This document shows positions 1 through 64,000 of a stretch of DNA of 64,000 nt, in pieces. The translations under genes were made by a program, and so were the position numbers. The first letter of the stretch is position 1. Each line of letters opens with the position of its first letter. The notes beneath the pieces are model-generated. The model worked only from the letters and a program-made list of their open reading frames with translations, ran no database searches and was not told the DNA's origin. The stretch comes from Tubiluchus corallicola (taxonomy: Eukaryota; Priapulida; Priapulimorpha; Priapulimorphida; Tubiluchidae), in contig JAQGDQ010000760.1 in the NCBI GenBank assembly GCA_030141605.1, positions 36,838-100,837 of the forward strand, read 5' to 3'.

Positions 1-1
1 A

Positions 2-3047
<3,046 letters not shown>

Positions 3048-3466
3048 GTATAATCGACGATCATAGTGAAGTTCTTTTATTAGTGCCGTATAAAAAGCTC
3101 TGTCTGAATTCTTGTACATTGTGTAGATAACTGCTACAGACAGAATGCACATTATTAAATTTGTAAAACCTGTAAAATCTTTACCACATTTTTACAAGTC
3201 AATGAAAGATTTGAAGTGATTTTAACTCGTGTGATTTTTTTTAAATTTTTACCCAGAGATTTTATTACAATTGTTGCTTGCAGGGTATATTCCTGCTTTA
3301 TTATGCATTTACCGTCCACTTGCCAACATAAACAAGACACACGTCTGCCTCACTGCCAGTGTACAACATTGCTAAAATGCAAATCAATTTGGTACATGTT
3401 TAATAATCATAATTCAATTCTCAAAATATGTTAATTAACAGCAAGTACTTTGTTAATTTTAACCCT

Positions 3467-3571
3467 TTAATATCAGTTACCATACTGGGTTACTTTAGCC
3501 GTTAATATTGATTACCACATTGGGTTACTTTAGCCTTTAATATTGATTACCACATTGGGTTACTTTAGCTT
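3467..3571. repeat. Three-copy 35-bp tandem repeat
   Basis: Units begin at 3467, 3502 and 3537. Each contains TACC, then ACTGGGTTACTTTAGC or CATTGGGTTACTTTAGC. The last two units are nearly identical and the first differs at several bases. It lies in the probable PAK 3' untranslated region. Confidence 0.85.
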
Positions 3572-4277
3572 CAGCCATTTGTTACTTTTAAATGTCCATA
3601 GTCTTGAAGTCCTAAACAATATACTTCTACAGTCTTTAATGGCACACTAGAAGTTTGGGGTATAACTAGTTAAATAGTTTGATGAATGATTCCAATTCAT
3701 TGACACCTGATCAGCGATAATGAGTTTACCTGTGACTCTTCAGGTTTAAAATTGTTTTTTTTAGATTTTCTGTTGAAAGTGTTTTCTTAACTTTAACTTT
3801 TTTGATTCTGTGACTTGCAGGAATAGTTTGCTTAAGCATTCCAAATGTATTTTATCAAACATCAAATTGTTAATGTTTGGAAATAGTTTATACCATTTGT
3901 TGGGGAAATTTCAGAGCATTGTTGGATAATATCTCGCATGTCATCAAATGTCATACAATTACGCCTTGAAAGGAGAATTTTTATACTGCTCAAGCATATA
4001 TACAATTACTGAGGCAGCTATTATTCTTTATTACCTTTGTTGTACATAGTAGTTTATAGCTCCAAAATATAATCATTAGATTTGTGTAATATTTACTATA
4101 GTACTGCATTATAGCATTATTTTGTTTATTTTAGTACTATGTCTATAGCGGTATGGTGTGTAATATTTGTATCATTTTTGGATTTCTTACAATTTAGTAA
4201 TTGTAAAATCTATTTGTTCTTTAGTAGATACTAAATTTTTGCAAAACATCTTTTGACATGAATTTAGTTCAAAATTT

Positions 4278-4283
4278 AATAAA
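4278..4283 (+). terminator. Candidate poly(A) signal for the PAK gene
   Basis: AATAAA about 1.2 kb after the PAK stop codon in AT-rich sequence. It is one of several possible signals and the choice is weak. Confidence 0.3.
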
Positions 4284-4320
4284 GACAGTTTTAAAATGCA
4301 GTATACTGTACTTTTCGAAA

Positions 4321-7300
4321 TGTACCAAACTAGTCCCATCCAGAAATTGAGACTATAACACTGTAACGTAGTGTATTATTGGAAAGCATTAAGTACATGC
4401 AAGATTAGATAACAATTATTAATTTTCTCAAATCATTTTTAAAAATTTTATTCTAACAGTTATTCATGTTCCCATCACTTGTACAAGTTTTAAACGTCAA
4501 AGTGGAAAATCTTATATTGTTGTTTACTATTTTTCTGAACTGTACATAAAGTGTAAATTATTTTTATATTTGTTTATGGTACTATTTAGTTTAGCATTCT
4601 TTGGTTACATTATAAATTTAGCCATCATTGCGACAATAAATAGTCAGAGCAGCTTTTTTGTCATACTAACTTTGTTTACTGATTTAGTTAACTATGAAGC
4701 AATCTATTTTTATACTATTGTTGTAAAGCTTGTGTACAATGTACAGTGAGTGTTTTAATTAATTACTGTGGTGAATTTTTATTTTTAATTAACTATAAAA
4801 ACTTCTCTCTTTATACGTTGTATTGTTGATCGATTGAAATTTTTCGATTTTCATTTTAAAAGTATTTTGGTCATATATTAACAAATTGAAAATGGTTATT
4901 GGTGTGTATAATCATTAGAACAATACAAATGCAAATAAATTTACAATAATTACATCTCAATTATTATATTCATTATTATGTACATTATGACTACTAAGAG
5001 GCACTTAATCAGATATGCATTAAAATTATTAACCTTAACTTTATAACAGGAAAACATATTTCGCAGTGATTATCAGTAGTCTTCTAGTACTAGCCAATTT
5101 CACGCTTCAGTACATTGATCAGAACTTATAATAAATTATTAATAATGTTATTTTTACATTATTAGCAAGAAACCTCATAAGTCACCCATATTATAAAATA
5201 AATGGAATTCCTATTAAAATATATTGCGCCTCACTTTTTAGTATAGGAAAGGTGATTACAACTAGGCCGGGCACTAGTTAGGTTAGTAGCGGTCTACTAT
5301 TTAAAAAAAGTCACCATACAGTCAGCTGATAAGAACCAAAATACCATTTCAAGGATTCACAGTAATCATTTACTGAAAACTAATTTTATTCTCCAAAGGA
5401 CGATCCTAAGTATCATTCTCTTTGCATGTAGTTTTACGCCATCAGCAAAGCTCAAAAAATTTATGCCTACAAGCCAGTTCAAACTGGGACATGTTAAACT
5501 TCTGTCCACCCATTTTGTTACACAATTTAATCCCTGAGCTACTGACCAATAGTCTTTTCCATTTTATCAAATTGTGACAAAATTTTATTTGTTATAGCTC
5601 TACAAATTACAATGTTAAAAAGTGTGCAACTGAATTATCCTATAACGTGTACATAATCTTACCATAAAATTGCATTATGTAGGCACACCTCGTGGATAAT
5701 AAGTTTGAACTGCTACTACACTTGTAATGTCCCCCTACAAAAGGAGGAAGCAGAGAAAATGCTTAAAATGTTGAGTTACCCCAAGACAACAACAACAGAT
5801 CTCTGATTTAATGATTCATTTAAGATGATTTTGGAAAAGATCAATTATGATGTACGCACGAACTCGAGTTTACTGGTGGAATAATTACATTTTCAGCTCA
5901 ATAATATACCGGGTAAATTATAATAAATATAAATAAGAAACTACATATAATAGGTGAGGCAAAGTGACACCCAAGTGGCCACGGCATGTGTTTGGCAACC
6001 AAAGAATAGCACGAGGCTGCTCATTGACTGGACAGGCAATTACCAGGTTGATGCTCATCCTGGGTGATTACATTTGCTATACTGATTCTGGATCTGGAGG
6101 GCTACCATTGATAATTAAATTCCGATCTCACCACAACATCCATGTTAAGTAAACCCTTTCGTTAAATATTGGATAACCTTCAAAACAGCAATGGTATCAA
6201 TTTGTTCTATTTGTTAACTCTGACAAGCAGGAAAAGCATCATAAAACAGCGAAAATATGGGGAAGCTATAAAAACAATTGAACTTTAAACCACAGTAGTA
6301 AAATATTGCCATCAGTTAATGGCATCTCTAGTGAAACATGTATAACAGATCTGCATAGTTAATTAATGAATTACAATCAGTATTTTATCACGTTTCTTTG
6401 TATAACTGATGTGGCATAGTATACGATATCGTGTTCGAGTCACAAAAAATTCTAACATCAATAACATTCTACAACTAAAAAGCTCATAATTACTGCAGAT
6501 GAACTCCAAAACAAGTCAGTACAATAACACATAATTTATAATAATATATAATGATAGAAATATATAAATGATACATTACCACATATTCCATTTAAAATAA
6601 ACATAGAAAATTTTAATGGCAAAATTAGGTACTACGTACTACTACATACTGTTTAATATATATAGTTTTATCTATATATAATTATTATTTATAACATTTA
6701 TTAAACACTTATACTATTTTCACTACATTTACGGCCATATATCATTTGGTTGGAAAAATAAGTGTTATTGTCAGTAAGTTATTACTGGTATTATAAATAT
6801 AGATTTATATAGTTCAATTAACAACTAAAACTGGCTAAAAATTCAAAGCCAACATTAATTAGAAATTTGACAGTGCAAAAGCTACAAATTGAAACCTTAA
6901 CTGCACACATTGCAGTTAGTGTAATTTTTAAATTTGATTACATTGTCAAGATTGAAAAGATTTCAAGTGATTAAGATTTTATGTCATTTGCATTGTTCAC
7001 AAATACCATAACAAATTAATTCAAAAGTAATGGGTTGCTACAAGAACAAATATAATATACGGCAGACACCATTAAACGTTGAATAATACCGACTTTACAA
7101 ATCAATCCTGTATAGCCTTAAATTTTGCAAAACATTTTTAAGCAAATCAACTGCATTTGAGCCATGGTTTAGATCTTGCTGACATATATTAAGCTCCTTT
7201 AATAATAACGTTAAAATAGCTATTACAAATACATGAAAATGCGTATCAGCAAATAATTATCATATTTGAAGCATAAACAATTCGTACAAAATAATACTTA

Positions 7301-7678
7301 CTAAAGAAAATGATAGGACCAAATTTTGTGTCGACAGAGCACAATTTATTTCAAAATAATTTGGTATATAACGATACCAAGCTAAAATCATTGATCAATC
7401 TTTGATCCCTGAATTTTAATCTTTTATTATTATTCAAACATTATCTATGTATCCTATGTGTAATTTCTATCGGATTTCTAGTAATAGCAGCTAAGATAAT
7501 AACTCGGTGAGTTTTCTGCGCCAATCACATGACAAATTTATCTGATATGCTGGCAGTTTTTAAAGTCTCATATAAATTAAATTGCTATAGCTTACCTATG
7601 TGCTCTCTGTGCTGTTAAGCATGTAAATTAACACACATATAAAACCACGTGCAACCTACAAACCATCAATGCAACTAC
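4321..7678. other. AT-rich intergenic sequence between convergent PAK and TMEM179 genes
   Basis: No exon with coherent coding and splice signals was found on either strand. The part nearest 7,678 is expected to contain the TMEM179 3' untranslated region, since that gene runs leftward and stops at 7679. A short open frame at 5964-6152 resembles nothing I recognise. Confidence 0.5.
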
Positions 7679-10600
7679 CTAGATAGTGACGTTAGTGTTG
7701 CCACGTTGGATGATTCGTTCTCGCTCTCGGTTCAAACTAATAAAAAAGTTTTCCTCCTGGTGCAGCCGTACAATTTTAATTGCACAAAGACACAGAATAG
7801 CAAACCAATCAATAAATAGCATCCATGCCCCAAACTGTCATAAGATAACACAAAATTATATATAAAAAAAATTGCTAAATTAAAAGTAGAAATTAAAATT
7901 GGAATTCTCAAGTGGCCATGTTAGAGACACGCTTATATCTCGGTTTGCTGGACAAAAGCGGGGAGATGTCCATTCAATTTTACCGATTGTCTGTATTTAC
8001 CGATACTAAGATATATTGTACATCAGTAGGCGCCGTGTGTTAGACACACAGTAATGTAGACTCAATCGCCTAATTGTCTCAAAAACGTCTAGTACAGGCC
8101 ACTCCTCAGCTATATAAGTATAGTATAAGAAATATTATGTAGCTCCTATTATACTTACTAGTATATAAAAACTGTTAGCAATTGACTCATATAACTCCGC
8201 ATAATTGACTCTAAACCACTTACACATGTATGCTGATTAAACCACTAAACACGCTGATGTACAAGCTACACATGTGTAGTTACATGCTGTAAATAAAGAG
8301 ACAGCCCGCCAACTAGTGGTCAGCTCACGAAATAACAGACTGTGTCCATATTATGCGAGAGTTTTTAGCGAACCAGATTTTGTCTGAATTTTCTGATATC
8401 CGTAAAAGCAAGGTCCAGCAAGCCAAGATATGAGTGTACTGTTATTTGCAAAGTCATTAAAATAATATGACGGTAATAGATATTCGACAAATAATTTACT
8501 CTAATGTTCAAAATCTGTTCATCACTTTTATAGCAATTTGGTACAATGTAAATTCCAAATAATTTCCTAAAATTCTCTTAAAAAAATCAAGAAAAGGGAA
8601 TGAAAGTTAAAAACTTCTCTTACTTGTGCAGTACCCATTTGTGTTGAGAATCCATCGCCGTTTATTTTTTCATCAGAAATGTAGCTATTAAATGCTAATG
8701 ATACGTCTACGCATCTAAAAAAATAACACAACGGCAACAATATCAGTGAACTGCATACTGCGCATTTGATAATACAAGCTACCTGTCAAAAAGCTATGAG
8801 TTTGCATGGCATTTGAAATATTGGTTACATACCATGCATGTAGAAGCTGCTAATGTTTTAAAATTAAAGAAAAATGTTTGCCAATTTTAACTGTGCATAA
8901 TTAATAAACTTTCACAATAATAATAATACGTAATTACATATTAATCATATTATGAAAATCAGTAATTATCACAATAATAATAATTTTCACAATATTGTGA
9001 TGATTGTGAAAATTATTACAGAGAAAATCTAAGTGTCTAAGACTTACAGAAAAATGCTTCAGTTGCTGAAATACTACTGACTCATTAATAAATACTTTCA
9101 AGGTTAACATGTACATTAGCACTAGCCGCCTCCAGTTATTCAGTCTGGCTACATCCAAGCTGAACCCAGTAACAAATGCATACAGCAATAAGTTTAACCA
9201 TGCCTAAAGTATAACTAAAATGTGATAACTGGAATGCAGCACAGACAATCCATTAAAAATGGCTCGTTTTGAATAAATTTTAATATTTATTTGCCAACTA
9301 CGACGCATAACAATGGTGCTCATTGAACAACACTTTAGTACCCTTTAATATGACAACAAATTACTTATTTTCAAAGCCTATAAAGGAAGATAACGAGTAA
9401 TGTGCAAAACTGACATGAAAAATGACTTGTTGCCAAAGGCATGCACTGGCACAAAGCAAAATACAAAATGTGAGTTATAAAACTCCTTTGGTTTGAGTGA
9501 CTCAGCCTGTTAACTTAGTGCATACTACCAATAATGAAAGGCAAACAAACCAAACTGAACAAGCACTGTTAATGCTTCAGCAAATGTTAAATACTACAAC
9601 TACATGTAACATTCGAGCATTGTATGATTGAAGCTAAGTGTTTGGGAATAAAAAAACTGTCCTAGTAAGAACACAAAATTATGTAAAAAAAAATCTGGCA
9701 GTATGTATACCACACATTATAAAAATTAAATCTACATAAATATCACACGGTATAATCAGGTGTGTGCCGGTCTGACAGATAATCAGCAATCAGCAAGCAA
9801 ACCTGCATATAAGAACAAATCTGAGACACTTTAATATAAGTAATTGTAACATGGTCTAGTGATATGCAGTTAAGTGAAAATAAGTCGTAATTTAACTAAA
9901 TTTCTGTGACACTTAACTAAACTGTCTAGAAAAGTAACAAAGCAGTTAACCACCAGAAGACAGTTTTTATTCTTTCTAACACATTAAAAGATGTTAACCT
10001 GCATTCATAATTACATGTTTAGCGTTTGCCTTTGCAGAAAATCCAATGCTTTGCAGAATTGCTTTGTTATCGCAGTTAAACAAACAATGTATGACAACAT
10101 ACAGTAGCAACAGCCAAGCAAAACGACCTTGAGCTATGACAAAGAATTGAATTAATTAAACTTTCGGGATTTAATTTTGCCTTCCTACAACCACTATCTT
10201 AAATTCACCGCTTGTTGCAACAATTTTAATGACATTATTTCAAAATAGGCCCTGTGATCGAGATCGAATGGGATCGGACACCTTATTGGCCAGTAGGCAA
10301 AAATAATCGGATGGGATTCAAACACAAGTTGTCACATCGGCACATCCCTAGTTATAATATTTCTTTTTCATTATTCTAACATTACCCAGACAATGCACAT
10401 TATCCATAGCCTCTCCTAATATAGCAATCATTCCACAATATCGAAGAATGTTGTCTACAACTAACTAACAAATATCTAGCAGAAAATTTGGAAACTATTA
10501 TTTCATGCACAAGATATGTAGCATAGGTGAAAAAAGTTCACTGATCTTCCATTTTGTTCATATATAATTGCTTACTTTTCAAAGTGCCCAGTTGTTGTCA

Positions 10601-12398
10601 AACCATCGCACCACGAATTATAACCTGCCGTTAAAACAATGCATGCCACAAAGTGCATAACTAGAAGTAGTCCAGTAAAAAGTAGATTGACAAATGCTCC
10701 ACGGAATGTCCTGAAAGCGAAAATATGCTTACACTATTTTGTCAAAATCACAGATTTTTCCAGACAAAATTATCCTTCTTCATTCAAAAACCTAAAAGTT
10801 TCAGGATTCAAATCTTGAGTCAGTCGAGACTTCACATTTCCTCCCCTTCAGTTAAGTTTGATTTCAAAAATTCAATAATTGTAAGTTCTCAAGTTCTTTC
10901 AATCACCATGTTTTAATGCCATTTTAAAGCACAATATTTGACCGAAGTTGCGACAGAAATGTGGCACATGTGCATTAAATTTAGAAGTTTCCACTTCACA
11001 TTAAAATATGTTTCATGCTCTCAGGCAGTATCTGTAAAGGGCTAGTTCCCAAGGGTTTCTTTTGATGATAGTCTAGCCAATAGTTACATTTGCTGCCAAA
11101 AGAGAGAACTAAAAATTTTATCATGTGCATTAATAAGGTTACTATTTACACAAATATCTGGAATGATACTTCAATGCAAAAAAGCATTTTATTACAAAGA
11201 CAAAACTAAAACAAATTTATAAAAGCGGAAAGAATCATAATAATGGCATTTGCTAACAATCATTCCATTGATGTCCTTTAAATTCCACAACAAGAATGCC
11301 TTTACTATTAAGTAAAAATATACAATGACTTTGCAATTGCGGTACCAAACCAACAGCCAGGCTGAAAAACATGCTGCACTAGGAGCGAACGAACGCCTAC
11401 ACGCTACAAATGCGCCGTGCCCTATATAACCGTGCTCAGCGCACACACTTATATCCATCAATTTGCCACTCTTATCACTATAAAACTCTTAATTGAAAGT
11501 AGAACTACCCATAGCTCACATCAGTTTACTTAATCTGCAGCCATCTTCGTCACAAACAAAATTCAATACAAATTTACACACTGTTTACCAGTTTTACGAG
11601 AACAAAATTCAATTCAATTATAGAGTTCCCAGCTGAAGGGCAGAGATATATCAATACTAACGGCACATTTTTTGGAGCAGAAATTGTGGCAAGACTAATA
11701 CGGTTGTCTGAGGAATGCCTATGGTTTGAAAAACTAATTAAATTCTTCTTTTTTAAGGGATTCAAGTAATTTATTTTTGTATTCCATGTATTTAGTGGTC
11801 TAACATTATACTCACGTCACTTTTCTTATGCTACACCATGCCAACAAAAATTTTCATGCCCGGATATATACCAAATTTTCCACGCAAATTCCAGCCTGGA
11901 CCAACAGGACAATAAGTCACAACAGCTTCATTTTTAATTGGGTAGAGTAGAGCGTAGCACCGCTAAGGTGTACCATTATTACGCCAAAATGCCCAGTGAT
12001 TTCTACATATACACATGCGCAGGTAACGAATATACGCCATCTGACATACTAAATAATATCATAACTTGTTCATTTTCAAGTAAGGATAAAACTTACTCTT
12101 CAGTTTCTTTCATCAAAAACATTCCCATGCGGCAGGTCATAAAAATGGACACTAACATAAAAACAACACCCATAAACACGACATAGCCACAGTTGCTAGA
12201 AGCACCCCAAGTGTGAATATCTATCTTTTGTTTATTTTCTGGTCTGAACTCAGCCTCTGCATACAATATGCAGTTTCCTGCGAAAGAATGGCGGCAAACC
12301 GCAACAGGGATGAAAAACACAAAGGACAACAGCAACGAGAGAACATAGCAACACGTCTGTGCTAAAATTAAAAAATTCCCTATTCCCATTTTGCACAA
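7679..12398 (-). CDS. TMEM179: Transmembrane protein 179 (TMEM179 family), four exons
   Basis: A four-pass membrane protein family of unknown biochemical role, mostly reported from neural tissue in vertebrates. Exons on the minus strand are 12398-12097, 10710-10576, 8714-8624 and 7834-7679 (stop TAG at 7681-7679). All junctions are GT-AG and in phase, giving about 227 residues, close to the roughly 233 of the vertebrate protein. Exon 1 carries the family N-terminus (NFLILAQTCCYVLSLLLSF, then HSFAGNCILYAE) and a second hydrophobic helix. Exon 2 carries FRGAFVNLL, a third helix and SWCDGL. Exon 3 is the short loop exon ending in ..TAQ. Exon 4 is the last helix (FGAWMLFIDWFAILCL) with a charged tail. 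Exon 3 and exon 4 boundaries match those I recall for the vertebrate gene. Start could be Met1 (12398) or Met4 (12389). Introns hold a MITE and a hAT end. Confidence 0.9.
7933..8433. mobile_element. MITE-like inverted-repeat element in TMEM179 intron 3
   Basis: The left arm 7933-7953 (TTATATCTCGGTTTGCTGGAC) and the right arm 8413-8433 are inverted copies: 18 of 21 positions match after reverse complementing. The arms enclose about 460 bp without coding capacity. The arms do not mark certain ends and no target duplication was identified, so the class is unassigned. Confidence 0.5.
10240..10351 (-). mobile_element. Fragment of a hAT-like MITE in TMEM179 intron 2
   Basis: Read on the minus strand, the segment begins CTAGGGATGTGCCGATG, a terminal pattern common in hAT-derived MITEs, and continues with GGTGTCCGATCC-type sequence. 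The matching other end was not found, so it is probably a truncated copy. The assignment rests on pattern memory. Confidence 0.4.
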
Positions 12399-12879
12399 AA
12401 AGCTTTGTTAACAAAATCACAAAGTTTTTTCAAAATTAACACTCATGTGACTGTGCATCGTAGGCGTGAGCATATGTTGCACAGAACTATCGAAAATTCT
12501 TATTTTCTGCCGTAGCGCCATCTCGTAAACACGCTTTTTAGCACTGAACATTAACCACAGATTGTTATAGCCAAGTCATTGTTATAATAATAAGCAATTT
12601 ATAAATGTTCAAATTGTAAAGCTCACTTAGCTATTATTTATTCACTTATTTATCTATTCAAGTACATATATTTAGAAATATTGTATGCAAGCATTTATTG
12701 AATTTCCAATTTAAAAACAGATGAAAACAATAAAATGATTGCAAATTACATGTATTCGTCCTGCAGTGACAATGATAGCCTACACTAGTCTGCTGTAAAC
12801 TATATTATAATAGTTCCACTCAAGTGCAAGTTAAAACATTAAAATTATAATTATATGTAATATCAAAAAGATACATAGA

Positions 12880-13510
12880 AAGGCTCATCATCAGAAAATT
12901 TATCAAAAATGCAATACTCAGTTTGTACCCCATTGTTTAAATAAATATTATGGAAACTACATAAATTGACATGAAAAATTAAAACGATTATGTGTAAAGA
13001 ATAAAATTTAACTCATGAGCCAAAATAAAAAAACTTAGATTGTATTATACAGAATAGAATTATGGGTATGAATGAATGTTAGCATTTTGATACATGGGGT
13101 ACACAAATCTGTCGTTAATATATTTCCTTGCTAATTTTTTGAGTAATGTTAATGAATTAGCTTGCTTAATTTCCAAAGGGATAGCATTCCATAGATATAC
13201 AGCTCATCTGGTAAACGCATTATGATCTATTAGTTGTTAATTCTGATCTGCTTTACGTTAAAAGTTCTCACATTTAAATTGGGAGCAAGTAAAATGGCAA
13301 TCTATTTGAATGAATATTACGTTGGTTTTGTTGACGAATTTGAACATAAATAGAAGAGTGAAACAGTCTCTGTGTGTGCTGATAAGATGGGAATATTTAG
13401 TGACTTTTTTGATTTGGTGGTAGAGTGCATGTTCGTCTTTGATGATTGATATATGAAAAGTCAGATATTAATTCGAATGTTAAGTTTTGCAGGGCATTTC
13501 GTTTTATAAA
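12880..13510 (-). mobile_element. Decayed LINE reverse-transcriptase C-terminus, reverse orientation
   Basis: On the minus strand the region around 13,210-13,090 reads AVYLWNAIPLEIKQA, then LLKKLARKYIND. It has the same layout as the C-terminus of the LINE copy at 60,353-61,144 (HLWNLLPSEIKQIES, then FKKKLKEY). Further upstream on that strand the match continues through several frameshifts. Boundaries are approximate and the element is dead. Confidence 0.65.
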
Positions 13511-14029
13511 TTTCTCTCTTTGCATTATTTAGAAAATATGGTATCTGTAAATATGGTTGGGACTAAACAGCTAAAATTTAGAATTCACCACGCACAAGAA
13601 ATTATTTCGTGAAACTGATTAGGTTTAGAGTTAGGTTAAAAGTTAGCATTAGGTTCAATTAGGGTTAGGGTGTTGGTATTTAAATTGTGTGAGGAATTGT
13701 AAACTCCTTCCGATTAAGCTTCTAATTTTCTTATTTTATTGTCCCCTAATTTGGCGAAGGAAAAGTCTGCATGCTTCTGGCCCATTTATTGTAAATGTTA
13801 TTGAATTGATTAATGGCTAACTAGCTCAGTTTGTTGTGCACGAATAAACGTAGAAAATTTATTGCTTTGAATTGTTTTATAGTTGCATTGCCCAGTTTAA
13901 AAAGGAAAATTGAAGTATTACAAATTGACAACGCCTGAATTAAGAAGAAGCACACAGTGGAAATTTTTTGAGGTTTATAAATAGTGACTTAAATTTTATT
14001 TTGCCTGAAAATTTCTTTAATTTAATTGT

Positions 14030-14600
14030 TCATTCAAAAACTAGAAGGCATAGTTTAAAACTTTTTAAAGAGCAGTCACGTCTCGATGTTCCTGAATAAA
14101 CATTACTGTGAAAGTAGTAAATGAATGAACGGAATAATTCTCTGCCATGCTGACTGCTGCAGCAATCCTGTTTTAACTGCAGCCCCAAAGCAGAAGCACC
14201 ATCCAAAGAATGCAGTTCGTTGGAACGTAGCCCAAACCTTCTCAATTGTTCCTCACCATGTCCCACATCAACAGACTTTTCTTCAACAAAGATATCGTCA
14301 ATGTATGAATCAGCAGCAGCTCGAATTTCGTTGGCTTGCGGTAAGATTGCTGCCATTATGCCATTATCTTGGGATCCACATACCTACCAAAAGCTAATTG
14401 CATCTTTACGCATGTTCTTATATATTGCATTGATATTTGTGCAACGCAAATTTGTAAATAAGCCTTTCATAAATCTAATCATTTTGCACTTGAGCCATGC
14501 TTTCGCCGTTGTCGGAGGTTTTCTGCATAGTTTCATTACCGTGCAACACTTAGTAAATTCATTAAGCTCCTGATCGATAGTCTGAAACTGGTCCAAGCTT
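14030..14600 (-). pseudogene. Reverse-transcriptase remnant with a YIDD box
   Basis: The minus-strand frame 14356-14030 reads ADSYIDDIFVEEKSV, then EEQLRRFGLRSNELHSLDGASALGL. This is the RT catalytic aspartate box followed by the FGL and ALGL stretch seen in LTR- or DIRS-type retroelement polymerases. Sequence just upstream on the same strand (VDPKIMAAILP) extends it. A stop codon separates the two frames, so the copy is broken. I cannot name the family with confidence. Confidence 0.55.
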
Positions 14601-14956
14601 GTGTCAGTGCAATGCCTAGACTCTTATATGGATCTGCCATGGAAGCCAAGCAATAAATAGGCACACCACCATTTTCTCAGCAGTCTCCTAGTACACCCAA
14701 CATGTGTGACTAAACATCTTAGTTCAACAACACAACATCAGGTGAATCACGGTGGTAATACGAAATCTGAAGAGGGCACATAATTATGTTTCCCGTAATC
14801 GAATTACGTCGCTCTTTTAACCTTGACAAGCACCAGTGTCACTATCTGTGTTCATGTTTGTGTCGGTCTGTTTTGAGTTTTTCGTCTACTTCGCAACATT
14901 GTTTGTTATGGCACAAGCCAGCTCTCGTAGTTATATGTGGCTGCACAGTTGGCAAT

Positions 14957-17900
14957 ATGGCTGCGCACGTGACGTTTTTACCGGTTTTAGTTTCTCTGCT
15001 TTTTGTTTATTTAGTTTTATTAAATTCCTTTGCTCAATGCGGCAGATTAATAAAGCTTACAGAGGATGACTGGACTCAGATGTTGGAAGGCGAATGGATG
15101 GTTGAGTTGTATGTTTTTTGGAATAGTTAAATAAAATTTTTGAAATCGATGAATTTGAGGAGATACAACTAGAACTTAGAAGCAACTCATTTAATATCTG
15201 GTGCTGTCCCAGGTGAACTTCCCATAGTCTTTTGTATAATGAAGCATGCTTTCTCCTACGGTTGGTCAATTATCTTCTAATTATGCTTTACGTAACTAGC
15301 ATTATCTCTTCTGTCAACTTGTGGAACGAACTTCAGGCAACTTGAAAAGTGCATCCTCACTGAGACAATGTAAAAACACGAAAGACAACTTAGAAGAATT
15401 TAAGTCAAGTAAACCCCCTTCATTTTATAGTAGGGACCAGGGTTGGTCAAATTCATCTTACTAGGATGAGGATGGGTTGTAGTCTACTTGCAGCTCATAT
15501 GTATGGTAATCACATAGTTGCTTCTGTACATTGTCGGTGTGGAGCTTTAGAAGATCCTTGTCATTGCTTTCTCGAATGTCCTCTATATCACAACTAACGT
15601 ATTGACAAGTACTATCGATCTATTTTCAGCCATCATTCACAACGATGTTAACATATTGCTGTTTGGGAATTCATCTTATCCAGTGGCATTTGATAATCAT
15701 ATTATTTTGTTGGTTATTCAATTTATTATTCATACTAAACGATTCCTATGAACTTGCTCATCCATAGTCATGAGTTTTCATAACTTTTTATAAACTCTAG
15801 GCACCGCACTTTGCATCATCTCAAATCACTTTCATTAATCATCCTCCACGTTTACCCATTATTGATAATATGGGTTTTTATTCAACATAAAAACTTAAGG
15901 AACATTGTATGCTAAATTGTATTGAACGACGAAAGCTTTTATGGGGAGATTTTAATGCAGTTTCTTCTGAATCTGTTAGGCAATCCGTTTAACTGTCTAT
16001 TGTATCTTATCTTCACATGTATGTATGTTGTATATCAGATTTGTTTGTTAATGTTTAAACCAAAATGTTTGAAACCACAATTTGCTTACTTATTTTGAGA
16101 CGTTTATTAAAGTGCCAAAAAAGTTGTCCGATTTTACATTCTTGGCATGGTGATTCTGCTGAATTTTTTATTTTTATACTACTTTAATTAGGCCTACAAC
16201 ATTTTATTACTATGTACCGTTTACAGAAGACGACTTGAACAAAATTATTACCCGTGACAGCACCTGTTAGTCTGAGTTAAGTTAACTAAGTCTTTAGGAA
16301 AAAGAATAGCAAAATATTTTTTATAAATTCCTGTAGTTGCAAAAGGTTTTAGGAAATCATTAAATTTTTATAGTTTACTAACAATTTGATGCTGTTGTAT
16401 TATTTTAGTGCAGAGACTACATACACAATTATTTACATGTATTGTAATTTTATTGCTGTACATTTTGTGTATACATGTGTTTATTACAATAAAGTGTAAA
16501 AAGTTTTAAATAATATAATATATATTAGGCCCGTAACGATGCATCGTGACATCTTTTACTACGATATGTGTAAAACTAAGGTGCACCCGTATCGTGATTA
16601 ATGATATTTAGGAAACTGGCTTGACTGCTAACAGCTGAAGCGGTTTGAAAATGTAAGCTGTTTAATCTGTAGTAGGCTACCTGCGTTGTTTGCATATATA
16701 ATTGTGTGAAATGGCAAACGTGAACCAGAAAATGCGCAAGCAACTTTTAAAGCTAAAGTATTGATCTGGTTTGCTTTTCTCTGGTTTGCTTGTGATGTAT
16801 CGTCACAGCCTAGTATATATATATATCTATATATATATATATATATCGTGAATATATATATATATATATACTTTATAAATATATACATATAAATATACAT
16901 ATCATAAATTTTTAGTTACAATCTTGGTAAATGCTACTGGTGTCATAATTTAGTAAAGCCATCTAAAGTATTTCTCAGGAAAAACATTTGTGCAATTGGG
17001 CAAAAGTAAAAAATGAGACTGAAACTGACCTGTTTAAGGCGTCGATCGATTTTTTAAGGAGTCAGAGTGTGAGTAGCTAAATGCCTGACTGACTGTAACA
17101 CCAACTTAAAGTGATACGTTGTAAGACAGCCTTTGATTTTATGATTCAATGGGGAGCCATGATTCTCAAATTACGTAGTTGTATGTTTGCAATGTTTTAG
17201 TTTTTTTCTTTAAGTAATAAGAAGTGACAATTAGCTTATTAAAATAATTTTACCTTAAACACAACTTTTACTTAAAGTTATCACATAGTCTGAATTGAAA
17301 TTTTAAAAGTTCAGCAGTCGGAGTCAATAGACTCAAATTGCAACTGACTTCACAACCTCAGAAATTAGGTTTTCATTTACACTATGGTAGTGTAATTTTG
17401 ATTTTATGTAATTACGGAGACTAAATTCAATCAGACAAATTACATCTCACTATTATATTTGTTAAATTTTATAAGAATCTTCTTACAAATTAGTACAACT
17501 TCAAATCAGTAAAATTATCACTATACCCTACTTATTAATAAGAGAAATATAAAATGACATCTTGTTCATTGGAATCTGGCTAACATTGCGATCAACTTGG
17601 TATTGGTTATGTCAGCATTTTATTTCAACTAGCAAAACCCGGCTCGCTTTGACTTTTGCATTACTGCGCCCTTCTCTCACAAGATAGTTTCAGTCAAGGT
17701 GCAAGTTTTCTCTATCTCTTTCATTCTCTCAACCTCCTTTCTGTCTCTCTCTCCTCTCACACACACACCCTCTTTTTCCTTTCTCTCCCTCCTAGTCATT
17801 TTGCTTTTCCCTTTGAAATTTATTGTTAAACAATTAAAACATCTACATCTAGTTAGAATGCAATTTTGTTATCATTGTATCATACTGTTCCAAGAATTTT

Positions 17901-20900
17901 TTCGCATTGAGACAAAAATCAATAATATCTCAGACAGAAATAATTTTTTTGAAAAACGAATACTAGTGGCTGCCCTCCAGGGTATGTCGGTCAAGACAGT
18001 ATATAAAAAATTTGGGTAGGCGTGACATGGTTGTCAAACTAACAGTGCATTCTACTTTCTTGACTGTCCTTCCTGCTGCTCTGTGCATTTTTTGCACTGC
18101 TTAATCTCTGTACATATATTTGTATACTAATTATATCTACCTCCAACTTGGTCTTGTTACGCTTGTTTTGGGCTTTAATAGGGCTTTATTTGCATATATT
18201 GTTTTACGGACTGTAGTGTAAGTATTATACCACATCTTATAGTGTATTATAGATTGGTAAAGTGAAGATTTGTGTGTGAAAGGTACAGATCTATTGTAGG
18301 TCACTTAGCTGACCTAATAACTTCACTTAAAAGCATGATAATAAAAATATAGTACAGTAAGAACATACTTGCTGTCTTTTTGACAAATGTTTCTGTTTAA
18401 TAATGACTTTTTGATCTTGCTTATTCATACTGCAATGTCATGTTCTAAATTAAATCTCGTAAAATAAATCTGCCATATTTATGAGTTTTAAACGAAGTCA
18501 AAAATTCCGGAAATGCATTCAGCTCACTGTATTCTAAGTGCATTGTTGTGAAATTTCGTCATTTTGTTTAGTCCCTCTTGGCTCTTACTTTGACTTATGA
18601 CTTACTTTCAGCCATGCACCCTGGTGCCCAGCTTGTAAATCACTCGAGACCACTTGGCAGGAGTTTTCCACCTGGAGCAAAGACTTGGATATCAATGTTG
18701 CACAAGTAGACGTGACAGAAAATCCGGGACTCAGCGGCCGATTTGTGGTCACTGCTTTGCCTACTATATTCCAGTAAGTACCACTAAATGTATATCTTAC
18801 CTACATAAAATATAAATCATGTTGCGTTTATGTGATAGCACTTTTTGGCATTTCAGTGTCAGGACCAGTATTGACACCTACACAAATACATATAGATACA
18901 TATACATATACATATTTTTAATTGTTAGTGATATTTACGCAGGACTAGACAATCATCAATATTTTTTACTTTTTCCTGCACTAACATGCATGACCAAACT
19001 TTCCAAATGGACCGGAAAACAGTGTATCCAGAAGGGTCTATATCTTTGGGTATTTTCGAAAAACTTATGAGGTTTGCAGTAGATAATGTTTTGCAAATGC
19101 TAAAAAAGTACCTAGCTTAAGATATTGTATTTCTCAAAAAAATTAAGAAAATGATTTTTAAGAATGTAATTTTTTGAGACCCAGACAGATCGTCTTTTTT
19201 TCAATTATGATGGCATTATTTAATATGTTAACTATTGTAACTAAGCAGCAGCTTGAACTATTTGCTTATAAACTAGCTTTTGTATTAAAAGAAAGACATG
19301 CACCGCATTTGTTGATTACCATTATCTATTATTTGTGCAACGACAAAATTTATCATTTTATTTTACTGGTAAAAACTATAATTTGCTATAAATACTGCAA
19401 ATGCACAGTTTAATGGACATACAAGTACCTTAGACATTATTTTTATATTATAGTGTGAAAGATGGTGTGTTTCGTCAGTACACAGGCTCCAGAGATAAAA
19501 ATGAGCTCATGTCTTTTATTGAAGACAAGAAGTGGAGTAAAATTGACAGCGTGCCAACGTGGAAGCGGCCTGATTCGCTGCAGTATGTCTCGTTCATTAA
19601 ATTTTCCATTTTTTATTTATTTGAAGACTGGGCATTTATTTCACTGTTTTATTTCTTTTTTCCTGCTGTTTGTTGTACTAGTGGTAGTAATGATTCGTAG
19701 ATTCATGTTTCTTATCGTTCACAATATATTTTTTAAACTTTTAATCTATTAATTTTAGGGTTAACTGTCATGTTTAATCACATAAATAAGCCCTTTTTTA
19801 TATTTGCTCTAATTTTCAATAATATGACCAGTTACTATTTGTAGTCATCTATTTTTGTATCTACAGTATGGGTGCTCTTGGCTGGTTCTTCCGGTTGTCT
19901 ATGTTTTTACGAGTAAGTAATTTGTTACGTTCTTCAGATATTAGAGTTTTCAATATTTTCTGCAAAATTTTAACTGAGCTGCATGTGTATTAGTTAGCAA
20001 ATGATGTTTGCAGCATAAACAAATTATAGTAGTAATTACATTGCAAATTTTGTTGAAAGTTTTCAGAAAACGAAAGAGAATAGAATGTACAGCTCGGTTG
20101 ATATGTGACCAAAGCAAATAGAGTGGAAATGATTAAGATCATATCCAATGCTGCCAAGATAGTTTGTTATATTGTATGACGCTAAGTTGTAATTTGCATT
20201 TTCTACAAAACAATGCTTCATCTCTTATTTACGTCTTGCATTACTAGGCAACTCACCAAACAATGATGGATGACTATGGTTTACCATACTGGGGATCCTA
20301 CCTCGTGTTTGCTATTGTCACAATAATTGTCGGTTCACTATTGGGACTGGTATGCTTACTAGACTGTTGTTATTTATTCTGTTTACTGGCTCATTAATAG
20401 CAGACAACAAGATATGAGATACGATTTACAAATTATATTGTACAAACATTGGAAGGCCGATAGTCCAGTATTCAGATTTATATGCAGAAACTGGGCCATA
20501 GGTGCAAATATACATATTGGATAATTTGGTATAAAGACTCCTATCTCTTTCTCTTGCTCTTGCTCTCTCTTTCTCTCACTCTCTCACCCTCTCACACACA
20601 TTCTCTCCCTTTCTCTCACTCTCTCCGTCTCTCTAACAAAGACTCAAACTAATCAGAAATATGGCCTTCTCCATTATCTTCTGCACATGTTTGCTGTATT
20701 CACATTCTGTGTTGCTTATTTTTCAACTGAATAAATGAAAAATCTTAGTATTTTGCTCTAATTGGCCTTATCTCCAGCACAGTTATAGGTAATTTCCATA
20801 TAATCACATAATTACTGCATCAGGTAGTGTACTTGTACATGTCATTATATATATCAACTTTATTTGTTTTAAAAAAAATGTTTTTCTGTAGATGATTGTA

Positions 20901-21936
20901 TGCTGCATTGACTGTATATTTCCTGTCTCCAAGACGACAAAAGGATCAGATGTAGCACATAAAAAAGATGATGATGTTAAAGATAGAGGAGCTCCTGCAA
21001 GTGAGTCATCAGAGGTAAATATTTTAGATATTTTTGCTAAAGCCAAAATAGCCAACACAGAATTTCGAGGAGCATGAAATACACTAGTATTTAAGTCATT
21101 ACAGGCTCTTTGCAGCAGCCTGTTAGCTTTGTTTGATGCTTAGTGTTGGATCAATTTATAATACTTGAATGATGCTGTTAGTCATTTGTGTCAGCACGTT
21201 TTTGTTCTTTTTAAAGCAATGTTTACAAGACTTGCATGCATGAGTGTAACAAGTTGATACTACTATTAGTATCAAGTTTTCCCTTTTTACTCTAGGTCTA
21301 TTATAAACTTATCACACAGGCAACTGTGTTAATGGTGTAGAATTAGTGCTATTTGTGACTACCTGCACTTTTGCAACTTTAGCTACTATTGTATGCCTTA
21401 TAATGCAACAGCAGGTGCTGGTTCTTGTATTGTTAATACAAATATAGTATCACTACGAAAAATATCACTTTGAAGACAAAACTTTGAAAATACAGAAAAT
21501 GTTTCGCTCAATTCGTAAAAATTTAACTTGCACTTTTTTCCAGTGTGTTGTATTTCTTAACTTATCCTCAATTATCGCTGCACCATGCATTCAGTAGTGT
21601 CCGTGCCGAACCATTTTTCAAATACTTTCCAAAATTCTCTAACTTTATTAAACTTATTCATCAGGCTTATTAAGTTTAAGTTTGATTTATTTTTAAATTG
21701 TTGATCGTGCTAAAACTAAATCGAGTAAATCAGAATTTTATTTAAATGCTTAATAAAATCGCATGGCAGAGTCAAATGGAGTTTGTTAATCTTGCTCTTT
21801 TCATCATTTGCAGGAGGCTGACGATGAGGAAGATGACAAAGAGAAAAGTGGAGATGATGATGCAGGTGATGGACTCAGCCGAACAGACAGATCATCACCA
21901 CGCCAAAGGAAAAACAAACCGAAAAGGGACGACTGA
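14957..21936 (+). CDS. TMX1: Thioredoxin-related transmembrane protein 1 (TMX1-like), seven exons
   Basis: A type I membrane member of the protein disulfide isomerase family, acting on thiols of client proteins in the ER. Exons: 14957-15108, 18612-18773, 19454-19582, 19867-19912, 20248-20349, 20892-21014 and 21814-21936 (TGA 21934-21936). All junctions are GT-AG and in phase, giving 278 residues against about 280 in human TMX1. The first 28 residues form a signal peptide (FLPVLVSLLFVYLVLL). The thioredoxin fold follows, with APWCPAC (active cysteines at about residues 56 and 59), then DVTENPGLSGRF and the cis-proline segment TALPT. A single membrane helix (about 182-205) follows YGLPYWGSY. 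The tail is very acidic (EEADDEEDDKEK) and then basic, typical of TMX1. The CPAC site is that of TMX1 itself. An upstream in-frame Met exists at 14786, but 14957 puts the signal peptide at the N-terminus. Intron 1 (3.5 kb) holds a LINE scrap and a MITE. Confidence 0.93.
15441..15760 (+). mobile_element. Decayed LINE C-terminal fragment in TMX1 intron 1
   Basis: Translates in pieces to RMGCSLLAAHMYGNH, then CRCGALEDPCHCFLECP and later a FGN...FIIHTKRF pattern. The C-x-C-G...H..LECP layout is the cysteine/histidine motif after the reverse transcriptase of several LINE clades. Stops and frame shifts show decay. It differs in type from the LINE copies at 0.7 kb and 60.3 kb. Confidence 0.6.
16526..16812. 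mobile_element. MITE with terminal inverted repeats, probably hAT-derived
   Basis: The left end (16526-16550, starting TAGGCCCGTAACGATGCATC) and the right end (16792-16812, complement starting TAGGCTGTGACGATACATC) are imperfect inverted copies of about 21-25 bp. The roughly 287 bp are non-coding. The TAGGCC-type GTAACGAT end recalls hAT MITEs. A TA-rich microsatellite abuts the right end and hides any target duplication. Confidence 0.6.
16811..16900. repeat. (TA)n microsatellite
   Basis: Runs of TATATA interrupted by a few other bases, directly next to the MITE right end inside TMX1 intron 1. Confidence 0.9.
17699..17795. repeat. CT-rich low-complexity stretch
   Basis: Pyrimidine-rich TCTCTC and CACACA sequence in TMX1 intron 1; no gene signal. 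Confidence 0.7.
20541..20637. repeat. CT-rich microsatellite in TMX1 intron 5
   Basis: Long run of CTCT, TTCTCT and CACACA units about 190 bp after exon 5; non-coding. Confidence 0.85.
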
Positions 21937-22208
21937 ATCAATTTAAGTTTTCCTCATCTTTTGTACCTGTATCGGTCACCTGTACAAGACACAGTTTATA
22001 ATGCGTAGATGGCGCCGTCTTTTTAGTGTCATGCACTACTAATTTATTCCCAAGAGTAAACCCGAGGCTTGGTTTTGTTTCTTGATGTTAATATTATCAA
22101 GAGTTTGCTACTAAACTAAACGTGAAATATCTCAACTTCTAACACATTCAGTAGTTTTGAAACCAAAGGTGATTTCTTATATATGTATATATATATATAA
22201 GACATCTA

Positions 22209-22214
22209 AATAAA
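22209..22214 (+). terminator. Likely TMX1 poly(A) signal
   Basis: AATAAA 273 bp after the TMX1 stop codon, followed by T-rich and GT-containing sequence. Confidence 0.5.
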
Positions 22215-23539
22215 AATTATTATAAACTTTCAAATAAGTGTTTCCTTGTTACCAATTGAAAAATCTGCCAGTTGAAAGACTACAGAATTTTTTATTTCCC
22301 AACATTTTTGATTTAATTGTGGGTAAAATGCAAATGCGATATCTGTGAATTGTGTGGTAACTGTGTTTTTATAAATTATTGTCATCATTGTTCATTTGTA
22401 AATAATAGCAGCTGGCAGTAAGTACATTCGATGTGATTTTTTTTAATAAATTACTTTTTCATTCCATTCTTTCATCCTTTAAAAATAAAAATGAACATTC
22501 TTTTGTGCAAATACTTTTTTGTTTTCTAGTAGACCTTTGGTAAAGCAAATTAACAAGATTTTTTTTTGTGCATCATGCAAAAACATTTCCAAACTTCTAC
22601 TAAACTATTTCCAATAACCATAATAATTATGTAACAAAGAAAACTTTTATGCAGGGTTCCCTGAGCTTGAATCAGTGTCCTGGAAACACAAAATGTGTGT
22701 ATAGTGACATTAGGCCTCTTTTGAGCCACAGCATCTTTTAGACTGGCAAACATGGATTGCTGATGGTTTCATTTTCATGTGATTAAACGTCAATTTTGCA
22801 TAATGTGCTGTGATTTTTTTTAGTTTAATTGTGGTTTTTGTAGACAAGTTTTGCTTTTGTTTGTTAAATCATAAGGTTGAAACTGTGAATACAGAAACTT
22901 TAGTCTTTGCTGCTTACTAACATTAATTGCCCAGTTTTTCAGACTAAAGTAACCAAGGTTACAAAAATTTTAGGCATACCTTTATTTACCTCTGTGTGCG
23001 TTTTAATTGGTTAGATTGTTAGTGTCAACAGAAGTTAGAGTTAATGCTTGTGTAATGAAGTTCGTTATTACAGCAAAGTAAGTTACACAAGCAAGCTTTT
23101 AACAAAGATGACAGATGATCTAATTTTTGCTTTTCTGTTATTCTATGATATCGCGCTTTATGCGCCTCAGTCGCACCTGCATAATTAGCATAGACTAGGT
23201 GGAGCATTGCATTAAGTATATTATAGAATATATGCTATTTATCACAAACAGCACTTTACATTATTCTAGCCATGGTAACACAATATATTTGCGTATTTAT
23301 AAATAATTTTTTCCTAGGTAGATGTTTTGGAAAAGTTTGCTAGCATTGTTTTTCATGTCTTCCAGTCAATGGCTACCCAATCATAATGATGTCCATGTAC
23401 TTAGGATTGCCAGAAAGTTTTACTAGAAACTTTGCTTGTAGATATTTTTTGAAATTGTTGGAGTGTTTTGATTTTGTTTATATTGGAAATGTATGTCGAG
23501 GAAGCATGGCATGAGCAATTGAGCATAGCTGTGAGCCTT

Positions 23540-23640
23540 GTGTCTTGGGCCAAGGCGAATAATTGAGTGGTTACTGTATAGCAACCGAAATTAAGCAATG
23601 CCAAGCCTGGTCCTTAAACGATGGACAACCATTGAATTCA
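23540..23640 (+). mobile_element. 5S rRNA-like patch (SINE3-type element or 5S pseudogene)
   Basis: At 23587-23608 the sequence GAAATTAAGCA, then AAGCCTGGT follows the order of the 5S rRNA internal control region (GAAGCTAAGCA, then GGGCCTGGT), continuing to ATGGACAACC where 5S has ATGGGAGACC. A second diverged copy lies at 52,330-52,440. Two dispersed copies point to a SINE, but each is much diverged. Confidence 0.45.
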
Positions 23641-24646
23641 ATGCAGACTGTGGGAATTTCCATCGTTCACTATTAGGGGTCTTTACTTCATTTAGAGAAG
23701 AATCAGTCGCCTCTGAATATGTCCGAGTCATGTCTGCCCATCCACTAGTGGCTGATCTTAGAAGAATCAGAATTGTATAAAAAACAACACTGCTTGCTGT
23801 CAACAACTTTCAGTCACCTGTGTGTGTACCCCATAAACAGCAAGTAGCAGCGTGTCAAACTTGTAATATTATAATCGCATTAAGAAGGTTTGTCAACTTG
23901 TTTGTATGAAAAATGAACAGGTGATTATTGTGAAAGGTTTTCTCCTTAGACGATATTCAGTGAATAGATATTACTCTGGCATCATTAGCGTAGTGTGGCA
24001 TTTCAGATAATTTGCACTGATTTAATAGTCATGATTTTTTGAATGAGTTTCTGTTGTTGTTATGAATCAGAAGATTTGTGCTGCCTAATAATCTGCAATA
24101 CTGTGTATAGTTTGAGTAAGAAGAAGCTCAGAGCTCTGCCAAGCTATTAGACATTTCGATCAAACTGTTCTGCCTTGTGGATAATAGGGTCATTGTTACA
24201 AAATTGTCAAAATTATTATTCCTTGTCTGACAGCCTACCATAATATCATTGCTTATTGATTATTATTTTTGTACATAACTCTGGGTGGTGGAAATTGTTT
24301 CTTGTAAATGTAAAAATATGTTTGTAAATTAAGTAAATCAATAAAACAATGTTTGGTAATTGTTATTACAGTATTTTTATGATATGCTGTTTTTTGTTAC
24401 AGAAGCTGCAATTACAGTCATTACTTTTTCATAAAATCAGTTGCGTACGCATAATTTACCTATACAAGTGCATTCACATTGCAACTAAAATTCATAAGTT
24501 GCTACAGTGCAATTCGTGCAGGATGCATATTTGCTACGATACTTAGAGCATCAGCACATTTACTTAAGTTAGACAAGTCATTTTGTGTAATGTTGAATTT
24601 TTCATGCAGAAAAAATTGGCAACAGTTTACTCAAAACTTATGAAAA

Positions 24647-26161
24647 CTAAAACCGCCTTCGCATTACAATATGATACGGTTTTGCTTCTATCACAAGAGG
24701 TTGTTGTTTGGGCTCAAGGTCAGCGTGTTCGTCCTGTGGTAGGGATAGATTATATCTCTGCAGAAAACAAGCAAAGACAACGAAGATATTCACCTTGGCA
24801 ATACTTTCACCCAGGCACACCCGCCGCCCTGCAGAGAATGGCATGAAACTTGGAATTTTTGTCTTAATTTTACCCTCCTCATTTAAGAACCGCTCTGGTT
24901 TAAATACTTCCGGTTCTTCCCAATTGTTCGGATCGAAATGCAGACTGTATGTATTTACCATTACCATGGTATCTTTTGGAATCGCATAACCACCAACTGA
25001 TGTATCCACCGTCGTAGTGTGTGGAGGAATCATTGCTACCAATGGTTTAATTCGCATAACTTCGTGAATTACTGCATCACAGTACGATAAGCGTAGTTTG
25101 TCTTTATCATAGTCGGGTAGTCTTTCTTGGCCAATAACTTTGTCTAGTTCATCTTGCACTTTTTCCTGAACCTCTGGATAAGCAGCCATTAATAAAAATG
25201 CCCACAGCAAAGTCAATGACGTTGTGTCTGTTCCAGCAAAAAATACATCTGTGCAGATTTGGGTAAGATGTGTGTCAGTCAATTCTTCCACTTCTTCCTT
25301 TGAGGCTTCCTCTCTGGCTAAAAGCAAATCATCACAAATGTCCCTGGGGTTATCCTTGTTAAAGGTTTTCACATGTTCATGAAATTTGGCATAACCATAT
25401 TCAAGAAAGTATTTCGTTAAGTCTAAAAATTCCTTTTGCGCGGCTGTCCGAGGGAAGTACCGCAGAAATGGTATGTAATCTGGGGCAAAACCAGCAGCAA
25501 CAAGTGTGTTTATTCTGTCTGTTGAATACCGCAGTTTTTTGAACTGTGTATCGGAAAAGTCAAAACATTTACCGTAGGTCATATTATGAATAATATTGTA
25601 CATGGTATTATATATATATTCTCTTGGGTTAAACTTTTTTTCTTCGAGACTGTCTATGATAGTTGCAATGTTATTGAAACTACTGTGAATTCTTTGAACC
25701 AGTACATCTCTAGAAGCAAAGTGTCTAAACGCGCTATAGCCGAGCTTCCTTTGAACCTGCCAGGTTTTGGTAAAAGTGGAACCTAAGATATTCTTGTAAC
25801 CGTCTGTAAATTGCTCAACCGTCCACGCTTCTGGTCGCCCAGCGAAATCGTTTTGCTTCTTAACAAAAGCTTCTAACGCTTCTTCCACACGATTAATGAT
25901 GATTGTCGTCCGATTTCCAAAATCCAGTGAAATAACAGGTCCATGCTGTTCTGCCAACTGTCGACAATACTTGTAAAGAGGAGTTTTGAAAGAATGAAAG
26001 TAGACCTGTGGAATGTTGCCCACCAAAGGGAAGCTGAACAATCCAGGTGCGAGCTTTTTCTTTTGTCTTTGGTAATAAAAGAAACACAGTGTTACGAGCA
26101 GAGCCAACCACACTCTAGTATCGCCAAAAATAAAACTAGTTGCAGAACTTATTGCTGACAT
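24647..26161 (-). CDS. Cytochrome P450, CYP2 clan (CYP1/CYP17-like), intronless; copy A
   Basis: An ER-bound heme monooxygenase that oxidises small lipophilic substrates with electrons from P450 reductase. A single uninterrupted frame of 504 residues, full family length. It has an N-terminal anchor (WLALLVTLCFFYY), a basic patch and proline hinge (KKKLAPGLFSFPLVGNIP), the C-helix W..QRK..., the I-helix oxygen motif AGTDTT near residue 309, the K-helix HEVMR (ExxR), the PERF segment FKPERF, and the heme loop FMPFSAGRRVCLGE with the cysteine ligand near residue 449. All catalytic motifs are intact. It is roughly 70-75 percent identical to copy B at 56,787-58,301, with the same length and no introns. 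The ATG directly follows TTTCAG, so a 5' untranslated intron ending there is possible. Substrate is unknown; CYP17 or CYP1 resemblance is only by feel. Confidence 0.92.
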   Translation of the reverse strand: MSAISSATSFIFGDTRVWLALLVTLCFFYYQRQKKKLAPGLFSFPLVGNIPQVYFHSFKTPLYKYCRQLAEQHGPVISLDFGNRTTIIINRVEEALEAFVKKQNDFAGRPEAWTVEQFTDGYKNILGSTFTKTWQVQRKLGYSAFRHFASRDVLVQRIHSSFNNIATIIDSLEEKKFNPREYIYNTMYNIIHNMTYGKCFDFSDTQFKKLRYSTDRINTLVAAGFAPDYIPFLRYFPRTAAQKEFLDLTKYFLEYGYAKFHEHVKTFNKDNPRDICDDLLLAREEASKEEVEELTDTHLTQICTDVFFAGTDTTSLTLLWAFLLMAAYPEVQEKVQDELDKVIGQERLPDYDKDKLRLSYCDAVIHEVMRIKPLVAMIPPHTTTVDTSVGGYAIPKDTMVMVNTYSLHFDPNNWEEPEVFKPERFLNEEGKIKTKIPSFMPFSAGRRVCLGESIAKVNIFVVFACFLQRYNLSLPQDEHADLEPKQQPLVIEAKPYHIVMRRRF

Positions 26162-27604
26162 GCTGAAAGATTTTTAACAAGCAAGAGCACACTGTTGAAA
26201 TCAAGAGGTATTTCTACTATTAAACTTCGTGAAAACTGCAAAATGCCTTGTTTCACTGTACCGTGTATCTTTGCCTAACAGTGATGCAATAGGATGACTC
26301 AGCAGTTATTATCCCAAGCTGCTTGAGAAGCAAGTACCGTAACTACAGCCATAGAACCCAAAGTTCAAACAGGTGAGAATAAATATATGCTCGCTGAACA
26401 GAAAAACAAACTCTTAGCTTTTTATCAAGGTCTGTGCCAAAATATAGGTGACTTTTAAGCGCGGCCATTTGGGCACGATCGAGGCATATTTGGGCACAGG
26501 GAAACTTGGACAGTACACGAGGTATGTTAGGGCAAACGGACACTTGTACACGAGATATTGATACGTTCGTAACTAATTTTTGTCTATTAAATTTTTAAAA
26601 ACTCGCGATTTTCCTAACTTTCACTACACTTAAGAATCATCGCTTCACTAAATTACGCATATGCGGTAATTACGGTAACAATTAAAAACACTCGGTTGAC
26701 TCGATCGATCTACAGTTAATGTTATTAGCGAATTCATGAAATGTGACAGCATTATATTTCAGAAATGTCAAATGCATCACAAAAACAGTAAAAACAGAAA
26801 TTAATTCGTGTCACAAACAATATTCACCAAAATTTAGTGTCAGTACATTTGCAATAATTTAACTAGTATTATCACAATACTGTATTCACTAAACGCTTCG
26901 GCTGCTTTAATAATGCGTTGCTTACAGTTCATAAGTTGCTTATACTCACGAAAATCATATTTTTTTCTTACAAAACTTTAGACAAGGATCTTATCCCCAC
27001 TAAAACCAACATTTATTTGCCGTCGCTCATTTAATAGACAACATTAGCACTAATGGCTATTACACTTAGAACAATACATAGGCTATATATTAGATAAAGT
27101 GCAACACACAAAATTAACGAAAATGATATGTAGGTTATATGCCCTGACGTTGGTGGTCACTACAGACTCTTTTTCTTTTTGTCTTCTTGTCTTCTTTTGC
27201 TGTTGTTTTCCTTCCATTTTTGCAATTTCTTTTTGTTTCCCTTTTGCTACCCGATTTTTTTTCTTCTCCTTAATTTTCTTTCTTCTTCCCTTTTTTTACA
27301 TGTAAAACACCATAATTTTTTGCGACAGCTTTTTCATCACTATTATTCTTTTTTGTTTTTCCTTTCTTTTCGATCAGTACTTCGTAATAGGACGTTGACT
27401 TTTAAAAGCATTTCTAATTGCAGTAAGTAGCCATGCAGGCCCTCCTTTTTTCCAAAAGCTACTTACACTTTACACAACCACAAACTATTATGTAACATTA
27501 TTAATTTTTAAATTTTTATGGCCATAATAATTAATGAAGTCAAATAAATAAATTAGGTGAAATGGCACTCGAACTCTATATAACTCGAGCACACTCTACT
27601 AGAA
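26162..27604. other. Intergenic sequence upstream of P450 copy A
   Basis: Presumed promoter side of the leftward P450 gene. A T-rich run lies at 27,160-27,360. No exon, repeat or RNA gene was recognised. Confidence 0.4.
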
Positions 27605-28328
27605 CAGGGTTGCCGTTTATACTATAATTATCAGAATACACGTAATTTGAGGTTTAATTTATACCGTACAAAAAGACAGTAATCGATAATAATTATATAT
27701 GTAGGATCATTTAAATACAAAACAAAAAACGGAAGTTTGAAAACAAATAAACTTTAATTTTATTAATATTGTAGTCTGCAGCATGCTGGTCGCAGTATAT
27801 AGTGGGCACTCACAGTTTTTTGAAAAAAAGCATTAACTTCAAAAAAGAATGTTCATGATAATTATTACGTTAAATTATGATGTATTATATGCTTGTTTTG
27901 CTAATAATTTAACATCCACTTCTTGCCTTCGATCTGCATCACTTTATCTAATGTAACTGTTATTGAAAATGTCATTATAATTATCTAGCTACATTGTTTT
28001 CATGTATTCTGTTGAATTTTTGAACCATAATATTGTGCTGAAAAATTAATGACGACGGCTTGATTCTACACGAGTACAAATTAACGAAGAACATTTTATT
28101 GCGTTATATAGAACATAAAAATAAATGATCATTTTTTACACTTGTTAATGCCACTTTTTGGCATTATTGTAATGTACTTATTAAGTGCATATTAGTAAAG
28201 CAATAATTTGCGGCGATTATGCAATAATTTTAGATTTTGGGCGAAAGTACGATAATTTGACGAGAAACATGATAATTTTTAGCCCCCAATACGAAAATTA
28301 ATCAACATCATACGAAACGGCAACCCTG
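27605..28328. mobile_element. Non-autonomous DNA transposon, hAT-like ends
   Basis: The left end CAGGGTTGCCGTTT (27605-27618) and the right end, complement CAGGGTTGCCGTTTCG (28313-28328), are exact over 14 bp and face each other. The 724 bp between are AT-rich and have no transposase frame. CAGGG...-type ends suggest hAT, but the 8 bp on either side do not match, so no target duplication supports the class. Confidence 0.6.
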
Positions 28329-29507
28329 GTTCAAAGTCAGACCATGAGAGCACGTGAACTCGTAGTAGTAATTCATAAGCTTTGCTCTGGGTCAGACTCG
28401 CCAGTAGAGAACTGGTGTAGATATAGTTCACTTAGTTCAGTGCGTGGACAACGTGGTTCGCCATGGTTGGACTCATTTAGTCACTAGTAGACTGAGTAAA
28501 CTTACTAAGTGTTATTGAGTTTGATGGTTCAGCGAGACAAGGTCGTTCACTCGGCGGCAAGTTCTCCGCATATGATTCTACGTCAGTCGCTACTGGGTTA
28601 GTGAGTGAAAAAATGTTGACAGGGTGAGCTGTTTAAAATGAAATAAATCTAAGGAAAAAACAAATTATAACTAATGTACATTTCTAATACAGATCAGTCA
28701 GACATGTTCATTATAAACTCATATGTTATAATAGTCAGAATTTTTCAAAATATAAATAAAAAAATCAAAAGAATTATAAAGCTAAAACTATCTTTTAAGA
28801 GGATATGCATCATGTCACATTGCAAAACACATAGCATAGTGAAAGCTTTAAATCTATGAAAAGGCTTATTAAAAATGCGTAAAAAAGGTATTTATATACA
28901 ACACTTATTGGAGTCTACACAGAGCTAAAAGACCTTAAGGCAGCATTTAAATAAACATTTGGGCGCAATGATTGTCAAGGTCATAATAACAGCAGTTGCA
29001 ATCTGTGTGTTAAATATTAAAGTTATGTAGCAACCTTACATCATGTATAGTGTATGATTAATGAGAATGTCAGATATCCAGTTTATCTGTTGTGCATGTG
29101 AAAGTGGCATAATAATCTGCAGCATCATTTTAACTAGTCTACTGGAGAGTAATATAGGCCCATGGCTGATAAGTTTTCCCTTGGACTTTATTGACTTTTT
29201 TACTCACAAAAAATATGGAATTCTTGTTTTCAAAATTTTCAGCTGTAAAAATACTGTCAGGTGCACGTTCAGCAATATCTAAACATTAGAAATATTTTAG
29301 CATTCATAAAAAATAATGATGATATTGTAATAGAGTTTACATAAATTTCTAATTTCAGATGAACATTGCCATAATGTCAAGTGGTGATGGTTTAAATAAG
29401 GTGTGAAATTGCATCTATTTGCTGACGAGAACTGATGCCAGTATATATGACTAGTTAAAAGTAATAGTGTTACTGTGGTATTGGCTTTAAAATTTTGGAA
29501 AACAGTT
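28329..29507. other. Intergenic sequence upstream of SLC17 copy A
   Basis: Mixed sequence with no recognised gene. A less AT-rich stretch at 28,340-28,620 could be promoter or 5' untranslated sequence of the transporter gene, but nothing specific supports that. Confidence 0.35.
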
Positions 29508-32500
29508 ATGAATCAACGTGGCAAGGAAAAGAAATCAGTTATTACAGATGGAGAAAAACCAGGTTGGTTTTTAGTAATTAATTTTTTCTCCAACCTTGCA
29601 CTTTTGGTCATGCTGTGTTATGCTTCTGGTAACACAGTCATTGAATAATAAAGATGTTATTACTATGACATAGAACTGTATTTGTATTTGTGAAGGCAAT
29701 TATTTTACTAGTGCTCATATGATGAACTCTTATTTGCTCTTTTCAGCTCCATTTTTCTTTTCTGCAAGATTTAGTCTTGCAGTCGTCTCTTTCTTTGGCT
29801 TCGTCAATCTGTATCTGCTCAGGTTTAATATGAGTGTCGCTATAGTGTGCATGGTTAATAATACAGCAGTCCGGGAAATAAGTGGAGTTGCTGCCGATAA
29901 AGACATCAATGTGTCTGCAAGTTATGGACAGTGTCCAGCTGCTGTTGACACCAAGAAGGATAGTCTTGATTCAGTGAGTGTTTTATCTAGTTTTGATGTA
30001 AAACAATGGTATAAACGTATACGACCTTTCGACATACAATAAAACTGAAGCAAAAAGTCTTCTGGTTACAGAGATAATACAAATACAATACATGAAAGAC
30101 AAAGTATACAATTAGCATCTACGTAACAATTAGACAACTGCTGTTAAACTTTGGTTTTAGCAACCGGATTCGTTTTGATATAATATTTGATAGCTAATAA
30201 AAAGAAAGGTTTGCATGGCAGGTAGACATAGACGTTTAAGGAATATACTTTCAAGAAAAAATGCATGCGTACAACCAGGTTCATTTTTGAAGCAAATTTG
30301 ACGGCCTGGCTGATGCACTTTCAGAAACTTGTAAACAATATGTTTATTTTGACAAATTGTACTTTATTGATTGCTAAATGTGAGAAAAACATGTTCTACA
30401 AATATGTGATTTGTAAATCATTAAGTTTTCAGACTTGTGATACGTTTTTGATGTGTGTGTGTGAGAGTGTGCTACAGTGTGTTTCATATTATACAGTGAA
30501 GTATCCAAAGTGTGTGTGTGTGCGTGCACGTGCATGCGTACATGTGTGTGCGTGCATGTATGTTTTGCATACAATGAATTAAGCATGGCATGTGATTCGA
30601 TTTTCTGAAGAAAAGTTGGAATTTCCAAAACACTGACTAACATCTGTGGAAGCACTGTAGTTTTTGTTTACTTGCAAGTCACATTTCTGACAATGAAGCT
30701 ATAACTTTGCAAAATGCTTTGTTGTGTCATAACTTAGTAAGATATACACATATATACAGATGACATATACATTTATCATATTCATATGTATTGTAAATTT
30801 ATTAATCACTTTAGCACTATTTGAGATTAAGGTTGCCACCACTCTTGAGCTGGCCTGGAGTCTCCTGAAAGTCAGCTACCAATTCTTAGTTCGGTCGGAT
30901 TTTTGAAAAGTCTGAAATCTCCTGATTTTGACCATTACATTGAATTTTAAGTGGAAAAAAGTGGAAATATAACTTGCATGATATTGAAATTTGGCAAAAG
31001 ATTAAGCCAAAAACACGTGAGTTTCTGTTAACTAAGGTAACAGTAAACTTATTAAATTAAGTTTATTCTGTTGTATGGCTTCATCATTTCACCTCTTCTG
31101 CATTTTTTGCCAATTTTACCTGAAGGAGCAAATGCTACAAAGTATGTATTCTTACGCTTTAGCTTTAATTCACATAACACAAAGTGCTTAATAACCTGAT
31201 TGCTAAACCGATCCCAGAAACCTCAGAAAACATTTTTGTAAGTTTTAGACTTGGGGTTCTTTTGGTGTCTAAAATCAAGAATTTGTACTACTTAGTAGTT
31301 GAATCTCTTGATTTTAGTTTCTGATAATCACCTTATAAAGTATCTCATAATGCAGGAAATGCTTGGTTTCCAGGGCTCTGTCCTGGGCCCCACTCACACC
31401 CTCTTGACTCCTGACTTTGGTTCGTGATGGGGTAGCAACCCTATTTGACATTTTGTTTTTTGCAGATGGGCAGCTTTATATGGGAGAAGCAAGTGCAGGG
31501 AGTTATTCTTAGTTCGTTCTTCTGGGGTTACTTATTGACGCAGCTACCGGGTGGTTGGCTCGCAACGCAGTTTGGTGGCAAAAGAGTTTACGGTTACTCC
31601 ATGCTGATGACGTCCATTTTAGCCCTGTTGACACCAGTTGCTGCAAAACATAGTTACAAGAGTTTGATTGCTGTACGTTTTGGACAAGGACTTGGAGAAG
31701 TACGGGCATAAATTACAATACAGATATCTAAATACAGTTTTGCTTTTTACTATGCAAATGGCCCCAAACAGGGTCAGTGGGCATTTTCAAAGCCTACCAT
31801 AAATACAGGCCCAGCAAATAAATTTCTTATTTCTAATTGTAAAATATGACATGTTTTTTGTATCATTGTATCAGATAAAGTTGTAGTTTTCAGTGAAGCA
31901 ATTTTCTGGCGAAAAATTACACAGATAATTAAAAAGCCTGATGAAAACGAATTTATATGAAGCAGTTCTACATTTGGCAACAATGTCGCAGGTAAAAACA
32001 TGTAGCAGCAAAATGGGTAATCTGAGCAAATTATCAGCATCTTGAGGAAGTGACAAGAGGTCTTGAGGTCATCGTCCATTAAAGTAATGCTAAAAGATAC
32101 TTTAATTCAGTGAGCAAGAGATTGTACGGTTGACCCCAAGTTAAACTTGACCAGGCCAATGGTTAAGGTAACAAGATGAAATATCAATCCAGGTGTGACT
32201 GCAGTGCTCTGTGCAAAGTCAGGTGGTTGCAGTGGTTGATATTTAGTAAAATCTAATGCAAGCCTCATTGAATTTTGCATGTTCTTTTATTTTGTTGTGC
32301 ACATGCAGTTTTGCATATGAATAATTGTACATATTTTTGATGCATTTCGTAAACTGTAATAGATCAGCTTGCCTAAAATGTTATTACCATATAGCAGAAA
32401 GTATTATTGTTTCTAAAACATATCACGACCTATTGACCTAATTTTATCAGAAGCTCATTAGAAATTTTATTAAAATGCACTAATATTATATTCTACTGCC

Positions 32501-35500
32501 TTAAAACAGGAGTGCCATGTAGTGAGCTAGTTTTCAAACACACTAACGTTCATGACAGTTGTAGCCGTAAACATTTTAGTTATCTCTCCAAGTACGTCAG
32601 ATTCAAGTTTTAATACTATAAGTTATTTATAGTGATTAACAATGAATTTAATTGCAATAAAGTTACTTAATGCTGTACATAGTAAAGCAATTTTTCTATT
32701 TTGAGAGTTTCACAGACTGATATTGTGATTTTTAGGGTGTTGTTTTCCCTGCCATGCATGCATTTTGGGGACGTTGGGCGCCACCATTCGAGAGATCTAA
32801 GCTGATAGCATTTACGATTGCAGGCAATGAGAAGTTTACTGAGTTTCATTACAGCTTTCATTATAACTTAAACTGCTGCTATAGTAGTTTGCTCGTGTTT
32901 TTTTAATTTAAAAAATTGTAACTGATAAGTGTAACATCAGAATGTAACTTGACAATGAGTGCATCGTATGTATTTTGTTATGTCAGCATCTATATAGAAC
33001 TGATTTGCAAAACAAGAATATGCTAAATACTAACAAGAAAGTCTGAAAATTAAACGGGCGTGCTATCTATATAACAATAAATGATTGTTTGATTTTATTA
33101 TTTCGTTTTTTAATTGTAAGTAATTTTTTATTGTTAATTATTGCATTTGTAGATTATTTGTGATAATGTTCGCTTGGCTAGTGAGCAATAGTTTGGTTAA
33201 AAAAAATTTCTATGCACTCAAGGGAATACTGTTCATCTTAGTAATGTAAGTTCATCTCTGTGTTTGGTCGATTTGCACAATGCTCTGAATAAAACACATT
33301 TGCAAGTTGAATAAGATTTCCAAACTATGTTTAAGCTAAGTTACACATGTTTCAGTAATTTTTAAAAGTGTGATATTCTGGTTGCAATTCATTAAGTACT
33401 AATTTTCCCAATTAAACTTGCAAAACAGCTACTTCTGTGGAGTAGCTTGCCGGGCTTATATGAGGCATATGAAAGTAGAAATGTGCTTTTTTTTTGTTTC
33501 AGGTTCACAAGTTGGCGATATTTTAGTCTTTCCTCTCTCTGGGTTGCTTTGCCATTCACTCGGATGGTCATCAGTATTCTATTTTATGGGTAAGGTAAAT
33601 CATGCCTGCCCTTTGTTGAATAAAGTGAATAAAAATGTCCACTTTTACACATTGTATTTAAATATTCCACAATGTGCTATGAAGTGCACAACTAGACTGT
33701 TGCTGTTTTTATTCAGTAATTAGCATACAATGGTTACTGTACATATACGGTTGCAAATATAATCATGTTGTCTTAGTCATAAAAGACATGCTATACTGTA
33801 GTTGTAAATTACCAATTTTGTTGCAAGAGCATAAGAGTTAACTAGTTTCACCTGTAACGATTTAGCTGATTTTTTATTTAGGTTCATTAGGCGTCGTATG
33901 GTTTGTGCTTTGGATGTTCTTTGCTTACGATTCTCCTCGTCAGCATCCTAGAATCTCCGCAGAAGAGTTGGAATATATCGAGAAGTCTTTAAAGGGAGAA
34001 GTGCGTGAGGTATTGTTAAAAACGTGTCAGCATACTGCATAGGTGGACACGTTTAATTTGAGTTTTTGCTAAGCCATCTTTCTAAACAATTTTTGCTGTA
34101 AAGTTTTCAGGCACATTATGCGTTCCTTGGTTTTATTTTAGTAAATTGTAACGCTAATTTAAAGATTATAAATTAATGAAGGAATAAATTCATAATTCAA
34201 AAATTTTTGAATTAGTCTGACCGAAGGTAGATAACTGTAGCAGCTTTAGTTGCTGTTTGGTGGGCATTTAATTTCGGTGTGGCTCGTGCTGATCTGACCA
34301 CCTCACTTAAATGATGTACTTCAATATTTCCAAAAAACAAGACTTTATTCTCTACTTCAATCCAACAATGAAGTTCTATAAAAACACAAATTACGAAGTG
34401 AAGCAATACTGAAGTGAACAAAACCGTCGAAACGTTTGCCGACGCGTACTGGCCGAATTTCACAATGCACTTTTTCTGACCACATGCTCTCACCCTGATA
34501 CAGTGGTAAAAGAAACCGGAAACACACAAACATATTTAAACAAATTTAAATTTCAAGGCAGCAGCCTCGACTACATGCTTTGGCACAGGCAAGGTAGCAA
34601 TAATTGTCAAATTGTGGCAGCAACCGTAACATTGAAGAGTCTATGTTGGACTGGTCTGGATTTAAATAAGGAGCCTTCAGATTGAAATGGCCATTAGGCT
34701 ACTCAGTCCCTTTTGATCAGGTTTTAAATTCAATGATTATAAAGCTCTTGCTAATGATTACACAATATTTCTAGGATTATTTTGCTTACTGAGAAGATTT
34801 GCAAAGCAATTAATTTAATTCTTCGTAATTAATAGAGTTTATAGTAACTGTAGGTTTATTCCATTTATTCTGAGTTTAATTTCCCAATTTTTCGCATTGA
34901 ATTGAGAAAAAATAAAAATATGCAGTAAATTTAACCTGCAAAGTTTTGTAATGAAATAAAAGCCTTTATAGTTAAAAATAACACAACTTTATTAAAAACT
35001 TTTACATTAAAAAGTTAAAGGTTAAAATCATGCCAAACGTTTCGACTAGCTGCTGCTGTCAGTAGTAAATTTACAAACATACAACCAGTTTTTATAGGCA
35101 GAGCCTATTACACACTAATTAACAGAAACCACATAGGTAACGAACAAGTAAGCCTGAAGAAAGAAATTGATACAGTATCAAATAACTAAGTATTTGAAAA
35201 TAAGGTTAAAGGAATTGAACTGCTTTGTACATTAAGAGAAGGCTTATTATGGTACATAGATAAACTTTCTTTTATTAATAAGTCCCAGTTATTTGTAGCT
35301 CTGGATCACAATGCTGAAATTATTAAGATCAGCTTTGTGGCCACAGGCACAAATATGGTCATCAATCCTGGATTGAGGAGAATTTTTTAATTTTCTGTCT
35401 AAATACCCAAATGTTCACAAATTCTTACTTTAAAGTGTCTGTAAATTTACCACTGATGACGACAGCAGCAGCTAGTCAAAACGTTTGGCATGATTTTAAC

Positions 35501-38500
35501 TTTTAACTTTTTAATGTAAAAGTTTTTAATAAAGTTGAGTTGTTTTTAACTATAAATGTCTTTATGTGCCTGTAATAAAAATTGGCTTGGATAAAAGCCT
35601 TTATTGCAAAAAGGCTATCTTGTAGAATATGCATTACTGCGACTGTTAATAAAGATTCCCATAACTATACTAAGAGAGAGGAAAAATTGGTGGTTGTTGT
35701 TTGTCCATTTAATATACCACAGTCTGGGTGCAAGCTGTCACAGTGATGCTTGTTTATGAAATTTTAGGATCCAGCTGTACCCTGGCGATCGCTTCTTACT
35801 TCGCTACCTGTGTGGACAATCGTCATTAACCATTGTGCTTTGGGATGGGGTTTTTACACTCTTGTTGTAAATTTGCCGACGTTTATGAGAGAAATTCTGC
35901 GATTTGATATCAAATCAGTAAGTGCACTTATGTTTATCCATCCTTAGCAGACCGCACTTCAGTACATGTTAAACTGTCATGCATTTAAAACTTATGCATT
36001 TAAAAAAGCAAGCTATGAGATTGTACCATGTGTAAGCTTACTTGTTTTGCAAATTTCGTGGCATTTGAGATGCCTATACGGTAGATTTTTGTGCATTATT
36101 AATGTTATTGTCACTTAGTGAAATTTATACTCATGCTGTCAGCTGAAGCATTAATTTGAAATATTTCAACTTTCATTTCAGAATGGCCTATACTCTGCTT
36201 TGCCATGGATTGCATGCGCACTCGCAATAAATGTCAGTGGTATTCTCGCAGATGAATTGCGCAGAAGACAGATTTTAAGTACGAAGAATGTGCGTCGTCT
36301 GGTTAATGCAATAGGTGAGAGAAATGTGCTAAAAATGCTTGGAGGGATCATTTGTTTCTGATCTGTACTGTTAATTGCGTGTAACAACCATAACATAATG
36401 TTGGCATGTCTTGCGTGTTAAGCGAAAAAGTAGAACTGAATTAAAATCTAAGGAAGAATGCACGCATTGCCTTTGTCTAAAGTAAACATTTTATTGTTCA
36501 TCATCACCGTTGTCAAAAAAGGATGATGATGGCGATGATGAATATGACAACGTTTTCTTTTGTATTTCTATTGACAGGTGATCATTATTAGTTCAGATTC
36601 TGGCTAAATATTTATAAAGTTTAGATTTGCATTGTCTGAATTTACGTATAGCAGTTATACTTGCAGTATCTTAAGTGCATTTGTATATTTGGACTATTTA
36701 TGCTTTGCTAGTTGCCTGGTGGCTAAACATTTTTACAATTAGCAGTTACTAGTAGACGTAGCTTTTGTTTGTGGAATAAGCTTTTCTATAAGGGGAAAGA
36801 TGTTGGCAAGTCTTGTGCGTTAAGCTATAAAACTTGAACCGAATTAAAAACTAAAGAATAACGTGCGCACTGCCTTTATGAATTTAATAAATCTGATCTC
36901 TATTTAATTTAACTCTAATTTAACTGTCATCATCTTTATCTTATTAATACATAACATGACACTAGGTAATTTATAGGTATTATCTTGCTAATATAGCACA
37001 AAAGTAAGTTTGCACACTTATTTCTACAAGTTAAGTATTGCAGTAAAACACCTTAATAAGTTCATATGCCTAAAATCATCACGTTACAAATATTTTTTTG
37101 TTTAATTTAGGCCCAGCAGGATTTTTCCTATAAGGACAAGAAGTTTATGAAGTCAGTTTTCTCAGTTTGACAAGTTTTTAGTTAGCTCTAGAAATTTCAA
37201 CTACTTGTCTGTCGCCAAACTAACTAACCACTAAACTTAAAGCAAATAAAAAATAGCAAGTTTAGTAACTGAACTAATTGTATTAGTTGTGTCTAAAGTG
37301 CATTTTGTAATTGTAGCAGAGGAAACTGTATTCTTGGAATTGAGGGAAATTTGTATTTTACTGCACCAAGCTGAATTTCACTGCATCATTTGTTTCTTAG
37401 CAGCATTCCCTTCTGCCATTGTATGCAAATTATTTGTAGTGTGTTAGCAAATTACATAAAGCTTTAAAGCAGTGTTTCCCAACCATTTGTTGACCTCTTT
37501 CCAGAATCCTGCACCATGTCTCGACCCCACAGAGAACGTACTCACATGTTATATTATTAAACATATTATCGTTTGCATTTATTAATTTTAACTTACTGTT
37601 CAACAAATTATTGAACAATGAGTGATCGTTTTATTAATTAATTAATGTGATGGTTGTACCTATTTCTTAGTGAGCAGTTTTGCAATGAGTGGCTCAATGT
37701 CACTCAATGCGACAATCATGTCTGATTCTATTTCAAGCAGATTCCTGTATTTCTTTTTATAACAACCATTGTAGAAAACGCCTGTTCAGACAAGTACGAC
37801 GAAGAGTACGTCGTCCATCTCTTTTCTCTTCACAAAAAGTAACAGTGTTCAACTTTGTGTATATAATGCAAATAGCAATCAGTAACCAAGGAGATCCGAC
37901 AAAAAATGAATAGCGACACGTTTCAGGCGGTGTACTGTATACACACAAGTGTACAGCATAGTATGGCACACATTTTTGCTTTCCCGGAAAATCAAGCACT
38001 AATATACCGCATTTTAAGTGGGAAAACCCAGTTTCACTTTCCAGAACAAAATGATGTAATGAGACACTGAAGAAACAAGACCTACTTAAGAAATTTTCAT
38101 AAAAACAGCATTTTTTAAAACAGTTTAAGAAAACCCTTGACCCCACGAAAAGTGCTTTGCGACCCCAAATGGGGTCCCGACCCCGAGGTTAGGAACTCAT
38201 GCTTTAAAGTCATGCACTGAGTACAGGCCCACTGAGAGAGGGGATCAGCCGGGGCAGCACTCTGGGGCCCTTGAGTTTAGGGTTCCACAAACAAAATGAG
38301 GGAAAAACGGTGGTGTACCTTGAGCAAAACTAACAAAATAAAATATGAGCTTGCAAACCAAAACCGTCCACAAGTCAACTAAGTTATTCTGCTTCAAAGT
38401 AAAATGCACCAAATATTTGGTCAAAATATAATTTTTTTTGTTTTTTATAACTGTACTTGTATATTTGTTTTGTACTGATTACGTGCTTAGGAAATACCGT

Positions 38501-40319
38501 GATGGACTTAGTTTGAGCATCATTATTCGGAAAATTGGAGGAAGGGGGCCAAGTTTCCTGTTGCCAAGGGGCCAAAAATTCTCTTGGCGGTCCTGACTAA
38601 GTACAAAATCGTTCTCTTTTTACATTGTTAATAAATGGGTAAAAGTATTAGCTCATGACTGGAATTTTTTACTTTTTGATTGACTGGCAGTCACATTTAA
38701 ATTCTGTGTGCTGCATGGACAGCTCTGTGATGCTAGTTTTACCTTTATGTAGAATGCCAGATGTTAATTCATGGAAGCAGAGTACTGTTGTGTTATTAAT
38801 CCATGTTGTAAAAATGGTTTGAAAATGTTTTAATAATGCCTTATACAAAGTTATCAACTCTTAAACACACACATCGTACTAGGTTACTGCCATATGTGAT
38901 ATGAGCAACTTTTGGCTGACAACTGTCAGTATTATGTGGTGAGGTTGGTTTATACTGTTTCTGCCAGAAACTACTACTGTTTCTACTTGTACTGTTACTA
39001 TGGGATATGGTGTTCAAAATAACCTACTCATTTATTTCAGGAGTATATTTACCAGCAACATTCTTGGTGATTGGTGGCTACCTAGGTTGTGGTCAGAGAT
39101 CCATATTTATTGCCCTTTTGGTTGTTGGACAAGGGCTATTTGGTTTTGCCTATTCATCCACTTTTCCCAGTATGGTGGACATTGCACCTCGGTATGGTGG
39201 TATCGTGTTCGGGATCTCTAATACATTCACAACTATAACAGGAATTGTGACGCCTTATGTAGTAACCTCGCTAACCACCAAGGTATGTGATTTAATCATA
39301 AGCTCTTAGCAAGCCTTTATACAGAGGCAGAGTCTGCATTAACCATTTTTTTCTGTATGATTTTGTATATGGGTAACAGTGTTGATCAGCTTTACAGTCA
39401 AGACATTTGAATCAAGAAATTAAACTTAGTCAAACACATAAACTACAGGGCATCAAGAAGTGATTGAACCCTCTAACATGGAAAAAATGAAAAGAAAAGG
39501 ATAGAAACCAACAAAAGCACCATGAACACTAATTTCAATATCTGATTTTGCCACTATTTGCCGCTCTAACATCCATTAGTCAACGGTATTGCAGTTGATG
39601 GAATTTTTCAATGGTGTTGAATCATTTTTCAAGAACTTTGTTACTTTTGTCATTTTTGACTTCGGCAATTAAAAAAAAATGATAAGAAAGAAAAATTAAA
39701 AAAAGTTTTAAAATCATATTTATGTCCGTACGTGATAATGATAACGTATTAGGAATATCATTTCCTGACACCTGTACTTTGTAATGAACAAAACTAGAAA
39801 GATAGCAAGTGATTTTTTAAAATCTAAAAAAAAATCTGCTTCCCACAGTGCTTACATTTTACTGTTTTTATAAACAAAAAGTAAAATTAACGTACTTATC
39901 AAATTGTTTTTACTGTTGCAAATAGAATTAGTTTTATATAAAGTACTTTTAAAGTTTTAACCTATTGTAGGCTTACAATTATGTTATTTTTTATTGAAAT
40001 ATGTTTTGTTTTATTTTATAGTAATTTATTTATTTTTAATTTTATTAATGTGCAAGTAATTTTGTTTTGACAGCAAACGCAGAAAGAATGGCAGGTTGTT
40101 TTTTGGATTTCATTCGCAATTCAGGTAACAGGTTGCACTTTCTACAACATATTCATATCAGGCGATGTACAAGACTGGGCAAAAGATGAGAAAAATGGCG
40201 CTGCAAAATCAACTCCTACTATTTCTGCGAGTGACGAAGTTGCGGGTGTGGTAAAGGGGCAGTCAAATTTAGCCTTTTCTTCGTCTCCTCAACTTGTCAT
40301 ACACGAAACAGGTCTTTGA
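29508..40319 (+). CDS. SLC17-family anion transporter (sialin/vesicular glutamate transporter-like), copy A, ten exons
   Basis: Major-facilitator organic anion transporter, expected in lysosomal, vesicular or plasma membrane. Exons: 29508-29562, 29747-29973, 31466-31699, 32736-32823, 33503-33589, 33882-34009, 35768-35917, 36182-36314, 39041-39282 and 40074-40319 (TGA 40317-40319), all in phase, 529 residues. Visible: the first helix ending LRFNMSVAI with the family arginine (R44), a glycosylation sequon NNT at 56-58 in the long first luminal loop, [20 protein letters not shown] (the MFS loop signature), GLGEG then [19 protein letters not shown] (E172 and H180 match sialin residues tied to proton coupling), [23 protein letters not shown] and the C-terminal helix before a hydrophilic tail. 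Exon 4 ends at a GC donor. The exon 1 donor (GTTGGT) is weak. Seven internal exons equal those of copy B in length, so the pair arose by tandem duplication. Substrate cannot be read from sequence. Confidence 0.92.
30440..30560. repeat. (GT)n-rich stretch in SLC17 copy A intron 2
   Basis: Interrupted TGTGTG and GCGTGC tracts; non-coding. Confidence 0.75.
30827..31442. mobile_element. Possible non-autonomous DNA transposon ending next to exon 3
   Basis: The left part AAGGTTGCCACCACTC and the right part, complement AGGGTTGCTACCCCATC, are imperfect inverted ends. Flanking ATTTGAGA and ATTTGACA could be an 8-bp target duplication with one mismatch, though two extra bases sit at the left end. The right end lies only 23 bp before the exon 3 start. 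Confidence 0.4.
34964..35557. mobile_element. Element with about 110-120 bp inverted repeats and a hammerhead-like motif
   Basis: The left arm 34964-35074 and the right arm 35438-35557 are close inverted copies. Shared blocks include AACTTTATTAAAAACTTTTA, ATCATGCCAAACGTTT and CTAGCTGCTGCTGTC. The right arm on the plus strand reads CTGATGACGACAGCAGC then CTAGTCAAAACG; the left arm on the minus strand reads CTGACAGCAGC then CTAGTCGAAACG. The roughly 360 bp between have no open frame. The layout recalls terminal repeats of Penelope-like elements, which are known to carry hammerhead ribozymes; this is inference. Confidence 0.5.
37470..38201. mobile_element. Non-autonomous hAT transposon with 8-bp target duplication
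   Basis: Ends CAGTGTTTCCCAACC (37470-37484) and, complement at the right, CATGAGTTCCTAACC. The element is flanked by an exact 8-bp duplication CTTTAAAG (37462-37469 and 38202-38209). End sequence and duplication length are those of the hAT superfamily. Near the right end GACCCC-rich sequence repeats the left-end motif. The 732 bp have only broken frames, so it cannot move itself. It lies in SLC17 copy A intron 8. Confidence 0.85.
38224..38595. mobile_element. Second hAT-type MITE, adjacent to the previous one
   Basis: Begins CAGGCCCACTGAGAG; the complement of its right end reads CAGGACCGCCAAGAG. Flanks ACTGAGTA (38216-38223) and ACTAAGTA (38596-38603) are an 8-bp duplication with one mismatch. 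372 bp, non-coding, only 14 bp beyond the target duplication of its neighbour. Confidence 0.7.
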
Positions 40320-40504
40320 AAAGAAAGAAAATTGGGAATATGTTTATTTTTCTACTTATGATTATTATTTTTCCTTATCATATTATAACTCAGAATTATT
40401 ACCAAATTAAGATGTAGTTGGCTGGCTTGTTTTATGTGATGTAGCTGCCACTTTTTTGCTTATTGGCTGAGCTTTTATATGTTATAATCTTGAATTTCAA
40501 GTGC

Positions 40505-40510
40505 AATAAA
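40505..40510 (+). terminator. Likely poly(A) signal of SLC17 copy A
   Basis: AATAAA 186 bp after the stop codon. Confidence 0.5.
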
Positions 40511-42639
40511 CTGCTCATGCGCACAACTCGAGTCAGTGGCAAGTGAATACATGAAGGCTTGTTTTATTATTGTCATTATGCTGCTTTATTATTCTAGCTT
40601 AATTCACTTGTAATGTGGTGGTTTTATTATTTCCATATTAAAATTTCTCCTCCTAGTGTAATATTCCACGTACTGTAAAATGTAATTTTATGATGAATAG
40701 ACAGTAATTGCTTGCTTCACGACTTGTAATAGTTAGATAAATATACTTGCCACGTATTTTATCCTCTCCTGAAATTGGAACACCTTTGGGATGAGATTAT
40801 AAATAAAAGTGCAATTTCACATTAACTTCTTCCACAATCATTGGATAGTGGCAGTTATGTTCTTGTCCATCATTCCTACTTTGTTGATTTATCGTTAACC
40901 AATCTTTTGTTGAATAGACACTGCACTGATTTTACAAGAATACGGGCAACATTTGTGTGATTAGATGTAGAGTTTTGTTATGGGACTACTTGAATGTTAC
41001 AAATTTAAGGTGTATCAGTTTAGTGACCAAACTTAAACAATGCTGGACTTGTAAGCAATCTGTAAATGGGTGGGAAACTGCAAGATAATGGATTCCGAGA
41101 GATTCAGTCTACCATTCTATATAGTATTACCTGTTCATTGTGCTATTAGCCTTGTTAATGGTTTAGATTCCGATCATGCCACAGTCATCAATATTAGTAC
41201 TAGACCCTGCCCTTGATTGCTTGCAGTGTGCCAAACCATAGTCATTGTGTGTCGTTGGTAGAGGTTAATAATTGTGGACTTTAAATATGATTATGTCTAC
41301 ATCTAGATTCTAAGCTTCTGCTGTATTTTAAAAGAAATTTTTTAACATTATCAAAGAAAATGCCTGCAGTTTTGCCAAGCTTTACCAATTCAACTTTTGA
41401 TAATACCTCAAAAATTTATTATGTCGTTTTTGACTTTTGTGGTTTATTTGACCATTTATCTAGTTGTATTCACTTTATATAATGAATTAGTATGAGATTA
41501 TATTAAAGTATTAAGGCTTGTTAGACCAAGCTTATGAATAAGGGATTACTGTGTAGAGTTTTTCATTTAATCACTTAATTGCTTGAAGCCTTATGGACTT
41601 TGATCAATTAATTTAATTTTTCAACAATTTATATCTGAATTTCTGAAATTGTATTGATCTGTAGAATTGTTCCAGTTCATCCATAAAAATTAAATACCTG
41701 AACAATAATGAAATTTTATTCTTTCATTAACAGCTCAACTATTCCGTTTCTACAGAAAATTATTTTTGAGTGTTTGCTTTACAAAATGTACCAAATTATT
41801 TATATACCATTTCTTAACCCTTTATACAAAATTATTTTTTGCATGCATTTTTAGTGTTTATGTAAATGTTTTTGTAAAAAGTTGTGTAGAATTACACAAA
41901 AATTTCATATAAATAATATATATACTGTACTTTTATTTTTAAATCAGGTAGAGTTTTTATTATATGTATGCATTTTTTTTAGTATAAGCTGTTTTAAATA
42001 AATGGATATTTTATATCTTTTTAATCTCTTTGTTTGCTTTAGTAAGAAGCACAGAGGTCTTTTAATATCTGCAGCAACCTTCAAACAAATTGTTGTTAAT
42101 AGGCACAATGGTAGTGCATATCTCATGATCTTGTCTGGACCAACAAGCCCAGGAACAGATTGCAATTTGATTGCTTTGGTTACAAATCCAAAGCAAATTT
42201 CTGGAGTAAGTTGCTACCAGAACAGAGGTTAGAATGGTTCCATTATTCCTAAATTGGATCAACAGGGATATATAAGTGGAGCCTCTGAATGGCTCCACTG
42301 CCAAATAAATGAAGGATTACAAAATAACTAGGCACACCATTGTTTTGGCACAATTATTGTTTACAATGTGCTTTAACAAATGCTTGCAGATTTAAAGACT
42401 TTCCTAAGGTATTAACTAAGCCCAAAGATATGTGACTTCTAAGAGAGCTTTACCAAACTAACATGCCAAGTGTTGCAAGGAATGCTTTCAAATAGATAAA
42501 TAAATGTTTTAATAATTGGGTAATATGCAATCGAATTGATATGGTACTTAAAAACACGGAGGTAATACTTAATAACAAGAATAAGAACAATAAATAAAAA
42601 GTCGCAATTCCACTTGTATTTTCTTGCAATGTGTTCCGT

Positions 42640-42895
42640 GATTGTATGCACTGTACATAACTTGAAATGAGTTCAGTGCTTGTGTGTGCACTTTGCAGAA
42701 GTTGCACTATGTGCGCACTGTGTAGAACTTGCAATGTGTTCTGTGCTTGTACACACTGTGCAGAAATTGCAATGTGTTCAGTGTTTGGTGCACATGCAGA
42801 AGTTGCAATGTGTTCAGTACTTATATGCACTATGCAGAAGTTGCAATGTGTTCAGTGCAATGTGATCAGTACTTATATGCAGTGCAGAAGTGGCA
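42640..42895. repeat. Minisatellite of about 36-45 bp units
   Basis: At least five imperfect units built on GCAGAAGTTGCAATGTGTTC followed by AGTGCTTGT- or AGTACTTATATGCACT-like sequence. The unbroken frames here are by-products of the repeat and not genes. Confidence 0.8.
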
Positions 42896-43190
42896 CTTTT
42901 TAAAAATTTTAATGCGGAATAATTACTGCAAGCATGGTTAGGTATGTGCGTCAAATCCAGGCTAATGCCAGCACTTTCCATAGACAATTGTTAGTACAGT
43001 ATAACTATCTCACGCAAATTTGCCCTGGCCTGCTGATAGCATTATTTCATCAACAGTTTTTATTGATGAAATTTATACGCTTCTTTTCTCCATGTGCTTC
43101 TCCCGTGAAACTGAAACTAGATGATTTCGGTATAATTTCAGATGGCCCCTGCATTTTCTACAAAAATCTACAATTAATAACAGTAAACCA

Positions 43191-44286
43191 CAGGGGCGTC
43201 GTGCACCAAAAAAAATTGGGGGGGGGGCGACTGTATATAATGGCGGAACTTAACTGTTTAAAAAACGTATAATTTTGAAAAAAAATAAACAGTATTTTGC
43301 GTGCAAGAAAAACGATTTATTTATTCCCAACTGGCATTTAACTTAAAGCTATAGCAACGGAAACTTAATTAAAATTAAAAATTAAAATTTAATTGAGTAT
43401 TTATTAGCTGTCAGGAATCCGACGCACAACTATCAACGCAGAACATCACTCCAGAAGAGCTCAACCACAGACTTCAAGTCCATATTCTTTGTTTTCTCAG
43501 CCTCAACTGCAAGGATCATCGGGTCACTCAGTCGTGCCTGACTCATTGTACTGCGGAGAGCATTCTTGACAAATTGCGGGAACACGTTGGACTTGAAAAA
43601 TGAAGTCAGATTGGACTGCCTTGACATCGTTTAAGAAATATAGCTAAAATCGCAGCGAAAACTAGCAAAGATTTTCCTAGCAGGAGAAAAATGATGAAAT
43701 GTGCTCAAAATCACGCCCTTTTATGCAGCAAACTCGTGGGAAAGAGTCGCTAAGGAGTAGCAAAGAGTCGGTAATGTCCAATCAAGAGGTGGCTCAGCCG
43801 TGGCTCATCAATTTGTATCTCCCAAACCGACTCTGGTACTAGGCTAGCTGGACAAACTGACTCTCTGGTACTAGGCTAGCTCAACATGACTTCAATGTTT
43901 GCATTGTTTTTGCTCTATTATTTCACTTATTCTCTATTATAACACACTGCTGAACGAAGCTCAGTGCTAACTGAGCCGTTTTGTTAACTAACAGTCTTTT
44001 GTGCAAAGACGCTAGTGCTACTCAACAAGCTGCTTTGTTAACTGTTCCTGCCTGCCTCCTGAATAGATTACATGCAAACAAATTAACTACATCCTGACTT
44101 TCAGGTAAACACATACTCATGCTCATACTGTTCGCATTTCTGGAGCGCTGGCCCGCTACTGGGTGTCAAAAAGTCGGAAATAAATTTGCTTACCGGTCTC
44201 ATTACGAGCCGCTGACACCCTTCAAATTTTTGACATTTTGTAAAAAAAATTGGGGGGGGGCGGGCCCCTATGGCACGACGCCACTG
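43191..44286. mobile_element. Internally deleted hAT transposon with perfect 8-bp target duplication
   Basis: The left end CAGGGGCGTCGTGC and the complement of the right end CAGTGGCGTCGTGC differ at one of 14 positions. Next to each lies TTGGGGGGG-type sequence. Flanks GTAAACCA at 43183-43190 and 44287-44294 are identical, the 8-bp duplication expected of hAT. The 1,096 bp hold a short frame on the minus strand that looks like the two ends of a transposase joined together (next entry). Confidence 0.9.
43433..43627 (-). pseudogene. Internally deleted hAT transposase mini-ORF
   Basis: A 64-residue frame starting MSRQSNLTSFF, like the N-terminus of ZMYM/KIAA-type hAT proteins, and running into ARLSDPMILAVEAEKTKNMD then LKSVVELF, like the C-terminal dimerisation segment of hAT transposases. 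The catalytic core between them is missing, which fits an internal deletion that kept the frame. It cannot be catalytic; whether it is expressed is unknown. Confidence 0.6.
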
Positions 44287-46249
44287 GTAAACCAGTGCCA
44301 TTAAACCTGTGTTGTAGTGGTGATTTTTTTGTAGTTGCTGAAGTGAAGAAAATCTTGAAAAATTTTGAGTAACACTTTTAACAACTGTAGGATCATAGAA
44401 TAATTCTGTACGTGAATAGTATATTATAATTGTCCTTGACTTGAATCTGGTGATTATAGTAGCGAATGCACTGCATTTTTAGTCTAAGAATTTTAATTAA
44501 ATGTCAGTTTATATTAGTTTATTCAACGTTCAACAATTTTTCATTTTTATGCTTCGTAGGTCTATAACTTCTCTACAGGTTGGAATGCTAAGTCAGGCGA
44601 CCAATTCTGTTTGAATTACCTGTCAATTCACCTGTGAATTACAAACATATAATTATAATACGGTTATAATCTGCCTAACCTATACGTAGATATGGCCATA
44701 ACGTCAAGCGAACAGCTATCGAACAACACGTTTGAGAGTAAATTTATTTAAGTCCTATAGATGAACGTAAGTCTTGCTGTGAAGTTTTTCACTTTATGTA
44801 AAAATGTTTTTTTAATTTTTAATGTTCTTTCATCGCTCGTGTGAAAACGTCGTAAAGAGTTCCTATTGAGTGAAAGTAAAACTTGAGTTTGAAATGCCTA
44901 TAAGCTATTGCAGCAGGCGTTACTGTCGCACTTCTGATTGTGATCTATTCTCGAGAATTATTAGTAAATTCATCCAGCCTACCACACAGTTCCCATTAAC
45001 TATTTCACTGAACCCTTCTTCTTAGACGAATTGTAAAATTTGAGTTTATTAAGTGTTTTTCTTCTTGCGTTATTGTTTTTGCACGCCTTTCATTGGCTAT
45101 AGTCTGCGATTAGAATCCTGCCCGGTAAACACTTGACGAACCATACCTGAATGCAGTGACTGGTCCAGAATACGAACTTGTTGAAGAGGTGCTCAGCCTA
45201 AACGATGTAAACACCTACTGAACTAATAGTCAAGTTACTTTTGGAAATAAATCCGAGTGTGCGTTTGATGAATTCAGTCATGCCGTTTAGGTAGTCCCGA
45301 TATTTGACTTTGTAACTTAAATGCTAAAGGAGGCATCGTCCGTTCAGAATCGAGTTTGCTACCATCGAAAAGGAAATGGAGAAAAAATGGACCGCGTTGA
45401 AAAACGAGTTATAGACAAAATGAATAAGATAAGTGTGGAAAAGGTGTAACTATACAAAGTGTTTATTTCGCGAGATTTAATGACTGTTCAGACTAAAATA
45501 TAAGGTTATAACGAGAAGCACACATAATATTTGACTAATAGATAAACGTATGTTAAAAATGCACCAGTCCTGAGAATTTTCATTGTGTGGTATAAATTGG
45601 CTGGGCATATGCACATGAAATTTAGAAGGCATGCTACAGGTTGCTACGCATGCAACTAATACATGCAACTACTAGCCTATTTTTGATGATAATAACGTTT
45701 CAGTGTTAATGAAATTAAAAAGTAGCGTAGCCATTACACTCGACCTGAAAAATATCATGGTAAAATAAGAGCTGGAAAGAGCAAAGGTATTTCATTGTAA
45801 CAATAAGGATTGTCAAGTCTCGAGTGAAATTGTGAAAGTAAAATAGCGATTCTTATCAGTAAAGCAAAAGTGAAAAAATTAATATTGGCAGGAAATGGAA
45901 GCAAATACAAAGAAGTTGTACGGATTCTTTGCTATTCATATTTTAACAGGTGTTAACCGCTTATCAACGTACATATTTAAGTCTACCAAATACACTTCAA
46001 TGCCAGGACTTTCTTGCCCAGAGCTTCGATAAGTGTCAGTCTTAGAAAAATTGAGACGTCGAGTTTCATATTCTTGTTCAGCATTTACCCGTTAAGACTC
46101 TGCTGAGTGCAGTGGAATGGACGGACTTCGTTGGTTCGATCACTGTGCAATGCAAGTGATTTCGAAGTGATTATTCCCGCTTAGTTTTGTTATTATATTT
46201 CGTGATTTTTGTATCACAGATCTGAAGGATAAGATACGAGACTCATAAA
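44287..46249. other. Spacer upstream of SLC17 copy B
   Basis: Contains the right target duplication of the hAT element, then unassigned AT-rich sequence. The end nearest 46,249 is presumed promoter and 5' untranslated region. No gene recognised. Confidence 0.4.
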
Positions 46250-47490
46250 ATGGCGAAAACGAGAGAAGCCGAGTCACCTCGTGAAGCCAACGCACTCGAA
46301 GCTGGAACCCAGGTTAAAAAAGGTAACGCCAATATCATCGAATCTACCAGCTTGAAATATAATAATTAGGTAATTCCTTACCAAAAGCCAATTCATATGT
46401 CGTTTTGCACATCCTTTAAAAAATAGACTGACTGAAATGACGGTTTTCCAGATGTCGGTGCAACTGCTACTTACGTTATGTACATAAAAAACATCTCATA
46501 ATTAGAAAATGTTGCTACATATTTACTATGGTAACATGAAATAATTCCTCATAGCAAAATAGCAAAAATTTAAAAAATCCTCACAAAAATTAATTGAAGA
46601 GATACTAACTTTTAATAAGTCGCTATACTATCTTCAGGTAGTATGAAACAAGAAGAAAAACTACAAAACATCACCAAAAAGAATAATTGGTTTGGATTTT
46701 ATCACTTGTAACAAAATCAGAAGCCTAATTCAAAAAAAGTGTACTAATTTTGCCTCCCTGTTACGCCATGCAGTCATCCCTTAGTTGAATATGTGACAGG
46801 TTTATTGGTTGTTTAAAAACCTTCACCCTTTACCGTAAAGATCTGAGGCACCTAGCCATCTAAGCTACAACCAATACTCAACGTCAAAGAAGTAGATCCT
46901 GAGTTAGGCCTGAGATAGATATTAATTTGTTCAATTTATAAGTTTGTGACTTAGAAGATTTGAATTCATAAAACTCATAATTCCTGTCATTTTCCCCTTG
47001 TTCTTGAATTCTCATTACTCAAGAGATAAACTCAAACTCTTACTTACTAAGTGATGATGGCAAGATTACGATATTAGCTGCAAAGTTTTTTTACGAAATG
47101 TTTTAATAAAATGAACTTGTAAAACAATAATAAGGCCCGCATAATTGAATATTATCTACATAGCAGTTCAAATAACTTTAAAATTCAAGGATTAACTAAT
47201 TATTGTTGTTCTCTGCTATTGGGATAACTTATTTATGATCTTATTCTTTTCTTTTTCTTTAAATGTATTGTTTTTATGTGAAATGAGATAGGTGATGCTA
47301 AACCAAACGTTTAGGTTTATTGTCTGCATATATTGTGTTATATTGTATTGTATTGTATCGTATCGTATCGTATCGTATCGTATCGTATTGCATTGCATTG
47401 TATTGTGTTGCGTTGCATTGCATCGCATTGCATTGCGTTGTGTTGTGTTGTGTTGTTTTGCACTGCATTGTATTGTATTCATTAATAAAG

Positions 47491-47585
<95 letters not shown>

Positions 47586-50500
47586 TTCAGCACCTTTCTT
47601 ATTTTCGGCAAGATTTGGCCTTGTCGTAGTTTGCTTCTTTGGTTTTGTCGTTCTCTACTTGTTGAGATTTAATCTGAGTGTGGCCATGGTGTGCATGGTG
47701 AATAATACAGCAGTCAGAGAATTGGCCGGAAATGCTGACCAAAACGAAAGTGAAAGGTATGGACAATGTCCAGCGGACAAAACTACCGTGCAGCATGAGT
47801 TAAAATCGGTAAGTTAGACATTTACATCACAAAGGCAGGCATTAGGCAGGAAAAATTCTAAAATAAAAGAAATCGCCCAAAAGCTAGACACTGCTATGCC
47901 AGCGGCTTGTCAGCACCACTTCCGTTTTGATATTCAAAACGTCAAGATTCAAATAACCTTTCCTTGAAGCATGCCATGGTACATTGACGTCTCATCAAAA
48001 ACAATCACAGTTAAAATTTCACTCCTAAAAGTACAGTTCAACGTAGAGTGGGCGTGGAGAGGAGAGGGTGGACATCAGTTGGCTAGTATGTGGAGTAGGC
48101 AAAGCAGAGCACAGTGCAGTAGAATGGAGTGAAGGGAGTAAATTTGAGTGTAGTGAAGTGGAGAGGAGCAGACAGGAGCAATACTGGATACTGCGTAAAA
48201 CGGAGTAAAATGATGAAATCAATCAGGGTAGAATCGAGTAAAATAGCACAAAGAGTCATTATTTGAAGTGGTATAGATCTGTATTAGCATCAGTAATTGT
48301 TATGGAGTACAATCAGTTTATAACGAGTTTTGAGGGACCTTGAAAATTTGATCTCTATAACCAAGTCTCGTTATAGCCGATGTCTATTGTCTGAGTGTAT
48401 GTATAAGATCGAAATGAAGCCTATAAGGTGGATATGATGTAATAAGCCTCGTTATAAGTGGATTATACTGTATTGCATCCGACTACGTAAAAGATTCATA
48501 ATTTATAATTAATAAAATTATCTAATTGTTTTGCTTCAGAGAAGCCCGTATTAAATATCCGGAAAACTTGTATTTTTCTCACTCTGTCGCTCGCTATATA
48601 TTTCGGGGGAAAATTAATAAGTTAAAGAGCGCAGCTGTCTGTGGGTCTGCTGTTTACCGCCTTATATTACAATAAATTTTACATTGTCTAATTATTATCT
48701 ATGATTTATTTATGTAGTAACCGCTGGTATTTTTAAATTCTGTATGTATTTTTATTGTATTTTTGTAAGTTTTTGTAGCTCTTTCAATACTGCAAGACGA
48801 AAATAATTAATAATAGATGTAGATGCGCATTAGGCCTACGAATATCCTAGTTGAACGGAACATGACGAAAAAAGTATTTTATGTGTGGTAACTGCAATTA
48901 TTATAAATAATAGTGCACAAACATTCGTCTTGAGCTCACGAATTTAATCGAAGGAAAGGGCATGGCCTTGTGCTCTAGCAATTTAGTTCACGCTATTTTG
49001 ATTGTTGAAAAAATTAATCTTATTAAACTCGCAAGAGGGATTACACAGCAATTTGCACTTCACACATTATAACAATGTGATCGACTTAAAATTTAATTAT
49101 AATAAGTATTATATCTCTTTTCAAATTATTCAGTCATACATTAAATTATCTTTTACATGCAATTATCATATTTGTAAGCTGGTTTTATATAATCGTTTCT
49201 GCTTCGATGAGGAATCTGCGTTTGTAATGGGATAGAAAAAACTTCTTTTCGTTTTCACGAAATTCCTGTTTAGACACGGAGCCTTTTTTTCGAGCGAGTC
49301 TTTTGAGTTGTCAGTGGGGTGAATTAATGCGCGAACAGATCAAATACTGCAGGATAGGCCAAGACCCAGAAATTTTTTTCAGGTTGACTCAAATAAACGT
49401 CTCACACGCCTTGATATCAGAGATGATGTATTGATCGTCTTTAAAAACGTCTCTTGTACCCATGGCAAAAATCAGACAAGTTGTTGTGGGCGGGTTTTGC
49501 CTCATGTGTACTGATAAACGTGCTTATTTTTCTGTGTCACACAAACTCACTTTACTCCCGTGTGAACGCTCGCACACGCAGACAGTAGGCTGCATGCAAA
49601 TTTTTTTGCCGTGAGAGACTAGTGTTGGATTCCTAAGGTACTAGGATGTCAAGCAAAACTATTTGCAAATTATTAGCTCATTTACGTGAATATATAGCGG
49701 TAGAAAACTCAAAAAAGCTTAAATAAAGTATTTAACCCAACTTTACATAAGATCAGGTCACTTTTGATAAGAAAGAAATTTATGATTAACTATACAAAAC
49801 ATTTCATGAACACTGGCACAGTGTAGTAGGTAAATTGTCAATTTTTATTTTTTTTTCAGACAGGAAGATTTATTTGGGATAAAAGTATACAAGGTCTCGT
49901 TCTCAGCGCTTTCTTTTGGGGATTTTTGTTAACAAATTTAGTCGGCGGCTGGTTGGCGACACAGTTTGGTGGCAAAAGAGTGTATGGATATTCACTGTTG
50001 CTGACGTCAGTGTTAACTCTTTTTACTCCACCAGCAGCAAATTACAGTTATAAAGCCTTGCTAGCAGTTCGTGTAGGACAAGGACTGGGGGAAGTATGAC
50101 TTTTTCATTATACTATAATTTATTCTATTAGATTAATTAATCGTGCCATTGTAGTATTGTATTTTATGTATCCTTTTGTTTTTATTTTGATTTTTATGCA
50201 ACATTTTTTCAATTTTCAATGTTTTGGAAGTATTATTAACTTTCTCTTTTACAATTCCTTAAAATTACTTATTTTATTTCATTGAAATATTACTCCACCT
50301 TCTTAAATTAAGGATAATACATCCTGTAGTAAATAACGCTTCAATTCCTGAAATGATTATTTTTTATCTCATAATAACTAAAGGTTATTGGATGGAAATA
50401 ATTACGTCAACGAAGCAAAACAATTATTACTCTCCGGGGAAAGTGAAATGCTAAAACAAGCTTTAACAAGTACAACATAACATTGATTTTTCTAGGGCGT

Positions 50501-53500
50501 GGTTTTCCCCGCAATGCACGCTTTCTGGGGCAGCTGGGCTCCGCCTTTCGAGAGATCAAAGCTCGTCACACTAACGCTTACAGGTATTAAAACAAACATT
50601 TAGCATTTACTGACAACATCTTGGTCGTTATGCAAGCGATCCTTTCGGGTTTCTAATAAAATAGTTCTTTTTTAAATAAAGATGACTAATTTTAAAACTT
50701 AAAGGTAAGGCATACATTACAGGCATGTCTGTCGAGAAAAGCGTAAAATAAATCTGTTTACTGCGGCACTTTCACACTTTATCTAGACCTTTGTATAATG
50801 GATCTATATAAAACGGTAAAGTGTAGAATGAACATAACTCCTGTTGAATCGAATTTTCCCTAGATATAGGTGTTGTATGGAATAAATAAAACGACTTAGA
50901 CACATTATGCAAGCTGTTCAAGCGAGTCGGCGAGTTAATTGTTTTTATAGGCAACTGATGTGACACCATCATCTCTGACATGCTGCTGAATCAGACGAAC
51001 CACTTTCCATACCTAGGAAAGCCGGCCTTCAATAAATGCATTACCAAAAAGGGCGTCGGCAGTGGAACATCGAATTGGAGCAGCTCATTTGGTCTTTGAG
51101 AGAAGCTCATGAAACGAGTCATTAAGAGGAAAGATGTAAACTCAAAATGAAATCTGATGGTCTATGAAGCTGTCAGCAGCTTAACTTTGCACTATGGCGG
51201 CGATACTTTGACTCTCTTTATCGTGGGATCAAAAAGCTAGAACACTTCCATTGGGAAAATCTCTGTTCTTCCAAAAGATTACAAAATGCCCTCTTTGTCG
51301 CTACAAAAACAAATCCAAATCCAATCTCAAATACATGGGCCCACTTTCACAAAGCCTAACCTAAATTAATGACGTCGTTATTAATAGTTAAGTGAATGTA
51401 ATAAGCCAGTGACGATTTGTTTTACTTTTACATTAACTAAAATTTATTACGCATTCTATAAAATGCCTAAGAAAAGTACATGATTTATCTAAGAATTACA
51501 TAATTTGCCTACACAGACTTTTGCATCATACGTAATGCTTAGGAAAGCTGTAGAAGAAGTTATTTTAGACACTTTACGTTGTCTGTTTTGGCACTCCATA
51601 AAATGCCTAGGCACTCTACAGAATACCCAGTTTCACACTTTGCCTGTAATATATATAATGTGAGGATCATTATTATGCAGCATAATGCAAAATGTGAGGA
51701 TCATTATTATGCAGCGTAATGCAGAAGGTGAGGATCATTATTATGCAGCGTAATGCAACATGTGAGGATTATTATTATTATGCAGCGTAATGCAGAAGGT
51801 GAGGATCATTATAATGCAGCGTAATGCAATATGTGAGGGTCATTATTAGCAGCGCATTGCAGTATATGAGGGTCATTATTACGCAGCGTAATGCTATATG
51901 TGAAGATCATTATTAGGCAGTGTAATGCAATACGTGATGGTCATTATTATGCAGCGTAATGCAAAAAACATATGTAGAACCTGAAATCAGTCTAATTACT
52001 GCCCCTGTCTTTCAAGCAGTGCAACAATAAGACACTGCATGCGATTGTTTTGTTCTTTCCTTTGTTTAGGTTCTCAAGTTGGAAACATTTTAGTCTTCCC
52101 TTTCTCTGGTTTACTATGCGATTCGCCTGGATGGCCGTCTGTATTTTACATTATGGGTAAGCCGTTTCGGTGTGATTATGCTAATCGATGCACATTAGAG
52201 GGCAGCACATGTAGTTTGTGTATTATATGATCTGTATTTACCTGCTAAATAAAAAATTTGTAATAATAATGATAGCAGCTCACCATTGCCAGACATAAAT
52301 AAGCCTATATCACAAACGTCTGTTGGACGAGGTGAACATCCTAGCAGACACTATGTATGCTTGGCGACTGAAGTTAAGCAACGCAGAGCCTAGTCAGGGA
52401 ATGGATATGTGAGCTCGAGTACTGCCCGGTTGAAACGCTGGCATTAAACGTGGCTGGAAGAATTCGGAATCAATTATATGTTTCAAAAATCAACGAACTA
52501 ATATGTTTATAATAAGACTCATCATATCAACCTTTTCCGTTGCTGTTCTGTTGGGCAAAGTGAAACTGCAATACACTTGTATCTTGCTTGAAGTAATGGA
52601 GCAATGAAAAAAACACCAACGATAAGTATTCTCATACAGAGATTTTGCTCGCAGGGCTAAAAATTGCGTATTTTCAGCTGCTTTCGGATGTGTCTTGAAT
52701 GATAACTAAGTCTCAAACTAGCTTTCAGTTAACTGCTTTGGCTACATTTGTCTAGATCGTTGCTCCAGTCTTCTTATGAAACTACAAATAATTATCTCCT
52801 TTTGGCATAAAAAGACTTGCTTCTTCAATTGACACACTGTTTTACTCGGATTAATGTTAAATTACCATTGCCATTATTTCCAAAAATGTTTGTTTGTCTA
52901 TCTGTCTGTCTGTCTGTTTGTTTGTTTGTTTGTTTTTGTTTGTTTGTTTGTATGTATGCATGTTTGTTTGTTTGTATGTATTTATGTATGCGTGTTTGTT
53001 TGTTTGTATGTTTGTTTGTTTGTTAATTTGTTGGTTTTTCAGTAAGGGAGTTGAGAAGAATAAATAATGTTCATACCAAATTATAGTTCTTTTTCTTCAG
53101 GGGCATCTGGAATTGTCTGGTTCATATTCTGGTTATTCTTTGCTTATGACACACCTCGACAGCACCCCAGAATCTCAAAAGAGGAGTTAGAATACATAGA
53201 GAGTTCCCTGAAAGGTCAAGTAGCCGAGGTAATCACGTGCCTAACTAATTTGTATGTGTAACCTACCAAAGTCAGCGCAAGTGGCTTATAAATTTAACAC
53301 TATTTTGAAAGACTTGGAAAAAAGTATAAATAATTTTTAATTTCAGTGACTAAATTTAGCGAAGTAAACTTTAATGAAGTAACTTAGCTAAATGTTCTAC
53401 TTCTTATCTACACGTTGGTTAATCATATGCAAAATATTGCACATTTTTGCAAAACTAGATGCAGAAGTTCTTGATTCAACGTTTTTTTTCGTGTTTCAGC

Positions 53501-55929
53501 ACCCCAGTATACCTTGGAAGCCCTTGCTGACGTCACTCCCGATGTGGTCAATTGTCGTCAATCACTGTGTTCTGGCTTGGGGGTTCTATACGCTGGTTAC
53601 TACGCTGCCAACGTTTATGAGTGAAATATTAAGACTTGATATTAAAACGGTGAGAAAAAGATCACAGTTAACTCTTTACTTTGTAACAAAATAATGCTAA
53701 CTCTTCTAATGTGTCGGAGACATTATACCACTGCTGCACGGCGTATCCAACACTAACGTTTTTACTAACTTTGATAATTGTGGCAAAGACTATTTTCTAT
53801 GTTCTCGTTTAGAATAATTCTTTTTAATAAGTCAATGAACCGCCAAAGACGTCTGATGCATATACAATCCCCTTCAACGTGGCAGTCCTCCCTTATGAAT
53901 AGCTGGGGAGTGCGAAAGACAAACATGTCAGTATGGTATGGTCACTAATCTAGCTATACTTGGTATTTGCTTAACTTTGTAGCCAGATTCACGCCCGTGT
54001 GCATGGATTAGCCGCCGTGCCATACACTAGTATAGGTGGACGACTGTGAGATGAGATGGATTGTCACTCTAGCATTCACAGTAATGACAGATAGCCTATG
54101 TGAACTAACAAATAAACTGACAGGCAGATGGTTATATGCTCAGGAGGATGAACATGCAGACAGCTGAACGGACAGGTACACAGGCAGGTAGATATACAGA
54201 CACACACAGTGTAGTAATTATAGCAACCATTAACTTTTCAGAATGGTTTGTATTCGGCCTTGCCATGGATTGCCTGCACTATTACAATGAATGTTAGTGG
54301 CTTCTTGGCAGACGAACTGCGAGAGAGACGCATGTTAAGTACGCAGAATGTGCGACGACTTGTTAACACTATAGGTACTATGATTAGTTGATTATGTCAT
54401 TCGTTTAAAACTAAACAAAACTGTATTAGTGTTATGTTAACACTATAGATACAATGATTACGTCATCGCTTACCCACAAAAATTATAAAGAAAAGCATGT
54501 TATAGTCGTTTGCTAATACTGTAGGTACTATGATGACGTCATCGCTTACTACTAAAGTTGTGAGTAAAAGTCTTTCCTATGCTACAATTCTTATGTACGC
54601 GTATACCTTTAAATAGAAACATAAATTATTGACGCCTCTTCAGTGGATTTTTACCATTGTATGATTATTATAACTAAGTAGACCTAACAACTTACAACCA
54701 CATTTCATGAAAACTAGTAAACACGCTTTATCATGCTGGCACATTAGTCTAACAGTCTCTAATTTATTAGTTAGTGGTACAAATCATACTTACTTTCAAG
54801 CAATTATCTAGTTTAATCTGCCTTGTTTAATATAAATAACGCCACTCTTTAACGTTGTCAACTGCTGCTATTTGCATGATTACGAAAAACGCTTTTGCGT
54901 AAGTAAAAAAAGTCACATTACATATACCTGTTTAAAACTTTTGCACTGCCAAATTCTTCTGAATGTGACTGCGTAGTAATATTGACAGCTTTTAATACTT
55001 AAATGTCAAAAAAGTTCTTACTTCAAGTCTTCAATGTCAGCTATCGTTTTGGCACTATCTATATAGCTGCTCTCAATGATGCTCGCTCCTAATTATTACG
55101 ACTTTACGTATGAAAAACAAATTAAATTCATTCTTAGCAGCGCTAGGTACAGTTCTATAAATATGTGTGGTAAATCAGACCGTAGCACACCAATTTGCCG
55201 TAATTAATTTTCTTCTTCCAGGCATTGCTTTACCCGGTGCATTACTGGTACTCGGCGGTTACCTGAGCTGTGATCAAAAATCTGGATTCATCGCCTTGCT
55301 GGTTGTGGGGCAGGGACTATTTGGCTTCACCTACGCCTCCACGTTTCCAAGCATGGTGGACATTGCGCCTCGATACGGCGGAGTGATATTCGGCATTGCC
55401 AGTACAGTGGCCACATTGACTGGCATTGCTTCACCGTACGTCGTCAGCATACTGACATCGCACGTAAGTTAGGAATGTAGTAGTACTAGTGGTGATAGTT
55501 GTGGTGGCGGTGGCGTTGCTGGTGTTGGCGGGAGTGGTAGTGCTGATAGCAGTCGAAGTAGTAGTAAGTAGGTCAGTCGGTCAGTCAGTCAACTTATTAG
55601 CCACATGATGCTAAAGAATGTCTTTTTGCTATTATTGAAAGATGATTATTCAAAGGAAAGTTGTTAATTCTTTGTTTTAATTTTCATAACAGCAAACACA
55701 AAAGGAGTGGCAGCTGGTCTTCTGGATATCATTTGCAATTCAGCTGGCAGGAGGCGCCTTCTACAACATATTTATTTCTGGAGAAGTGCAAGACTGGGCG
55801 AAAGACACGAAAGATATCAAAGCGCTTCATAATGACAGAAGTTCCATTGTTTTGAGGGAAGAAGCAGACACAGAGAATCCAGCTTTTCAAACTGTTTTAC
55901 CTGAAGAGGCGTTTGAGACAAAATTGTGA
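46250..55929 (+). CDS. SLC17-family anion transporter, copy B, ten exons
   Basis: Tandem paralog of copy A and the same kind of membrane anion transporter. Exons: 46250-46322, 47591-47808, 49860-50093, 50496-50583, 52070-52156, 53101-53228, 53500-53649, 54242-54374, 55222-55463 and 55693-55929 (TGA 55927-55929). All junctions are GT-AG and in phase, total 529 residues. Exons 3-9 have exactly the lengths of copy A (234, 88, 87, 128, 150, 133, 242). Key residues are kept: R50 in LRFNLSVAM, sequon NNT at 62-64, [17 protein letters not shown] with E175, [19 protein letters not shown] with H183, [11 protein letters not shown] and [13 protein letters not shown]. First and last exons differ most between copies (cytosolic tails). 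The acceptor of exon 2 is formed by a TTA microsatellite, and the donor of exon 8 is repeated twice in the following intron. Confidence 0.92.
47335..47478. repeat. Pentanucleotide repeat (TATTG/TATCG/CATTG variants)
   Basis: Nearly 30 five-base units such as TATTG, TATCG, CATTG and TGTTG in blocks. The blocks of identical variants show local unit duplication. Both strands stay open for more than 100 codons only because of the repeat. Confidence 0.9.
47490..47584. repeat. (TTA)n microsatellite forming the acceptor tract of SLC17 copy B exon 2
   Basis: About 30 TTA units end six bases before exon 2, leaving TTTTCAG as acceptor. This replaces an ordinary polypyrimidine tract and probably hosts the branch site. 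Confidence 0.9.
48308..48472. mobile_element. Possible pogo/Tigger-like MITE
   Basis: The left end has TTTATAACGAG and the complement of the right end reads TACAGTATAATCC then ACTTATAACGAG, a pattern known from pogo/Tigger-type short elements. About 165 bp, non-coding, in intron 2 of SLC17 copy B. The left end has lost a few bases. Confidence 0.5.
51655..51965. repeat. Minisatellite of about 36 bp, eight to nine copies, in SLC17 copy B intron 4
   Basis: Units read GTGAGGATCATTATTATGCA then GCGTAATGCAA, with scattered changes. The copies abut directly without spacers. Confidence 0.9.
52330..52440 (+). mobile_element. Second 5S rRNA-like patch (SINE3-type or 5S pseudogene)
   Basis: From 52370, GAAGTTAAGCA, then GAGCCTAGT and GGAATGGATATGTGAG follow the 5S rRNA internal promoter order (GAAGCTAAGCA, GGGCCTGGT, TGGATGGGAGA). 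The 5' half of a 5S gene is not recognisable. In intron 5 of SLC17 copy B. Confidence 0.5.
52888..53032. repeat. (TTTG/TCTG/TATG)n tetranucleotide repeat
   Basis: Long run of TTTG, TCTG, TATG and CATG units ending 68 bp before exon 6 of SLC17 copy B. Confidence 0.9.
54362..54530 (+). repeat. Three tandem copies of the exon 8 end and its 5' splice site
   Basis: GTTAACACTATAG is the exon end at 54362-54374, followed by the donor GTACTATGATTA. It recurs at 54436-54448 followed by ATACAATGATTA (donor lost) and at 54512-54524 as GCTAATACTGTAG followed by GTACTATGATGA (donor kept). Spacing 74 and 76 bp. Confidence 0.8.
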
Positions 55930-56786
55930 CATCACTAGACTGCTAGTCGCAGTAGAAAAATTATTTAATAGTCTAAGAATATTATATAAGTTTTGTAGAG
56001 TAAATAAAACGTATAACAACAAACAAATGTGAATGTGCTGTTTGTCATTTTGTAAACTTTGTCGGGCACAGATTTTTATTATTAAGCATGCTTAAATTCC
56101 TGGATCCAACAATCTCGCCATGCTCGTGCGTGCGGGCTGAGTGCAACAATTTGCGCCTGGCGAAATCAGAACAGACCTATAAAAACCGATGATTTTGTCA
56201 CTTTAGTGAACTTCTCACCGATAGTAAGTCTGCGAGAATACTGCTAAATAAATGAAACATTTAACCGAGCCTGAAGAACCAACAGTGCGTGAAGATTCCA
56301 CATCGTAGCCCCAGTTTAAACATGTAAAATTAGCGAAATACAAATTTTTTTTTGCCCACTCATGCGTAATTGCCTATCTGAAATCTAAACATATCTATAG
56401 AACTTGCTGTCAAATTAAACTGTAAGCATATATTACTGTTCTGACTAATAGATGGCCGTCCACTAGAGTGTTTGCCTGGCCTGGTCTTTGCTGTAGGGCT
56501 CATGATAGCCAGAGAATGTAATATCCGGTATGCGGAACATTCTCTGCCTAGCTAACATGCGTTTTTGCTCAAGAAAATGACCTTGTGCGTTTATTAATTT
56601 TAGGCACCTGGCGTTTTACAATGAAATAACTGCAACACCAAGGACTCAAGTTGATCTTTAAACTGAACAAGCTGCGCAGCCGCTGATTTGTTTACTTTAG
56701 TTATACAGCTAGAATTAGCATTAACATTGCAGACTTATGTAGAGACTTATGTAGGCTGTGTGACTATTTAAGTTAAAGGCGAAGAT
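55930..56786. other. Spacer between SLC17 copy B and P450 copy B
   Basis: Starts with the transporter 3' untranslated region; AATAAA at 56003-56008 is 74 bp after the stop. The rest is the short upstream region of the P450 gene. No clear promoter element. Confidence 0.5.
56003..56008 (+). terminator. Likely poly(A) signal of SLC17 copy B
   Basis: AATAAA 74 bp after the stop codon, followed by GTGTGCTGTTTG-like downstream sequence. Confidence 0.6.
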
Positions 56787-58301
56787 ATGTCGGCGATAAA
56801 TTCCGTGGCCAGTTTAGCCTTTACTGACGTCAGGGTGTGTTTCGTGTTAATAGCAACTATCTGCTTTGTTTACTACCAAAGACAAAGGAAGAAGCTTGCG
56901 CCTGGATTGTTCAGTTTCCCACTGGTTGGTAATTTACCACAAATCTACTATCGTACATTCAAAACTCCGGTGTACAAATATTGCCAGGAACTTTCTAAAC
57001 AACTCGGTCCCGTTATTTCGTTAGATTTCGGTGTTCAAACTACAGTGGTAATCAACCGGGTAGATGAAGCTTTAGAAGCTTTTGTTAAAAAACAAAATGA
57101 GTTTGCTGGACGGCCAAAGTCGTGGACGATAGAGAAATTTTCAGAAGGCTATAAAGACATCTTTGCTGGCATGTTTACGTCGACTTGGCGCGTTCAAAGG
57201 AAACTTGGTCATAGTGCGTTTAGACACTTTGCTTCTAGAGATGTACTAATTCAAAGAATTCACAGTAGCTTTAATAACATTGCAGCTGTCATAGATAATC
57301 TTGAAGAAAAGAAGTTTAATCCAAGAGAATACATATACAACACCATGTACAACATTATCCACGATATGACATTTGGAAAATGCTTTGATTTTTCTGATGA
57401 ACAATTTAAAAAACTCCGAAAGACAACAGACCGTTTGAATGAAATTGTAGTATCCGGATTTACTCCAGATTATATACCCTTTTTCAGATACTTACCTATG
57501 ACATCAGCACAAAAAGAATTTCTAGATCTAATGAAGTACATACTTGAATATGTATATGGTCAGTATCATGAGCATGTAAAAATGATTAACAAAGATGACC
57601 CTAGAGATATTTGTGATGACTTAATTTTAGCCAGAGAAGGGGCATCCAAAGAAGAAGTAGCAGAACTGACTGACACACATATTGCCCAAACCTGTTTGGA
57701 TGTGTTTAGCGCTGGAACTGATACCACTTCGATGACCTTACTATGGGCATTTCTTTACATGGCTGCTTATCCAGATGTACAGCAAAAAGTGCAAGAAGAA
57801 CTGGACGATGTTGTAGGTCATAGCAGACTTCCTAACTACGATAAAGACAAACCACGTCTGTCTTACTGCGACGCTGTAATGCACGAAGTTATGCGAATTA
57901 AACCTTTAGTGCCACTCATTTTTCCACACGTAACCACGGCTGACACCTCTGTGGGAGGTTTTGCTCTTCCCAAAGATACCTTGGTAATGGTGAATTTATA
58001 CAGCCTACATCACGATCCAGCAAACTGGGACGAACCAGAGAAATTCAAACCGGAGAGGTTCTTGGATGATGACGGGAAAATCAGTGCGAAAATTCCAAGT
58101 TTCATGCCATTCTCTGCAGGGCGTCGCGTTTGCCTAGGTGAAAGCATTGCCAAGATAAACCTTTTTGTTGTTTTTGCTTGTTTCCTACAGAGGTATAGTT
58201 TGTCGATTCCACCTGGCGAAATGGCAAATTTTGAGGAGAAACAACAACCTCTGTTAATAGAAACTAGACCCTATAATATCATGATGAAGAAACGCTTGTA
58301 A
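56787..58301 (+). CDS. Cytochrome P450, CYP2 clan (CYP1/CYP17-like), intronless; copy B
   Basis: Full-length 504-residue heme monooxygenase in one open frame. Membrane anchor at about 15-32, then KKLAPGLFSFPLVGNLP. The I-helix A309-G-T-D-T-T314 activates oxygen, HEVMR (E367, R370) and PERF (422-425) hold the heme pocket fold, and the heme loop FMPFSAGRRVCLGE places the ligand cysteine at 449. It is a close paralog of copy A (about 70-75 percent identical by eye, no length change), but on the opposite strand and 30 kb away, with the SLC17 pair between them. Differences cluster in the N-terminal anchor and in putative substrate-recognition stretches such as 124-140. The upstream sequence lacks the TTTCAG seen just before the ATG of copy A. 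Substrate unknown. Confidence 0.93.
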   Translation: MSAINSVASLAFTDVRVCFVLIATICFVYYQRQRKKLAPGLFSFPLVGNLPQIYYRTFKTPVYKYCQELSKQLGPVISLDFGVQTTVVINRVDEALEAFVKKQNEFAGRPKSWTIEKFSEGYKDIFAGMFTSTWRVQRKLGHSAFRHFASRDVLIQRIHSSFNNIAAVIDNLEEKKFNPREYIYNTMYNIIHDMTFGKCFDFSDEQFKKLRKTTDRLNEIVVSGFTPDYIPFFRYLPMTSAQKEFLDLMKYILEYVYGQYHEHVKMINKDDPRDICDDLILAREGASKEEVAELTDTHIAQTCLDVFSAGTDTTSMTLLWAFLYMAAYPDVQQKVQEELDDVVGHSRLPNYDKDKPRLSYCDAVMHEVMRIKPLVPLIFPHVTTADTSVGGFALPKDTLVMVNLYSLHHDPANWDEPEKFKPERFLDDDGKISAKIPSFMPFSAGRRVCLGESIAKINLFVVFACFLQRYSLSIPPGEMANFEEKQQPLLIETRPYNIMMKKRL

Positions 58302-60292
58302 TCCCTAGATTAATGCAGAAATGTAAAGTTGATCCCACTGGAGTGTGATTGTGGCAACTCTTTATAATACGTTCACTTTAATTCTTTCCAGTAGTATTGT
58401 AAATTTAATGATCTATATTAAGGTACTTGATGTCTTTACCATGTGCTGGTCATCATGCAAATATTTGCCCACGGTATCGAATTGTGCACATTGCAAAATG
58501 CATACGTTATTGGTACGTTATTTTTATGGTATACTAATTAACTCATTATTGTTGTAAGTATCAACAGTGAATGTGTATAATTGCGCTTTTCGAAAAATTA
58601 ATAAGAGCCCAACAAATTTTATTTAATAACTAGAAACTGTCAAATTGTTATATTACGTAAAACTTAAAGTTTAAAAACTAAAGTTTTTTTCTATTCAGCA
58701 ATGTTTGTAAATGATAAGTGATACAACACGCTTTTTCTTGGCAAAATGAGTTATAACTGAAGCTAAATCCCGTTAGTAATGTATAAATAACTTTTCTTAT
58801 ACTATAAATAAGAAATGAATTCCAGTTCTTGAAGTATTAAACAAATAGAGAGTAGTGACTGAACACCACTCCACTAAAAAACTATTACATGTTTATCGTA
58901 ATCTATTGTGACTTGATAGTAATAATTCTTTCTTCCCTTTACTACTCTTATAGATTTTGAAATGCTGTTAGTTGTAGGTCGGTTATCAAACAAAGGTGCA
59001 CGTATGTAAACTTGTTCTATTGATGCGTGAAAATAATGAAATAAAATTTCAATAATTGGTAACTGAAAACGCCAGTCTGTCCATAGGGCTTAAAACAGGC
59101 AAGTCCTTCTGTCCTAATGGCTGCATGTATTTCATTTTTCTTCTTTCACAAAATGTGACGTAATATCGTAGGCTGTAAATCTTCTTTTCTGACAAAAATA
59201 ATATACACGCTTAAACCAAGTACTTATAGCATGTACATATTAAGTAATTTTTTATTTAGTTATAAATGAGTTATTAATTAGTTTACTTTAGTAGATTACG
59301 AATTTGGAATTTATTCATAATTCGTAACTGAAATCTGTACAGTTAAGTTAAAAACGTTAGATAATTCTTTTTTATAGTGAAGTATGTTGTAGCGCTAATC
59401 AAGCCTTGGCCCTCAGTTTTAAATAGGTAACACTGAACTAGCCTACTATGAGCACATTTCAACATTATAACCACAGCTATTAAGATGATTATTACTGCTG
59501 GTATAAATAATTGAGACATGTAGGTTTTTGATGTCGTAGTTCTGCTAGTGTTGCTGCGGACGTTGTCGTCGTCGTTATCATCGTCGTTGTCATTGTCGTT
59601 GTCATTCGTGGTGGTGGTATTGTCTCTGTCGCTGCTATGATAATAATTTTTTATTTTAAGTCTTATTTTAAGTTACTGTTGCTGTGGCAGTGACAATGGT
59701 GGTTGTCGCAGTCATCATGATTGTCATTGTTGCTTTTATCGTCATTGCCGCCAGTTGCAGTTTTGTTATTGTCAATGTTTAGTTGTAAGCTATATTCCTA
59801 ACCATAATGTTTTTTATGAGCTCCATAAATTTCGTGCAGCTACAGTCTTATCTTTGTCGACCTTCGCCAGTCGCTTGTCTACCTTCGTTCGTCGCCCAAG
59901 AGTGTTAAATTAACCAATTGCTGGTCGAGAGTTGGACCGACCAGACTTTATTCAATGAGTGTCTCTACTGTGACAGAGTTAACCTTTTTGGTCCATTTTT
60001 CTTAGTTGACTATGTTTAACCACAAAGTTGCTCAAAGTTGATTGTGTTTAACCACAAAGTTGCTCAAAGTGCTAAAACGAATTGCACCGTGAATAGGCGT
60101 ATAGTAATATTAATACACTTTGTTTTACTTATTGTTTTAATAACATTCAATACGAACAGAGAGAAAAAGAAACGCAAAAGTTGGGTTCCTTCCATATCCG
60201 ACGACCTACGTTGTTAGAATTTATTGGGTAATAAATTGCCTGGAATTTGCTCGGTATAATGGAGAGTCACTCTAGTAGGCCTGTGATCAAAA
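58302..60292. other. Intergenic region after P450 copy B
   Basis: AT-rich, with a trinucleotide-rich patch (GTC, GTT and GTG units) at 59,530-59,770 and a direct duplication of TTTAACCACAAAGTTGCTCA at 60,014-60,070. No gene recognised. Confidence 0.5.
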
Positions 60293-61200
60293 AATAATCT
60301 AGAAAAAGACATAACAAATATAAATGCAGCATTTAACTATTTTGGTTTAAAAATGAATGATGATAAGACAGAATTTATCGTAATATCACCCAAATCAAAT
60401 GACATTACTTCTTCTAATGCAACACTAAAAGTAGGTGACTGTTCCATAGAACAAGCAAAAACTGTAAAATTTTTAGGCATTACAGTCGACAATAAACTCA
60501 CTTGGGATGAACAGTTTCATCAAATAGACAACAAGATGGCATTAAGCACGACATTCTTACGCCAAACCATAGGCCATCTAACCAAGAAAACAAAAATTCT
60601 CATCTACAAAAGTCTAATATTACCACATTATCTATATGGTTGCACTTTACTTCAAAACGTTAAATATGAAAACTTTAGAAAACTAAATACAATGCAAAAC
60701 TACGCACTTAGATTAATTCATGGCTACTCTAACAAAACTGCTAAACAACATGCTGCTTTTGCAACAAGCTTAAGAACGTCTACAAAAATACCAATATTAG
60801 AAGCCTATCGAGATTACAAAACACTGATATTTCTTTATAAATATATAAATAAACTGAGCATTCCATTTATAAACAATCCCTTGGCATTTATTCCTGATAC
60901 CACTTTAAACACTAGAACATACAATTTAAAGCAAATTACAGAAAACAATAACTTTGGAAATAACTCTATATCAAAACAGGCCATACATTTATGGAACTTA
61001 CTACCCAGTGAAATAAAACAAATAGAATCTCTCCACCACTTTAAAAAGAAATTAAAAGAATATCAATATAACAGGTTTCAACTTCCACATTGTGCATCTG
61101 ATACTAATTACACAGACTCCACTTTCATCTACCCCCGCCCCTGACTCCATATAACGATTAAAAATGAATTTTTTAAAAAAAAATTATGTAATGTAATACG
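60293..61200 (+). mobile_element. 5'-truncated LINE with an open reverse-transcriptase tail
   Basis: The frame 60353-61144 encodes 263 residues from the part of the polymerase after the catalytic aspartates: MNDDKTEF, VKFLGITVDNKLTWDEQ (the conserved FLG and L-W box), KKTKILIYKSLILPHYLYGC, a helical segment, HLWNLLPSEIKQIES and FKKKLKEYQ. The frame extends upstream without a Met to about 60,293 (DITNINAAFNYFGLK). YADD and everything before it are missing, so the copy was truncated on insertion. Intactness over 263 codons suggests recent arrival, in contrast to the dead copy at 0.7-2.1 kb. The 3' untranslated part passes without a clear tail into the Polinton-like end at about 61,210. Confidence 0.85.
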
Positions 61201-61209
61201 TGAGTAGTA

Positions 61210-61740
61210 TAGATGTTACACCTCTGGCCGATTTCCCCCCTCCTTTGGCTGCCCGGGGGGGGTGGGGAAAAACACCCCTAAAAAGTGCGAAAATCCGCGA
61301 AAACCCCTAAAAAAGTGTGAAAACCCGTGTGAAAGTGCACACGTGACCGAAATCGACGAAAAAGCGCGAAAAACAAAGAAAAACGAAGAAAAGGCGTGTG
61401 AAACGAGGTAAAAATCGCCTCAAACGAAGAAAAAGGGAGAAGTGGAGTTCCCGCCGAGGACTAATTAGTGCTAATTGGCGCTAATTGGGGAGCCCCTGCC
61501 ACCCCTCCGCCGCTTGCAAACGTCCGTCCCGGGGTCGGGGACCCCCCCCCCCCCCTGCAACCCACCCCTCCGTCGCGTGGAATCGTCCACTGCAGGCAAT
61601 GAGGGAAATCTTTTTCCCGCCACTCGCGCAGTGCCGGCCCTTTTCCGCGACCACTTCTCTCTCTCTCGGGTGCCCTCCCTTTTCCGCGAGCACTTCTCTC
61701 GCAGGTTTAGATGTGTGTGCGTGTGGAGATTTATTTCAAA
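61210..61740. repeat. GC-rich terminal region of the Polinton-like element (candidate terminal repeat)
   Basis: Starts with G and C runs, then short repeated words such as GTGCGAAAATCCGCGAAAAC and AAAGTGTGAAAACCCGTG. It also holds a direct repeat of 24 bp with one mismatch (61638-61661 and 61677-61700, containing CCCTTTTCCGCGA). No protein fits; long frames on both strands are composition artefacts. Position next to the integrase-side genes suits a terminal inverted repeat, but its partner is outside the window. Confidence 0.5.
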
Positions 61741-61918
61741 CGCCAAAGTTCGATAAATGCATTTTCACAAATCTTTTTTATTGATGGATTACAAAAAAAT
61801 TTTTTATGCAAAATACATATGTGCTAAAACTAGATTATTATTATTATTATGGTGACATGATAGTTCTACATTTTACGTTTTTTCGCAAATTACACAAATT
61901 ATGCAAATTACAGTAAAA

Positions 61919-62521
61919 CTACACTAATGACGACGAGCGAGTACATGGATTGTCGTCGTCGATGTGATACAGACAAACGTTATTGTTGTTAAAAACGAAT
62001 TCGTTAAATTTGCGGAAAACGCGAGAGAAATCCTCGACCTTTGTCCCGCCCATCATTATTATGCTTCCGGTGTGAAAAATGTTCAGAGTAATTTGCTCGC
62101 ATTTGCAAGTTAGTTTGGGAAATAGTTCCACTTCGTAAAACACTTCTCTAAAAGAATGCGTCGAAGGACGAACGAGTTCTTCGTACAGTGCACCCAGCTT
62201 CAATCTGCAGCGAATTTTGGCTCTGGCGGTGATGGTGCGAATTGCGATCCCGTCGGCGGGCGTCAGTCCGAGACCTTTCGAGAGTTCTTCGATCGCATTG
62301 CGTAGTACTTTTTCCTCCGAAAAACCGTTGGCCACCACGGAGCCGGAGGCAAAAATCATCAGCGTCCCGCCCAGTCGCTTTAGCAGAAGCATTTGTGGTT
62401 TCCTTTCGTAGCGTCTTCCGCCCGTTCTCCGTCGGAGTTCGTTCAGATCGAAGCGCTGCGAGAACGAAGCCGTGGCGACGATGTTGACCGTTTGGACTGA
62501 CACGGTTCTGGCTCTCAACAT
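61919..62521 (-). CDS. TATA-binding-protein-like protein of the Polinton-like element
   Basis: 200 residues, about the length of the TBP core. TBP bends promoter DNA and recruits RNA polymerase. Two half-repeats are visible. Repeat one (about 9-88) starts QTVNIVATASF, has LMIFASGSVV and ends EEKVLRNAIEEL. Repeat two (about 92-176) has FYEVELFPKL and LNIFHTGSIIMMGGTKVE. ELFP, the IF-x-x-G strands and G-T/A-K-V are TBP landmarks. Of four phenylalanines that insert into the TATA minor groove, three seem kept (F57, F134, F149); the first is replaced. The two central asparagines are not kept, so DNA preference may differ. I chose Met at 62521 because the 128 upstream codons run antisense to other element genes and look non-coding. 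It is transcribed opposite to the other genes, and its first 50 bases overlap the start of the next gene. Element-borne origin is clear from position; binding activity is inferred. Confidence 0.75.
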   Translation of the reverse strand: MLRARTVSVQTVNIVATASFSQRFDLNELRRRTGGRRYERKPQMLLLKRLGGTLMIFASGSVVANGFSEEKVLRNAIEELSKGLGLTPADGIAIRTITARAKIRCRLKLGALYEELVRPSTHSFREVFYEVELFPKLTCKCEQITLNIFHTGSIIMMGGTKVEDFSRVFRKFNEFVFNNNNVCLYHIDDDNPCTRSSSLV

Positions 62522-62762
62522 ACTACGCGGTAATGTGAAGTTGAAAACCAAACAGATAAAGGTATTGAGGGGACATCGCAATGTGCTGAGAAAATTGGCA
62601 CGCGCCGGTTCCACGTTGAAGGCCAGAAGACGTGCGCTAGTGCAAAAAGGTGGTATATTTCCAATCATACCCCTCTTGGCGGGCATATTTGGCGCCACTT
62701 CGGCTGCTGCTAGCGTAGCCAGAACGGTGAAGACATTCCGCGATAAGAAGAAAAAGAAATAA
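62472..62762 (+). CDS. Small basic hydrophobic element protein (possible virion core or membrane-active protein)
   Basis: 96 residues. A lysine/arginine-rich half (KLKTKQIKVLRGHRNVLRKL then KARRRALVQKGG) is followed by a proline-, glycine- and alanine-rich hydrophobic stretch at about 61-83 (IFPIIPLLAGIFG) and a lysine tail. Small proteins of this make-up occur in Polintons and adintoviruses and recall minor virion core or membrane-lytic proteins of adenoviruses; that role is inference. Starts could be at 62472 or 62481, both inside the oppositely directed TBP-like gene, so the true start is uncertain. The stop codon is one base before the next ATG. Confidence 0.6.
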   Translation: MATMLTVWTDTVLALNILRGNVKLKTKQIKVLRGHRNVLRKLARAGSTLKARRRALVQKGGIFPIIPLLAGIFGATSAAASVARTVKTFRDKKKKK

Positions 62763-62763
62763 A

Positions 62764-63558
62764 ATGTATTCTCAGATGGTTTTACTACCGCTGGCAGAGT
62801 ATAACAGGTTAAAACATACGCGCCTCGTTCTAGACACGCCCGTCGAGCAGAAAACTGTAGAAATTCAACAGAAAATGGCGGAATTGGCAGCTCGAGGATT
62901 GCCACCCGATGTGGAAAATAAGATGAGAAGCGAATTGATGCAGGAGATCAAAGATTTGAAAAAGCCCTCCTCCACGGGCGAAGATGACGATGGAACCCGA
63001 CTGAAAGACACTCAAATAATCGAGGCATTACCCACCAAGTACAAGAGTAGGGGACAAAAAATGCTCTCCTTTTTGAAGGCCCATCGAACGCGTTGGGACG
63101 AAATGGGGCGTTTCGTGCACGAGGGACGCGCAATGAGTGGCACGCACCTGGTGGACTTGATAAATTTTGCCACAACTAGCGAGAAGATGACTCCCCCTCG
63201 CGGTTGGTCCGACTTTTATCGTCATCTCAAAGAAATAAGTGTGCCCATGACTCTATTGGGTAAAACGGCTAAGACAGAACTCGAGAAGGGTCAACAGCAA
63301 CAACAGCAGCGCGAAAGGTTGGGACTGACGACACCCCCATCCTCTCTAGCGCATCGACGCGTGGTGGCCGATGACGAAGCGAGGACAGCGACACCGACAC
63401 CACCACCACCAGCCCCTCTACCTTCTAATAAACGAACCACGCGAAAACGTGGACCTCAACAACAACAACAACAACAACAACAGCATCCTCGTCGTCGACG
63501 TCGACGACAATCCTCACCCATAGTTAGAGAATGGGCGAGACTGGAGACAGAAGATTAG
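62764..63558 (+). CDS. Conserved Polinton/Maverick protein of unknown function
   Basis: 264 residues. N-terminal helix-rich part, an acidic linker (TGEDDDG), then a compact domain at about 84-167 with IIEALPTKYKSRG, W-x-E-x-G-R-F-V-x-x-G, THLVDLINF and GW-x-x-F...L..I.VP..LLGK. I recognise this domain pattern (IIE.xP..., H-x-VDLxN, GW..F) from proteins next to integrases of animal Polintons; its function is not known to me. The C-terminal third is low-complexity: two glutamine runs, a proline patch and an RRRRRR block, suggesting nucleic-acid binding. It begins one base after the previous stop and overlaps the integrase start by 28 bp in another frame. Confidence 0.7.
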   Translation: MYSQMVLLPLAEYNRLKHTRLVLDTPVEQKTVEIQQKMAELAARGLPPDVENKMRSELMQEIKDLKKPSSTGEDDDGTRLKDTQIIEALPTKYKSRGQKMLSFLKAHRTRWDEMGRFVHEGRAMSGTHLVDLINFATTSEKMTPPRGWSDFYRHLKEISVPMTLLGKTAKTELEKGQQQQQQRERLGLTTPPSSLAHRRVVADDEARTATPTPPPPAPLPSNKRTTRKRGPQQQQQQQQQHPRRRRRRQSSPIVREWARLETED

Positions 63559-64000
63559 CCGAAATCTACTACGATTTGCGTCATCCTGCCGGTTATGCTA
63601 GCGCACGTGCATTGAAACGCGCCTCTGGCGACACGATGCGTCGCGTGCGCGAATGGTTGAGTGCGCAATCCGCCTACACCCTCCACAGGGGTGCCAGACG
63701 TAGTAGATATGACACTCGCCCGACTTTGACGCGCGGTATTGATTATCAATGGCAAGCCGATTTGGTAATTATGGCCGCGCTATCCAAATATAACGATGGC
63801 TACAAATACATGTTAACCGTGGTGGATTGTTTTAGTCGTTATGCCTGGGCGAGAGCTTTGAAGAGTAAAGGTGGACGCGAAACTGCCGAGGCTCTACGCT
63901 CCATATTCGAAGAGGAGGGGCGCGCGCCCCTCAAATTACACACGGACAAGGGTAAAGAATTTCAAAATAGACATGTGCAAAAATTGTTGAAAGACTATGG
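63531..64000 (+). CDS. Retroviral-type integrase of the Polinton-like element, N-terminal 156 codons, cut by the window end
   Basis: Catalyses insertion of the element into host DNA by strand transfer. ATG at 63531 lies inside the end of the preceding gene. N-terminal part (LAEIYYDLRHPAGYASARAL) followed by an arginine-rich link, then the RNase H-like core: WQADLV with the first catalytic aspartate (D77), LSKYNDGYKYMLTVVDCFSR, YAWARALKSK and LHTDKGKEF with the second aspartate (D139). The third residue, glutamate, lies beyond base 64,000. The KYNDGY..LTV.D.FS.YAW and TDKGKEF words are characteristic of Polinton integrases as opposed to Ty3 or BEL ones. The frame is open to the edge. Confidence 0.88.
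   Translation, partial: MGETGDRRLAEIYYDLRHPAGYASARALKRASGDTMRRVREWLSAQSAYTLHRGARRSRYDTRPTLTRGIDYQWQADLVIMAALSKYNDGYKYMLTVVDCFSRYAWARALKSKGGRETAEALRSIFEEEGRAPLKLHTDKGKEFQNRHVQKLLKDY

Follow-up and report, generated by a model that had tools for sequence, protein, structure and literature searches.

Polintons are commonly assumed to depend on their host for transcription. A stretch of 64,000 nucleotides of DNA from Tubiluchus corallicola (hereafter the window), which forms the end of contig C2003 (100,837 bases), raises the question of whether such an element can carry a promoter factor of its own, since a preliminary description had proposed that the leftmost gene of a Polinton-like element located there encodes a protein related to the TATA-binding protein (TBP). 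Judged from its sequence and its modelled fold, this protein is a very divergent version of TBP carried by a Polinton in an animal genome.

The element starts at position 61203 and the TBP ORF is indeed the first gene inside this left end (Table 1). The labels pX and PY, given to the small basic-protein ORF and the 264-aa ORF respectively, are presumptive.

Table 1. Parts of the element copy at the contig end, with positions counted from the first letter of the window.
Feature	Position	Strand	Remarks
Left terminal inverted repeat of Polinton	61203..61689		Begins AGTAGTATAGATGTTACACC; inner limit approximate
TBP-like gene, 200 aa	61919..62521	-	Conserved gene from about residue 6 onward; first five residues are the deletion junction
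Internal deletion junction, about 3.1 kb	62505..62510		From matches to L026
Remnant of small basic-protein gene, pX-like	62511..62762	+	ORF; N-terminus missing; 137 aa in L026
264-aa ORF adjoining integrase, PY-like	62764..63558	+	ORF; no match to a Pfam family at E of 1 or less
Integrase gene, truncated by contig end	63531..64000	+	Pfam rve 3.9e-15

Other copies begin to match the window at or near 61203, where AGTAGTATAGATGTT comes after flanking DNA, and the DNA outside this end varies among copies. Left ends were found 13 times in the 18 loci searched, L003 and L023 being one place, and there are 12 left-end places with different flanks (just four flank letters in L020 and seven in L003). 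At the other end of L024 inverted copies of the terminal repeat are present (3453-3234 and 3026-2723). The ends found carry AGTAGT or AGTAGG, and are thus terminal inverted repeats with an AGT-repeat start; the commonest end of vertebrate Mavericks, according to the accessible part of PMC8097293, is AGT repeated twice.

The Polinton copy in the window is defective. Its blocks 61721-62504 and 62511-63112 correspond to 5463-6259 and 9399-10000 of L026, and they lie so far apart there that about 3.1 kb must be missing from the window copy. That copy lacks ORF170 (described below), a 311-aa ORF, an ATPase-like ORF and the beginning of pX. The window ORF owes its ATG and first five residues to the junction, which joined the TBP gene to the antisense of the next gene. 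The right end was not seen in the sequence covered, either for the window copy or for L026. Just outside the element there is a 263-aa ORF (60353-61144, +), presumably resembling the terminal portion of a non-LTR reverse transcriptase, whose one Pfam match is below the cut-off and to another family. Elsewhere in the window, two uninterrupted P450-like ORFs of 504 codons (24647-26161, -, and 56787-58301, +) are 74% identical to each other.

A fuller layout was read from L026 and its neighbour L027. The left part comprises the terminal repeat, the TBP gene (-), a 170-aa ORF (ORF170; L026:6198-6710, -) directly before TBP and overlapping it in the -1 frame, and the 311-aa ORF (-). The middle contains a 387-aa ATPase-like ORF (+), the pX-like gene (+), the 264-aa ORF (+) and an integrase with chromodomain (+). 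In the right part, three ORFs of 260, 130 and 434 aa (+) are followed by one resembling a protease (+) and by a polymerase fragment (-) truncated by the contig end. The uncut integrase copy in L027 matches rve (1.8e-17) and Chromo (8.4e-6). The L027 polymerase fragment by itself gave no Pfam match; it is 99% identical to the polymerase frame of L035, which is of type B (PF03175, 2.5e-10). As to an adenain-like protease, the protease-like ORF matches Peptidase_C5 with E 0.0067 and 16.6 bits against a cut-off of 21.3. As regards the packaging ATPase and double jelly-roll capsid protein of Polintons, the AAA/FtsK matches of the 387-aa ORF are weak, below the cut-off and without a PDB match, and the Pfam scan gave no match for the 434-aa and 260-aa ORFs. 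Taken together with the transcription mechanism proposed below, the identification of the element as a Polinton/Maverick with a virus-type TBP encoded in its left accessory region is somewhat more probable than not.

No 6-bp target site duplication was found at five short two-ended copies (L021, L024, L028, L009/L010 and L011/L012); these share flanks, which suggests that the assembly joined them through repeats. Some short copies (for example on C457, C2200 and C14) bear two TBP genes that point outward. Their reading as defective genomes was set aside, because the matches on C457, C628 and C2254 share identical coordinates, one flank is common to C457, C2185 and C2, and there is no target duplication. 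They are possibly assembly joins through the repeat, or else true inverted-duplicated short elements, and for the former reason their matches were not counted as insertions. Besides, six polymerase C-terminal matches (C88, C1972, C1994, C2034, C2113 and C2284) have equal score, 99% identity and a 385-aa open frame; they could represent a short derivative of the right end, or duplicates made in assembly.

The assignment of the ORF to the TBP family stands well above background: the Pfam TBP profile (PF00352) was matched with E 4.2e-22 and 78.2 bits against a cut-off of 22.9, with both repeats found in two stretches of the 200 residues. A chance ORF is ruled out by this E-value and by conservation. 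The motifs named in the preliminary description, ELFP (132-135), IFASG, IFHTG and GTKV, are all in the translated sequence, and structure prediction gave a saddle of two alpha/beta repeats, as had been anticipated; the 44 best structure alignments to TBPs have 19-26% identity. The TBP family has four intercalating phenylalanines, three of which are retained when the protein is aligned with the host TBP (F57, F134 and F149). The supposed loss of the first-stirrup phenylalanine was confirmed, as nothing in the element protein aligns to host F132. The central asparagines had also been thought lost, but this is true only of the second, replaced by T96, whereas the first is retained (N13). Both loop threonines of host TBP are replaced (N65 and M157), and the spacing from ELFP to IFxxG is two residues shorter than in host TBP. 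E130, E132 and L133 are also retained and form the E-x-E-L of the second stirrup, which we take to be the TFIIB-facing contact. There are 19 columns invariant in all eight rows of alignment A5, including Y129, E130, E132, F134 and P135. As far as residues can tell, the TFIIB-facing loop is intact and the DNA-binding face is partly changed.

Searches of the genome with the TBP protein gave 69 matches, 40 of which (window copy counted) cover at least 193 of the 200 residues at 95-100% identity, 39 of these without an internal stop; the other 39 near full-length matches all begin at residue 6. These counts are inflated, as contigs share coordinates and flanks, and open frames among near-identical copies are weak evidence of use. 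The expectation that the gene should recur in other copies holds in part: many copies carry it, but TBP was not found near every related integrase. Among the integrase matches of at least 50% identity, the nearest TBP match is at most 5 kb distant on C1626, C2003, C684, C1704 and C1757 and over 20 kb distant on C2064 and C485; the contigs C1027, C1026, C1641 and C2123 gave none. In C1027:656036-660174 the integrase has 80-81% identity, with polymerase matches at a distance of about 3 kb, so that the element there may have lost TBP or never had it.

Seven older copies (L017 and L029-L034), 40-61% identical over their best stretches, were read in pieces of 5-10 kb; no match was obtained in L018, the neighbour of L017. 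TBP is immediately preceded by ORF170 in five of the seven (L017, L030, L031, L033 and L034), and the ATPase is present in four, pX in three and the integrase in one, although the stretches are short and the absence of neighbour genes therefore says little. The dN/dS values of TBP (Nei-Gojobori, L026 against each older copy) are 0.40 for L017, 0.34 for L029, 0.33 for L030, 0.37 for L031, 0.43 for L032, 0.31 for L033 and 0.23 for L034, ratios that carry no significance test and in some loci have dS near saturation. The corresponding values are 0.26-0.42 for ORF170 (5 loci), 0.30-0.38 for pX (3 loci), 0.40 for the 311-aa ORF (1 locus), 0.13-0.34 for the ATPase (4 loci) and 0.12 for the integrase (1 locus). 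TBP exceeds the ATPase in all four loci where both are measurable, with high dS in several, and its first 40 codons alone give 0.26-0.62 in five loci; decay of the older copies after insertion raises dN/dS. Within the young family, 13 distinct TBP sequences (L017 and rows in which a stop follows after fewer than 151 codons being left out) differ by 15 synonymous and 19 amino-acid variants, and silent change appears to be in mild excess, non-synonymous sites being about three times more numerous. Profile, predicted fold, neighbourhood and selection support the conclusion that a TBP-fold protein is carried by the Polinton and has been retained in several element lineages.

What could such a protein do? 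Directing polymerase to the element's own promoters, as had been proposed, would be a plausible function. The element TBP would bind and bend DNA at the element's core promoters, its sequence preference being changed, and it would recruit host TFIIB and thereby host RNA polymerase II. The element genes would then be transcribed from the element's own core-promoter complex, bypassing host TFIID/TBP, and the protein may in this way have a role in the transcription of the element and its timing. On this view, the element could control the reading of its own genes and would not depend solely on the host factor. The cytoplasmic phase envisaged earlier found no support, as no RNA polymerase subunit or TFIIB was recognised in the Pfam-scanned ORFs of L026/L027 (several of which match no Pfam family), which makes host Pol II the likely partner; nor was a shared promoter motif apparent by eye in the element gene starts. 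The whole explanation, an element-coded core-promoter factor working with host TFIIB and Pol II, is judged to have a slight balance of probability in its favour. Against it stand the dN/dS of TBP, higher than that of the ATPase, the gene starts without an apparent motif, the missing ATG at the conserved start in nearly all young rows (see below), and the C1027 locus without a TBP match. Its stronger form is tentative, and rather less probable than its opposite: an orthogonal core-promoter system with its own TBP and a different DNA preference, in which TFIIB and Pol II would be borrowed and the gene would be an old viral one, not a recent host capture.

The same residues have to be weighed for two other roles. 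A decoy or competitor would keep the TFIIB loop and bind promoter DNA poorly, titrating TFIIB or TBP partners and damping host transcription. The retained E-x-E-L-F loop would suit it, as would the loss of the first-stirrup phenylalanine, one asparagine and both loop threonines, but three of the four intercalating phenylalanines are kept and a whole two-repeat saddle is predicted, and this role is considered unlikely. Less probable still is a DNA-bending protein that acts on the terminal repeats during replication, integration or packaging and has no part in transcription. TBPs bend DNA and the TBP gene adjoins the terminal repeat; on the other hand, TFIIB-facing glutamates are unneeded for a purely architectural role, and the second-stirrup residues Y129, E130, E132, F134 and P135 are the same in every A5 row.

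The way in which translation of the element TBP starts bears on a further alternative. At the conserved TBP start an in-frame ATG is missing in 23 of 24 rows of the young family (window copy and older L017 excluded, several rows being one place in two loci); L015 has ATG. In L026 the open TBP frame runs through ORF170 and comprises 342 codons, with no Met ahead of the residue aligned to 44. The five older junctions show ATG with an ATGA stop/start overlap (L017 and L030), ACG (L031 and L034) or TCG (L033). The start may be made by non-AUG initiation, re-initiation or -1 frameshifting. ORF170 has what we take to be an exonuclease-like look, which none of the comparisons made supports, and it gave no Pfam match up to E 0.1. 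Splicing was considered because TTCTAAC- or TACTAAT-like letters stand ahead of AG at the junction; it was set aside, since young and older copies are not in the same phase after AG and since introns are not reported for intact vertebrate Mavericks in the accessible part of PMC8097293.

If frameshifting were the rule, ORF170 and TBP could form one fusion protein, the TBP part merely bringing the ORF170 domain to DNA or transcription complexes. The -1 relation of the overlap, the long open frame of L026 with its late Met and the missing ATG in the young rows would all fit. Nevertheless, the ATGA overlap at two of the five older junctions argues against it, relatives P0003-P0008 are listed as free-standing proteins starting at most about 20 residues from the first strand, and visual inspection of the junction stretch revealed no slippery site. 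The fusion is considered as improbable as the architectural role.

The host has a separate TBP gene, an uninterrupted frame of 273 aa on C1461, to which the element protein is 26% identical. Three separate TBP-profile matches in C315:92220-99862 may be exons of a host TBP-related factor. Protein searches gave one relative in 247 candidates (E <= 0.001) and, with looser searches, two in 1046 (E <= 10) and seven in 2692 (E <= 1). The seven, P0002-P0008, are known here as proteins alone, without gene neighbourhood; five have the source tag lgn (contigs of 0.9-16 kb), one comes from ENA (327-kb) and one from JGI (5.6-kb). No relative was found in the viral contigs scanned with TBP, TBP alignments, a TBP DNA pattern and two integrase queries. 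A tree with host and viral TBPs had been recommended: in the tree obtained the element rows are on their own branch apart from host TBP, but viral TBPs are not in it. In this tree of 14 rows, midpoint-rooted and with long branches between groups, the window, P0002 and L017 form one group (support 100/99), P0003-P0008 another (99/97) and cellular TBPs the third (96/95). A recently captured and now useless host TBP copy is highly improbable and was rejected on the 26% identity and the separate branch (100/99), dN/dS below 1 in all seven older copies and relatives in other data sets also speaking against it, even though the host frame is uninterrupted and a processed copy would look like the element gene.

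If the reading as a core-promoter factor is true, small mobile elements, not just giant viruses, can carry basal promoter recognition, and a compact system would be at hand for the study of how a divergent TBP recognises DNA and TFIIB. It also bears on the exchange of transcription genes between Polintons and large DNA viruses.

Several known systems can be compared with this element. Eukaryotic and archaeal TBPs (PF00352) share with the element protein the two repeats, the predicted saddle, the E-x-E-L-F-P stirrup and the IFxxG strands; by contrast, the element protein is without the N-terminal domain and has the first-stirrup phenylalanine, the second asparagine and both loop threonines changed. 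Giant viruses are far larger than Polintons, and those with TBPs in BFVD (for example Heterosigma akashiwo virus 01, EsV-1-53 and Mimiviridae sp. ChoanoV1) likewise encode the TBP fold, in some cases at a length similar to that of the element protein. The BFVD structure matches number 39 at E <= 0.001, with 6-22% identity to the element protein, and also include iridovirus, ascovirus and herpesvirus proteins, about 13 rows being nameless.

The accessible parts of ten papers (PMC10675990, PMC10132985, PMC11464507, PMC12085832, PMC11071296, PMC8097293, PMC7786948, PMC4602308, PMC11788076 and PMC12917281) contain no TBP in an animal Polinton, and there is no report of one among the listed Polinton, Maverick, adintovirus and virophage papers, a list mostly without subscription papers and bioRxiv and accessible in part. 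TATA terms are absent from PMC11071308, PMC4028283 and PMC10120064, and the literature search found no paper on a shrimp-virus TBP.

As far as the accessible text goes, PMC10132985 gives TBP for 59% of mirusvirus genomes and PMC10675990 describes TBP genes in elements that putatively derive from mirusviruses; mirusviruses have HK97-type capsid proteins and genomes up to more than 400 kb (PMC10675990, PMC10132985). They resemble the present case in having TBP on an integrating or endogenous DNA virus, but the element here is of Polinton type and the likeness is drawn from the published descriptions. Poxvirus VITF-3, in the portion of PMC12917281 available, is an atypical TBP/TFIIB pair working with the viral RNA polymerase; it is similarly a TBP-like promoter factor encoded by a virus, whereas no viral RNA polymerase or TFIIB was recognised among the scanned Polinton ORFs. 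Vertebrate Mavericks, as described in the accessible part of PMC8097293, have integrase, polymerase, ATPase and protease, AGT-repeat ends, and core modules with accessory genes next to them; neither TATA nor transcription factor is a term used in that paper. The element of T. corallicola shares with them the integrase, the polymerase, the AGT ends and the accessory region, and has ATPase-like and protease-like ORFs; it differs in that its accessory region carries a TBP.
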